Source: Solobacterium sp. (lineage in GTDB: Bacteria > Bacillota_I > Bacilli_A > Erysipelotrichales > Erysipelotrichaceae). From it: a DNA stretch of 46,902 nt. The notes below the pieces were generated by a model that did not search any database, was not told the origin of the DNA, and worked only from the letters and a program-made list of their open reading frames with translations. Shown here piece by piece: positions 1 through 46,902 of the stretch. How positions within the stretch are numbered: position 1 is the stretch's first letter; each line of letters opens with the position of its first letter. The position numbers and the translations under genes are program-made. Location: assembly GCA_017433125.1 (NCBI GenBank), contig JAFRHT010000067.1:1-46902 (forward strand), in the 5' to 3' direction.

Positions 1-540
1 CACGCCGACACCGAGATAGCACGGCAGGATCCACCCTTCCGGCGCCTTGACCAGAGCCGCGGTCTTCTTCCACTCATCTCCGACCGGGATGCGCAGCGAG
101 CATCCGAGCCCGGCATCCGCTGCCGCCAGCAGGATGTTTTCAATCACACACCAGATGGACGCAAACGGATTAAGACGGTTCAGAATTCCTTCCCGGAAAA
201 TCTGATCAGAACACTTGAAGAACGGCAGGATTACCCAGTCGGCATCAGAAAGCATCGTATACTGCCGCGGCAGGGCGTGGTCATACATGACCTGGGCTGC
301 TGCGTCCGGGACCTCATGCCGCCGGCCGCCATGTTCCAGGGTCCAGGCTTTGACAGCCTGCAGTCCGGTTTCTTTCTCTTCGGCGGTATGCAGGAGTACG
401 AACTCCCAGTTCCGCATATGGTCATTGGTCGGTGCCAGAAGCCCCGCTTCCAGCATCTTCATGATCACTTCCTCAGATACCGGTTCACCGGTGAACGTTC
501 TTGCGGTACGTCTTTTTCTGACTGCTTCAATAAATTCCAT
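1..540 (-). CDS. Nitroreductase family protein (partial, C-terminus beyond window)
   Basis: This reading frame is open from an ATG at 538-540 to the window edge, giving 180 codons without a stop. The N-terminus carries the RRTARTF-type motif (about residues 10-16) that contacts the FMN phosphate in nitroreductases, followed by LLAPTNDHMRNWEF, the usual 'APS..N.QPW.F' region. An ENILLAAADAGLGCSL stretch near residue 150 matches the 'E.i.LaA..lGLG' helix. The family reduces nitro compounds, quinones or flavins with NAD(P)H in the cytoplasm; the substrate here is unknown. A GGAGGACATC ribosome binding site precedes the start. The gene lies 11 nt after the GNAT gene and is the last visible member of the rapZ operon. 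The C-terminal end is missing only because the window stops. Confidence 0.85.
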   Translation of the reverse strand, partial: MEFIEAVRKRRTARTFTGEPVSEEVIMKMLEAGLLAPTNDHMRNWEFVLLHTAEEKETGLQAVKAWTLEHGGRRHEVPDAAAQVMYDHALPRQYTMLSDADWVILPFFKCSDQIFREGILNRLNPFASIWCVIENILLAAADAGLGCSLRIPVGDEWKKTAALVKAPEGWILPCYLGVGV

Positions 541-551
541 GATGTCCTCCT

Positions 552-1472
552 TCAGGCAAATTCATTCAGATTCAGCGGCCGGCTGCTGAGCGCGAACGCT
601 TCTTCCACTGTACGGACTTCTGTTCCGAACAGCCTGGAGAACAATTCCGGATTGTTCAGCCGGGCCATCGTACTGCCGAAGTCCCGCCGCTGCGCGTTTG
701 GTATCAGTTTGTTGAGATTTTCCGCGGCCGACACCATGACGTGCACGACCGGCCGTTCCTGCAGAGCCGCATTGATCAGTTTCATCAGCGACATGCTGTC
801 GAGGTAGATACATTCCTCCACCGTCGCTTCCTTGCCGCCGAACAGCACCGAGGCATAGCCCCGGATCTGGCCCTTGCTGTCATAGTAGGCCACAATCTTG
901 CCGCCCTGGGCCGTAATTTCTTTTTTATAGCGCACGAAGTATTCCAGGTCCCGCGCGTAGAAGCCGTTGAAACGGCTGATGAAGGCGCTGTAGCACTTCA
1001 GCATATCAATCGGCGAAGGGTCATAGGCACAGCCGACATTGGTGATCCGCTGCACATCCAGCCGGGTCACGGTATAGTCACTCCGGTTGTAGATCATCCG
1101 GAAGCCGTACGGTTCATACAGGGCGGGCTCATAAGCCTGGATCAGGGTAATCAGTTCCGAATGCTCGCAGGCATCCAGGACCGTGTCCATCAGATCGTGC
1201 ATATGGCCCTTGTTGCGGGCATCCGGCACCGTTGCCACGCCGACGATCATGCTGGTGGCCAGCACCCGGCTATTGAACATGATGGCATGCGGGATGCGGC
1301 ACAGCGTGGAAACCACCCGGCCCCGGTCCGTTATGGCATAGCCGTATTCGGGTTTGTAGATCAGCCGGAAAAAGAACTCGGTATAGCGTTCGTCTTCATT
1401 TGTGAAGCATTGCCGCCAGACACTCTTAATGCCGGCAGTCAGATTCGGATTGCTGCGTTCAATCATGCTCAC
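552..1472 (-). CDS. Eis-like GNAT family N-acetyltransferase
   Basis: The 306-residue protein begins with a GNAT fold. The acetyl-CoA-binding motif VGVATVPDARNKGHM lies at residues 77-91, and the pattern 'V.T.P..R..G' followed by a second, weaker domain resembles Eis-type acetyltransferases. Those usually run to about 400 residues with an SCP2-like C-terminal domain, which is short or absent here. The acceptor is unknown (amine, amino acid or aminoglycoside). The frame opens with GTG at 1470-1472, overlapping the TGA of the upstream DUF2156 gene as GTGA; an ATG two codons later is an alternative start. Both share the GGGGAAGG ribosome binding site. The gene is in the rapZ operon. Confidence 0.8.
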   Translation of the reverse strand: MSMIERSNPNLTAGIKSVWRQCFTNEDERYTEFFFRLIYKPEYGYAITDRGRVVSTLCRIPHAIMFNSRVLATSMIVGVATVPDARNKGHMHDLMDTVLDACEHSELITLIQAYEPALYEPYGFRMIYNRSDYTVTRLDVQRITNVGCAYDPSPIDMLKCYSAFISRFNGFYARDLEYFVRYKKEITAQGGKIVAYYDSKGQIRGYASVLFGGKEATVEECIYLDSMSLMKLINAALQERPVVHVMVSAAENLNKLIPNAQRRDFGSTMARLNNPELFSRLFGTEVRTVEEAFALSSRPLNLNEFA

Positions 1473-2383
1473 TGTCCTTCCCCGCAGATGCGGTATTTCT
1501 CGATCATGAAGACCGGATGATAAGCTTCCTTGGCCTGCCGGAGATTCTCCCGTCCCATATCGTCTTCCCGGTTGACGTACTGGTAAGCCGCAAATTCATG
1601 ACTGAGGAATTCCCTCATGATCGCCTGGTAAAGGCCGCGGACCTCGTCGTCAGCCTTCTCGATATTCTCCTGGCACATGCGTTCACTCAGCACACTGCCG
1701 ATGGCAAACGCCCGCACCTTGCCGTCAATGCGGATCAGGCCGCCGCGGTAAGGAATCTTCCCGAACAGGTTCAGAATCCGCTCAGTGCCTGCCCTGTCTT
1801 CCTGTACTTCGGCATCTGCGTCATTCTTATGCCAGCCGGCCAGATATGCCCGGCATTCCTCCAGGTTGTCCCGGGTCAGCGATTCATACACCCATCTGCC
1901 CTCGTTTTCCCGATAGAAGGCATTCAGGTGGTTGCGCTTTTTCTGCAGGGCCTTGCCGGAGAACGAGATCAGTTTTTCTGTCTCATAGACATAATCGGCC
2001 GCGTTCCGGTCGCTGCAGGCGGTATATTCCGGGAAGATCTGCAGCACCCGTTCCATCGCTTCCTTTGTATAGCAGGCCAGGACAAACGGATGACCATAGT
2101 GGTCGAAGATGCTCTTGGCTTTGCGGATTGCTTCTTCGAAGTACTCCGGCGTGCACAGCGGCATATACGTAAAGAACTGCTCGTTATGCATGCCCAGCAG
2201 GATCATGTAGTTCTCTGTTTTTACATAGAACAGCGGATACCATTCCAGCCACAGCAGCATGCATACAACATTGTGGTTGCATTCTTCGTAGTGCGCCCGT
2301 TCCAGATAGGACTGAATGACCGGCCAGTCTTCCGGCTGAACGGCCATGAAATCATGCTCGAGTTCTTTAATTGTTACTTCCAT
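1469..2383 (-). CDS. DUF2156 family protein (phosphatidylglycerol lysyltransferase C-terminal-like domain)
   Basis: This is a 304-residue soluble protein. The sequence features (a YVYETEKLISFSGKALQKKRNHLN segment near the middle, then GGLIRIDGKVRAFAIGSVL) match the DUF2156 fold, a tandem GNAT-like domain also found at the C-terminus of MprF. Members without a membrane part are presumed acyl or aminoacyl transferases, but none of this protein's substrates can be read from the sequence. The start at 2381-2383 is chosen because CAGGAGCAGGCAGTAC precedes it; the open frame runs 17 codons further upstream into the neighbouring gene. It overlaps the membrane-protein gene by 17 nt and the GNAT gene by 4 nt, so translation is probably coupled. 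Confidence 0.8.
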   Translation of the reverse strand: MEVTIKELEHDFMAVQPEDWPVIQSYLERAHYEECNHNVVCMLLWLEWYPLFYVKTENYMILLGMHNEQFFTYMPLCTPEYFEEAIRKAKSIFDHYGHPFVLACYTKEAMERVLQIFPEYTACSDRNAADYVYETEKLISFSGKALQKKRNHLNAFYRENEGRWVYESLTRDNLEECRAYLAGWHKNDADAEVQEDRAGTERILNLFGKIPYRGGLIRIDGKVRAFAIGSVLSERMCQENIEKADDEVRGLYQAIMREFLSHEFAAYQYVNREDDMGRENLRQAKEAYHPVFMIEKYRICGEGQ

Positions 2384-2675
2384 GTACTGCCTGCTCCTGT
2401 TTCTCTTCTTCCACCGGGGTGAACTCGGCATCAATGATGACCGGTGCTTCCTCCCGTTTTCTTACCTGCTGCTGAAAGACCTGGTTGGCAAGCGTTTCCT
2501 CCCGGGCTTTCTCGTATTCTTTCTCCATCTGCCGGATTGCCTTTTTCCGCCGGTGCGCCCCGCCCAGGGCCACCAGCACCGCCACCAGCAGCAGCGGCCA
2601 CAGATACCGGACAGCCAGATACAGGGCAATCGCCATGGCAACTGTCCAGAAAACCATAAAGATGACATCACTCAT
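2367..2675 (-). CDS. Small membrane protein with coiled-coil tail
   Basis: This is a 102-residue protein of unknown function. Two hydrophobic segments (about residues 3-21 and 24-38) are followed by a basic RRKKAIR stretch and a charged, probably coiled-coil tail rich in Glu, Lys and Gln, which should place the tail in the cytoplasm. The start at 2673-2675 has an AGGTGG ribosome binding site five bases upstream and overlaps the end of whiA by 8 nt; a longer frame starting at 2717 would lie deeper inside whiA and lacks such a site. Its position between whiA and the DUF2156 gene suggests co-translation, but no function can be assigned. Confidence 0.65.
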   Translation of the reverse strand: MSDVIFMVFWTVAMAIALYLAVRYLWPLLLVAVLVALGGAHRRKKAIRQMEKEYEKAREETLANQVFQQQVRKREEAPVIIDAEFTPVEEEKQEQAVHGSNN

Positions 2676-3612
2676 CCGTACCACCTGCCTTTTCCGCAAG
2701 ATCATGTATTTTGACAAAACGATGCTTCAGCCCGGATTTGGATACCGGGTTGCCGGTGCGCTGCCGGATCTTCTCCGCCAGTTCATTCAGGGACGCTTCC
2801 GGGAATTCCTTCCGCAGGGCAATGACTTCCTGCAGTTTGGCATCCAGAAAGCGGATCTGCCCGGCTTCTTCCAGCACGCTGATATCCGTCAGCTGCCGGT
2901 TCGCCGCCTGCATGCTTTTGTATTCATTGGCGACATCGACATTGTTGAGCCTGGTCACGCTGTTGGCCAGGTCCCGGGTGATGCGGGCATCCTCAAACTG
3001 CAGCAGGCTCTCATCCGCCTCCACGCAGCGCAGAAAATCCGCAATCCGCTCCGCCGCCTTGATATAGACAATCCAATGCCCCCGCCGTTCGATCATGCGG
3101 GCCGTGATATAGAACCGTTCCATCAGTTCAATCAGGAATTCCGCATGTTTCTGGTTCGCCGCCTGAATCTCAAGATGATAGCTCGAAGTCTTCGGGGAAT
3201 TGACACTGCCCTGGGCCATGAACGCCCCGGCCAGGTAGGCCCGCGCACAGCTGTCCTTGGTGACGATCCGCTGCAGCGGCCGGTCCTTGAGGCCCCGGCT
3301 GGAATAGATACCCAGGTCCTCCAGGATTTCCCGGGTATTGCCATAGACCCGCAGGATGTAGATCCGGTTCTTGCGCAGGTTCATCCGCCGCTTGACCGAT
3401 GGTTCAATCTGCACTTCATGGCGCTGTTTCAGCAGCCGGTATATGCACCGCGATACAGCCGCATTGCTGCTCTCCGTCACAATGCTGAGGCCCCGGCTCG
3501 ATATGGACAGGGACGATGTCATCTGTATCAGCGCCGACAGTTCTGCCCGGGCTTCATCCCCCTCCGGCAGGTGCAGGGCGATCTCCTGTTTGACATCGGT
3601 TGTATAGGACAT
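2668..3612 (-). CDS. whiA: DNA-binding protein WhiA
   Basis: WhiA combines a degenerate LAGLIDADG homing-endonuclease fold with a C-terminal helix-turn-helix. In the 314-residue product the first part shows CARAYLAGAFMAQGSVNSPK and YHLEI, the hallmarks of the endonuclease-like domain. The C-terminus shows LNELAEKIRQRTG and VSKSGLKHRFVKI, the typical helix-turn-helix. In actinobacteria WhiA controls sporulation septation; in Bacillus it influences division and chromosome segregation. The start ATG shares one base with the stop codon of yvcK (TGATG), so the two genes are translationally coupled. The rapZ-yvcK-whiA order is the standard Bacillota arrangement, which makes the call secure. Confidence 0.97.
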   Translation of the reverse strand: MSYTTDVKQEIALHLPEGDEARAELSALIQMTSSLSISSRGLSIVTESSNAAVSRCIYRLLKQRHEVQIEPSVKRRMNLRKNRIYILRVYGNTREILEDLGIYSSRGLKDRPLQRIVTKDSCARAYLAGAFMAQGSVNSPKTSSYHLEIQAANQKHAEFLIELMERFYITARMIERRGHWIVYIKAAERIADFLRCVEADESLLQFEDARITRDLANSVTRLNNVDVANEYKSMQAANRQLTDISVLEEAGQIRFLDAKLQEVIALRKEFPEASLNELAEKIRQRTGNPVSKSGLKHRFVKIHDLAEKAGGTDE

Positions 3613-4571
3613 CAGTCATCATCCTCCTGCAGATGCAGCAGATACTCCACTGCTTCCTGGATCCGCCGGGAATCATGCCGGATCAGCTGGTTGTCAAAAC
3701 TCAGCAGCGGCAGCCGGATAATCTCGTAATCGTGATTCATTTCCGTCACCGATACCGGCGTGCTGCTTTCCGCATAGTAGCGCTCCAGAATGTCTTCCGG
3801 CAGCGGGTCGGCCGGCACCACGACCGCGTCCACAGGTGTGCCGTGCTGCTGCAGGGCCTCCACGTGGTCTTCCACGCTGTAGCCGTCCGTCTCTCCCGGC
3901 TGGGTCATGGCATTGCAGAGATACACCCGCTTTGCCCTGCTTTCGTGCAGGGCCTCCCGGATTTCAGGAATGATAATGTTCGGCAGGATACTGGTATACA
4001 GCGAGCCGACCCCGTAGATGATCAGGTCTGCTTCCCTGATCGCTTCCACGGCATCCGGGTCCGCATGCACCTCTTCTTCGTAGAACACCTTGGAAATATG
4101 GTGGTTCCGGTCGGGAATATTCGCTTCACCCCGCACGATCACCCCGTCTTCCATCCGGGCCAGCAGGGTTATGACCTGCTCCGTGGCGGGAACGATGTGA
4201 CCTTTGACGCGCAGCACCTGGCCGATGGTCTGGATCGCCTCCATGAAGCTGCCGGTTTCCTGGGTCAAAGCCGTCAGGATCAGATTGCCCAGGTTATGCC
4301 CGCCGATGTCTTCTTCCTTGCCCTCGGGATCCGCGAACCGGTAATTCATCAGTTCGCTCATCAGTGTTTCACTTTCGGCCAGGGCAATCATAACCGCCCG
4401 GATATCGCCCATGGCGGGAATATGGAACTTGCGCCGCAGCCGTCCGGTGCTGCCGCCGTCATCTGCCACCGTGACAATGGCAGTGATGTGCAGCCCCTCG
4501 ATATTCTTGATGCCCCGGCAGATGGCCGACTGGCCGTGGCCGCCGCCGATCACGACAACATTCTTATTCAT
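3612..4571 (-). CDS. yvcK: YvcK/GlmR family protein (gluconeogenesis factor, UDP-sugar-binding)
   Basis: This 319-residue protein has the CofD/YvcK Rossmann-like fold. The N-terminus reads VVVIGGGHGQSAICRGIK, followed by TVADDGGSTGRLR and GDIRAVMIAL, which in the family form the nucleotide-sugar site. Most family members have GGGTG in the first loop; here it is GGGHG. In Bacillus the protein binds UDP-GlcNAc, supports growth on gluconeogenic carbon sources and stimulates GlmS. The start at 4569-4571 is chosen because the upstream frame lies inside rapZ and has no similarity to the family; the chosen start overlaps rapZ by 8 nt. It sits in the conserved rapZ-yvcK-whiA operon. Confidence 0.95.
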   Translation of the reverse strand: MNKNVVVIGGGHGQSAICRGIKNIEGLHITAIVTVADDGGSTGRLRRKFHIPAMGDIRAVMIALAESETLMSELMNYRFADPEGKEEDIGGHNLGNLILTALTQETGSFMEAIQTIGQVLRVKGHIVPATEQVITLLARMEDGVIVRGEANIPDRNHHISKVFYEEEVHADPDAVEAIREADLIIYGVGSLYTSILPNIIIPEIREALHESRAKRVYLCNAMTQPGETDGYSVEDHVEALQQHGTPVDAVVVPADPLPEDILERYYAESSTPVSVTEMNHDYEIIRLPLLSFDNQLIRHDSRRIQEAVEYLLHLQEDDD

Positions 4572-5433
4572 CGCGGGTCTTCCGCGGAGCGTCACGGTGC
4601 TCCAGATAGCAGTTGTACTGGTTCTGGTAGTGGTTGTACAGGTAGTTGGCAATTGTCACGGAACGGTGCTGGCCGCCGGTGCAGCCGATCGCCACGGTAA
4701 AGTGATTCTTGCCCTCCTTCACATATTCGGTAAAGGCATAGTCCATGAAGGACAGCAGGCGTTTGATGAATTCCTGGGTTTCCGGCTTCTCCATGACCCA
4801 GTCATAGACCTCCCGGTCATTGCCGGTCATGGTCCGCAGGCTCAGCACCCAGTACGGGTTCGGCAGGAAACGCACGTCGATCATCAGGTCGGCATCCAGC
4901 GGCACCCCGTTCTTGTATCCGAAGGACACAAACGAAATCGTGAAGCTCGGCACCTCGTTGCGGGAGAAGTACTGCTCCAGCTTCTGCTTGAGTTCCTTTT
5001 CCTGCACAAAGGTTGTATCAATGGTCGTAAAGGTGTCCGACCGGTAGCTCTGGAACATCTGCCGTTCCACGGCTATCGCTTCTTCCAGGGTGTTGACTGA
5101 ATTGCTCAAAAGCAGTGGATGGGTTCTTCTGGTGCTCTTGTAACGGTGCAGCAGAACCGCGTCGCTGGCATCGAGGAACAGCACCTGCACGGCGATGTCG
5201 TCCCCGTTGAGGCCCCGCAGGAATTCCGGAAAATCCTGGGCTGTTGTTGCCAGGGCAATATATCTGTACCGCGGATCGATACTGGCTTCGATCATATCGA
5301 CCAGCAGGCTGACCAGCTGTACCGGGAAGTTATCAATGACATGCCAGCCCATGTCCTCCAGGATCCTTGTGGCAGTGCTCTTGCCTGCCCCGGACATGCC
5401 GCTGACCAGTATTACACGTTTCTTCTCCGCCAT
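4564..5433 (-). CDS. rapZ: RapZ/YvcJ nucleotide-binding protein
   Basis: The 289-residue protein starts with a P-loop (GMSGAGKST, residues 12-20) and ends with the family's C-terminal signature CTGGQHRS (251-258), plus FGYKNG at about 171-176. In E. coli RapZ is an RNA-binding adaptor that controls GlmS through small RNAs; the Bacillus homologue YvcJ hydrolyses nucleotides and affects competence. The start at 5431-5433 has an AGGAGG site nine bases upstream. It is the first gene of the operon and lies behind a good promoter (5460-5488). The known role fits its neighbour yvcK, since both families touch amino-sugar metabolism. Confidence 0.96.
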   Translation of the reverse strand: MAEKKRVILVSGMSGAGKSTATRILEDMGWHVIDNFPVQLVSLLVDMIEASIDPRYRYIALATTAQDFPEFLRGLNGDDIAVQVLFLDASDAVLLHRYKSTRRTHPLLLSNSVNTLEEAIAVERQMFQSYRSDTFTTIDTTFVQEKELKQKLEQYFSRNEVPSFTISFVSFGYKNGVPLDADLMIDVRFLPNPYWVLSLRTMTGNDREVYDWVMEKPETQEFIKRLLSFMDYAFTEYVKEGKNHFTVAIGCTGGQHRSVTIANYLYNHYQNQYNCYLEHRDAPRKTRDE

Positions 5434-5459
5434 GATCGCAATCCTCCTCTTTCTGCCAT

Positions 5460-5488
5460 ATTCTACCACGCCCTTCAGTGTGCCACAA
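5460..5488 (-). promoter_or_regulatory. Promoter of the rapZ operon
   Basis: Read on the minus strand, TTGTGG (5483-5488) and TAGAAT (5460-5465) are separated by exactly 17 bp, and TG precedes the -10 box by one base (extended -10). The predicted start lies about 20 nt upstream of the rapZ start codon. Confidence 0.7.
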
Positions 5489-5501
5489 TTTCATTACACC
5501 C

Positions 5502-5527
5502 AAAAAGAAAACTCCTTTCAGGAGTCT
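5502..5527 (-). terminator. Rho-independent terminator after the first osmC gene
   Basis: On the minus strand an ACTCCT stem with loop GAA and AGGAGT is followed by TTTCTTTTT. It sits 15 nt past the stop of the OsmC gene and separates it from the rapZ promoter. Confidence 0.85.
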
Positions 5528-5541
5528 TCTTCAGCCGGTGG

Positions 5542-5916
5542 TTACTTCTTCTCGGCGCGGTATTCCATCTCCGCTACACAGGCGATTGTCTGGAACATCG
5601 AGCAGGTTTCCGTCGCCTTCTTCAGGCACTCCTGCAGGACCGCTTCATCCGCGTCACTGTCCACCCGGAACAGGATGTCCACATGTTCGAGCGTTGCCGG
5701 GACCCCGCTGCGCTTGCGTCCGTCCACATAGACGTCAGTGCCTTTGATGTCAGCCCCTGCCGCCTTGGCATGCTTGAGGAAGTTGGAGTAGAGGCAGGCA
5801 CTCAGGGCGCCGTATGTCATGTCGTACGGGACCAGGCCGCCGTCGCCTACCTGCAGAGTCTGATTGCCGGCTTCATAAGTTCCCTTGAAACCGTCCTTGA
5901 ACTGTACCAGTGCCAT
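5542..5916 (-). CDS. OsmC family protein (paralogue A)
   Basis: This 124-residue protein is of the short OsmC/YhfA type. It has a cysteine in the central-helix motif GALSACLYSNFL (Cys41) and a second in ETCSMFQTI (Cys105), the two positions that form the peroxidatic/resolving pair in OsmC and Ohr. Members reduce organic hydroperoxides in the cytoplasm, although the YhfA-like branch is poorly characterised. A weak AAGGTG ribosome binding site lies upstream. The 5' leader contains a perfect 8+8 bp inverted repeat (5929-5946) and an extended -10 promoter at 5961-5989. It is a tandem duplicate of the next gene, with the same length and the same cysteine positions. Confidence 0.88.
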   Translation of the reverse strand: MALVQFKDGFKGTYEAGNQTLQVGDGGLVPYDMTYGALSACLYSNFLKHAKAAGADIKGTDVYVDGRKRSGVPATLEHVDILFRVDSDADEAVLQECLKKATETCSMFQTIACVAEMEYRAEKK

Positions 5917-5928
5917 ATCTTTTCACCT

Positions 5929-5946
5929 TGTATGAATCTTCATACA
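5929..5946. repeat. Perfect inverted repeat in osmC-A leader (candidate operator)
   Basis: TGTATGAA, a TC centre and TTCATACA form a perfect palindrome with 8-bp arms. It lies about 10-25 nt downstream of the predicted transcription start and just upstream of the ribosome binding site, where a repressor would block transcription. It has no T-run, so it is not a terminator. No matching palindrome is seen before paralogue B. Confidence 0.6.
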
Positions 5947-5960
5947 GCCTTTCTGGTTTT

Positions 5961-5989
5961 ATCGTAGCATTGTTTCCGGCTGACCGTAA
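5961..5989 (-). promoter_or_regulatory. Promoter of osmC-A (extended -10)
   Basis: On the minus strand TTACGG (5984-5989), a 17-bp spacer and TACGAT (5961-5966) are seen, with TGC directly before the -10 box. The predicted start is near 5954. Confidence 0.55.
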
Positions 5990-6003
5990 CGAAAATGCCC
6001 GGG

Positions 6004-6036
6004 ACAGAAAAAGGACAGCTTCCGCTGTCCTTCTGT
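6004..6036 (-). terminator. Rho-independent terminator after the second osmC gene
   Basis: On the minus strand a 9-bp stem (AAGGACAGC / GCTGTCCTT) with a GGAA loop is followed by TTTCTG, a few bases past the stop of osmC-B. Confidence 0.8.
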
Positions 6037-6039
6037 CTG

Positions 6040-6414
6040 TTACATCTTTTCGAATGTGTATTCGATTTCAGCGACCTTGTATACGGTCTGCACCATTGAG
6101 CAGTCACGCATTGCCAGGTCCATGCACTCCTTGAGCGCTTCCGCGGATTCCGGACCGCCGACCCGCATCAGGATATTGACATACTCCAGGGTTGTCGGGA
6201 TTTCCTTGCGCTTGCGGCCGTCGATGTAGATTTCAACATCACCGACCTTAAGGCCCTTCTCATTGGTATGATCCAGGAATGTCGCATACATGCAGGAAGC
6301 GACAGCACCGTAAGTCATGTCATACGGATGAATACCTTCTTTACCGATATTCAGTGTCTGGCCGCCGACTTCGTATGTGCCGTTGAAACCGTCGTGGAAT
6401 TTCAGTAATGCCAT
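6040..6414 (-). CDS. OsmC family protein (paralogue B)
   Basis: This is a second 124-residue OsmC-type protein, homologous end to end with paralogue A. The shared parts include the start (MAL..F.DGF.GTYE.G.QTL), the PYDMTYGA motif and the IDGRKR segment. The two cysteines are conserved at residues 41 and 105, so peroxidase-type chemistry is plausible in both. An AGAAGG ribosome binding site precedes the ATG, and a separate promoter (6443-6469) overlaps the end of ppaX. Each copy therefore has its own promoter and terminator, which suggests that the duplicated genes are expressed under different conditions. The substrate is unknown. Confidence 0.88.
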   Translation of the reverse strand: MALLKFHDGFNGTYEVGGQTLNIGKEGIHPYDMTYGAVASCMYATFLDHTNEKGLKVGDVEIYIDGRKRKEIPTTLEYVNILMRVGGPESAEALKECMDLAMRDCSMVQTVYKVAEIEYTFEKM

Positions 6415-6442
6415 ATTATTTACCTTCTCTTTCTGTATTTTA

Positions 6443-6469
6443 ACTATAGCATATCAATCAGGCTGACAA
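6443..6469 (-). promoter_or_regulatory. Promoter of osmC-B overlapping the ppaX stop codon
   Basis: On the minus strand TATAGT (6443-6448) is preceded by TGC, and TTGTCA (6464-6469) lies 15 bp further upstream. The -10 box includes the TAG stop codon of ppaX (6444-6446). No terminator separates the genes, so read-through from hprK-ppaX is also possible. Confidence 0.5.
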
Positions 6470-7088
6470 GTGATATGAGCTCATCCAGCATGTAATCCGG
6501 ACCGGCTGTCTCCACCGCCAGGCGCTTGTTTTCATTGGTGATGATGCCGGCCGTCAGCACTCCGGCCAGGTGTCCGGCCATGATATCACTGGCACTGTCC
6601 CCGACATACATGCACTCTTCCCGGGAAACTTCCAGTTCATCCATGCCCTTGAAAATACCTTCCGGATCCGGCTTGTTGTTTGCGACTTTGTCGGTGCCGA
6701 TGATGGTCTGGAAATACTGCGTCATGCCGAACATCTGCAGATGCAGTTCCATGGAGTCGGTCCTCCGGGTGGAAACCAGGCCGCAGCGGACATCTTTTGC
6801 CTGCAGGGCTTCCAGCAGTTCAATACAGCCGGGGAACGGTTTGATCAGCTCCCGGATATGTTCATTCTGATAATCCCGGTACTCTGCCTTCAACTGCTCT
6901 ACATCCAGTTCCGGAAAGAACTTCTTCATTTCCACATCCAGGGACGGTCCCAGCACCTCCACCTGCAGCTCCGGGGTAAAATCTTCCGGTCTGCGGTAGC
7001 GGCGGAACAGTTCCATATAGGAAGCGATGATGACCGGCTCGGTATCCATCAAGGTGCCGTCATAGTCAAACAGCACGGCCTTAATCAT
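6444..7088 (-). CDS. ppaX: HAD-family phosphatase, PpaX-type pyrophosphatase
   Basis: This 214-residue HAD hydrolase has all four motifs: DYDGTLMDT near the N-terminus, VSTRRTD, the lysine of NKPDPEG, and VGDSASDI. Size and cap type match PpaX/phosphoglycolate phosphatase-like proteins. In Bacillus PpaX hydrolyses the pyrophosphate released when HprK dephosphorylates P-Ser-HPr, and it is encoded beside hprK. The same linkage is seen here: the ATG overlaps the hprK stop codon as ATGA, with a GGGGG-type ribosome binding site inside hprK. The activity is inferred from family and context; other HAD phosphatases look alike. Confidence 0.82.
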   Translation of the reverse strand: MIKAVLFDYDGTLMDTEPVIIASYMELFRRYRRPEDFTPELQVEVLGPSLDVEMKKFFPELDVEQLKAEYRDYQNEHIRELIKPFPGCIELLEALQAKDVRCGLVSTRRTDSMELHLQMFGMTQYFQTIIGTDKVANNKPDPEGIFKGMDELEVSREECMYVGDSASDIMAGHLAGVLTAGIITNENKRLAVETAGPDYMLDELISLVSLIDML

Positions 7089-8056
7089 CGTTTTTCCCCC
7101 TTCTGGTTTTCTTCGTTGATCTGGATCAGGTGCGTCCGGATACGTTCCTTGAACATGGCCGAGGAGTTGTAGCCTGCTTCCTGCAGGATGAAGTTCATGA
7201 CAGCCGACTCCACCAGGACGCTGGTCGAACGGCCCGGGCTGACCGGCAGCTCAATGGTCGGAATCCGGACATCCAGCAGTTCGGTATACACCGTCGGCAG
7301 GTCCCCGAGACGGTCATAGTCCCGGTTTTCATCATACGGGGTCAGGTGCACCACCATATCGATATTGTGCCGGCGGATCACACTGGTGGCACCGTACATG
7401 CGGACCACGTCAATAATGCCGATGCCACGCACTTCCAGCATCCCCCGCAGCAGTTCCGGGGCTGTGCCCTTCAGGGTGTTGTGCACCCGCAGGATATCCA
7501 CCCGGTCATCCGCCACGAGACTGTGGCCGCTGCGGATCAGTTCCAGCGCTGTTTCGGACTTGCCGATACCGCTGTCCCCGGTCAGCAGGACACCCTTGTC
7601 ATAGACAACCACAAACACCCCGTGCACCGTATCCTCTTCAGCCAGGGCTTCATCCAGGAAGGAAATCAGGTCCACCATGATCCGGGCTGTTTCCACCGGT
7701 GTCATGAAAACCGGAAAATTGTTTTCTTCCGCCACTTCCTTCAGGATTTCCGGCAGGGGATTGTCATTCGAGATGATGATCATCGGCGTTTCCAGGTTGA
7801 GCAGTGACATGAACCGCGGCCGCTGCACATTCCGGGCCATCAGCTTGATGTATTCACTTTCCTTATTGCCCAGGATGACGATACGCTGCGGGTCGGACCG
7901 GCGCACATAACCGGACAGTTCAAAGCCCGGACGGTTAATATCCGGTTCAGTGACGATCCGGTCCAGGGAACTGTCATCCCCGGTCATCTGGCGCAGGTTG
8001 AAGTACCGGGCAATCTCCCGGACGGTGACATTCTTGTTCAGTTTCAATCCCGGCAT
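7085..8056 (-). CDS. hprK: HPr kinase/phosphorylase
   Basis: HprK phosphorylates Ser46 of HPr with ATP and reverses this by phosphorolysis, which sets carbon catabolite repression through CcpA. The 323-residue protein shows the catalytic His145 (VHGVFVV), the P-loop GDSGIGKS (160-167), DDR at 183-185 and the family signature LRGMLEVRGIGIIDV (203-217). The length is normal for the family. A GGAGGAACAAC site precedes the ATG, which lies inside the last codons of uvrA (13-nt overlap). The operon mutS-uvrA-hprK-ppaX is unusual in joining repair genes with this regulator. Its presence supports a CcpA circuit acting on the cre-like boxes near 43.9 and 44.4 kb. Confidence 0.96.
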   Translation of the reverse strand: MPGLKLNKNVTVREIARYFNLRQMTGDDSSLDRIVTEPDINRPGFELSGYVRRSDPQRIVILGNKESEYIKLMARNVQRPRFMSLLNLETPMIIISNDNPLPEILKEVAEENNFPVFMTPVETARIMVDLISFLDEALAEEDTVHGVFVVVYDKGVLLTGDSGIGKSETALELIRSGHSLVADDRVDILRVHNTLKGTAPELLRGMLEVRGIGIIDVVRMYGATSVIRRHNIDMVVHLTPYDENRDYDRLGDLPTVYTELLDVRIPTIELPVSPGRSTSVLVESAVMNFILQEAGYNSSAMFKERIRTHLIQINEENQKGEKR

Positions 8057-10914
8057 GTTGTTCCTCCGTCTTCTGCTTTGGTATGGGCCCTGGTCCAGGC
8101 AAGGGCTTTCTTCAGATACTGGCCGGTCCAGGAGTCCGGATGGGCCGCAATCTGTTCAGGAGTGCCTACGGCAATGACCTGGCCGCCGGCATCGCCGCCT
8201 TCCGGACCCAGATCAATGATCCAGTCCGCGCACTTGATGACATCCAGGTTATGTTCAATGACGATCACGGTATTGCCGGAGTCGACAATCCGCTGCAGCA
8301 CCGCAATCAGCCGCTTGACATCATCGGTGTGCAGGCCCGTGGTCGGTTCATCGAGGATATAGACTGTCTTGCCGGTCGGCCGCTTCTGCAGCTCACTGGC
8401 CAGCTTGACCCGCTGGGCTTCGCCGCCGGACAGTGTGGTGGATGACTGGCCCAGTTTCAGATAGCCCAGGCCGACATCGTAGAGCGTCTGCAGTTTCGTG
8501 CGGATCTTCGGCTGGTTGGCAAAGAAGCCGAGCGCTTCCTCCACCGTCATTTCCAGGACATCATAGATATTTTTGCCCTTGAAGGTGCACTGCAGGGTTT
8601 CCTCGTTGTACCGCCGGCCGTGGCATACCTCACAAGGTACATATACATCCGGCAGGAAGTTCATGGAGATCACCTTGACACCGTCACCCTGGCAGGCTTC
8701 GCAGCGCCCGCCCTTGACGTTGAAGGAGAAGCGTCCCTTGTCATAGCCGCGCAGCTTCGCTTCCGGCGTCGCCGCGAACACATCACGGATATCATCGAAG
8801 ACCCCGGTATAGGTGGCCGGATTGGACCGCGGGGTCCGGCCGATGGGATCCTGGTCGATCTGCACGAGTTTGTCGAGGTTTTCCAGGCCCTTGATCTTTT
8901 TGAACTTGCCGGGCTTTACCTTGGCCCGGCCGAGGTTCTGCTGGACCGCCTTCATGAACACTTCGTTGACCAGCGTGCTCTTGCCCGACCCGGACACCCC
9001 GGTGACCAGCACCAGTTTGCCCAGCGGGAATTTCACATTGATCTTCTTGAGGTTGTGCTCCTCTGCCCCGGTGATGTCGACGCTGTGGCCGTTGCCTTTG
9101 CGCCGCTCAGCCGGCAGCGGGATCAGCTGCTTGCCGGAAAGATACTGGCCGGTAATGGAGTTTGCCGTGGCCATGACTTCTTCCGGCGGACCGTTGGCGA
9201 TGACTTCGCCGCCGTGAATGCCGGCGCCCGGACCGATATCGACGATCCAGTCGGCTGACATCATCGTTTCCTCATCGTGCTCGACGACAATCAGCGAATT
9301 ACCCAGATCCCGCATGTTCTGCAGAGTCCGGATCAGCCGGGCATTGTCCCGCTGATGCAGGCCGATACTCGGCTCATCCAGCACATAAAGCACACCGGAC
9401 AGATGCGAGCCGATCTGGGTGGCCAGCCGGATCCGCTGGGCCTCGCCGCCGGACAGTGTACCGGCCAGCCGGTCCAGGGTCAGATATTCCAGGCCGACAT
9501 CCTTGAGGAACTGCAGGCGGCTGCGGATTTCCTTGAGCACCATATCGGCGATCTGGGCCTGTGTTTCCGTCAGTTCCAGATGATCGATCCAGTCCAGGGC
9601 CTGCACAACCGACATCTGGGTGAAGCCGTGGATATTCCTGTCCCCGACCCGTACGCTCAGGGCCTGCTCATTCAGCCGCCGGCCGCCGCACTTCGGACAG
9701 GGACTCTCAAACATGAAGGAATGGTACCATTCCTTGGACATTGAGCTGGTTGTTTCGACATACCGTCTTTCAATCAGTGACTTGACGCCCTCGATATAGT
9801 CATTGCGCGTGTACTTGTTTCCGCCGGAAGAGGTAATCGAGTAGGCGATCGGCCGGTCACTGCCGTACAGAATAGCATGCATCTGGGTCTTCGTGAGATC
9901 CTTCAGCGGCTTGTCAAGGTCCACCTTGTAGGCCTTGCACAGGGTCGCAAAGGTCTGCCACTCGATATTCTCGGTATCGACGATGTTCTTATAATAACGG
10001 ATGCCGCCCTGCCGGATGGATTTCGACGGATCCGGGATCAGGGAATCCAGATCCACTTCCTCGGTGATGCCGAGGCCGTGGCACACATCGCAGGCCCCCA
10101 GCGGCGCGTTGAACGAGAACAGCCGCGGTTCCAGTTTCGGCACCGAGAACCCGCAGATCCGGCAGGCGTAGTTGCTGGAGAAGAGTTCTTCCTTATCCCC
10201 GGTCATGACAACGGCCATGCCGTTGGCCAGGCTCAGGGCTGTTTCCAGCGAATCGTGCAGCCGGCCCCGGGATTCCTCCCGCAGGATAATCCGGTCCACG
10301 ACCACATCGATATCATGCTTGCGGTTCTTGTCGAGTTCGATCTCGTCCTCAAGCATCTTTACCTCGCCGTCCACCCGGACGCGGACATACCCGTCCCGCC
10401 GCAGCTTCTCAAAGGTGTCCTTGTAGGCGCCTTTCTTGTTGCGGATGATCGGGGCCATGATGGTCAGGCGGGAGCCTTCCGGCCAGGCCATGACGGCAGT
10501 GACCATTTCCGTGATTGTCTGCCCGGTGATCGGGATATTGTGGTTCGGACAGTACGGCACACCCGTACGGGCATACAGAAGCCGCAGGTAATCATAGATT
10601 TCCGTGACGGTGCCGACCGTGGAACGGGGGTTGTTGGACGTAGTCTTCTGGTCAATGGAGATCGCCGGGGACAGGCCTTCAATCAGTTCGACATTCGGCT
10701 TGTCCACCCCGCCCAGGAACTGCCGGGCGTAGGCACTCAGAGACTCCACATATCTTCTCTGGCCCTCAGCGTAAATTGTGTCAAAAGCCAGGGAGGTCTT
10801 GCCGCTGCCGGACAGGCCGGTCATGACAACCAGTTTATTGCGCGGGATGTCCAGGGAAATGTTCTTCAGGTTATTTTCCCGGGCACCCCGGATAATCAGT
10901 TTATCCTGTTCCAT
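8044..10914 (-). CDS. uvrA: UvrABC system protein A (excinuclease ATPase subunit)
   Basis: UvrA recognises bulky DNA lesions and loads UvrB in nucleotide excision repair. The 956-residue protein has two ABC ATPase modules: Walker [10 protein letters not shown] near the N-terminus and GVSGSGKST in the second half, with signatures [13 protein letters not shown] and [13 protein letters not shown] and Walker B LDEPS/LDEPT. The zinc-binding cysteine pairs are seen as CRIC...CDVC and CEAC...CEVC. Full length is normal for the family. The start codon shares one base with the mutS stop (TAATG), so UvrA and MutS are translationally coupled and probably made together. Confidence 0.98.
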
Positions 10915-13442
10915 TACGACTCCTTTCTGCCGGCTTCCGCAGCCAGGTCGGCCAGCATCTGCCAGGCTTCCCGCGGGGAAAGATCATCCGGGGAAACCGC
11001 CCTGAGCTTGCCCAGGATACTGTCCGCCACGGGATCTTCCTTTTTCATCTCAATCAGCTGATAACTCTGCTGCACTACCCGCCGGCGGGATTCCAGTTCC
11101 TTCTGCAGGGAAGCTGCACGTGTCAGCACCGCCTCCGGCAGACCGGCCAGACGGGCTACATTGATGCCGTAGGAACGGTCCGCGCTGCCGTCCTTGATCC
11201 GGTACAGGAAGGTGACTTCGTTGTTGTCTTCCTTCACAGCCACATGGACGTTGCGGATGCCCTCCACCGTATCGGTGATCGAGGTAAGTTCGTGATAATG
11301 CGTGCTGAACAGCGTACGGGCATGGATGCAGGAGGCAATATATTCGATCATCGCCTGGGCCAGCGCCATGCCGTCATAGGTGGAGGTGCCCCGGCCGATT
11401 TCATCAAACAGGATCAGTGACCGGCTGGTCGCTTCCTGCAGGGCCCGGTTGGCTTCATTCATTTCCACCATGAAAGTCGACTGTCCCCCGAGGATGTCAT
11501 CACTGGCACCGATGCGGGTGAAAATCTTGTCAAACAGCGGCATCCGGCATGATTTCGCCGGTACATAGCAGCCGATCTGGGCCATGATCACCAGCAGCGC
11601 CGCCTGCCGCATATACGTGGATTTACCGCCCATGTTCGGACCGGTAATCAGCAGGATCCGGCTGTTTTCATCCATGTGCAGGCTGTTGGCCACATAGCGG
11701 GGATCCTTCATTTTCTCATCGAGAATCGGATGCCGGCCGCTGCGGATATCCAGCTCATCCTCCGTGAATTCCGGGCACACATAACCATACTTCGCCGAGT
11801 CTTCCGCCAGGGCCGCGATGCAGTCGATTTCCGCCAGGGCCAGGGCCAGCTTCTGCAGCTTCGGCAGGTAGCCTCGGATCGTGACCAGCAGGCCCGCGAA
11901 CAGCTGTTTTTCCAGCCGGATGGCATTCTCCTCGGCATGCAGGATCAGGTCTTCCTTCTCCTTGAGTTCCGGCGAGATGAACCGTTCATTGTTGACCAGG
12001 GTCTGCTTGCGCACATAGCCCCAGTCTTCCTGCACCTGCTGGGCCGCCGCCTTGGATATTTCAATATAATAGCCGAAGACCTTGTTGTAGCCGATCTTCA
12101 GGGTCTTGATGCCGGTCCGTTCGCGTTCCTTCGCTTCCAGGTCCGCAATAAACCTGCGGCCGTTGCGCTGGATGGCGCGCGCTTCGTCCAGTTCGGCATT
12201 GTATCCGTCCCGGAAAATGCCCCCGTCGGACAGGACAGCCGGCGGGGTGTCCACAAACGCATCCTTCAGCTGGTCCGACAATCCCGTCAACGGATCCAGG
12301 GATGCATAGACCCCGAATTCCTCACTCTGAACAGCGGCGAGGATCCCCGGCACTTCCAGCAGGGTTCTGCTCAGGCGCTGACAGTCAACGGGCGAGGCCG
12401 TGTTCATCGCGCAGCGGGCAATCAGCCGCTGCAGGTCATAGATCCGGCCCAGATGATCGCGCAGGTCGCTGCGGTTCATGAAGTTCTTCATCAGCCAGGC
12501 CAGCCGGCGCTGCCGCTGCAGAATCAGTTCCCGGTTGACCAGCGGCTGCTCGATCCACCGTTTCAGCAGCCGGGACCCCATCGCGCTCCGGCAGCAGTCC
12601 AGAAATGACCACAGGGTCTCCTGCTTGTTCTGCCGGTTCAGGGAAGAAGTCAGTTCCAGATTCTGCCGGGTCGCAAAATCCATATACAGAATCTCGTCTT
12701 CATTGCGGACTGTGCATACCTGCAGGTGCCCCAGCAGGTGTTTCTGGGTCGCCTCCAGATACTGCAGCATCCGCCCGCAGGCTGTCCGGTCATGGTCGCG
12801 GACAATATTCTCCATCAGGGGTTCATAGGTATCCCTGATGGCCGTTTCATCACACCAGGAGATCACCACCTGCAGTTCCCGCAGCACCTTCACCAGGCGC
12901 TCATCAAACGAAGAGGCCAGTACTGCCTCCTTAATATTGTTTTTCAGAATTGCCTGCGTCAGGGCAGACGTATCATGGGAGATTTCCTCAAGGAACGTCT
13001 CCCCGGTGCTCATCTCGGCCACCGCCAGGGCATAGCCGTATTTATAGTCTTCTATGGCAGCCAGATAGACACTCTCTTTCTCATCGGAGATTTCCGCCAT
13101 GACCGTACCGGGGGTAATGACCCGCACGACATCACGCTCCACCAGGCCCTGGGCTTCCTTAGGATCCTGCATCTGCTCGACAATCGCGATCTTGTAGCCG
13201 CGCTGCACCAGCCGCTGCACATACCCGGTTACCGCATGGTGCGGCACCCCGCACATCGGCACCCGTTCCTCCACCCCGGCATTCTTCCCCGTCAGGACAA
13301 GATCCAGTTCCCGGCTGGCGGTCTTCGCATCATCAAAAAACATCTCATAGAAGTCTCCCAGACGATAGAAAACAATTGCGTCAGGGTATTGTTCCTTGAT
13401 GGAAAGATAGTGCTGCATCATCGGTGTATAGGTCTTCGGCAT
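10914..13442 (-). CDS. mutS: DNA mismatch repair protein MutS
   Basis: This is a MutS1 of 842 residues from the start at 13440-13442, which has AGGAGG four bases upstream; a longer frame of seven codons lacks a site. The mismatch-wedge motif GDFYEMF lies near residue 30, the Walker [11 protein letters not shown] at about 600, and the Walker B region [16 protein letters not shown] follows. It binds mismatches and recruits MutL, encoded 15 kb away in this window. It is the first gene of an operon with uvrA, hprK and ppaX, driven by an extended -10 promoter (13466-13474). Confidence 0.98.
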
Positions 13443-13465
13443 GGATCCTCCTTGCAGGCCCACAT

Positions 13466-13474
13466 ATTATAGCA
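13466..13474 (-). promoter_or_regulatory. Extended -10 promoter of mutS
   Basis: On the minus strand TGC is followed by a consensus TATAAT. No good -35 hexamer is found at 16-18 bp, as is usual for extended -10 promoters. The predicted start leaves a leader of about 17 nt that contains the AGGAGG site. Confidence 0.65.
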
Positions 13475-13495
13475 TTCATTATGAAAAGATACGGT

Positions 13496-13524
13496 TTTTC
13501 CGCTGTGTCTGTCTGCCTTATAAT
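13496..13524 (+). promoter_or_regulatory. Promoter placing +1 at the start codon of the gene at 13531
   Basis: TTTTCC (13496-13501), a 17-bp spacer and a consensus TATAAT (13519-13524) precede the ATG at 13531. Only six bases separate the -10 box from the ATG, so transcription should begin at or within a base or two of the start codon. Confidence 0.55.
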
Positions 13525-13530
13525 GAATTC

Positions 13531-13974
13531 ATGAGCACCATGATCACAGCTGAACAGGCAAAAGAAGAGCGGATGAACAAAGCCGCATCATTTATTGCGG
13601 CCTTTGAGCAGGTCCGGCTCGAGCTGCGGGACGAATCCCTGCAGGAAGCCCTGGGCATGACCATTGACCGGCTGCGGGAACTGCGCGATGTGCAGTACCT
13701 GTTCGACAGCGGGGAAAAGGAGCTCATACGGCTGTATGACATGTACCTGCCGGCCCTGCTGAAGATTGTGCAGGATGCTGTAAAAATGGAAACCGCCGGC
13801 AACTACCGGGCAATTGTCGACATGCGCGCCCGGCTGAAGAAAACCCTCGCCACCTTCCGGGAAACCCTGAAGCACATTACGGCGATCCTGCCGCAGGATG
13901 AAATTGATCAGGCCAATGCCGCAGCGCGGGCCCGGAAAGCCAAGGAAGAACTCGAAAAGAACACCGGGCAGTAA
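13531..13974 (+). CDS. Hypothetical helical protein, predicted leaderless mRNA
   Basis: This is a 147-residue protein of no recognised family. It is strongly helical and charged, with regularly spaced Leu, Glu and Arg, and ends in an alanine- and lysine-rich tail (AAARARKAKEELEK) typical of a coiled coil. There is no signal peptide or membrane segment. The ATG at 13531 has no Shine-Dalgarno sequence; a TATAAT box ends six bases before it. The upstream part of the open frame lies inside the promoter and is not expected to be translated. An internal ATG at 13573 has a weak purine stretch and is an alternative start. The gene diverges from mutS and ends at a bidirectional terminator. Confidence 0.75.
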   Translation: MSTMITAEQAKEERMNKAASFIAAFEQVRLELRDESLQEALGMTIDRLRELRDVQYLFDSGEKELIRLYDMYLPALLKIVQDAVKMETAGNYRAIVDMRARLKKTLATFRETLKHITAILPQDEIDQANAAARARKAKEELEKNTGQ

Positions 13975-14012
13975 AAAAGATTGCGAAGTCTGTGCTTCAC
14001 AATCTTTTCTTT
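13975..14012. terminator. Bidirectional rho-independent terminator
   Basis: A GATTG-C-GAAG / CTTC-A-CAATC hairpin is flanked by A6 on the left and TTTTCTTTT on the right, so it can stop transcription from both the gene at 13531-13974 and the convergent isomerase-like gene. Confidence 0.85.
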
Positions 14013-14029
14013 TGTGCTCCCGGCAGTCC

Positions 14030-15226
14030 TTACAGCCACTTATAGAATTCCTTGACCAGTTCCTCGTAATCACCGGTGACGATCATATGGTGATTGCCGA
14101 TGGACTTTGTCAGGAAGTAATTAAGATCTTCTTCCGCAAGCCCGATGCGGATCTGGGTCCGGCACAGGTTGGTCTCGCACAGGTTCTCCGCCAGTGTGCC
14201 GGCTTTGACAAAGTAACGGTCCAGCAGGCCGGATGTCTTGAAGATCGTGCACGGTCCTTCCGGAATTCTGCCCCGGAACGCTACGCCGAGACCCGACTCG
14301 AAGTGGGTCATCAGTTCGATCTCCGTCGGCATGTTCAGCGGCAGGGTGCAGTGCGCGAAGATGATCTCGTTGCTGTCGGAGAGGATTCGGGACGGGTTGG
14401 CCATGAAGACCGGCTTGCCGCTCAGTTCTCCGAGCACAGCCATGGAGATCAGGCTCGGCATATCACCTTCACAGCCGGCATAGATACCCTGGGCGTTCAG
14501 GACAGCCAGGGCCAGGCAGCCTGTGCCCTTGATGGGGCCAAGCAGGTCGAAGCAGCGGACCGTCACGCCGTCCAGCTGATACTTGTCGACCAGCCGCCGC
14601 AGGGCTCCGTAAATCTCACAGCAGAGCTCGGTATCCTTCGGATGCCAGTTCTTTTCCTTGACCATCTTTGTCCAGACATTGTCTTCGTATTCCTTCTTCG
14701 CGATTTCCGCAAAGAATTCTTCCATGGAAATATCAACGAGTTCAATGCCGTTTCTTTCCTTGCTCAGGGCAGCGTCCACATCCGAGGAGATCAGCCAGTC
14801 ACTCGGCCTGCCGACCGAACCCAGGCGCATGCCGCTGATCTTCTTCTTCGCCGCAAAGACTGTGGCCAGGGTGCTGATGCGGGCCGCCATCTTTTCCGTC
14901 GATCCGTGGATGATTTCGCCTTTGATGTTCTGCTGCTGCAGATAGGACAGGATTTCCATGGACGCCGCCAGGGAATTGTTGTACCCGGTGGTCATCAGGA
15001 AGACCGGTTTCGGCAGTTGGTCCAGGACGGCCTTGAAGCGCCCTTCCGTTCCGCCGCCGCCGATAAATACCAGCAGGAGATCCGCGTCCTTTGCGTGTTC
15101 CAGATCGGTGAAGCCGATTTCATGTCCGGTCATCTCACCGAGCGTTTTGACCAGATCCTGGTTGTACTGATTGATGTTGACACTGTCAACGTTCGTTGAT
15201 TCTACATAGTAAACTCCGATTTTCAT
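14030..15226 (-). CDS. L-fucose/L-arabinose isomerase-fold family protein
   Basis: This 398-residue protein belongs to the fucose/arabinose isomerase-like fold. The N-terminal half has the Rossmann-like LLLVFIGGGGTEGRF segment. The C-terminal half has CEGDMPSLISMAVLGELSGKP followed by FMANPSRI, which correspond to the metal-site region of that superfamily. It is shorter than true L-fucose isomerases (about 590 residues) and the sugar cannot be predicted. A GGAGGTAGGA ribosome binding site precedes the start. The gene follows a HAD phosphatase and a DUF4298 gene on the same strand, with a 28-nt gap, so a small sugar-phosphate-related operon is possible. Confidence 0.7.
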   Translation of the reverse strand: MKIGVYYVESTNVDSVNINQYNQDLVKTLGEMTGHEIGFTDLEHAKDADLLLVFIGGGGTEGRFKAVLDQLPKPVFLMTTGYNNSLAASMEILSYLQQQNIKGEIIHGSTEKMAARISTLATVFAAKKKISGMRLGSVGRPSDWLISSDVDAALSKERNGIELVDISMEEFFAEIAKKEYEDNVWTKMVKEKNWHPKDTELCCEIYGALRRLVDKYQLDGVTVRCFDLLGPIKGTGCLALAVLNAQGIYAGCEGDMPSLISMAVLGELSGKPVFMANPSRILSDSNEIIFAHCTLPLNMPTEIELMTHFESGLGVAFRGRIPEGPCTIFKTSGLLDRYFVKAGTLAENLCETNLCRTQIRIGLAEEDLNYFLTKSIGNHHMIVTGDYEELVKEFYKWL

Positions 15227-15254
15227 TCCTACCTCCGCTATTTTTTACGGCGCT

Positions 15255-15560
15255 TCAGCCGTTTTCTTCCGCTGTCAGCTGTTCCAGTTCCCGCATCAGT
15301 TCATCCCGTTCACTGAGCAGGTCGTAAACTGTATCCTCGGCCAGCACCCCGCATTTCAGATCGGCCGGCAACCGGCCTTCTTCCGATGCCTGGAAATCTT
15401 CTTTCCAGGCTGGACTGCTGTAATATGACTCGAGTTCTGCCAGACCCTTCTGAATGGCTCTGTACTGTTCCGCTGCGGCCGTCAATGCATCCACTGCCTG
15501 CCGGGCCTGATCCGCAATATCTTCCATACGGACGATCCGTTTAACCTGTTTCCCGCTCAT
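15255..15560 (-). CDS. DUF4298 domain-containing protein
   Basis: This 101-residue cytoplasmic protein matches DUF4298. It has the early RIVRMEDIADQA helix, the LESYYSSPAWKEDF motif and the characteristic RLPADLKCGVLAEDTVYDLLSE block. Homologues are small helical proteins of unknown function, often next to HAD or NUDIX genes. Here the gene starts 3 nt after the stop of the HAD gene, so the two are probably co-translated. No catalytic residues are recognisable. Confidence 0.82.
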   Translation of the reverse strand: MSGKQVKRIVRMEDIADQARQAVDALTAAAEQYRAIQKGLAELESYYSSPAWKEDFQASEEGRLPADLKCGVLAEDTVYDLLSERDELMRELEQLTAEENG

Positions 15561-15563
15561 AAA

Positions 15564-16235
15564 TCAGTACAGCCCCGCTTCCAGTTTTTCCAGGGCTTCC
15601 GGCAGTTCCGTCACCGACCGCAGGGCCGGTATTGGTGCCCCCTGGTATCCGTGCCGGGAGATCCAGACCACATGCATGCCGGCCCGGTATGCCCCGATGA
15701 CATCCATGGAATAGATATCCCCGGCCATGACGCTTTCCTCCGGCTGTACGTTCATCCGACTCGCGGCCAGCAAAAACAGTTTCGGGTCCGGCTTGCGCAT
15801 GCCGTAGTCCCCGCTGACAATCACATCATCAAAACAGTCGATGATGCCGGTCTTTTCCAGCTTGCGCCGCTGGACAGATCCGCTGCCGTTTGATATGATG
15901 CCCAGCCGGTAACCGGAGGCGATCAGCTGGTGCAGTGTGTCTTCGACCCCCGGATACAGTACGGTTTTCTGCCATTCACGCTCCTGCCACCAGGCGGTCA
16001 GGTTCTCCATCGGCAGCCGGATGCCGTACTTCTGTTCCAGCATGGCCCTTACATATTCCTTGGGCTGGGTGCCGTGCTGATCCCAGAGTATACAGTCCTG
16101 TACAACCGCCTCTTCTTCCACCAGGTCCATCATGCCGGCACAGCTGTGCACCAGTTCCCGGTACTGCTGGTTCGCATAGTACTCCCGGTTGCCGAGGGTA
16201 TCATCAAAATCAAGAAATACCGCTTTGATTTTCAT
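15564..16235 (-). CDS. HAD family hydrolase (YjjG-like)
   Basis: This 223-residue HAD phosphatase has motif I DFDDTLGN, motif II ISNGSG, motif III in RKPDP and motif IV AGDIYSMDV. The large helical cap between motifs I and II resembles YjjG-type nucleotidases, but the substrate is not readable. An AGAAGGA ribosome binding site precedes the start, and an extended -10 promoter (16341-16349) would leave a leader of about 100 nt containing a CCGTC/GACGG hairpin. It is the first gene of the three-gene unit with DUF4298 and the isomerase-like gene. Confidence 0.85.
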   Translation of the reverse strand: MKIKAVFLDFDDTLGNREYYANQQYRELVHSCAGMMDLVEEEAVVQDCILWDQHGTQPKEYVRAMLEQKYGIRLPMENLTAWWQEREWQKTVLYPGVEDTLHQLIASGYRLGIISNGSGSVQRRKLEKTGIIDCFDDVIVSGDYGMRKPDPKLFLLAASRMNVQPEESVMAGDIYSMDVIGAYRAGMHVVWISRHGYQGAPIPALRSVTELPEALEKLEAGLY

Positions 16236-16340
16236 CTTTGTCCTTCTTTCGAATGTTGTTATTGTTCGATTCTTTACTGTCTGTATGCCTGCGTCTGCCG
16301 TCCGTTCTTTCCCTCAGACGGACAGCTGTGCCGCAGTTTA

Positions 16341-16349
16341 ATCATACCA
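16341..16349 (-). promoter_or_regulatory. Extended -10 promoter of the HAD/DUF4298/isomerase operon
   Basis: On the minus strand TGG precedes TATGAT. The predicted start gives a leader of about 100 nt before the HAD start codon. The -35 region is not clear. Confidence 0.45.
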
Positions 16350-16473
16350 CAGGATATAACCATAATCTGCCTGCCGCAAAACAAAAACCACAGTACCCCC
16401 GCGCGGTTTTACGCATCAGCCGAACTCCGGAAACAACGCCGGAAAGCAGGTGTCCGGCCAGTGCTGACAACAT

Positions 16474-16504
16474 ATAAAAACGACCCCCTGAAACGGGAGC
16501 CGTT
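16474..16504 (-). terminator. Rho-independent terminator of the 171-residue membrane protein gene
   Basis: On the minus strand AACGGCTCCC pairs, with two G-U pairs, with GGGGGTCGTT around a GTTTCA loop. A TTTTTATATG tail follows. Confidence 0.6.
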
Positions 16505-16527
16505 CATGCATATGCAGTCTGTAATAC

Positions 16528-17043
16528 TTATTTGATTTTCCTGGGCTTACGGTCAACCTGCGCCTGGATCGCCATGGCCTTGTCCCGGCTGACGCTCAGC
16601 GTTTCACCGTTCATCATGTGCACCTTGTAGGCCCTGCGGTCCGGCACAATGTCCCTGACACTGGTGAACCGGTAGGATTTGCCGCTGTGATAGAACGATT
16701 CCCGGCTGACATAAAGATTCTGGAATGTCTTTTCACTGAGCAGATAGCCAAGCCCCACCGCTCCCATTAATCCGGCTGCGAGGATATAATACAGGGCCTC
16801 CGACGGACCGCCGACACTGCTCGGCACCAGCCCGATATAAACCGCCAGAACTACACACAGACCGATAATCCAGGCGTTCTGCAGCAGCCAGTTCTGCGAA
16901 CATTCAATTACTTCAAAATGCTTGCCTGATCTCTCTATGAAACCTTTCAGGTCATCGTATTTTTTCTTCTGGTCCCTCGCAATGATCACCGCCATGACGA
17001 TGATTGCCGCGATGGCCAGATATATTACTCTGATATTTTCCAT
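16528..17043 (-). CDS. Membrane protein of unknown function
   Basis: The 171-residue protein has three hydrophobic segments: residues about 5-22, a stretch around NAWIIGLCVVLAVYIGLV near residue 60, and YYILAAGLMGAVGLGYLL near residue 90. These are followed by a soluble tail with SVRDIVPDRRAYKVHMMNGETLSVS, which resembles a small PH-like beta domain. No family is recognised with confidence. A TTTGGAG ribosome binding site and a TAAAAT -10 box (17073-17078) lie upstream. It follows the DMT permease gene by 67 nt with no clear terminator between them, so read-through is possible. Confidence 0.7.
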   Translation of the reverse strand: MENIRVIYLAIAAIIVMAVIIARDQKKKYDDLKGFIERSGKHFEVIECSQNWLLQNAWIIGLCVVLAVYIGLVPSSVGGPSEALYYILAAGLMGAVGLGYLLSEKTFQNLYVSRESFYHSGKSYRFTSVRDIVPDRRAYKVHMMNGETLSVSRDKAMAIQAQVDRKPRKIK

Positions 17044-17110
17044 ATAATTACTCCAAATTCCATGCAGATATTATTTTACCGCATTCACTGCTTTTTAAGA
17101 AGCCTCCCGC

Positions 17111-17992
17111 TCATGACTCCGGCTCTGTATCCGTCTTTTTATCCATGACGACGACAATGCCGCTGATGACAATGAACAGGCATCCCAGCAGGCTTTTGAA
17201 ACTCACTGCTTCATGATAGACAACAATACCGGCAAGCAGGCTGACCACCGGCTCCAGCATGTTCAGCACCGAGGCCGTGGAGGCCCCCAGTGTACGGATG
17301 CCGTAGGTCAGAAGGAACAGTGCCCCGATGGTGCAGAACAGGGCCAGAATGACCATGTACACCCAGGCCCTGAATGTCGGCGGCAGGGTGAGATCATGCG
17401 TCAGGGCATTGCGGATACCAAAGAAAATCCAGTTGACCAGCCCGACATAGAAGACAATCACAAACTGGTTCAGGGAAGCGAAACTGCATTTCTTGTTTGC
17501 GATCACATAGGAGGCATAGGTGATGCCGGACATGACGGCCAGCAGAACCCCGAGCGGTGCCAGGCTCGAGAAGTCCGCCATCAGGATCAGTCCCGCGACG
17601 GCGCAGACCATCGATATGCCTTTGAACAGGGTTGCCTTTTCCCTGAAGATTACAATCATGGCCAGGGTTACAAACAGCGGATTGGTAAAATGGAACATCG
17701 TGGCCAGCCCCACCGGGATCAGCGAATATGCCAGGGTCAGCAGGGAGGCTGTCAGGCCATAGCCGATCAGGGATGCCAGCACCAGTTCGACCAGCTGCCG
17801 CCTGGTCACACGCATGTCAATACGCAGCACTTTGAGGATCAGCAGGGAAAACAGCATGGTAAACATGAAACGGTTGAAAACCAGCGCGTTGGTGTTCATG
17901 CCTTCGTTGAGGATCGCTTTGGAAAATATGGGCAGGACACCGTACAGACAGCTCGCCCCGATAACTGCCAGTACACCCTTTCTTGTGTTCAT
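17111..17992 (-). CDS. DMT superfamily (EamA) transporter
   Basis: This 293-residue protein has about ten transmembrane helices in two homologous halves. The first starts with KGVLAVIGASCLYGVLPIFSK and the second with LAPLGVLLAVMSGITYASYVI. These, together with ASTASVLNMLEPVVSLLAGIVVYHE near the C-terminus, are the EamA repeats of drug/metabolite transporters. Such proteins export or import amino acids, nucleobases or metabolites; the substrate is unknown. A GGGGAGGAAGAGA ribosome binding site and an extended -10 box (TGA-TAGAAT, 18022-18030) precede it, so it has its own promoter. Confidence 0.9.
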   Translation of the reverse strand: MNTRKGVLAVIGASCLYGVLPIFSKAILNEGMNTNALVFNRFMFTMLFSLLILKVLRIDMRVTRRQLVELVLASLIGYGLTASLLTLAYSLIPVGLATMFHFTNPLFVTLAMIVIFREKATLFKGISMVCAVAGLILMADFSSLAPLGVLLAVMSGITYASYVIANKKCSFASLNQFVIVFYVGLVNWIFFGIRNALTHDLTLPPTFRAWVYMVILALFCTIGALFLLTYGIRTLGASTASVLNMLEPVVSLLAGIVVYHEAVSFKSLLGCLFIVISGIVVVMDKKTDTEPES

Positions 17993-18060
17993 TCTCTTCC
18001 TCCCCTGCTGTCAATGAATGAATTCTATCACTGCCGGGACATATTTTACATAGGAATATA

Positions 18061-18087
18061 TAAGATAAAACCCGGATCTCTCCGGGT
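18061..18087 (-). terminator. Rho-independent terminator of the bgl/IIA operon
   Basis: On the minus strand a perfect 7-bp stem ACCCGGA / TCCGGGT with a GAGA loop is followed by TTTATCTTA. Confidence 0.85.
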
Positions 18088-18093
18088 CCGGCA

Positions 18094-20087
<1,994 letters not shown>

Positions 20088-20351
20088 TTATTCAGCCGGT
20101 TCAACCGGTACCAGTTCCCACACTTTGTAGTGCTCCAGGTGCAGGCCGCTGATCCGCTGTTCAATCAGCTCAATGATGTAATTGACATTCTGCACATCCA
20201 CATCACGGCGGGAAACATAATATGTCTTTCCGTCGAAGACCAGTGTCTCATAGCCGTTGTCCGTGAAGATTTCGTTCAGAATACCTGCGGCTTCCTTGTC
20301 CGGGAAAAGGTTTTTCTCAGGATCAATAAATACAACCACTCTGTTATCCAT
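20088..20351 (-). CDS. Small hypothetical protein
   Basis: This 87-residue acidic protein of unknown function begins VVVFIDPEKNLFPDKEA and ends in VWELVPVEPAE. It has no membrane segment or signal and alternates predicted strands and helices. The start at 20349-20351 has an AGGGAG site eight bases upstream; a longer frame reaching 20405 would extend over a likely -10 box (TATATT, 20374-20379), so the shorter form is preferred. It has its own terminator, which indicates a real transcription unit. It may also be read through from the upstream serine hydrolase/PK_C pair. Confidence 0.6.
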   Translation of the reverse strand: MDNRVVVFIDPEKNLFPDKEAAGILNEIFTDNGYETLVFDGKTYYVSRRDVDVQNVNYIIELIEQRISGLHLEHYKVWELVPVEPAE

Positions 20352-20409
20352 ATCAAGATCTCCCTTCATCTTTAATATAGCGCAGTTCCGGCATAAATTC
20401 AGCAATTAC

Positions 20410-20982
20410 TCAGGAGATTCTCGGCTTGCAGAGAATATCAATCACCTTTGTCTCGAAGAGATTGTTGGAGTGGCCCGGAATCAGTGTAATCGCATAGTCT
20501 GCGCCATGGCCGCAGCCGCCGATGGCAATGATCTCTTCACCGTACGGAACTGCACCGTTGTCCATGGCCATCAGGGAGATTTCCACTCCGACCTTCATGC
20601 CCTGGCCCAGCATCTTCAGCGTATCTGCCATCAGGATTGCCGGGGTCCAGCCGCCGCCGAAGTGATTGACAATACCCCGTTCAGCCCCGGACAGCGCATG
20701 GGTTGCGGTAATGACCCGGACGCCTTTGCCCTGCAGTTCCTGCCGCTTTTCCGGGGTCATTTCACACTGCCCGGGCCCCAGGTCACCATAGCAGTGCGTG
20801 ACAATCGTGAAGTTCACATCGATGTTCTCAGCTGCGAATGCCTCCAGGAACATATCGATGGTATAGCCCGTTTTGGAAGCCATGACAATGTTGTGGATAT
20901 AGGGATGTTCCTTGACGTATTCCTTGACGATGGCAACGACTTCGGGGGTGTTGGTGTAGCCTTTTTCTGCAAAGATCTTCAT
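20410..20982 (-). CDS. Stand-alone pyruvate kinase alpha/beta (C-terminal-like) domain protein
   Basis: This 190-residue protein corresponds to the C-terminal allosteric domain of pyruvate kinase without the catalytic barrel. IHNIVMASKTGYTIDMFLEAF and the later GVRVITATHALSGAERGIVNHFGG match the PK_C fold. Such isolated domains are known in several bacteria and archaea but have no firmly assigned function. It may bind a phosphorylated effector. The start at 20980-20982 has an AGAGAGGAG site, while the open frame upstream lies within the serine hydrolase gene. The 22-nt gap to that gene implies co-transcription. Confidence 0.75.
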   Translation of the reverse strand: MKIFAEKGYTNTPEVVAIVKEYVKEHPYIHNIVMASKTGYTIDMFLEAFAAENIDVNFTIVTHCYGDLGPGQCEMTPEKRQELQGKGVRVITATHALSGAERGIVNHFGGGWTPAILMADTLKMLGQGMKVGVEISLMAMDNGAVPYGEEIIAIGGCGHGADYAITLIPGHSNNLFETKVIDILCKPRIS

Positions 20983-21004
20983 GAATTTCTCCTCTCTGTC
21001 CCTG

Positions 21005-22030
21005 TTATTCCAGGCATGCATCAATATGATCGTAGATGTCCTGCAGCTGTTCGATGATCCGCCGGTTCCGGCGGTCCGGATGAATGCGGTTGGACAGGAC
21101 ACCGATACCGGTATCCCGTTCTTTATCTATATAGAGGTAATTGCCGGTAAAGCCGGTATGAAAGAGCGTTCTGCCGGAGGCTCGTTTCGGCACCGGCCGG
21201 TCAACATCGCGCAGGATCCATCCGTAAGTACGGACACGCTGCGGGGTTGAAATATGCGGCTCATACAATTCGCGGAACGTTTCCGGCTGCAGCAGTACGG
21301 GATCCTCCCGCAGAAACGCGTGCAGGAACAGGGCAATGTCATCCACGGTGGAAAACAGTCCGGCATGACCGCATACCCCGCCCAGCCGGAATGCCTTGCC
21401 GTCATGAACCCGGCCGCGGATCGTGCCGTCATCCGCCGTTTTCTCATACGCGCAGCAGCGTTCCGTATCCGCCGGGCAATAGCCGGTATCCCGCATGTGC
21501 AACGGCTGCAGGATGCGCGCTTCCACATGCCGGCGCAGACTGTGATACGGCGATGCCTGTTCCACCACCCAGCCCAGCAGGATAAAATTGACATCCGAGT
21601 AGACCGGCTGTCCGATCAGTTCAGCCACCTGGGGATGATGCAGCACAGCTTCCCGCAGCTGCTGTTCATTCATATAACGATAATCGATCTTCCCGGCCTG
21701 GCACCCGGTTGCGTGCAGCAGGCACTCTTTAATTGTGGCGTTGACCGTACAGCCGGGCAGATACCGGCAAAGCGGGTCCTGCAGGCGCAGATAACCTTCG
21801 TCCCGCAGCTGCAGGATACTGCTGGTTGTGGCGATCACCTTGGTCAGGGAAGCCAGGTCAAACAGCGTATCCCGGCGGTTGGGCTCCTGCGTATCCAGAT
21901 CCTTCACGCCGCCGTGATAAATCCACGTATCGTCATGCCGGACTACGCATAAGGAAAGCGCCGGCACCAGGCCGTCTGCCAGCAGGCCGTCAAGATACGG
22001 CTTCAGTTGGTTCAGTTCTGTCAGGTTCAT
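21005..22030 (-). CDS. Serine hydrolase (beta-lactamase class C-like)
   Basis: This 341-residue protein belongs to the beta-lactamase/EstB superfamily. The nucleophile motif SxxK is seen as LASLTKV (about residue 61), followed by YSDVNFILLG at the position of the YxN motif and a HTGFTG motif near the end replacing KTG. No signal peptide is present, so a cytoplasmic esterase or peptidase role is more likely than antibiotic resistance. GGAGGACACAAC precedes the start. It is the first gene of a unit with the PK_C-domain gene and diverges from the alpha/beta hydrolase gene. Confidence 0.85.
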   Translation of the reverse strand: MNLTELNQLKPYLDGLLADGLVPALSLCVVRHDDTWIYHGGVKDLDTQEPNRRDTLFDLASLTKVIATTSSILQLRDEGYLRLQDPLCRYLPGCTVNATIKECLLHATGCQAGKIDYRYMNEQQLREAVLHHPQVAELIGQPVYSDVNFILLGWVVEQASPYHSLRRHVEARILQPLHMRDTGYCPADTERCCAYEKTADDGTIRGRVHDGKAFRLGGVCGHAGLFSTVDDIALFLHAFLREDPVLLQPETFRELYEPHISTPQRVRTYGWILRDVDRPVPKRASGRTLFHTGFTGNYLYIDKERDTGIGVLSNRIHPDRRNRRIIEQLQDIYDHIDACLE

Positions 22031-22132
22031 GTTGTGTCCTCCTGCACTGCCATACGGCAGCAGGTCACTGTTATTTTATCATGTCACCGGCTTCTGCCTT
22101 CTTTTCTTCGCATTGAAAACACCCGCAGCCGC

Positions 22133-22138
22133 TATAAT
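22133..22138 (+). promoter_or_regulatory. -10 box of the alpha/beta hydrolase gene
   Basis: A consensus TATAAT lies 26 nt upstream of the start codon, followed by the GGAGGAATCGAA ribosome binding site. A TTGAAA upstream is only 14 bp away, too close for a normal -35, so the -35 is uncertain. Confidence 0.5.
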
Positions 22139-22164
22139 GTAGGCAGAACAACGGAGGAATCGAA

Positions 22165-23004
22165 ATGAACAATAAGTGTTTCCGTCCCGAATATCTGTTC
22201 CGGGACACCCCGCACAAGGACGGGCAGGCCTTTGCCGATTATACAGCCCTGGACGTCAAGGTGAACGGGGATCATGTCTATGGTGAAATCATGTGGCCGG
22301 ACGGCAGCTACACCGAACCCCGCCCCTGCGTCATCTTCTTCCACGGCTTTCCGGGTACCGGCCGGAACGATGACCTGCTGTTCAGCCTGCGCCGGGCCGG
22401 CTGTGTCTGCGTCAACGTCCACCACCGCGGGGCCTGGGGCAGCCAGGGCAAATACCTCGTCTCCAACTGTGTCGAGGATGCTGTTACCGTTGCCAGGCAC
22501 GTCCACGGCAAGGCCTTCTGCGCAAAACATAATGTAGACCCGGACAAGATCTTCCTGGCCGGGCACTCCATGGGCGGCAACACCAGCGTCAACGCGGCCC
22601 GCAGACTGAAATGGCTGAAAGGCATCATCCTGCTGGCTCCGTACAATGCCATGCTGGCGGAACAGGATCCCAAAGCCACCATGGCGCTCATGAAGGAAGG
22701 CCTGATCATGAACACCGACGGGGCCGAAGCCCTGCAGAAAGACCTCGTCGAACATGCGCCGGACTACCGCTTCGACCACGCAGCCCTGGAACTGAAGAAC
22801 ATGAACATCTGCTGCATCTGCGGCTCCGATGATGCCCTGCTGAAATATGATACAGTGATCAAACCGCTGTTTGATACCCTGAAGAAAGAGGGGTCGACGG
22901 CTGTGCACCGGGTGAAGATCCTGCCGGCCACCCACGGGCTGTGCCAAAGCCGGGTAGCCATGATCCGCTTCGCCGCGAAATTCATCGCTGACCTGGTCAA
23001 CTGA
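22165..23004 (+). CDS. Alpha/beta hydrolase family protein
   Basis: This 279-residue alpha/beta hydrolase has the nucleophile elbow GHSMGG, an oxyanion strand VIFFHGFPGTGRND, the acid in GSDDALL and the catalytic histidine in ATHGLCQSR. The arrangement resembles acyl-esterases and peptidases of the 'dienelactone hydrolase/BD-FAE' type. No signal peptide is seen, so it acts in the cytoplasm on an unknown ester. A clear GGAGG site precedes the ATG and a terminator follows the stop. The gene stands alone on the plus strand. Confidence 0.87.
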   Translation: MNNKCFRPEYLFRDTPHKDGQAFADYTALDVKVNGDHVYGEIMWPDGSYTEPRPCVIFFHGFPGTGRNDDLLFSLRRAGCVCVNVHHRGAWGSQGKYLVSNCVEDAVTVARHVHGKAFCAKHNVDPDKIFLAGHSMGGNTSVNAARRLKWLKGIILLAPYNAMLAEQDPKATMALMKEGLIMNTDGAEALQKDLVEHAPDYRFDHAALELKNMNICCICGSDDALLKYDTVIKPLFDTLKKEGSTAVHRVKILPATHGLCQSRVAMIRFAAKFIADLVN

Positions 23005-23014
23005 CCGGTAAAAT

Positions 23015-23047
23015 GTGAAAAGGCCTTCCGGCCTTTTCATTTCATTT
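23015..23047 (+). terminator. Rho-independent terminator of the alpha/beta hydrolase gene
   Basis: GAAAAGGCC, a TTCC loop and GGCCTTTTC form a 9-bp stem followed by ATTTCATTT, 12 nt past the stop codon. Confidence 0.85.
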
Positions 23048-23169
23048 ATAGGGGATAGAATCTGAATCATCTGCTAAAGGGGGAGCAGTGTTCAGGGCAG
23101 ATCTTATCTGCATCTGCATGATTATAGTACCAATGCCATGCCGCAGAAATACGGCAGGATTATGGAAAA

Positions 23170-23191
23170 ATATGTGATAAATATCATATAT
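23170..23191. repeat. 22-bp palindrome, candidate operator
   Basis: ATATGTGATA and TATCATATAT flank an AA centre; nine of ten positions in the arms pair. It ends 21 bp before the -35 box of the recombinase-like gene, a position suited to an activator or upstream repressor. Confidence 0.5.
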
Positions 23192-23212
23192 TGGAATATC
23201 AATTTTTATTTA

Positions 23213-23242
23213 TTGACAAGTCATTTTATGATAAGTTATAAC
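23213..23242 (+). promoter_or_regulatory. Strong sigma-A-type promoter of the recombinase-like gene
   Basis: A perfect TTGACA (23213-23218) is followed after 17-18 bp by TTATAA/TATAAC (23236-23242). The predicted start leaves a leader of about 33 nt with TGGAGG before the ATG. This is the only perfect -35 box noticed in the window. Confidence 0.75.
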
Positions 23243-23282
23243 TGTTAAACAGAATCAAACAGCAACAAAGAATGGAGGCCCT

Positions 23283-24272
23283 ATGAAAAATCATCTGCCG
23301 TCCGGTCTGGATGACTACCAGTGGAATACGCTTCTGGCCGACATGAAAAAGCGGCCGTCAACCGTAAATGATTATCGTAAAGTGCTGAATCTGCTCCATG
23401 CGTATGAGGGCGGAAAATATCATATAGCCACCATGACAGCGGCAGATGCGAAGGAATATTTTGACTATCTGGACCAGCGGGTCAGTGATGGTTCCATGAG
23501 TGTGCGTACGTCACACCGGTATAAGGCAACCCTCCGCAGTATTGCCGCGCGGATGGAAGCCCACCCGGAACTGTTCCCGGACTATGTCAACCCGTTCCGG
23601 CGGCTGATCAAGGGCGAACTGCGGAACAAGACCCAGTATGTACCGGAGATGTTTGCCCGTCCCGAAACCATCGAAATGCTTCAGGCTGTCCTGCCGGAAC
23701 TGCCGGCCAATGACGCCCTGATCCTTGATATGATGATCCACATCGGCTTCTCGCCGATCCAGATCCAGAACTTGCAGGTCAATCACTTCCAGACCCTGCC
23801 TGACGGCCGGCTCTCTCTGCAGGGCAGGGACTCTGACGGATCCGTGAAAATCTTTGAATTCACCGAAGATTTCAGCCGCCGCCTGCGGGAAAAGATTCCC
23901 ACCCTCGGCCGCAACCGTGACCGCCGGTCCTTCTTCATGACCGCCCGGCATCTGGAATATTCGCACCGGGCCCTCTACCACATGTTCCGGGAAACCTGCA
24001 AGGCTGCCGGCATTGACACATCAATGCTGACCCCGCGGCAGGTGAGCCTGTACGGACGGGTGCACTCCTGGCTACTGCTGGAAACAGCCGGCCGTCTGCA
24101 GAGTGAAGAACTCAGTACTGAAGAGCGGTGGGACCTTGAAGAAAAAATGGCCAGGCTGCTGCCGGAACAGGTCGGCCGCTGGGCAGATCCGTGTCCGGCG
24201 GAACTGACCGGGCAGATCAATGCCATCAAAGCCCAGCTGGGGGATGACTACCTCTGGAAGATAATCGGGTAA
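23283..24272 (+). CDS. Degenerate tyrosine-recombinase (phage integrase)-like protein
   Basis: The 329-residue protein has the layout of a tyrosine recombinase. An N-terminal SAM-like helical domain (about residues 15-100) begins with PSTVNDYRKVLNLL, and a C-terminal domain begins with a DALILDMMIHIGFSPIQIQNLQ segment that aligns to core box I. The catalytic residues are missing: the box I arginine is replaced by Ser157, the 'HxLRH' box is replaced by TPRQVSLYGRVHSW (251-263), and no nucleophilic tyrosine box follows. It is full length with no frameshift, which argues for a retained non-recombinase role, perhaps DNA binding. TGGAGG precedes the start. It stands alone between terminators. Confidence 0.7.
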   Translation: MKNHLPSGLDDYQWNTLLADMKKRPSTVNDYRKVLNLLHAYEGGKYHIATMTAADAKEYFDYLDQRVSDGSMSVRTSHRYKATLRSIAARMEAHPELFPDYVNPFRRLIKGELRNKTQYVPEMFARPETIEMLQAVLPELPANDALILDMMIHIGFSPIQIQNLQVNHFQTLPDGRLSLQGRDSDGSVKIFEFTEDFSRRLREKIPTLGRNRDRRSFFMTARHLEYSHRALYHMFRETCKAAGIDTSMLTPRQVSLYGRVHSWLLLETAGRLQSEELSTEERWDLEEKMARLLPEQVGRWADPCPAELTGQINAIKAQLGDDYLWKIIG

Positions 24273-24290
24273 CAGCCCGGTTTTTCTTTT
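24265..24290 (+). terminator. Terminator overlapping the stop codon of the recombinase-like gene
   Basis: ATCGGG, a TAACAG loop that contains the TAA stop codon, and CCCGGT form a six-pair stem, followed by TTTTCTTTT. Confidence 0.7.
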
Positions 24291-24293
24291 CCG

Positions 24294-24317
24294 CAAAAAA
24301 AGAGGATTCCTCCTCTT
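24294..24317 (-). terminator. Rho-independent terminator of the CpXC operon
   Basis: On the minus strand AGAGGA, a GGAA loop and TCCTCT are followed by seven T residues. It begins directly at the stop codon of the CpXC gene. Confidence 0.85.
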
Positions 24318-24958
24318 CAGGCAGTTCCTTCACTCGGCAGGAACAGGCTGGTAATCCAGGCGCTGTTGATGACCGGGATCGTTTCGTTGTCCACTTCATA
24401 CCGTTCCGGATTCTGTGCCATTTCCTCCTCCAGCATCTGCAGCGGGATCAGGAACGCCATGCCGCGGTCATCCGTACGCACGTTGATTTTCATGACATCG
24501 TTTTCCGTCTTCTGGTATTCCACGGAGGTGACATCCTCCGCTTTTCCTTTTTTGTTGTCAATGAATTCGATGAAACAGTCATATTTAGCCAGTTCCACCA
24601 TGACATCACTGACCCCGTCTTCCAGGATCTGGATCTTCTCCGCCATCTCCGCCAGCGTCTCACAGCGCCGCAGGACATAGCCCTGTCCGGTCAGTGGCTT
24701 TGTTAGGCCTTTCAGCATTTCACCCGCATCCTGGGTGCTCAGCCACAGCAGGAAACGGTGCTCATTGTCGATATAGACCAGCGGGTACTGGATCATGAAG
24801 TCCTTCTTGCAGTGCGGGCAGGACACCCGGAACAGATCGCCGCTGACCACCCGGTCCCGCAGTTCCCGGTCGGCCGCGTTGACAGCTTCGCAGATATCCG
24901 CTTCAAATTCCCGGCCGCAGTACGGGCAGGTGTATTTCACCGTTTTTGTTTCGTTCAT
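24317..24958 (-). CDS. CpXC domain-containing zinc-binding protein
   Basis: This 213-residue protein begins with the CpXC domain: CPYCG near residue 10 and SCPHCKK near residue 50 make the two zinc-binding CPxC knuckles, followed by a FMIQYPLVYIDNEHRFLLWL strand that is typical of the family. The C-terminal half (DVTSVEYQKTENDVMKINV, then a segment ending NSAWI) is less conserved. The function of CpXC proteins is unknown. It starts 8 nt after the stop of the 234-residue hypothetical gene, so the two are co-transcribed and may act together. Confidence 0.85.
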   Translation of the reverse strand: MNETKTVKYTCPYCGREFEADICEAVNAADRELRDRVVSGDLFRVSCPHCKKDFMIQYPLVYIDNEHRFLLWLSTQDAGEMLKGLTKPLTGQGYVLRRCETLAEMAEKIQILEDGVSDVMVELAKYDCFIEFIDNKKGKAEDVTSVEYQKTENDVMKINVRTDDRGMAFLIPLQMLEEEMAQNPERYEVDNETIPVINSAWITSLFLPSEGTA

Positions 24959-24966
24959 GTTGTCTC

Positions 24967-25671
24967 CTAGTTCTTCAAGGTCGGGGTGCTGAAGCCGAAG
25001 CCAGCCTCATCCCCCGTTCTGATCAGTTCTTTCAGCGCTTCCTCGTCTTCCTGCGACAGCATACTGCCGGCAAAGACCGTCAGCAGCCTGGTTTCCTTCC
25101 CGGTGTGGTACGGCAGCGCCCGGAACAGTTCGCCCTTGTGCAGTCCCTGCACCATGTCCGGCTCCTCCGCCAGGCGTCCCTCCGCGAATGGGCCGTTGAA
25201 AGACACCAGATTCATCGGATATTCCTGAATGCCTGCGGTTGTCAGAACCCCGGTCATGACCGTGTCCGGATAGACCGGATCCCGCACCGCATCCAGCCGC
25301 GGATCCATGCGGGTAAACCAGAGCTCCGCGTCGGTCCAGGCTTCCTGCTGTTTCTGCCAGGGAGCGTTCTTACGGGCCATGGTCAGATCCGGTTCGATAA
25401 ACTGCACTTCGCATTCCTGCACCTGCCAGTATTCATAGAGCCCCAGCATGGCTTTGCGCCGCAGGCCCCGCCGGCAGTGCTCCGCCGCATCACCGACTGC
25501 CAGGACATTGAAGGTCAGCCGCCGGTTTTCCGCCACGTAGCACGAACACAGCACAAAACAGTCCTCATCCCGGATGGGCAGGACATCCTTCAGCTGCTCC
25601 GTCAGCGAGTCCGCTTCCAGAATCATATAGCTGTGATAATAATCACGGAATCCGTACTCTTCCAGCCGCAT
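24967..25671 (-). CDS. Hypothetical protein co-transcribed with the CpXC gene
   Basis: This is a 234-residue soluble protein of no recognised family. Notable segments are a cysteine cluster DCFVLCSCYV near residue 40, a basic stretch RRGLRRKAMLGLYEYWQVQE, an NLVSFNGPFAEGR core, and an acidic C-terminal region. No signal peptide or membrane helix is seen. AAGGAGAATCG precedes the ATG, and an extended -10 TGC-TATATT (25690-25698) gives a leader of only about a dozen bases. As first gene of a two-gene unit with the CpXC protein, it may be its partner, but that is inference. Confidence 0.7.
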   Translation of the reverse strand: MRLEEYGFRDYYHSYMILEADSLTEQLKDVLPIRDEDCFVLCSCYVAENRRLTFNVLAVGDAAEHCRRGLRRKAMLGLYEYWQVQECEVQFIEPDLTMARKNAPWQKQQEAWTDAELWFTRMDPRLDAVRDPVYPDTVMTGVLTTAGIQEYPMNLVSFNGPFAEGRLAEEPDMVQGLHKGELFRALPYHTGKETRLLTVFAGSMLSQEDEEALKELIRTGDEAGFGFSTPTLKN

Positions 25672-25732
25672 CGATTCTCCTTCAGAAAAAATATAGCAGG
25701 AAAGACCCCTGCTGGCAAAGTTTCCGCCCGAT

Positions 25733-25762
25733 CAGAAAACCCGCTTGCGCGGGTTTTTCTTT
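25733..25762 (-). terminator. Rho-independent terminator of the Bax-inhibitor gene
   Basis: AAAACCCGC and GCGGGTTTT form a 9-bp stem around TTGC. It could work in both directions, but only the minus-strand gene ends here. Confidence 0.8.
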
Positions 25763-25768
25763 TTCCGA

Positions 25769-26500
25769 TTATCGGCGGCTGTTGCGGCTGGCCAGAATGC
25801 GCAGGACCCGCAGGAAGATATTGATGAAATCCAGATACAGCTGGAAGGCACCGTATACCGCGATGTTTTCTTCCATATCACCGGTGCCGCCGTACTGATA
25901 GTAGAACGACTTCAGCCGCTGCATATCCCAGGCGGTCAGCGCCAGGAACAGGATGATGCCGATATAGTTGATCAGCAGGCTGTCCCGGAAGACCGGAATG
26001 AAGAATGACAGCAGCGAAGTGACCAGCAGCCCCACCAGGCCGCCGATCAGCAGGCCCTGGTAGGTGGAAAGATCCACTGTCGTCGTATGGCCGATGACCA
26101 GGCAGCACCCGAACAGCACCGCCGCGAACACAAAGGCGCCGAAGACCGTCGCTTCCCCAAAGGACAGCGGCAGGACACTGAAGGTGATGCCGGTAATAAC
26201 CGCGTAACCGTAGAACAGACCGGTTGCCGTTGCCGGCCGCAGCTTTGTCAGCCGCATTGACAGCATCAGGCACAGCACAATCTGCACAATGGCGCAGCCG
26301 AAGAACATAAAGGAAAACGCGTCATACCGGAACAGCAGGGTGTACATGAATCCGCCGGTCATCAGGCTGCGGTAGCACCCGTATGCGGTGCCGGCCGTCA
26401 ATGCCAGGCCCATGCCCATCCGGGAAAACACCCGCATGATATAGTCTTTTAATGTATCACCATAAGCGGTATAGGCATCTGAACGATTGAATTCACTCAT
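25769..26500 (-). CDS. Bax inhibitor-1/YccA family membrane protein
   Basis: This 243-residue protein has about seven transmembrane helices and the BI-1 features: an N-terminal soluble stretch, YGYAVITGITFSVLPLSF, and the conserved ALTAWDMQRLKSFYYQ, followed by YGAFQLYLDFINIFLRVLRIL at the C-terminus. Family members are pH-sensitive calcium leak channels or interact with membrane proteases such as FtsH (YccA). It is likely located in the cytoplasmic membrane. A promoter (26545-26572) overlaps the tcdA stop codon, and palindromes cover the -10 box, so its expression may be regulated separately. Confidence 0.92.
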   Translation of the reverse strand: MSEFNRSDAYTAYGDTLKDYIMRVFSRMGMGLALTAGTAYGCYRSLMTGGFMYTLLFRYDAFSFMFFGCAIVQIVLCLMLSMRLTKLRPATATGLFYGYAVITGITFSVLPLSFGEATVFGAFVFAAVLFGCCLVIGHTTTVDLSTYQGLLIGGLVGLLVTSLLSFFIPVFRDSLLINYIGIILFLALTAWDMQRLKSFYYQYGGTGDMEENIAVYGAFQLYLDFINIFLRVLRILASRNSRR

Positions 26501-26539
26501 TGAGATTACCTCCTTTTTACCCTCTGATTTCTCAGATCA

Positions 26540-26573
26540 ATATCATGATATAGTGTTTTGACCAAAAGTCAAA
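26540..26573. repeat. Two adjacent palindromes over the Bax-inhibitor promoter
   Basis: ATATCATGATAT (26540-26551) is a perfect 12-bp palindrome that covers the -10 box. TTTGAC-CAAAA-GTCAAA (26557-26573) is an inverted repeat that includes the -35 box and the tcdA stop codon. Either may be an operator; the second might instead act as a weak tcdA terminator. Confidence 0.45.
26545..26572 (-). promoter_or_regulatory. Promoter of the Bax-inhibitor gene
   Basis: On the minus strand TTGACT (26567-26572), a 16-bp spacer and TATCAT (26545-26550) are seen. The -35 box overlaps the tcdA stop codon (26569-26571). Confidence 0.55.
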
Positions 26574-27309
26574 TTGACTGCTCTGCCGCAAAGCGGGCCA
26601 GCAGCGTCCGCACGCAGTAACTCGCCGCCAGCAGTCCGGCCGCCGCCGGTACGAAGATCGTGCTGGCCGGCGGCATCCGGTCTTTGCGGGTCGCCCCGTC
26701 CGGATTGACCACCTGATGCTGGATCAGGGGCACTTCCTTTGTGAACAGCACCGGCACCGGATAGTCAATACCGCGCTTGCGGGCCTGCGAGCGCACGCTG
26801 CGGGCCAGCGGGTCCCCTTCGGTTTTGAACAGATCCGTCACATGCACCTGGGAAGGATCCAGCCGGTTGCCCATGCCCAGTGATGACACAAACGGCACCC
26901 CGTACCGGTGACAGGCTTCAATGAAATCCAGTTTGGCCGATACAGTATCGATCGCATCCACGGCGAAATCCGCGTCCGCAATCCGTTCCAGACAGGCCGC
27001 GTCGACCATCTGTTCCAGGCATTCCACCGCACAATCCGGATTATATGAATGAATCCGTTCCTTCATTGCCCCGCACTTGCCCTGGCCGACTGTCGGGTGG
27101 GTAGCCATGATCTGCCGGTTGAGATTGGTAATGTCAACGGTATCCTTGTCCACCAGGATCAGATGACCGATCCCGGTCCGGGCCAGGCCCTCCACGGCAT
27201 AGGAACCAACCCCGCCGACCCCGGCCACAAACACTGTCCGCTCCTTCAGCCAGGCCGTTTCTTTTCTGCCCAGCAGGAGTTCTACCCGTTCGAGTTCTCT
27301 TCCTTCCAT
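26569..27309 (-). CDS. tcdA: tRNA threonylcarbamoyladenosine dehydratase (TcdA, ThiF/E1-like)
   Basis: TcdA uses ATP to cyclise the t6A base at position 37 of tRNAs (ct6A). The 246-residue protein has the E1-like nucleotide site VFVAGVGGVGSYAVEGLARTG, followed by LVDKDTVDITNLNRQIMAT and the VDAIDTVSAKLDFIEACH helix, which are diagnostic of the TcdA/CsdL branch. Its partner gene miaA also modifies position 37 of tRNAs. The start overlaps miaA by 28 nt, which indicates strong coupling. The mutL-miaA-tcdA order suggests a fidelity-oriented operon. Confidence 0.9.
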   Translation of the reverse strand: MEGRELERVELLLGRKETAWLKERTVFVAGVGGVGSYAVEGLARTGIGHLILVDKDTVDITNLNRQIMATHPTVGQGKCGAMKERIHSYNPDCAVECLEQMVDAACLERIADADFAVDAIDTVSAKLDFIEACHRYGVPFVSSLGMGNRLDPSQVHVTDLFKTEGDPLARSVRSQARKRGIDYPVPVLFTKEVPLIQHQVVNPDGATRKDRMPPASTIFVPAAAGLLAASYCVRTLLARFAAEQSI

Positions 27310-28193
27310 ACCGCGATCTCCTCCAGCATGCGCTGCTGTTCCTTTTCTTCCAGTACCTGAAACCAGTGCACCGGCATCTGGTGATTCAGCCAGGTATACT
27401 GACGCTTGGCATACTGCCGGCTGTGTTTCTTGATTTCCTCACGGACTTCGTCAATCGTACAGGCCCCGGCCATGTAAGCCCGGAATTCCCGGTAACCGAT
27501 GCCCTGCATGCCCGGATCATCAAAACTGACCCCGGCGTCCAGCAGGCCCCGCACTTCCGCTTCCAGACCGGCTTCGAACATGCCATCCACCCGCCGGTTA
27601 ATGCGTTCATACAGCACCTCCCGGGGCATCGTGCAGCCGGCAATGAAAATATCATAGAGCGGCATATGCGCCTGTTCCGCTTCCTGCGCACTCTGGGTGC
27701 GCCCGGTCCGATTCTGGATTGTCAGACTCCTGAGCAGCCGCCGCCGGTTGTTCTGATGGATTTTTCCTGCCTGCACCGGATCTGTCTGCTGCAGCAGGGC
27801 ATAGAGCTGTTCATTGCTGAGCTGTTCCAGTTCCGCCTCAACCGGGTCCCCGCTGCTGTCCTGCGGGAAGACATAATCATAAAGACACGCTTTCAGATAC
27901 AGGCCGGTGCCGCCGGCAATGATGGAAAAATCATGCCGGTCGATCAGTTCCCGCGCCATGGCCTGGAAATCCGCCACGGAATACGGTTCCTGCGGATCCC
28001 GGATATCGATCAGATGATGCACGATGCCGTGCGTTTCCTGCGGGGTTACCTTGCCGGAACCGATATCCAGTCCCCGGTAAACCTGGATGGAATCACCGCT
28101 GATGATCTCACTGTGAAACCGTTCGGCCGCCCGGACGGAAAAAGCGGTTTTCCCGCTGGCTGTCGGTCCGGCTATGACAAGTACCTTTTTCAC
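27282..28193 (-). CDS. miaA: tRNA dimethylallyltransferase MiaA
   Basis: MiaA adds dimethylallyl to A37 of tRNAs reading UNN codons. The 303-residue protein has the P-loop GPTASGKTA, the SGDSIQVYRGLDIGSGK motif, AGGTGLYL and the C-terminal QYAKRQYTWL, all hallmarks of the family. It starts with GTG (28191-28193), which overlaps the mutL TGA stop as GTGA. The pairing mutL-miaA is common in bacteria. Confidence 0.97.
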   Translation of the reverse strand: MKKVLVIAGPTASGKTAFSVRAAERFHSEIISGDSIQVYRGLDIGSGKVTPQETHGIVHHLIDIRDPQEPYSVADFQAMARELIDRHDFSIIAGGTGLYLKACLYDYVFPQDSSGDPVEAELEQLSNEQLYALLQQTDPVQAGKIHQNNRRRLLRSLTIQNRTGRTQSAQEAEQAHMPLYDIFIAGCTMPREVLYERINRRVDGMFEAGLEAEVRGLLDAGVSFDDPGMQGIGYREFRAYMAGACTIDEVREEIKKHSRQYAKRQYTWLNHQMPVHWFQVLEEKEQQRMLEEIAVWKEENSNG

Positions 28194-29938
28194 CGCAGGA
28201 ACTCCTTTGTCAGTTCTTTTTCATCGAGAATAACGAACGTCGGCCGGCCATGCGGGCAATGATACGGGTTCTCACACGCCGCCAGCTGCCGCACTACTTC
28301 CTGCATCTCCGCCATGGTCAGATTCCGGTTGAACCGGATGGAGTGATGACAGGCAATCGTGGCAATCTTTTTCTTTTCCATGCGGGCATAGGAAGATTCC
28401 CGCTCATTGCGGAACTGGTCCAGGATATCCTGCAGGAACGGCTCTTCCTCCACTTCCTGCATCCACACGGGCATGCGGCGGACCAGCAGGGTGTCATGAC
28501 CAAACGGTTCAAACACAATCCGCATATCCGCGATGGCCGCATTGATCTCATCCACCCGCTGCACCAGGTCATCCGAAGCCGCAACCATGATCGGCACCAG
28601 GCAGTCCATAACTGCCGGGTCGGTATTGAGCCGGCTGCGGATTTCCTCATAGTGCACCCGTTCCTGGCAGGCATGCTGGTCGAGAACCGCCAGTCCCTGT
28701 TCACAGGAACAGAGAATAAACTTCCGGTGCAGCTGCCCGATCACCTGCATTTCCGGGAAAGACCCGGACCGGACCGGGGCTGCCTCTGCCGGCATCGGCG
28801 GGACTGTTATCACCGGTTCCGGGGTGGTTTCTTCGATTGGCCGGGCCGGTTCCGGCGGGATCACAGGACCGGGAACAGGCATGTCCTGATCCGTATCGAG
28901 CCGCAGCGGTTCATAGTATGTTTCCGCTTCCCGCACCGCCGCCGCCGGGGCCAGCATCGTGCCTTTCAGGGCTTCCCGCACCTGCTGGCGGATCAGCTGC
29001 TCGAGCTGGTTTTCCTTCGAAAGCCGCACTTCCCATTTGGACGGATGCACATTGACATCCACCAGCTGGGTATCCATGCTGACCATCAGTACGGCCAGCG
29101 GGAAACGGCCTTTCACGATGAAGTCTTCATAACCGTCCTGGATGGCTTTATAGATTCTGTATGTCCGCACCATGCGCCCGTTCAGGAACACGTGCATGAA
29201 ATTCCGCGATGCCCGGGTGATGTTCGGCTTGACCAGATACCCGGTAACCTGATAGTCGTAGTCCGCAAAAGAGACCGGGATGGCGGCCGCGGCCGCTTCC
29301 TTCCCCCAGACCTGGTACAGCACTTCCAGCAGGTTTCCCTGCCCGCTGGTCCGCAGGGCCTGGCGGCCGGAACTTGTAAAGGTAAAGGCAATTTCCGGAT
29401 GGCTCATCGCGAAGCGGCTGACGACATCCTGGATCAGGGAGTTTTCATAGGCCGCGCTGCGCATATGCTTGAGCCTGGCCGGGGTGCGGTAAAACAGGCC
29501 TTCCACGATAATCTCCGTACCCGGGTTGCAGGGCCACGCCGCCACCGATACCGTTTTGCCGTACTCGATCTTCACCCGCGTCGTCTCATTGCCGTCGGAT
29601 GTGCTCAGCGTCACTTTGGCCACCGATGCAATCGAAGGAAGGGCCTCCCCGCGGAAGCCGAGGGTGCCGATTTTCCAGAGATCCTCCGGCACATGGATTT
29701 TCGAAGTCGCGTGCCGCTTAAACGCCATGACCGCGTCTTCGCTGTCCATGCCGCAGCCGTTGTCCGCCACGGTAATCCGGCTCAGGCCGCCTTCTTCAAC
29801 ATTAATCTCAATCCGCGTACTGCCTGCGTCAATCGCGTTTTCCACTAATTCCTTAACGATGCCCATCGGCCGCTCCACCACTTCACCGGCGGCGATCATA
29901 TTCGCGGTCTGCGCATCCAACTGCTGTATTCTGCCCAT
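28190..29938 (-). CDS. mutL: DNA mismatch repair protein MutL (endonuclease type)
   Basis: The 582-residue protein has the GHKL ATPase motifs KELVENAIDAGS, DNGCGM and RGEALPSIASV, then a proline-rich linker around residues 335-375 and the C-terminal dimerisation domain. The endonuclease motif DQHACQERVHYEE and the CPHGRP motif are intact, so this is a nicking MutL of the kind found in bacteria without MutH. The operon continues into miaA and tcdA. An extended -10 promoter (29956-29964) lies 17 bases upstream of the start, with only AAGG as ribosome binding site. Confidence 0.97.
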   Translation of the reverse strand: MGRIQQLDAQTANMIAAGEVVERPMGIVKELVENAIDAGSTRIEINVEEGGLSRITVADNGCGMDSEDAVMAFKRHATSKIHVPEDLWKIGTLGFRGEALPSIASVAKVTLSTSDGNETTRVKIEYGKTVSVAAWPCNPGTEIIVEGLFYRTPARLKHMRSAAYENSLIQDVVSRFAMSHPEIAFTFTSSGRQALRTSGQGNLLEVLYQVWGKEAAAAAIPVSFADYDYQVTGYLVKPNITRASRNFMHVFLNGRMVRTYRIYKAIQDGYEDFIVKGRFPLAVLMVSMDTQLVDVNVHPSKWEVRLSKENQLEQLIRQQVREALKGTMLAPAAAVREAETYYEPLRLDTDQDMPVPGPVIPPEPARPIEETTPEPVITVPPMPAEAAPVRSGSFPEMQVIGQLHRKFILCSCEQGLAVLDQHACQERVHYEEIRSRLNTDPAVMDCLVPIMVAASDDLVQRVDEINAAIADMRIVFEPFGHDTLLVRRMPVWMQEVEEEPFLQDILDQFRNERESSYARMEKKKIATIACHHSIRFNRNLTMAEMQEVVRQLAACENPYHCPHGRPTFVILDEKELTKEFLR

Positions 29939-29950
29939 GATTTTTACCTT

Positions 29951-29978
29951 TTTTCATTATAGCATGTGCCTGTATAAT
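29951..29978 (+). promoter_or_regulatory. Promoter of yigZ with a very short leader
   Basis: TTTTCA (29951-29956), a 16-bp spacer and TATAAT (29973-29978) are seen. The start codon lies only 10 bases past the -10 box, so the leader is at most a few bases and holds no ribosome binding site. Confidence 0.55.
29956..29964 (-). promoter_or_regulatory. Extended -10 promoter of mutL
   Basis: On the minus strand TGC is followed by TATAAT, the same motif as at mutS. It overlaps the probable -35 box of the divergent yigZ promoter, so the two promoters should compete for RNA polymerase. Confidence 0.65.
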
Positions 29979-29988
29979 AAACCTGAAC

Positions 29989-30597
29989 ATGAAACTGCAG
30001 CAGGAATACCGGGAAACCACCATCATCAACAAGTCACGCTTCATCGCCTGTGTCAGCCGCTGCGATACCGAGGAAGAAGCGCGTTTTTACATTGACGGCA
30101 TCCGCCGGGAATTCCCGGACTCCTCCCACGTCTGCACAGCTTACATGCTGGGGGACAACGGCCAGATCCAGCGTTCCAGTGACAACGGCGAACCGGCCGG
30201 CACGGCCGGGGTGCCGATGCTGGAGGCGATCCGCAGGAGCGGCCTGCAGAATGTGTGCGCCTGTGTGGTGCGTTACTTCGGCGGGATCAAACTGGGGGCC
30301 GGCGGCCTGATCCGGGTCTATTCCGGCTGTGTCAGCGAGGCCCTTGCCCACGCCCCGAAAACCCGGGACATTCCGGTCCGCCGCTGGCAGATCACCTGTC
30401 CGTATGAACTTGCCGGCACCCTGGAAGGATGGCTGCGGCACAACACGATGGTCATCGACATCCTCTATGACGAACAGGTTACCTGTATTTTCGAAGCGGA
30501 AGATGAAAAAATCCCGGACCGGATCCGGGATATGACCAAAGGCACAGTCGAACCGCTGTTCCTGGCAGAAACCGTACGGGAAGTGCCGGCCGGATGA
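29989..30597 (+). CDS. yigZ: YigZ/IMPACT family protein
   Basis: This 202-residue protein is of the IMPACT/YigZ family. It has an N-terminal domain with INKSRFIACV and SSDNGEPAGTAGVPMLEAI, followed by VVRYFGGIKLGAGGLIRVYSG, the conserved signature. The C-terminal part is the YigZ ferredoxin-like domain. The family is linked to translation stress or ribosome-associated functions, but the bacterial role is uncertain. The ATG has no Shine-Dalgarno sequence and lies right after the -10 box. It diverges from mutL and runs tail to tail into the GH25 gene: the two stop codons form one TGATCA palindrome. Confidence 0.92.
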   Translation: MKLQQEYRETTIINKSRFIACVSRCDTEEEARFYIDGIRREFPDSSHVCTAYMLGDNGQIQRSSDNGEPAGTAGVPMLEAIRRSGLQNVCACVVRYFGGIKLGAGGLIRVYSGCVSEALAHAPKTRDIPVRRWQITCPYELAGTLEGWLRHNTMVIDILYDEQVTCIFEAEDEKIPDRIRDMTKGTVEPLFLAETVREVPAG

Positions 30598-31440
30598 TCA
30601 GCGCTTCCGGATCAGCAGGTCCAGGTCCACAGGTTCCTTTATGCCGGAGACCTGCCCGGTGCGGCTGTACTGCCACATGGAAAAGACAAACGGGAAGGAC
30701 GGATGCTCGACATTGTAGTGCGCCATCCAGAACCCGCACAGATCCTGCAGTTCCTCCATGTATATTTCATCCCGGAGCCAGGAATCACTGGCATAGATCA
30801 TGACATGAAAACCTGCCTCGTGCAGAACGGAACAGAATTCCTTTGCCACGGCGGTTTTTTCTTCTTTTGTCAGGGCACTCATCCGGTCATGATCGGTGAC
30901 GGTTTCCATATCATAGGCAACCGGCAGGTCCAGCCGGTAACCCTGCAGCAGCCGGATATTGTAATACGCTGCCTCACGGGCTTCTTCCACCGACACTTCC
31001 TGGGCAAACCAGTAAACCCCAACCTGCAGCCCGTTCTGCACCGCTCCGTCCATATTGGCCCGGAAGCGGGTGTCTTCATGCAGGAGGCCGGTTTCATAGC
31101 CGCGGTAGCCGGTGCGGATCATGGCAAATTCGATGCCGTCACTGCGCACTGCTGCCCAGTCAACCTCACCCTGGGCATAGGAAACATCGATCCCCTGCAT
31201 GGAGGTATATGTTTCATCATTGTATGCTTTATACTGCCCGTCAGCGGTCAGATTATCCCAGCTGTAATCATTGGGGTAACGCGGGTCAGGCGTCGGGGTC
31301 GGAGCCGGCATCTCCGCCGGCCGGACAAGTTCCGTCAGGACAATGCGTATCAGGTTTCCGGCCGCCAGCGCCAGCAGGACCAGGATCAGCACCCGGCCGT
31401 AACGGATTCTTTTTTTTCCTGTGCGCCTGCGTTTTGCCAT
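30598..31440 (-). CDS. GH25 family lysozyme-like protein, membrane-anchored
   Basis: This 280-residue protein has a basic N-terminus and a single hydrophobic anchor (about residues 16-36), then a short proline/threonine linker and a GH25 domain. The family residues are visible: GIDVSYAQG (Asp85) and YDMET (Asp177 and Glu179). It should cleave muramic acid bonds in peptidoglycan outside the membrane. Transcription probably starts within a few bases of the ATG, because the extended -10 box ends ten bases before it and there is no ribosome binding site. The gene ends tail to tail with yigZ without a terminator. Confidence 0.88.
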   Translation of the reverse strand: MAKRRRTGKKRIRYGRVLILVLLALAAGNLIRIVLTELVRPAEMPAPTPTPDPRYPNDYSWDNLTADGQYKAYNDETYTSMQGIDVSYAQGEVDWAAVRSDGIEFAMIRTGYRGYETGLLHEDTRFRANMDGAVQNGLQVGVYWFAQEVSVEEAREAAYYNIRLLQGYRLDLPVAYDMETVTDHDRMSALTKEEKTAVAKEFCSVLHEAGFHVMIYASDSWLRDEIYMEELQDLCGFWMAHYNVEHPSFPFVFSMWQYSRTGQVSGIKEPVDLDLLIRKR

Positions 31441-31449
31441 AATGAACAG

Positions 31450-31458
31450 ATTATAGCA
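31450..31458 (-). promoter_or_regulatory. Extended -10 promoter of the GH25 gene
   Basis: On the minus strand TGC is followed by a consensus TATAAT. Nine bases separate the -10 box from the ATG, and no Shine-Dalgarno sequence is seen, so the mRNA is nearly leaderless. Confidence 0.6.
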
Positions 31459-31515
31459 CAGGTCCTGCCAATCCCTGCCGATTCCTGATAAACTTAAAAA
31501 AACGGAGGAACCCTT

Positions 31516-32217
31516 ATGATCCGCGGTATCTTTTTTGATCTTGGCTGGACCCTGGAACTGCCGGAAACCGGCGACTGGATGCTGACAAAATGCTTCCGGA
31601 AGTATTATCCGGAAGAACTGCAGGCAACGGTTGACCCGCAGCTTTGGCGTCAGGCCCTCATGACCGCCTCACAGCCCCTGACCGAACATCATAAAATCAC
31701 AACACTTGCCGAGGAAGCGGACCAGTTCACCGGCTGGTATATGGACCTGCTGCAGACTGCCGGCCTGCCGGTCACCCCGGAAATTGCCCGGGAAATAGCC
31801 CTGGACCGCACCTATGAATATGACAAGTACATCGTCCCGCCGGAAGTGCCTGTCCTGCTGCGTGAACTGAAAGCCGAAGGGTATAAGCTGGGCGTGATCA
31901 GTGACACCTGGCCGAGCATTGTCCCGCAGCTGGAACATGCCGGTATTCTTCAGTACTTCGACTGTCTTACGTTCAGTTATCAGCTTGGCTTCTTCAAGCC
32001 GGACCCTCGGCTGTTCCAGGATGCCCTGGCAAAAATGGCCCTGCCGGCCGGGGAAACCGTATTTATCGATGATCTGGTGAAGAACCTGGAAAGTGCGGAA
32101 GCCCTCGGGATTCATCCGGTGCTTTCCCGCCTGCACGGCGCCGCCCCCGACAGCCGCTGGCCGTACATCGGTTCCCCGGCTGAACTGCCGGCTGTATTGA
32201 AAGAAATGAACCGGTGA
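31516..32217 (+). CDS. HAD family hydrolase with altered motif I
   Basis: This 233-residue HAD-type protein has motif I FDLGWTLE, motif II ISDTW, the lysine of FFKPDP and motif IV FIDDLVKN. The second aspartate of motif I (DxD), the general acid/base, is replaced by Gly; this is seen in some family members and lowers the expected phosphatase activity. An ACGGAGG ribosome binding site is present. It is the first gene of a plus-strand unit with the C69 dipeptidase and cyclase genes (31- and 37-nt gaps). The role in that unit is unknown. Confidence 0.82.
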   Translation: MIRGIFFDLGWTLELPETGDWMLTKCFRKYYPEELQATVDPQLWRQALMTASQPLTEHHKITTLAEEADQFTGWYMDLLQTAGLPVTPEIAREIALDRTYEYDKYIVPPEVPVLLRELKAEGYKLGVISDTWPSIVPQLEHAGILQYFDCLTFSYQLGFFKPDPRLFQDALAKMALPAGETVFIDDLVKNLESAEALGIHPVLSRLHGAAPDSRWPYIGSPAELPAVLKEMNR

Positions 32218-32248
32218 AATAGACTGTATCTGAAACGGAGGAATATCC

Positions 32249-33712
32249 ATGTCCTGTACTACAATCCTGGTCGGTAAAAAGGCCAGCCATGACGGCAGCA
32301 CCATGATTGCCAGAAATGACGACGGCTTCTTCGATGAGAAAAAACTGATTGTCGTTGAGCCCAAACAGCAGCCGCGGAAGTATAAAAGCGTAATCGGCCA
32401 TCTGGAAATCGAACTGCCCGACAATCCGCTGCGGTATACTGCCTGCCCGAGCATCAATCAGGCCAACGGTATCTGGGCCGCCTGCGGCATCAACGCCGCC
32501 AACGTGGCCATGACTGCCACGGAAACCATCACATCCAATCCCCGGGTGCTCGGCGCCGATCCCTACGTTGTTTATCAGAAAGCCGAAAAGCGCGGGCAGA
32601 AGGACATCCCCGGCGGCCTCGGCGAGGAAGACCTGGTCACCCTGGTGCTGCCCTATATTCATACAGCCCGGGAAGGTGTTGTCCGCCTGGGTTCCCTGCT
32701 CGAGCAGTACGGTACCTATGAAGCCAACGGCATTGCCTTCAGTGACCGTGATGAAATCTGGTGGCTGGAAACAATCGGCGGCCACCACTGGATGGCCCGG
32801 CGGGTCAAAGATGATGAATATGTCCTGATGCCCAACCAGCTCGGCATTGACCACTTCGATTTCAAGGATGCGTTCGGCAAACAGAAGGAATACATGTGCT
32901 CTGCCGATCTGAAGGAATTTGTCAAAAAGCATCATCTGAACCGGAATCAGGACGATAAATTCAATCCGCGCCTGGCCTTCGGTTCCGCTTCGGACCAGGA
33001 CCACGTGTACAATACCCCGCGGGCCTGGTACATCGCCCGCCACTTCAACCCCCGCACCTGCAGGTGGGACGGGCCGGACGCGGACTACACCCCGGAAAGC
33101 AATGATATTCCCTGGTCTTTCGTGCCGGAACACAAGATTACGCCGGAAGATGTAAAGTATATTCTCTCGTCCTATTACCAGGGCACAAAGTACAATCCCT
33201 ATACCAAGGCGGAGTACCCGGAAAAGGGCATCTACCGGCCGATCGGCATCAGCCGCACCGGGGTCATGGCCATCCTGCAGATCCGCGGTTACATGCCGGA
33301 AGCCCTGCAGGGCATCGAGTGGATCTGTTTCGGTGCCAATCCGTTCAACACGGTCCTGCCGGTCTATACCAATGTGGATAAAATGCCGAAATATCTCAGC
33401 GACGTCTCCCTGGATGTCTCCACCGAAAATTTCTACTGGGGCAGCCGCCTGCTCGGGGCCCTGGCGGATCCCAACTACGGCACCAGCATCCAGTTCATCG
33501 AGCGCTACCAGAATGCCGTGCCGGCCAAAGGACGGGCCCTGGTCAATGAGTATGACCGCAGATTCATGGAGACACAGGATCCTGCCCTGCTCAGGGAAGC
33601 CAACGAAAAGCTGGCCGCCATGGCAAAGAAGGAAACAACGGAAACCCTGAACAAGGTCCTGCTGGACGCCAGCAAGAATATGCGCTGCGGCTACTCAAGA
33701 GCCGATAACTGA
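32249..33712 (+). CDS. pepD: C69 family dipeptidase (PepD type)
   Basis: This 487-residue member of the C69 (Ntn-hydrolase) family starts SCTTILVGKKASHDGSTMIARNDD, with the nucleophilic cysteine at position 3, to be exposed after N-terminal processing. The conserved ACPSINQANGIWAACGINAANVAMTATET block follows. PepD enzymes of lactobacilli release amino acids from dipeptides in the cytoplasm. ACGGAGGAATATCC precedes the start. It is encoded between a HAD gene and a cyclase gene, and fits the peptide and amino-acid scavenging theme of the right arm. Confidence 0.92.
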   Translation: MSCTTILVGKKASHDGSTMIARNDDGFFDEKKLIVVEPKQQPRKYKSVIGHLEIELPDNPLRYTACPSINQANGIWAACGINAANVAMTATETITSNPRVLGADPYVVYQKAEKRGQKDIPGGLGEEDLVTLVLPYIHTAREGVVRLGSLLEQYGTYEANGIAFSDRDEIWWLETIGGHHWMARRVKDDEYVLMPNQLGIDHFDFKDAFGKQKEYMCSADLKEFVKKHHLNRNQDDKFNPRLAFGSASDQDHVYNTPRAWYIARHFNPRTCRWDGPDADYTPESNDIPWSFVPEHKITPEDVKYILSSYYQGTKYNPYTKAEYPEKGIYRPIGISRTGVMAILQIRGYMPEALQGIEWICFGANPFNTVLPVYTNVDKMPKYLSDVSLDVSTENFYWGSRLLGALADPNYGTSIQFIERYQNAVPAKGRALVNEYDRRFMETQDPALLREANEKLAAMAKKETTETLNKVLLDASKNMRCGYSRADN

Positions 33713-33749
33713 GGTTGTCATCTGCCGGAAGGCAGAGGAAAGGAACAAT

Positions 33750-34505
33750 ATGACATACAAATTATGGGAAGCACTGGAAAGTGCGAAACAGCTGCGGTGG
33801 GTTGAGCTTTCTCACCCGCTGACCAACGACAGCCCGTACTGGAGCGGAATCCCTGAAGGCAGTGTGGAGCTTGGCAAAGTCGTCTTCGACTGGGGCAATC
33901 CGATGCTGGAGTGCCGTATTCAGACCTTCAAGTTCCCCGGCCAGTTCGGTACCCACATCGACTTCCCGGGCCACTTCGACAAAAACGGTGTTCTCTCCTC
34001 CGCCTATGGTGTAAAGGACGGCGTTTTCCCGCTCTGTGTGATTGATATAACCGACAAGGTAAAAGAAGATGTCCACTACGCAGTCAAGCCGGAAGACATC
34101 ATGGCCTGGGAAGAGAAATACGGTCCGATTCCGGATGGTGCCTTCGTTGCCCTGCGTACGGACTGGTATAAAAACTGGCCGGATATGAACGCCCTTTCCG
34201 GCATTGCCGAAGACGGCAGTGAGAATTTTCCGGGCTGGTCGCTGGATGCCCTGAAGTACATCTATGAGACCAGGAACGCGGCAGCCAACGGGCATGAGAC
34301 ACTGGATACCGATGCCTCTGCCGAAGCCGCAAAAGCCGGTGACCTGGCCTGCGAACGATATGTCCTGGAGAGAGGCAAACTGCAGGTGGAAGTCCTGCAG
34401 AATCTCGACCAGGTCGCGCCGGCCGGAGCTGTCATCGTAGTCAGCTGGCCGCGCATTGAAGATGCGGTCGGCCTGCCGGTACGGGTCTTTGCCATTACCG
34501 AGTAA
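33750..34505 (+). CDS. Cyclase family protein (kynurenine formamidase-like)
   Basis: This 251-residue protein belongs to the metal-dependent cyclase family (PF04199 type). The metal ligands are in GTHIDFPGHF (His69, Asp71, His75), preceded by ELSHPLTNDSPYW, the usual 'DLSh.l....P.w' start. Members hydrolyse N-formylkynurenine, isatin or cyclic amides. Here a role in opening a formylated or cyclic amino-acid derivative is plausible given the dipeptidase upstream, but this is inference. AGAGGAAAGGAACAAT lies before the start. A bidirectional terminator follows. Confidence 0.88.
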   Translation: MTYKLWEALESAKQLRWVELSHPLTNDSPYWSGIPEGSVELGKVVFDWGNPMLECRIQTFKFPGQFGTHIDFPGHFDKNGVLSSAYGVKDGVFPLCVIDITDKVKEDVHYAVKPEDIMAWEEKYGPIPDGAFVALRTDWYKNWPDMNALSGIAEDGSENFPGWSLDALKYIYETRNAAANGHETLDTDASAEAAKAGDLACERYVLERGKLQVEVLQNLDQVAPAGAVIVVSWPRIEDAVGLPVRVFAITE

Positions 34506-34518
34506 TACGAAACAGAAC

Positions 34519-34541
34519 AAAAAAGGGCAATGCCCTTTTTT
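34519..34541. terminator. Bidirectional rho-independent terminator
   Basis: AAAAAAGGGC and GCCCTTTTTT flank an AAT loop. It separates the convergent cyclase (+) and SGNH hydrolase (-) genes. Confidence 0.9.
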
Positions 34542-34544
34542 GCT

Positions 34545-35312
34545 TTATAAGTGCTTCTTCAGATATTCCCGGAAGAACGGGGTCCACCACAGCAGGTAGC
34601 CTGCCTTCGTCGGGTGGATCGGATCAAACATGTACAGATCATAGGTACTGTCGTCCATCGTCTCAAGATCAGCATCGTTCCATAGATCAATGATGCCGAT
34701 TCCCCACTTCTCCTGCAGGCGGTACAGGATATCAACCATCAGCCGGTAGGCCGGATCCAGGAACTTCGTACCGGTGTAGAAGTATACCGGGCAGTGCCAG
34801 GTATCCATGGCATAGGCAATGATATACTCCATTGCCCCGATAATCGTCTTTGTGTCAAAGGAATCCCTGTCTTTACCGGCAATAATCTCACCCATGGGCC
34901 AGCCCTGTCTGGCATCGTTGGTCGACAGCTGGCAGATGAAGGCGTCTGCTTTGTAATCAGCCGGGATGGTCTTCATGCGGGTGATAAAGGATGGTCCTTT
35001 CAGGGCTTCATCCACCATGGTGGTGCCGCTGAGGGTTTCCTTGTATACCTGCAGCCCGTCAATAACCTGCAGGGCTTCAACAAACGATTCACCCAGGGCC
35101 GCATGGCCGTAGGTTACGGAAGATCCCAGGAAGATACATGATTTTCCTTTCAGCGGGGCAGCCGGATCCGGAGCCTGTTTCAGAATATCATACGCCGGCA
35201 TGTTGCCGGGATGGGCCGCAATGGCTGCTGTCATTTCCTGTTCCCGCTGCAGGGCCTGCGCAGGAGTCAGTTCAGCCGGATTGACAAATGGTGCCGGTTC
35301 TCTTAATTTCAT
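34545..35312 (-). CDS. SGNH/GDSL-type hydrolase
   Basis: This 255-residue protein shows the SGNH blocks: FLGSSVTYG (block I, nucleophile probably Ser65), GxT/S in SGTTM (block II), STNDAR (block III with Asn) and DPIHPTKAGY (block V with Asp and His). There is no signal peptide, so it is probably a cytoplasmic esterase or deacetylase. The N-terminal 50 residues are a distinct helical extension. GGAAGGAACAG lies upstream of the ATG. It follows telA on the same strand, separated by a terminator. Confidence 0.85.
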   Translation of the reverse strand: MKLREPAPFVNPAELTPAQALQREQEMTAAIAAHPGNMPAYDILKQAPDPAAPLKGKSCIFLGSSVTYGHAALGESFVEALQVIDGLQVYKETLSGTTMVDEALKGPSFITRMKTIPADYKADAFICQLSTNDARQGWPMGEIIAGKDRDSFDTKTIIGAMEYIIAYAMDTWHCPVYFYTGTKFLDPAYRLMVDILYRLQEKWGIGIIDLWNDADLETMDDSTYDLYMFDPIHPTKAGYLLWWTPFFREYLKKHL

Positions 35313-35330
35313 AGGTCTGTTCCTTCCTGC

Positions 35331-35358
35331 AGAAAAGCAGGACCCAAGGCCCTGCTCT
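35331..35358 (-). terminator. Rho-independent terminator of telA
   Basis: On the minus strand AGCAGG and CCTGCT enclose a short GC-rich loop and are followed by TTTTCTG, between the telA stop and the SGNH gene. Confidence 0.65.
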
Positions 35359-35369
35359 GTATGTTTTGC

Positions 35370-36566
35370 TTACTTTCTGGTGATGTCGTTCTTGACGTTG
35401 ATTTCCAGCATCTTGGTGTGCAGTTCGCTCTCGATGCGGGCCAGTTCTGCCTCGGCAGCCTGCCGCTTCTCGTGACCTTCCTGCTGGATCGCAAGGACTT
35501 CGTCCAGGGTTGCGATGAGCTCTTCGTTCGTGTGCTGGAGCGTCTCGATATCGACGATGCCGCGCTCGCTTTCCTTGGCGACTTCAACGGTTGCCTGGTG
35601 CAGGGTTTCGGCATTCTTCTTCAGCAGTTCGTTGGTCATGTTGGAGACTTCGCGCTCTGCTTCCATGGCTTCCTTGGAGTGGTTGATGCCCAGGGCCAGG
35701 ACAATCTGGTTCTTCCACAGCGGGATGGTATTGACCAGGGTGCTCTGGATCTTTTCGGTCATCAGCGTATCGTTGTTCTGAATCAGCCGGATCTGCGGGG
35801 CCATCTGGATGGAGACCTGTCTGGTCAGTTCCAGATCATACAGCTTCTTTTCGAACCGGTCACAGGCCTGGGCCAGGTCATTGGCTGCCTGGGTGTCTTC
35901 CGGCAGACCGCTCTGTCTGGCCTTTTCAATCAGCTTCGGAACTTCCTCATTGCGGACCTGTGCCAGCTTCTTCCGGCCGGCGATGATGTACATGGTCAGT
36001 TCCTTTGTATTCTGCGCATTGCGTTCATACAGCTGATCCAGCAGCGCGATATCCTTCAGCAGGGTAATCTGGTGCTCTTCCAGCAGCGCCGCGATCTTGT
36101 CGACATTCGCTTCGGCCTTGTCATAGCGGGCCTTGAAGGCGGCCGCCTTGTCGGTGCCCTTCTTGAAGAGTCCGAAGAGACCCTTCTTTTCTTCTTCGTT
36201 GGCATTGAAGCCCTTCAGTTCGGTTACCAGGGTGCTCAGCAGTCCGCCGATTTCACCAAGATCCTTGGTCCGGACATTCTTCAGGGCATTGTCACTGAAG
36301 TCTGTGACTTTCTTCTGGGCCGCACTGCCGTACTGCAGAATCACATTGGATTCCATGATATCGATCTTTTCCGAGAAATCATTGACCGTCTTGCGTTCAC
36401 TCTCTGACAGTGATTTGTCATCATACTGATCCTTGACCGTCTGTTCGGCAATCTTGGCCTGCTCAGCCTCCATGTCAGCCAGCGCAGCCTGCTGCTGCTT
36501 TTCCGCTTCTTCTGCAGACAGCACAAGTTCAATGCTCTGGGCCTGGGTATTGTTATTTTCACTCAT
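35370..36566 (-). CDS. telA: TelA/toxic anion resistance family protein
   Basis: This 398-residue, highly helical protein matches the TelA/KlaA family. Conserved parts include GLFGLFKKGTDKAAAF, the middle helices with LAQACDRFEKKLYDLELTR and the LIQNNDTLMTEKIQSTLVNTIPLWKNQ segment. Family members are linked to tellurite and cell-envelope stress resistance, and in Gram-positive bacteria often occur with TerD-type genes. None of those is seen here, so the function is open. GGGGG-type ribosome binding site, extended -10 TGC-TATACT (36597-36605) and a 14-bp palindrome (36633-36646) lie upstream. Confidence 0.92.
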   Translation of the reverse strand: MSENNNTQAQSIELVLSAEEAEKQQQAALADMEAEQAKIAEQTVKDQYDDKSLSESERKTVNDFSEKIDIMESNVILQYGSAAQKKVTDFSDNALKNVRTKDLGEIGGLLSTLVTELKGFNANEEEKKGLFGLFKKGTDKAAAFKARYDKAEANVDKIAALLEEHQITLLKDIALLDQLYERNAQNTKELTMYIIAGRKKLAQVRNEEVPKLIEKARQSGLPEDTQAANDLAQACDRFEKKLYDLELTRQVSIQMAPQIRLIQNNDTLMTEKIQSTLVNTIPLWKNQIVLALGINHSKEAMEAEREVSNMTNELLKKNAETLHQATVEVAKESERGIVDIETLQHTNEELIATLDEVLAIQQEGHEKRQAAEAELARIESELHTKMLEINVKNDITRK

Positions 36567-36596
36567 GATATTATTCCCCCTGTTTTAGTCGTACTC

Positions 36597-36605
36597 AGTA
36601 TAGCA
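36597..36605 (-). promoter_or_regulatory. Extended -10 promoter of telA
   Basis: On the minus strand TGC precedes TATACT. No good -35 is found. The start should lie about 25 bases upstream of the telA ATG. Confidence 0.55.
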
Positions 36606-36632
36606 TAGTTATTTATTCTCTTGGCGACGATT

Positions 36633-36646
36633 GTATGCCCGCATAC
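36633..36646. repeat. Palindrome upstream of telA
   Basis: GTATGC and GCATAC flank a CC centre. It lies about 30 bp upstream of the telA -10 box and just past the end of the DUF401 gene. It has no T-run, so an operator is more likely than a terminator. Confidence 0.4.
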
Positions 36647-36676
36647 TTTAAGAAAAGACTGCATGTAACACCGTTA

Positions 36677-37912
36677 TCAGAAAATTGTGCTGGTCATCAG
36701 ATAATATGCCATGACAATGAAGGCATACGGCACGATGATCGGTGCTGTTTTCTTCACCATCCCGCCAAGGCTGGACCTGAAATGGTCTGCAACAACTGTC
36801 AGGCAGACGTGGGTCGGCGACACCTGCATGGCCGCATAGGAGAAACTGTGCAGCAGGACCATGAGCTGCCAGCCTCCGGTCGGAATCGTCGCAAAGGCAA
36901 TCGGGGTGCAGATCGTGATGATCGCCCGGCTGCCGGCCACCAGTGCACCGAAGAAGAAAATCAGCGCAAAAATGACGAACGGCGGAACCGGGAACCGGCC
37001 CAGGAATTCCGGCAGCTGGTTGACAACCCCTGTATATGTCAGGAAGTTCTTGAAAACATAAACCAGGAACGTGTTTGTAATCATGACCTTTTCAAATGCG
37101 CTGATCATGAGCGGGCCGAGGTCCTGCGGCTTGAACCGGTAGGTAAACCAGGCAACAAGGATAACCGCCCCGGTGGCCTGCAGAACAGAAAAATTGAAGA
37201 CCATGATCAGTGTGACAATCACGATCAGCGTCCACAGGTGTTTCACCAGCTGCAGGAAATACTGTCCCTTTGTCCGGTCGTCCACGGCTGCCCCGGGATC
37301 GCCTTCCACTGTGCGCGGCACCTTGCGGATGTAGAAAAAATAACCAAGGGTGTAGAGCACTGCCACCAGCGGCAGCATGCCCAGGAAAAAGCTCCCGATC
37401 GGTACGCCGCTCAGGTCACACATGATGATAATCGCGGAATACGTCGGCAGGAAGCTTTCAGGAATATGCCGGAAGTAGCTGGTAACCGTTGCTTTCTCAT
37501 CAATATCGAGGCTGTCGCCGACGGCTTCATTGACAATTTCACCGCAGATGATGGCCGCCGCCGCACTGGGCAGCAGACCGATCAGCATCGGGGCAACGGT
37601 TGCGTTGATACGGCGGTTGTGGAAGATATGGTCCAGATCCTGCTGGGCCAGTTTCAGCTGGCTGCGCCGTTCCAGCATCCGCTGCAGGAAGGTAATGCAA
37701 TACAGAATAAGCAGAACCTGAATGGTGTCCCATGAGGTGACCGTCTTCATCAGCAGCTGGCCGCTGACAGCCAGCGGAATCTGGTAGAGCAGTGCGCACA
37801 GCACAGTGGCAATGCCAATGGCCATGAAGAGCTTAAGCTTGCATTTCAAAGCAATGATGATTACGGCAAACAGAACCGCAAGTTTCAGCATCGCGAGTGT
37901 CAGAGCATCCAT
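36677..37912 (-). CDS. DUF401 family permease
   Basis: This 411-residue integral membrane protein has about ten to eleven hydrophobic helices. The pattern MLIGLLPSAAAAIICGEIVNEA and the segment SAIIIMCDLSGVPIGSFFLGMLPLVAVLYTLGYFF match the DUF401 permease family, which is related to the ion-transporter/GntP-like carriers. The ligand is unknown; a small organic acid would fit the genes nearby. It starts 40 nt after the AEC transporter gene, with AGAGAGGAACG as ribosome binding site, so the two permeases probably share a transcript. Confidence 0.82.
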   Translation of the reverse strand: MDALTLAMLKLAVLFAVIIIALKCKLKLFMAIGIATVLCALLYQIPLAVSGQLLMKTVTSWDTIQVLLILYCITFLQRMLERRSQLKLAQQDLDHIFHNRRINATVAPMLIGLLPSAAAAIICGEIVNEAVGDSLDIDEKATVTSYFRHIPESFLPTYSAIIIMCDLSGVPIGSFFLGMLPLVAVLYTLGYFFYIRKVPRTVEGDPGAAVDDRTKGQYFLQLVKHLWTLIVIVTLIMVFNFSVLQATGAVILVAWFTYRFKPQDLGPLMISAFEKVMITNTFLVYVFKNFLTYTGVVNQLPEFLGRFPVPPFVIFALIFFFGALVAGSRAIITICTPIAFATIPTGGWQLMVLLHSFSYAAMQVSPTHVCLTVVADHFRSSLGGMVKKTAPIIVPYAFIVMAYYLMTSTIF

Positions 37913-37952
37913 AATCGTTCCTCTCTTTCCGGATTGTTCTCAGTATGCAGGA

Positions 37953-38858
37953 TTACAGCAGGGCAAGGAACAGAGGCATGGTAATCAGACTGAGGATGGT
38001 TGAAATACTGACAATTCCTGCCCCGTAGGCATAATCGCCGCCGTATTTCTGAGAGAACATGGCCATGACCCCGGCCACCGGGGTGGACGCGGCAATCATG
38101 GCAACCATACTGACTTCCCGCATGGATGCCGGCACAAGCCGGAATGCAAGCAGGGCCAGGGCCGGGGCAACCAGCAGCCGGCCGGCCAGGATCAGATACG
38201 TTTCCTTTTCTGCCATCACTTTCTTCAGGTCGGCATCCGCGAGATACGTCCCGATCATCATCATGGCCAGCGGGGCATTGATATTGCCGATCATCGCCAC
38301 GGTCCGCTGCACCATGGCCGGCACCGGGATCTGCAGGCAGTAGATCAGCACCCCCACGAATACTGCCACAATCGGCGGATTGGTGACGACCTTCCGGAAA
38401 GATATCAGCGTCCGGTCATGGGAAATCAGGTAAATACCGTAGGTGAATGTAACAATCGTCTGGAACGCCATGACCATGGTCATATAGAACACGGCCTGCT
38501 GGCCGAGCACCATCTGCACCAGCGGAATGCCGAGGAACCCGAGATTTGATACGATGATACCGAACTTTCCGAGGTCGGACATCTTGCGGAAGACCGTGAA
38601 GGTCAGGGCCATATTGATGATCATCATGATCACGCCCAGTACGGCTGCCCACGCACCCTTGTACAGGACCTGGACATCATAAGCCGCAAAGAACGAATTG
38701 ATGATCGTTGCCGGAGTGGCCACATACAGCACAACATTGGTCAGCTGTGACACCCCTTTCTGGTCAAGCATTTTAATCTTGTATATTACAAAGCCGGTCA
38801 TCATCAGCAGGAACATGACGACAACCTGCTGGATGAGAAGCACAACTACATCAGACAT
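37953..38858 (-). CDS. AEC family transporter (auxin efflux carrier-type)
   Basis: This 301-residue membrane protein has about ten helices of the AEC family. Diagnostic parts are VVLYVATPATIINSFF in the first half, LGIPLVQMVLGQQAVFYMTMV in the middle, and AASTPVAGVMAMFSQKYGGD near the end. Bacterial members such as MleP or MdcF carry malate, malonate or other organic acids. It has a good promoter (38884-38911) and GGGAGG before the ATG. It lies downstream of the LarA operon but is separated from it by a terminator. Confidence 0.9.
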   Translation of the reverse strand: MSDVVVLLIQQVVVMFLLMMTGFVIYKIKMLDQKGVSQLTNVVLYVATPATIINSFFAAYDVQVLYKGAWAAVLGVIMMIINMALTFTVFRKMSDLGKFGIIVSNLGFLGIPLVQMVLGQQAVFYMTMVMAFQTIVTFTYGIYLISHDRTLISFRKVVTNPPIVAVFVGVLIYCLQIPVPAMVQRTVAMIGNINAPLAMMMIGTYLADADLKKVMAEKETYLILAGRLLVAPALALLAFRLVPASMREVSMVAMIAASTPVAGVMAMFSQKYGGDYAYGAGIVSISTILSLITMPLFLALL

Positions 38859-38883
38859 GGCAAACCTCCCGCTGTACTTACTA

Positions 38884-38911
38884 ATAGTAATGCGATCCGG
38901 AATTTAATCAA
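38884..38911 (-). promoter_or_regulatory. Promoter of the AEC/DUF401 permease unit
   Basis: On the minus strand TTGATT (38906-38911), a 16-bp spacer and TACTAT (38884-38889) are seen, 26 bases upstream of the start codon. Confidence 0.5.
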
Positions 38912-38922
38912 CTCTTTTAATC

Positions 38923-38949
38923 AATAAAAGGCGGACATCATCCGCCTTT
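38923..38949 (-). terminator. Rho-independent terminator of the LarA operon
   Basis: On the minus strand AAAGGCGGA and TCCGCCTTT form a 9-bp stem followed by TATTGA. It stops the operon before the AEC promoter. Confidence 0.8.
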
Positions 38950-38971
38950 GTATTTCCGTGGTTCCGGGCAG

Positions 38972-39598
38972 TTATTTCAGACTGTTCATGACGGCTTTGT
39001 ACACAGCATCTGCCCGGCCGCAGCCGTCTGCCAGCATGGCTTCCGCCTCTGTGTTTATTTCACCGGCTTTTGTACGGTCCAGCATCATCTTCGTGTTGAT
39101 GAACACGTTCAGAGACGCCGCCTGCAGACAGGCCCGGGCCAGAACCGCGCCGGCCGCGGCATCGCTGAGCGCCAGCCGGCTGCCTTTTTCCGCCAGTTCC
39201 TCCAGGATCGCGACAGTCTCCACGGCGGCCCGCATGATGTCCAGCGGGGCTGTGCAGGCTTCCCTCAGACACTGTTCCATAACCTGCTGCTTGTGCTCCG
39301 CCTGTTCCGGTGTGTCCTTCGGCAGTCTGTATGCGGCCGCCAGCGGGGCAAAACACTCCGCATCCCGGTCAGCCAGCAGAATGAATTCTCCCTGCAGCTG
39401 CGTACACCGGTTCAGAATCCGCTGCATGTCTTCCTCATACGCGGCATATTTCTTTTTCCCTGTGGTCAGGCTGGCAACCATCCGGCCAAGCGAGACGGCC
39501 AGGGCTCCTGCCGCTGCCGCAGCGCCGCCGCCGCCCGGTACAGGCGAGGCACTGCCCAGTTCTGCCGTAAATTCTGTAAAGGGTTTTTCCAGCATCAT
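38972..39598 (-). CDS. Cyclodeaminase/cyclohydrolase family protein (FTCD C-domain-like)
   Basis: This 208-residue helical protein corresponds to the formimidoyl-tetrahydrofolate cyclodeaminase domain. It begins FTAELGSASPVPGGGGAAAAAGALAVSLG, the family signature, followed by helices with LADRDAECFAPLAAAYRLPKDT. The characterised reaction releases ammonia from 5-formimino-THF. Homologues outside histidine or purine catabolism have uncertain roles. Its start is 2 nt past the stop of the UxaA large-subunit gene and it has no ribosome binding site, so translation must be coupled. An FTCD domain is unexpected in a hydroxy-acid operon. Confidence 0.88.
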   Translation of the reverse strand: MMLEKPFTEFTAELGSASPVPGGGGAAAAAGALAVSLGRMVASLTTGKKKYAAYEEDMQRILNRCTQLQGEFILLADRDAECFAPLAAAYRLPKDTPEQAEHKQQVMEQCLREACTAPLDIMRAAVETVAILEELAEKGSRLALSDAAAGAVLARACLQAASLNVFINTKMMLDRTKAGEINTEAEAMLADGCGRADAVYKAVMNSLK

Positions 39599-39600
39599 AA

Positions 39601-40767
39601 TCAGATAACCGGTCCGAGGCAGAAGATATCCAGTGAAGTGAAGTACTGGATCGCTTCATTCTTGGTCATTTCACCGTTAAGCACCCGCAGCAGCTTCGCA
39701 AGCGCTTCTTCACCGACTTCCTCGATGGTCTTGTCACCGGTGAGGATCAGGCCGGCATTCAGGTCCATGTCATCCTTCATGTTTTCAAATGTATTCGGGT
39801 TGCCGCAGATCTTGATGACCGGCATGCACGGGAATCCCTGGGGCGCCCCGCGGCCGGTGGAGAAGCACATGAACTGAGCTCCTGTGGCTGCCATGCCGGT
39901 CAGGATTTCCGGTTCGCGGCCGGGTGTATCCTTGATCCACAGGCCTTTCTGCGTTGTCACATGTTCCGGATAGTCCAGGACGCCCTGGATCGGCCTTGTG
40001 CCGCTCTTGACAATGGCACCCAGACTCTTCTCTTCAATGCTGGACAGACCCCCGGCGATGTTGCCCGGTGTTGGCTGTCCGCGGCGCATGTCACAGCCGA
40101 TGCTCTTGGCACGGGTCTCCATCTCGTCCACGATCCGGTAGATATCTTTGGCTACATCTTCATTGACTGCGCGTCTGGCCAGCAGGTGCTCACCGCCGAT
40201 GAACTCAGTTGTTTCGCCGAAGATGACCGTCGCCCCAAGGTCAACCAGTTTATCAGCCACATAGCCGATGACGCAGTTGGAAGCCATCCCGCTGGTCGTG
40301 TCGGAACCACCGCACTTGATGGACATGATCACTTCGGAGATATCTGCCGGTTCGCGCAGCTGGCCGGAAATCTGCATGACCAGGCGCCGGGCAATATCCG
40401 TGCCTTCCCGGACAGCCTTGGAAACACCGCCCAGTTCCTGAATGTGGATGATCTCTACCGGCTTGCCGGTTGCCTTGAGTTCTTCGTACATCCGGGCATG
40501 GTCCGTTCCTTCGCAGCCGAGACTGACAATCAGCACCGCCCCGAGGTTCGGGCTCTTGCCCAGGCTGATCAGTGTCTCCGTGACCCGGTCAAGATCCGGC
40601 GGCAGCTGGCAGCACCCCTGATGATGCAGGAATGTGACCGTGCCCTGCACTTCCCGGCAGATGGCATTGGCCACATCATTGGCACAGGTGACTGCCGGAA
40701 TGATACCGACATAGTTGCGTGAACCGACCGATCCATCCGGTCTTCTGTATCCATACCATGTTGTCAT
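39601..40767 (-). CDS. UxaA-family dehydratase, large subunit (altronate dehydratase-like)
   Basis: This 388-residue protein corresponds to the catalytic C-terminal part of altronate/galactarate dehydratases. It has GYRRPDGSVGSRNYV at the N-terminus, the metal-binding region MSIKCGGSDTTSGMASN, and GCDMRRGQPTPGNIAGGLSSIEEKSLG. Such enzymes dehydrate sugar acids to 2-keto-3-deoxy acids using a metal cofactor. The ATG overlaps the small-subunit gene as ATGA, giving a split enzyme. The substrate may be altronate, galactarate or a shorter hydroxy acid. Confidence 0.9.
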   Translation of the reverse strand: MTTWYGYRRPDGSVGSRNYVGIIPAVTCANDVANAICREVQGTVTFLHHQGCCQLPPDLDRVTETLISLGKSPNLGAVLIVSLGCEGTDHARMYEELKATGKPVEIIHIQELGGVSKAVREGTDIARRLVMQISGQLREPADISEVIMSIKCGGSDTTSGMASNCVIGYVADKLVDLGATVIFGETTEFIGGEHLLARRAVNEDVAKDIYRIVDEMETRAKSIGCDMRRGQPTPGNIAGGLSSIEEKSLGAIVKSGTRPIQGVLDYPEHVTTQKGLWIKDTPGREPEILTGMAATGAQFMCFSTGRGAPQGFPCMPVIKICGNPNTFENMKDDMDLNAGLILTGDKTIEEVGEEALAKLLRVLNGEMTKNEAIQYFTSLDIFCLGPVI

Positions 40768-41090
40768 ACGGTCTCTGCCTCCTTTTCTGTTTCCCAGTCA
40801 CCGCGGCCGCGCATGCTGTCCAGGTTGTGCACGTGCACATACTCGCCCTTGACAATCTCTTTCGTCGCGATGCCGATTTCCTCGCCGTACTTTGTGATCT
40901 GCTCACCGATATGAATATCCGCAACAGCGATCTTGTGGCCGTACGGAACATCTCCCTTTACAGTGATCTGTTCCCGGTTGCCCTTCTTGTCGCGCATCTC
41001 CACCACGGTGCCGTCAGTGACATCATTGGCGAAAATGGTCGCGACATTGTCAAGGTCGTTGACTTTCAAAGCGATTTTCAACTCTTCCAT
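40764..41090 (-). CDS. UxaA-family dehydratase, small subunit (SAF domain)
   Basis: This 108-residue protein holds the SAF domain that is fused to the N-terminus in E. coli UxaA. It starts with LKIALKVNDLDNVATIF and contains GDVPYGHKIAVADIHIGEQITKYGEEIG followed by KGEYVHVHN. The start at 41088-41090 is chosen because GGAGGAAATC lies directly upstream; the longer open frame would run into larA. It lies 13 nt past larA and overlaps the large subunit by 4 nt. Confidence 0.9.
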   Translation of the reverse strand: MEELKIALKVNDLDNVATIFANDVTDGTVVEMRDKKGNREQITVKGDVPYGHKIAVADIHIGEQITKYGEEIGIATKEIVKGEYVHVHNLDSMRGRGDWETEKEAETV

Positions 41091-41103
41091 GATTTCCTCC
41101 AGT

Positions 41104-42387
41104 TTATTCCGGGGCAACTGCCAGCACACTGACTCCATCCGGAATGACAACGACACGGGCATCCTTCCCCTTGAGCTGATATGCAATGTCCAGGGCTTCA
41201 TCCGGTGTCGAAGCCGGTATCATGTTGCATCTGCGGACAGTATCCGGATCCAGGTATGTACTGACCAGAATCACTTTGTGTTTCTTCAGGATACGGGCAT
41301 AAATCTGCGGGCACCACTGTTCCGGTATGGTCTCTTTCGGCGGGATCTTGGCCAGATAGGCATCAATTTCTTCCGGTGTGCCAAGCTGGATCAGTTCGGC
41401 GAAGTGGGTGCCGCCCATGCCGTCCACACAGCTGCAGCACATGATGATCACCCCGTCCTCCCCGGCGCAGGCTTCCGCGGTTGCCACGGCCTTCGGGCTC
41501 TGGTACAGGTTCTGATCCAGCGGATACCCGCCGTTGCTGGTAACAACGATATCCCCGGTGATGGAGGGACACTGTGACCATTCCCGAATGAACGCGACTC
41601 CTTCTTCATGCGCCTGTTCCAGATCACCTGCCCAGGCCGCAATGACTTTCTTTTCCGCGTTCAGCGCCACATTGAGGATAAACTGTACATTCACCAGCCG
41701 GGCAGCATATATCATGTCCTCGTGAATCGGATTATGTGCCAGGACCCCGGTCTTGGCATATGGGCTGGCAATAGCTTTATAGGAATGATTCTCGTTGACT
41801 GTTTCCTGAGAGCAGATGCCCGGCAGGATACTTTTTCTGCCGCCGGAGAAACCGGCAAAGAAGTGCGGCTCAATGAATCCTTCGCAGATCAGCAGGTCAC
41901 ATTCCGTTGCCAGATGATTGACATGGAATTCCGCCCCTGACGGCAGGGTGCCCATGTTGACAAACTGATCCGGATCAAAAGCGTTGTTCACCACGATCTT
42001 CTCATTATCCACAATGGCATCACCGAACATGCGGCGCTGCTCCTCCGGTGTTGTTGCACGGTGCAGCCCGGTGGCGATCAGAATTGTAATGTCCGCATCC
42101 GGATTGCCTTTTCTGATCTCCGCCAGTTCCAGCGGCAGGGTGATTCTGCTTGGCACAGCGCGGGTATGATCGCTGGTCACCAGCACAATCTTCCGCTTTC
42201 CCGCAGCCAGTTCCCGCAGCGGCTTCGTTCCAATCGGATGCTCGAGGGCGTCCCGGACAAGTTCTTCTTCGCCCTTCCCGGGATCATAACTGTCCAGACC
42301 CGCGGTCATGACCGCTTCCAGGTTCTTTTCATCCACGTGGAGGTCCAGTGTAGAGGTGTAATACGGCAGGGCAATTGTCTTTATCAT
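41104..42387 (-). CDS. larA: LarA-family nickel-pincer-dependent racemase/epimerase
   Basis: This 427-residue protein is a LarA homologue (DUF2088). The key residues match L. plantarum LarA after a shift of one: SDHTRAVPS with Arg76, ATGLHR with His109, EPHFFAGFSGGRKSILPG with His175 and Lys185, and NHSYKA with His201. In LarA the lysine holds the nickel-pincer cofactor and a histidine binds nickel. LarA itself racemises lactate, while homologues act on other 2-hydroxy acids or sugar acids. The downstream dehydratase genes suggest such a substrate. No larB, larC or larE is in the window. AAAGGAGG lies before the start. Confidence 0.9.
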   Translation of the reverse strand: MIKTIALPYYTSTLDLHVDEKNLEAVMTAGLDSYDPGKGEEELVRDALEHPIGTKPLRELAAGKRKIVLVTSDHTRAVPSRITLPLELAEIRKGNPDADITILIATGLHRATTPEEQRRMFGDAIVDNEKIVVNNAFDPDQFVNMGTLPSGAEFHVNHLATECDLLICEGFIEPHFFAGFSGGRKSILPGICSQETVNENHSYKAIASPYAKTGVLAHNPIHEDMIYAARLVNVQFILNVALNAEKKVIAAWAGDLEQAHEEGVAFIREWSQCPSITGDIVVTSNGGYPLDQNLYQSPKAVATAEACAGEDGVIIMCCSCVDGMGGTHFAELIQLGTPEEIDAYLAKIPPKETIPEQWCPQIYARILKKHKVILVSTYLDPDTVRRCNMIPASTPDEALDIAYQLKGKDARVVVIPDGVSVLAVAPE

Positions 42388-42477
42388 GTCTGCCTCCTTT
42401 GCTATCTGTATTCATCGTACAATCTCGGCGGTCATAAGAAAAGAGACGCTGCGGCATTTATGTGAGTTGTTCTGCTG
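42388..42477. other. Upstream region of the LarA operon
   Basis: The region holds the AAAGGAGG ribosome binding site and a weak -10-like TACGAT preceded by TTTTCT 17 bp upstream on the minus strand. No cre-like box or clear palindrome is seen here, unlike in the aminotransferase and ridA upstream regions. Confidence 0.3.
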
Positions 42478-42531
42478 AAAAAAAGCGGAGCATCTTCCGC
42501 TTCCCGGATGAGGGCCCGGTCAGATGCTCCG
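42478..42531 (-). terminator. Large rho-independent terminator of the aminotransferase gene
   Basis: On the minus strand CGGAGCATCT and AGATGCTCCG form a 10-bp outer stem around a 34-base GC-rich loop with further internal pairing, followed by CTTTTTTT. Confidence 0.8.
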
Positions 42532-42568
42532 TTGATTATGAATGCTGATAATTCAGTATTATCGGTTA

Positions 42569-43777
42569 TTAGGCGTTGAAGACGTACTTGTCCAGACGGT
42601 CGAACGCTTCCTGAACTCTCCATGTCGGCAGAGCGAGGTTCATACGGATACCGTATTCGCCATGGAACGGACGGCCATCCTGCCACATGACACCAACTTC
42701 GGCGCCCATTTCCTGCAGACGCTGGATGGTGACATTGTGCTCTTCGCACCATTCCTTGCAGTCAAGGAACAGCATGAATGTAGCTTCCGGACGGGATGTG
42801 TGGACACCCTTGAACTTTGTTGTTACATACTCGTAAGCGATCTTCGCATTCTCGCTCAGAACTTCGCACAGCTGATCGACATAGTCGAATCTGCCTTCGC
42901 CTGTGTATGCGCCGATAGCAGCATACATCCACAGCATGTTCATTTCGTTGTAGTGAGACAGGGAAGCCTGCTTGTCAACGCGGTCACGGAGCCAGTCATT
43001 GAAGATGAATCTGTAGGAACCAACCAGACCGGCGATGTTGTAGGTCTTGGATGTCGCATAGCATGTAACTGTGTGCATCTTAGCCCAGTCGTTGGTCAGG
43101 CAAGTCGCATTGTGCTTGCGGCCATCGAGCATGATGTCGCTCCAGATTTCATCGGAGACAACCCATACGTCATGCTTTTCGAAGATTTCGAAGCACTTTT
43201 CGAGTTCTTCCTTGGACCATGCGCGGCCTGTCGGGTTGTGAGGATTGCAGAAGACAGTAGCATGAATCTTGTTGTCAACAATCTTCTTCTCCATGTCTTC
43301 GTAGTCAATTCTCCAGTAACCGTTCTCATCCTTGTACATCGGGTTCAGGATGATGTTCCAGCCGTTGTTCTCGATGCAGCCTGTGAAGCCGATATATGTC
43401 GGGCTCTGCAGCAGGACGTTGTCGCCGGCGGAGCAGAGAACGTTCAGAGCGGAAACGACGCCACCCAGGACGGAGTTATCATAGCCGATAACCTTTCTTG
43501 TCAGATCGTCGCCATAACCATTACGTGTCTTGTGCCAGTCGATGATACCATCGAAGTATTCAGCTCTCGGTCTGTAGTAGCCGAATGTGTCGAGGCTGGC
43601 ACGCTCAATCATCTTTTCCTTGATCGGCGGGAAAGTCGGGAAGTTCTGGTCAGCAACCCACATCGGGATCTGCTTGTCCTTCCATTCCGGCTTTGTCAGA
43701 GCGCCATTCGGAGGCATTTCGACGGCAACTGCGTCCTTGCCCATACGGTCAATAAACTGTGTGAAATCAAACTTCAT
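42569..43777 (-). CDS. PLP-dependent aminotransferase/C-S lyase, MalY/PatB family
   Basis: This 402-residue fold-type I PLP enzyme is of the MalY/PatB type. It has PMWVADQNFPTFPPIKEKM near the start, CNPHNPTGRAWSKEEL, SDEIWSDIMLDG, and the cofactor lysine in ATSKTYNIAGL; the arginine for the substrate carboxylate is in IRMNLALP. Such enzymes act as cystathionine beta-lyases or aminotransferases. Codon use is strongly biased and less G+C-rich than most neighbours, which suggests high expression. GAAGGGAGATATTC lies before the start. The promoter (43879-43907) carries two cre-like boxes. Confidence 0.9.
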   Translation of the reverse strand: MKFDFTQFIDRMGKDAVAVEMPPNGALTKPEWKDKQIPMWVADQNFPTFPPIKEKMIERASLDTFGYYRPRAEYFDGIIDWHKTRNGYGDDLTRKVIGYDNSVLGGVVSALNVLCSAGDNVLLQSPTYIGFTGCIENNGWNIILNPMYKDENGYWRIDYEDMEKKIVDNKIHATVFCNPHNPTGRAWSKEELEKCFEIFEKHDVWVVSDEIWSDIMLDGRKHNATCLTNDWAKMHTVTCYATSKTYNIAGLVGSYRFIFNDWLRDRVDKQASLSHYNEMNMLWMYAAIGAYTGEGRFDYVDQLCEVLSENAKIAYEYVTTKFKGVHTSRPEATFMLFLDCKEWCEEHNVTIQRLQEMGAEVGVMWQDGRPFHGEYGIRMNLALPTWRVQEAFDRLDKYVFNA

Positions 43778-43854
43778 AATCTAAGAATATCTCCCTTCTT
43801 ATGTATTCGGCACCTTACCGGCGCGAATTACCAAATTGTTTTGTGCGGTGCGGC

Positions 43855-43868
43855 TGTAAGCGCTTTAC
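43855..43868. promoter_or_regulatory. cre-like site 1, downstream of the aminotransferase start
   Basis: TGTAAGCGCTTTAC has the AAGCGCTT palindrome core and 12 of 14 matches to the cre consensus TGWAANCGNTNWCA. It lies at about +4 to +17 of the predicted transcript, where a bound CcpA would act as a roadblock. Confidence 0.55.
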
Positions 43869-43878
43869 GCACCCTATA

Positions 43879-43907
43879 AATATAGCACCGGCCAGCTGCG
43901 GTTACAA
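43879..43907 (-). promoter_or_regulatory. Promoter of the aminotransferase gene
   Basis: On the minus strand TTGTAA (43902-43907), a 17-bp spacer and TATATT (43879-43884) are seen, with TGC before the -10 box. The predicted start is near 43872. Confidence 0.7.
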
Positions 43908-43916
43908 GCGCTTTCA
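43903..43916. promoter_or_regulatory. cre-like site 2, on the -35 box of the aminotransferase promoter
   Basis: On the minus strand TGAAAGCGCTTGTA matches the cre consensus at 12 of 14 positions and overlaps the -35 hexamer, so binding would exclude RNA polymerase. Confidence 0.6.
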
Positions 43917-43956
43917 CACGCTTCTTTCCGGTACGGCCGCTGCGGCTGCGGAGAAC

Positions 43957-44340
43957 TTACTTCTCGACAGCGAATACTTCGATCTCTACGAGACCGCCCT
44001 TCGGCAGAGCAGCAACCTGGAACGCTGCGCGAGCCGGGAAATCAGCTGTGAAATACTGTGCGTAAACTTCGTTCATAGCGCCGAAGTTGGCAATGTCGCT
44101 CAGATAGCAGGTAGCCTTGACGACGTTGTCCATTGTCATTCCTGCTTCGGCAAGGATTGTCTTCAGGTTTTCCAGAGACTGCTTTGTCTGGCTGGCGATG
44201 TCAGCACCAGCGAATTCGCCTGTCTTCGGATCAACGCCCAGCTGGCCCGAAACAAAAACCAGACGACCTGTGCATTCTACACCCTGGGAATACGGGCCGA
44301 TTGCTGCCGGAGCATTCGGGGAAGCCAAGATCTTCTTCAT
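43957..44340 (-). CDS. ridA: RidA family reactive enamine/imine deaminase
   Basis: RidA hydrolyses reactive 2-aminoacrylate and other enamines/imines released by PLP enzymes. The 127-residue protein has APAAIGPYSQGV, FVSGQLGVDPKTGE, the active-site arginine in FPARAAFQVAALPKGGLVEIEV, and a normal family length. The start at 44338-44340 has GGAGGAAATATTAC upstream; the longer frame is promoter DNA. It lies upstream of a MalY/PatB-type PLP enzyme, a likely source of its substrate. No clear terminator follows, so read-through into the aminotransferase gene is possible. Confidence 0.94.
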   Translation of the reverse strand: MKKILASPNAPAAIGPYSQGVECTGRLVFVSGQLGVDPKTGEFAGADIASQTKQSLENLKTILAEAGMTMDNVVKATCYLSDIANFGAMNEVYAQYFTADFPARAAFQVAALPKGGLVEIEVFAVEK

Positions 44341-44399
44341 GTAATATTTCCTCCTTATCAGTCGTACGTTTTGCCGCAGCAAAACATCTACTGAAGAAA

Positions 44400-44428
44400 A
44401 TTTTAGCACTCCCAAAATAGGGCCGCAA
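44400..44428 (-). promoter_or_regulatory. Promoter of ridA
   Basis: On the minus strand TTGCGG (44423-44428), a 17-bp spacer and TAAAAT (44400-44405) are seen, with TGC before the -10 box. Confidence 0.6.
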
Positions 44429-44437
44429 GCGCTTCCA
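44424..44437. promoter_or_regulatory. cre-like site 3, on the -35 box of ridA
   Basis: CGCAAGCGCTTCCA shares the AAGCGCTT core (44427-44434) and matches 11 of 14 cre positions. Its position relative to the -35 box is like that of site 2, which suggests common control of ridA and the aminotransferase gene. Confidence 0.45.
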
Positions 44438-44476
44438 TCCTGTTTCATAACTTACATTCGCTGTAAATTTTTTTCA

Positions 44477-44498
44477 GTGTAAAGACTTGTGTTTTCAC
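44477..44498. repeat. Imperfect inverted repeat between ridA and the M20 gene
   Basis: GTGTAAAGAC and GTGTTTTCAC flank TT, with eight of ten positions pairing. It lies between the divergent ridA and M20 promoters and may be an operator. Confidence 0.35.
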
Positions 44499-44523
44499 TT
44501 GAAAAATGCCTCGAAATCCGCTC

Positions 44524-44552
44524 TTCGAAGAAGGCTGTTCATGTAATATACT
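44524..44552 (+). promoter_or_regulatory. Promoter of the M20/D-aminoacylase unit
   Basis: TTCGAA (44524-44529), a 17-bp spacer and TATACT (44547-44552) precede the M20 gene by 45 bases. The leader holds AAGGAGGACAACGCAC before the ATG. Confidence 0.5.
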
Positions 44553-44597
44553 TAATGATGTAAACATTCATAAAACTGCATAAGGAGGACAACGCAC

Positions 44598-45986
44598 ATG
44601 AATGAACGTCAGGAACAACTCGTCCGCAATGCCGACAAGAACAGACAGCTGGTTCTGGATGCCGAGCGCTGGCTCTGGGCCCATCCGCAGGTCGGTTTCA
44701 CGGAGTGGGAAGCCCACAATTATCTGGTAGAAAAATATGAAGCCCTCGGCTATGAACTCGTTCTGGCCGGCAAGATTCCGGGCTTCGGCAACATCCCGGG
44801 TTTCTATACTGATATCGATACCGGAAAACCCGGTCCGACCCTGGCCATTTTCGGCGAACTCGATGCCCTGGACATCGCCAATCATCCGGAATCCGTCAAC
44901 GGCATGACCCACTGCTGCGGCCACCACGCCCAGTCAGCTGCCCTGCTCGGTCTGGCGGCTGCCTTCAAGGAACCGGGTGCCCTGGACGGCCTGTGCGGCA
45001 AGATCCGCCTGATTGCCGTTCCGGCAGAAGAAATGATCCAACTGGCCTACCGTGAAGAACTGCGCAAGCAGGGTGTCATCAGCTACATGGGCGGCAAGGT
45101 TGAATTCATGCACAGAGGCATCCTTGACGGTGTCGACCTGGCCATCATGGTGCATACAGCCGGCATCGCCGAAGGTGATCCTTACGACTTCATCTGCGGC
45201 TACGGCAACAACGGCTGCATGGCCAAGACCATCCGCTACAAGGGCAAGTCCGCCCACGCCGGCGGTTCCCCGCACCTCGGCATCAACGCCCAGTATGCCG
45301 CCATGCTCGGCCTGCAGGCAGTCAACGACCTGCGTGAGACCTTCCAGGAAAAGGATACCATCCGTTTCCACCCGATCATGATGGGCGTCAATTCCGCCGT
45401 CAATATCATCCCGGATGAGATGAAGATCGAAAGCTATGTCCGCGGCCGTACAATCGAAGCCATGAAGAAGGAAAACACCAAGGTCAACCGCGCGCTGACC
45501 GGTGCAGCCCTCGCCATCGGTGCCGGTGTCGAACTGACTGACCGTCCGGGCTACTCCCCGGAAGTGCATGACAAGGCCTTCATGGAACTGGTTGAGAAGT
45601 GCTGCCGTGACCTTGCCGGTGACCGGGTCAAATTCGATTACAATGAATGGAGCACCGGTTCCTCCGACTTCGGTGACATCACCTGCGTCATGCCGGGTGT
45701 CCAGTTCAACGCCTGCGGCGCGACCGGCACATTCCATGGCATCGACTTCAACCCGGCTGATCCGGACCGCATGTGCGTCAACGCCGTCAAGGCCCAGCTG
45801 TTTGTAACTGATGCGCTCCTGGCTGACGACGCGGCCGCCGCGAAGGAAATCATTGCCAACTACAAGCCGCAGTACGCTTCCATCAAGGAATACTTCGAAG
45901 ACATCAACGATTTCATCCTTGACAAGGACGCGGTTGTCTACGATGAAAAAGGCAACGTTACAATCGACTTCCAGAACACGAAATAA
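44598..45986 (+). CDS. M20 family metallopeptidase/amidohydrolase (AbgB-like)
   Basis: This 462-residue M20D-type enzyme has the metal-binding motifs FGELDALD, CCGHHAQSA, PAEE and MVHTAG, and a lid domain that begins IRYKGKSAHAGGSPHLGINA. The C-terminus has TGSSDFGDI. The pattern resembles p-aminobenzoyl-glutamate hydrolase subunit B and other N-acyl amino acid amidohydrolases. It probably removes acyl groups or cleaves amides in the cytoplasm. Codon use is strongly biased (GGC, GCC, AAG), as in highly expressed genes. It is followed by a partial terminator and the D-aminoacylase-like gene. Confidence 0.9.
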   Translation: MNERQEQLVRNADKNRQLVLDAERWLWAHPQVGFTEWEAHNYLVEKYEALGYELVLAGKIPGFGNIPGFYTDIDTGKPGPTLAIFGELDALDIANHPESVNGMTHCCGHHAQSAALLGLAAAFKEPGALDGLCGKIRLIAVPAEEMIQLAYREELRKQGVISYMGGKVEFMHRGILDGVDLAIMVHTAGIAEGDPYDFICGYGNNGCMAKTIRYKGKSAHAGGSPHLGINAQYAAMLGLQAVNDLRETFQEKDTIRFHPIMMGVNSAVNIIPDEMKIESYVRGRTIEAMKKENTKVNRALTGAALAIGAGVELTDRPGYSPEVHDKAFMELVEKCCRDLAGDRVKFDYNEWSTGSSDFGDITCVMPGVQFNACGATGTFHGIDFNPADPDRMCVNAVKAQLFVTDALLADDAAAAKEIIANYKPQYASIKEYFEDINDFILDKDAVVYDEKGNVTIDFQNTK

Positions 45987-45996
45987 GAACCGATTG

Positions 45997-46022
45997 AGCC
46001 CGGAGTTTTCTGGGCTTTATAA
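45997..46022 (+). terminator. Intra-operon terminator or attenuator
   Basis: AGCCCGGA, a GTTT loop and TCTGGGCT form an 8-bp stem followed by TTATAATT. It lies between the M20 and deacylase genes, whose separation is 59 nt, and may lower expression of the second gene. Confidence 0.55.
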
Positions 46023-46045
46023 TTACCTTGAGGAGGAAACACCCC

Positions 46046-46902
46046 ATGTATGACCTGATTATACGCAACGGCTACATCATCGACGGTTCCGGCAATCCCG
46101 GATTTCATGCCGACCTGGCTGTCAAAGACGGGAAAATAGCGGAAATCAGCCGGCCGATCCTGACCCCGGCCAAAAAAGAGATCGATGCGAAAGGCCATGT
46201 TGTCGCCCCCGGTTTCATCGACTCCCACAGCCATGACGACATCATTCTTGAACAGATGCCTGACATGAAGCACAAACTGGAACAGGGCATCACCGGTGAA
46301 ATCGTCGGCATGTGCGGGTTCTCCTGCGCCCCGGTATCAGACCGGAACAAGGCGGAGGGTCTCAAGGCGCTGAAATCGCTGATGAATGAGGGCAGCCCGG
46401 CCGACAACACATACAACCGGCAGTATTCCGACTACATCCGGCACGTACAGACTATTCCCACCGGGCCGAATTTCTACGGCCTGATCGGCCACAACATCAT
46501 CCGCCTGGCAGTCATGGGCCCGGATAACCGGGAACCGACCCCGGCTGAGCTGGAAGAAATGAAAGCCTATGTCCGGGATGCCATGGAAGCCGGGGCTCTG
46601 GGTATTTCCCTCGGCATGCACTATACACCCGGTTTCTTTGCCAAAACCGATGAACTGATTGCCTTGTGCGAAGTGGCAGCTTCCTACGGCGGCATCATGA
46701 CCCTGCACATGCGCTACGAGGACGGCAACCTGCTGGAAGGTGTGCGGGAGACAATCGAGATTGTCCGGGCCACCGGCATCAAGACCGTGATCTCCCACCA
46801 CAAGGTCATCGGTACACCGAAAGTCTGGGGCCTGACCGAACAGTCACTGCGGATGATTGATGATGCCATTGCGGAAGGACTGGACATCTACCTTGACCAG
46901 TA
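46046..46902 (+). CDS. N-acyl-D-amino-acid deacylase family amidohydrolase (partial, C-terminus beyond window)
   Basis: The frame starts at an ATG behind AGGAGGAAACACCCC and stays open for 285 codons to the window edge. It begins YDLIIRNGYIIDGSGNPGF and has the metal-binding GFIDSHSHDD, then GITGEIVGMCGFSCAPV and LGISLGMHYTPG, followed by LHMRYEDG and ISHHK, which supply further metal ligands. This is the D-aminoacylase/N-acyl-D-glutamate deacylase branch of the amidohydrolase superfamily. With the M20 enzyme upstream it suggests deacylation of N-acyl amino acids of both chiralities. The rest of the protein lies outside the window. Confidence 0.9.
   Translation, partial: MYDLIIRNGYIIDGSGNPGFHADLAVKDGKIAEISRPILTPAKKEIDAKGHVVAPGFIDSHSHDDIILEQMPDMKHKLEQGITGEIVGMCGFSCAPVSDRNKAEGLKALKSLMNEGSPADNTYNRQYSDYIRHVQTIPTGPNFYGLIGHNIIRLAVMGPDNREPTPAELEEMKAYVRDAMEAGALGISLGMHYTPGFFAKTDELIALCEVAASYGGIMTLHMRYEDGNLLEGVRETIEIVRATGIKTVISHHKVIGTPKVWGLTEQSLRMIDDAIAEGLDIYLDQ

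Follow-up and report, generated by a model that had tools for sequence, protein, structure and literature searches.

A catalytically degenerate tyrosine recombinase-like gene divergent from a predicted small RNA gene in Solobacterium sp.

We analyzed a 46,902-nucleotide stretch of Solobacterium sp. DNA, here called the window (contig JAFRHT010000067.1 of assembly GCA_017433125.1, positions 1 to 46,902). The genome belongs to a genus filed as Solobacterium sp./Lactimicrobium (Erysipelotrichaceae), and its nearest named relatives are ruminant-gut Solobacterium sp. MAGs and Lactimicrobium massiliense. In the window, a gene for a tyrosine recombinase (YR)-like protein lies between a conserved, predicted small RNA (sRNA) gene, from which it would be transcribed divergently, and a gene for a CpXC-domain protein. 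The features are:

23015-23040, no strand assigned: terminator hairpin (AAAAGGCC..GGCCTTTT) forming the sRNA 3′ end on the minus strand, also located after a convergent hydrolase gene
23018-23115, minus strand: predicted sRNA of ~100 nt, divergent from the YR-like gene (conservation, covariation, G-U strand bias)
23121-23126, minus strand: TATAAT, −10 element of the sRNA promoter, conserved in position
23143-23148, minus strand: TTCTGC, −35 region of the sRNA promoter, with a 16-nt spacer
23149-23177, no strand assigned: three direct repeats, ATACGG/TTATGG/ATATGTGA, WalR/VicR/PhoP-like, just upstream of the sRNA −35 region
23170-23191: imperfect palindrome (9/11 pairs) overlapping the last direct repeat
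23213-23242, plus strand: putative promoter of the YR-like gene, TTGACA (23213-23218), 18-nt spacer, TATAAC (23237-23242)
23274-23278, plus strand: GGAGG, Shine-Dalgarno sequence of the YR-like gene
23283-24272, plus strand: YR-like gene, catalytically degenerate tyrosine-recombinase fold, 329 aa (open reading frame, profile and fold matches); core-binding domain at residues ~25-95, catalytic-like domain at ~121-329
24263-24282, plus strand: intrinsic terminator at the end of the YR-like gene
24317-24958, minus strand: CpXC-domain gene, convergent neighbor, co-inherited with the YR-like gene

The CpXC gene and an adjoining minus-strand gene for a 234-aa protein with no Pfam match occupy 24317-25671. 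Beyond this pair lie Bax-inhibitor-like, ThiF-like, MiaA, and MutL genes; together, all of these genes form a conserved chromosomal block.

An initial annotation, made from the letters of the window, had described an intact gene, free of frameshifts and stops, whose product keeps the layout of a tyrosine recombinase. Both points held. The reading frame at 23283-24272 is open and intact, and the protein matched a PHROG integrase (E 1.3e-10) and a XerA model (E 1.2e-5) in profile searches. A SAM-like N-terminal domain scored below the cut-off (E 0.005), and SAM-like Pfam matches were obtained for 16 of 24 family members. The PF00589 matches of the source genome do not include the protein. Judged from these profiles, it is a remote YR that sequence libraries recognize only faintly.

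Structure prediction and comparison with Xer proteins, which the initial annotation had proposed as a check, gave a concordant picture. An AlphaFold2 (AF2) model built from 24 homologues (pLDDT 88, pTM 0.65) has a two-domain YR layout, with both a SAM-like core-binding domain and the catalytic-domain fold. Its top Foldseek matches in the PDB were XerA, Tn1549 Int, Cre, XerH, and XerD, with E-values from 4e-7 to 1e-3 for XerA, Cre, XerH, and XerD. The low global TM-scores (0.3-0.4) probably reflect a different placement of the two domains. Like XerA, XerC, and XerD, the group with its best fold and profile matches, the protein has two domains and no arm-binding domain. Unlike in them, no catalytic position of box II or the Tyr box survives in its family, and the C-terminal third is family-specific (IGxW...YP...D.I).

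The catalytic defects that had been read from the single sequence, namely Ser157 at the box I arginine, a lost HxLRH box, and no visible tyrosine nucleophile box, are all present. The HxxRH box reads R252-Q-V-S255-L256, and the LGH...Tyr box is absent. The same positions are degenerate throughout the family. In the 24 aligned members, the box II His is always lost (N, Y, R, M, or K instead), as is the box II Arg (S, A, Y, or T instead), while the box I Arg is lost in 22 and kept in two; no member has a nucleophile Tyr box, and there is no conserved C-terminal Tyr. Alignment with XerA puts the degenerate columns onto the catalytic ones, and the signature of active tyrosine recombinases, R...HxxR...H/W...Y, was not found in any of the 24 members. 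Intact R-H-R-Y residues elsewhere in the protein, an outcome named beforehand as evidence against domestication, did not appear in the homologue alignment. At the sequence level, the loss of these residues shows that the predicted protein can no longer cut DNA. Four nearly invariant residues of unassigned role remain (R215, R222, H223, and R229), and these might belong to a re-arranged, still active catalytic site. Such a site would lack an invariant C-terminal Tyr, as position 304 is Y, F, C, or L across the family, and we consider this explanation highly improbable.

The genus was represented by 70 genomes, 31 of which have a homologue of the YR-like protein. In other sampled genera of the family there was none, apart from an ordinary XerD in G174 (E 6e-8), so a search for intact close relatives in other genera ended with this single match. 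Collections of phage and viral sequences (50,697 phage records; IMG/VR) likewise held no relative, and a phage origin was rejected. For seven close pairs and two methods, dN/dS was 0.04-0.21, far from the value near 1 that would have spoken against domestication; the gene is under purifying selection. None of the 24 members carries a frameshift. The YR-like gene adjoins the convergent CpXC gene in 17 genomes, and the distance matrices of the two proteins agree (Mantel r 0.90, equaled in 0 of 2000 permutations). Together, these data show that the gene has been kept by selection through vertical descent at a conserved locus.

These results bear on whether the gene is a decaying integrase that a mobile element left behind, as its missing catalytic residues and patchy distribution in the genus (31/70) could imply. 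A decaying gene is hard to reconcile with the low dN/dS, the absence of frameshifts, the fixed locus, the co-inheritance with the CpXC gene, and the lack of relatives in phage and viral collections; we give this reading very little credence. The initial annotation had called the gene domesticated and not decaying, and the family-wide catalytic loss and the dN/dS values bear this out; vertical inheritance also fits. On the protein, that annotation was right, and on stronger grounds than its author could know.

The core-binding domain is the best conserved part of the protein, with a mean top-residue frequency of 0.70 versus 0.53 in the catalytic-like domain, and contains the invariant residues D30-Y31-R32-K33, H78-R79-Y80, and R85. 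This pattern suggests that the protein is maintained, probably for DNA binding. Since ordinary XerC/D-type recombinases are present elsewhere in the source genome, it is not the housekeeping Xer. It could instead serve an architectural role or help maintain the chromosome, for instance as an inactive partner to the active Xer recombinases: its closest folds are XerA, XerH, and XerD, and the intact Xer-type proteins of the genome are available as partners. However, the gene is missing from over half of the genus, which would be unusual for a chromosome-resolution factor, and we regard this role as quite improbable.

A precedent for the function we favor is MrpR (YopR), the master repressor of the Bacillus phage SPbeta, which has a YR fold, has lost recombinase function, and represses by binding operators (PMC10516654). 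Its core catalytic Arg and His residues are replaced by Ser, Val, and Asn; it keeps K169 and Y304, is prophage-borne, and binds the 15-bp SPBRE motif (PMC10516654). The YR-like protein resembles MrpR in being a dead YR fold of about the same length, and MrpR (8bj6) is among its Foldseek matches. Unlike MrpR, its family is chromosomal, vertically inherited, and without the Tyr. Comparison by hhalign revealed no sequence relation (E 0.59 for the single sequence; E 0.044 and probability 1% for an 8-member profile), so membership in the MrpR/YopR family was rejected and the YR-like family works like MrpR at most. By analogy, the protein most likely acts as a regulator, binding specific DNA in a transcriptional or architectural role as MrpR does. 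The authors of the MrpR study proposed that tyrosine recombinases may have become transcription factors more frequently than had been assumed (PMC10516654). At the genome level, the YR-like family is a second candidate for such recruitment, unrelated to MrpR in sequence and located on the chromosome instead of in a phage. Its evolutionary history clearly documents the loss of catalytic residues in a gene under strong purifying selection.

The DNA upstream of the gene required a different interpretation. The initial annotation had assigned it a strong promoter flanked by a near-perfect 22-bp palindrome, containing the only perfect TTGACA noticed in the window. TTGACA occurs 41 times in the window, compared to 23 ± 5 times in shuffled sequences. 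The combination TTGACA-18-TATAAC is nonetheless a reasonable candidate for the promoter of the YR-like gene, and a 95%-identical relative (L009) has the same hexamers. The palindrome is complementary in only 9 of 11 pairs. Counting it, nineteen 22-mers of the window score at least as well, shuffled local A+T-rich DNA matches its score in 4% of trials, and it is conserved in the closest relatives only. Being weak and poorly conserved, it was rejected as an operator of the gene. The signals that are conserved upstream are a divergent sRNA promoter and direct repeats, both kept where the gene is missing, and the palindrome-flanked promoter fails as a description. The gene had also been described as bounded by its own terminators. 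This is true downstream (24263-24282); the upstream terminator (23015-23040) is not its own, as it is flanked by the convergent hydrolase gene and the minus-strand sRNA and can serve both. Within the annotated range, roughly a third of the DNA upstream of the gene (23048-23118) belongs to the sRNA gene.

When the upstream regions of the homologues were aligned, a strongly conserved stretch emerged that begins at the upstream terminator and ends ~100 bp short of the start codon. Within it, the predicted sRNA consists of a 5′ hairpin, a hairpin with loop GCUCCCCCUUUAGC, a single-stranded AUUCUAUCCCCU, and the intrinsic terminator. We aligned window positions 23011-23118 with their counterparts. 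As a covariance model from a plain MAFFT alignment (R1, 4 pairs) was poor, we used a second model, R2. Across 40 sequences, 94.3% of cells were paired, compared to 38-53% with slid partners; the pairing counts are flattered by an alignment fitted to the structure, but relatedness is preserved in the slide control. Compensatory (two-sided) changes occurred in 19 of 26 pairs, and none of 500 shuffles reached these values. G-U cells outnumbered A-C cells (57 versus 20; 33 versus 5 in the terminator), favoring the minus strand as the transcribed one. In other species the −35 element is TTGACC or TTGACT.

The sRNA thus combines compensatory structure with its own promoter and an intrinsic terminator, and no downstream gene is conserved beside it. 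A cis-acting leader was rejected because the downstream neighbor differs between species, and a small open reading frame because loop lengths vary by non-multiples of three across species, leaving no conserved frame. Rfam covariance models gave no family match in the window and six relatives (RsaE and csRNA included). The sRNA is present in 64 of 70 genomes of the genus, usually once, and in 32 of 71 genera sampled across the order, including many other Erysipelotrichaceae genera. We predict that it is a regulatory, structured RNA family, absent from Rfam, that spans much of the Erysipelotrichaceae, a large family of gut and rumen Firmicutes.

Some genomes carry more than one copy. In other Erysipelotrichaceae genera, copies occur in tandem or in multiples (L200, L210, and L211), each with its own promoter and terminator, and one genome (G157) has up to five. 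Two genomes from another genus carry an intact XerD-like gene with the sRNA immediately downstream of it (L243, 3635-4516; L248, 2983-3873; numbered so that the sRNA is on the minus strand). This placement is probably a coincidence, yet it involves the same protein class as the dead recombinase.

The three direct repeats span roughly −40 to −62 relative to the sRNA promoter. They keep a fixed distance from the sRNA 5′ end, and their spacing is identical in 44 loci, whether or not the YR-like gene is present. In the orientation of that gene, the genus consensus is TTATGT-N5-TTATGT-N4-TTATGTGA, with a period of 11/10; the third copy, at 10-bp spacing, is the most conserved. The first two copies resemble the WalR/VicR site, TGTWAH-N5-TGTWAH (PMC4168254), matching at least 10 of 12 positions in 27 of 44 loci versus 0.4% of shuffles, and exactly in several species. 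The repeats of L131, TGTAAACATTATGTTAA, have the same hexamers as S. mutans nlmC. Unlike WalR/VicR sites, the sRNA promoters add the third repeat, and the window's own repeats score 7/12, with a degenerate first copy (2/6 matches to WalR). From the arrangement, we infer that an OmpR-family response regulator, for instance WalR/VicR, would bind here, with WalR itself as a lead. The repeats also resemble Pho boxes (TTHACA-N5). This assignment is unlikely, as the source genome lacks Pst (no PstB above the cut-off) and the three-repeat pattern was not enriched over control in a Pho regulon test.

A pattern search found further copies of the repeats in G005, G007, and G028, fronting C-rich, terminator-ended RNAs, which suggests a small sRNA regulon. 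These three-repeat elements lie at ~1360 in L240 (G028), ~1190 in L241 (G007), and ~1300 in L242 (G005), and the RNAs behind them are paralogous or analogous to the sRNA at 23018-23115. Similarly, the CiaR-dependent csRNAs of streptococci are short intergenic RNAs with an intrinsic terminator, located behind hexamer-N5-hexamer repeats (PMC8186281). Our sRNA shares with them its small size, intergenic position, terminator, preceding direct repeats, and occasional multiple or tandem copies per genome. It differs in its repeat motif, which is TTATGTNA-like and not TTTAAG, in having no Rfam match, and in occurring in Erysipelotrichaceae. Because of the response-regulator-type repeats, the idea of a csRNA-like regulon can be tested directly in species available in culture, Lactimicrobium massiliense among them.

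The relationship between the YR-like gene and the sRNA is less direct than their proximity might suggest. Where upstream DNA was available, the two are directly divergent in 29 of 30 loci (26 with full and three with shortened forms of the RNA), the exception being the G050 locus. In three species without the YR-like gene, the slot is empty and the CpXC gene comes directly after the sRNA, at a distance of 60-87 bp; in others, unrelated genes lie between them. Since the sRNA, its −10/−35 elements, and the three repeats are unchanged in species without it, the YR-like gene occupies a variable slot beside an older RNA gene. Because other species have unrelated genes in this slot, or leave it empty, a functional link is not proven by adjacency alone. 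The conserved upstream DNA, read from its sequence, is mostly this RNA gene with a response-regulator-type promoter, and had been mis-assigned to the promoter of the YR-like gene; that promoter begins ~35 bp beyond the repeats.

The YR-like protein might still regulate both the sRNA and its own gene through the intergenic region, as in OxyR/OxyS or GcvA/GcvB. The divergent adjacency of the YR-like gene and the sRNA persists even where the CpXC neighbor is missing, and one YR footprint per helical turn could suit repeats of 10-11 bp. However, the repeats, their spacing, and the promoter are equally conserved without the YR-like gene, the repeats front other sRNAs too, and in G050 the gene is located away from any sRNA. 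We therefore consider such regulation unlikely, and because the repeats persist without the gene, we rejected iterons of the YR-like protein as their main reading. Joint control of the divergent C-rich sRNA by the dead YR family and a response regulator at a shared intergenic operator is a rather doubtful extension; if true, it would make the locus a dead-recombinase/sRNA regulatory pair. We found no regulatory targets of the YR-like protein and no motif specific to genomes with its gene.

Our preferred reading, to which we assign a probability of roughly 0.6, is that the slot holds a dead YR-fold, DNA-binding regulator, while response-regulator-type repeats drive a divergent, trans-acting sRNA. 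The strong conserved signals of the shared intergenic region would drive the sRNA, with an OmpR-family response regulator such as WalR/VicR acting on the three hexamer repeats; the YR-like gene would use its own promoter and may share control by the repeats. The gene may have an additional layer of control in a subgroup with longer proteins (L012, L014, L016, L017, L023, L025, and L034), where a leader with AAGAAAGGAAAA is followed by a hairpin and then the start codon. The hairpin arms appear to co-vary (TACAG/CTGTA, TTCAG/CTGAA, ATGCGG/CCGCAT), suggesting translational control. The leader and hairpin also occur in L034, a locus without the sRNA.

The sRNA most likely acts in trans, its exposed C-rich motifs pairing with G-rich ribosome-binding sites. 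A search of four genomes for AAAGGGGG-N3-9-ATG yielded a single target shared by more than close pairs, rpsU, in two of the genomes. In these two distant species, G003 and G058 (L256 and L277), the ribosome-binding site of rpsU, which encodes ribosomal protein S21, is AAAGGGGGG and complementary to the sRNA loop, making rpsU a possible target.
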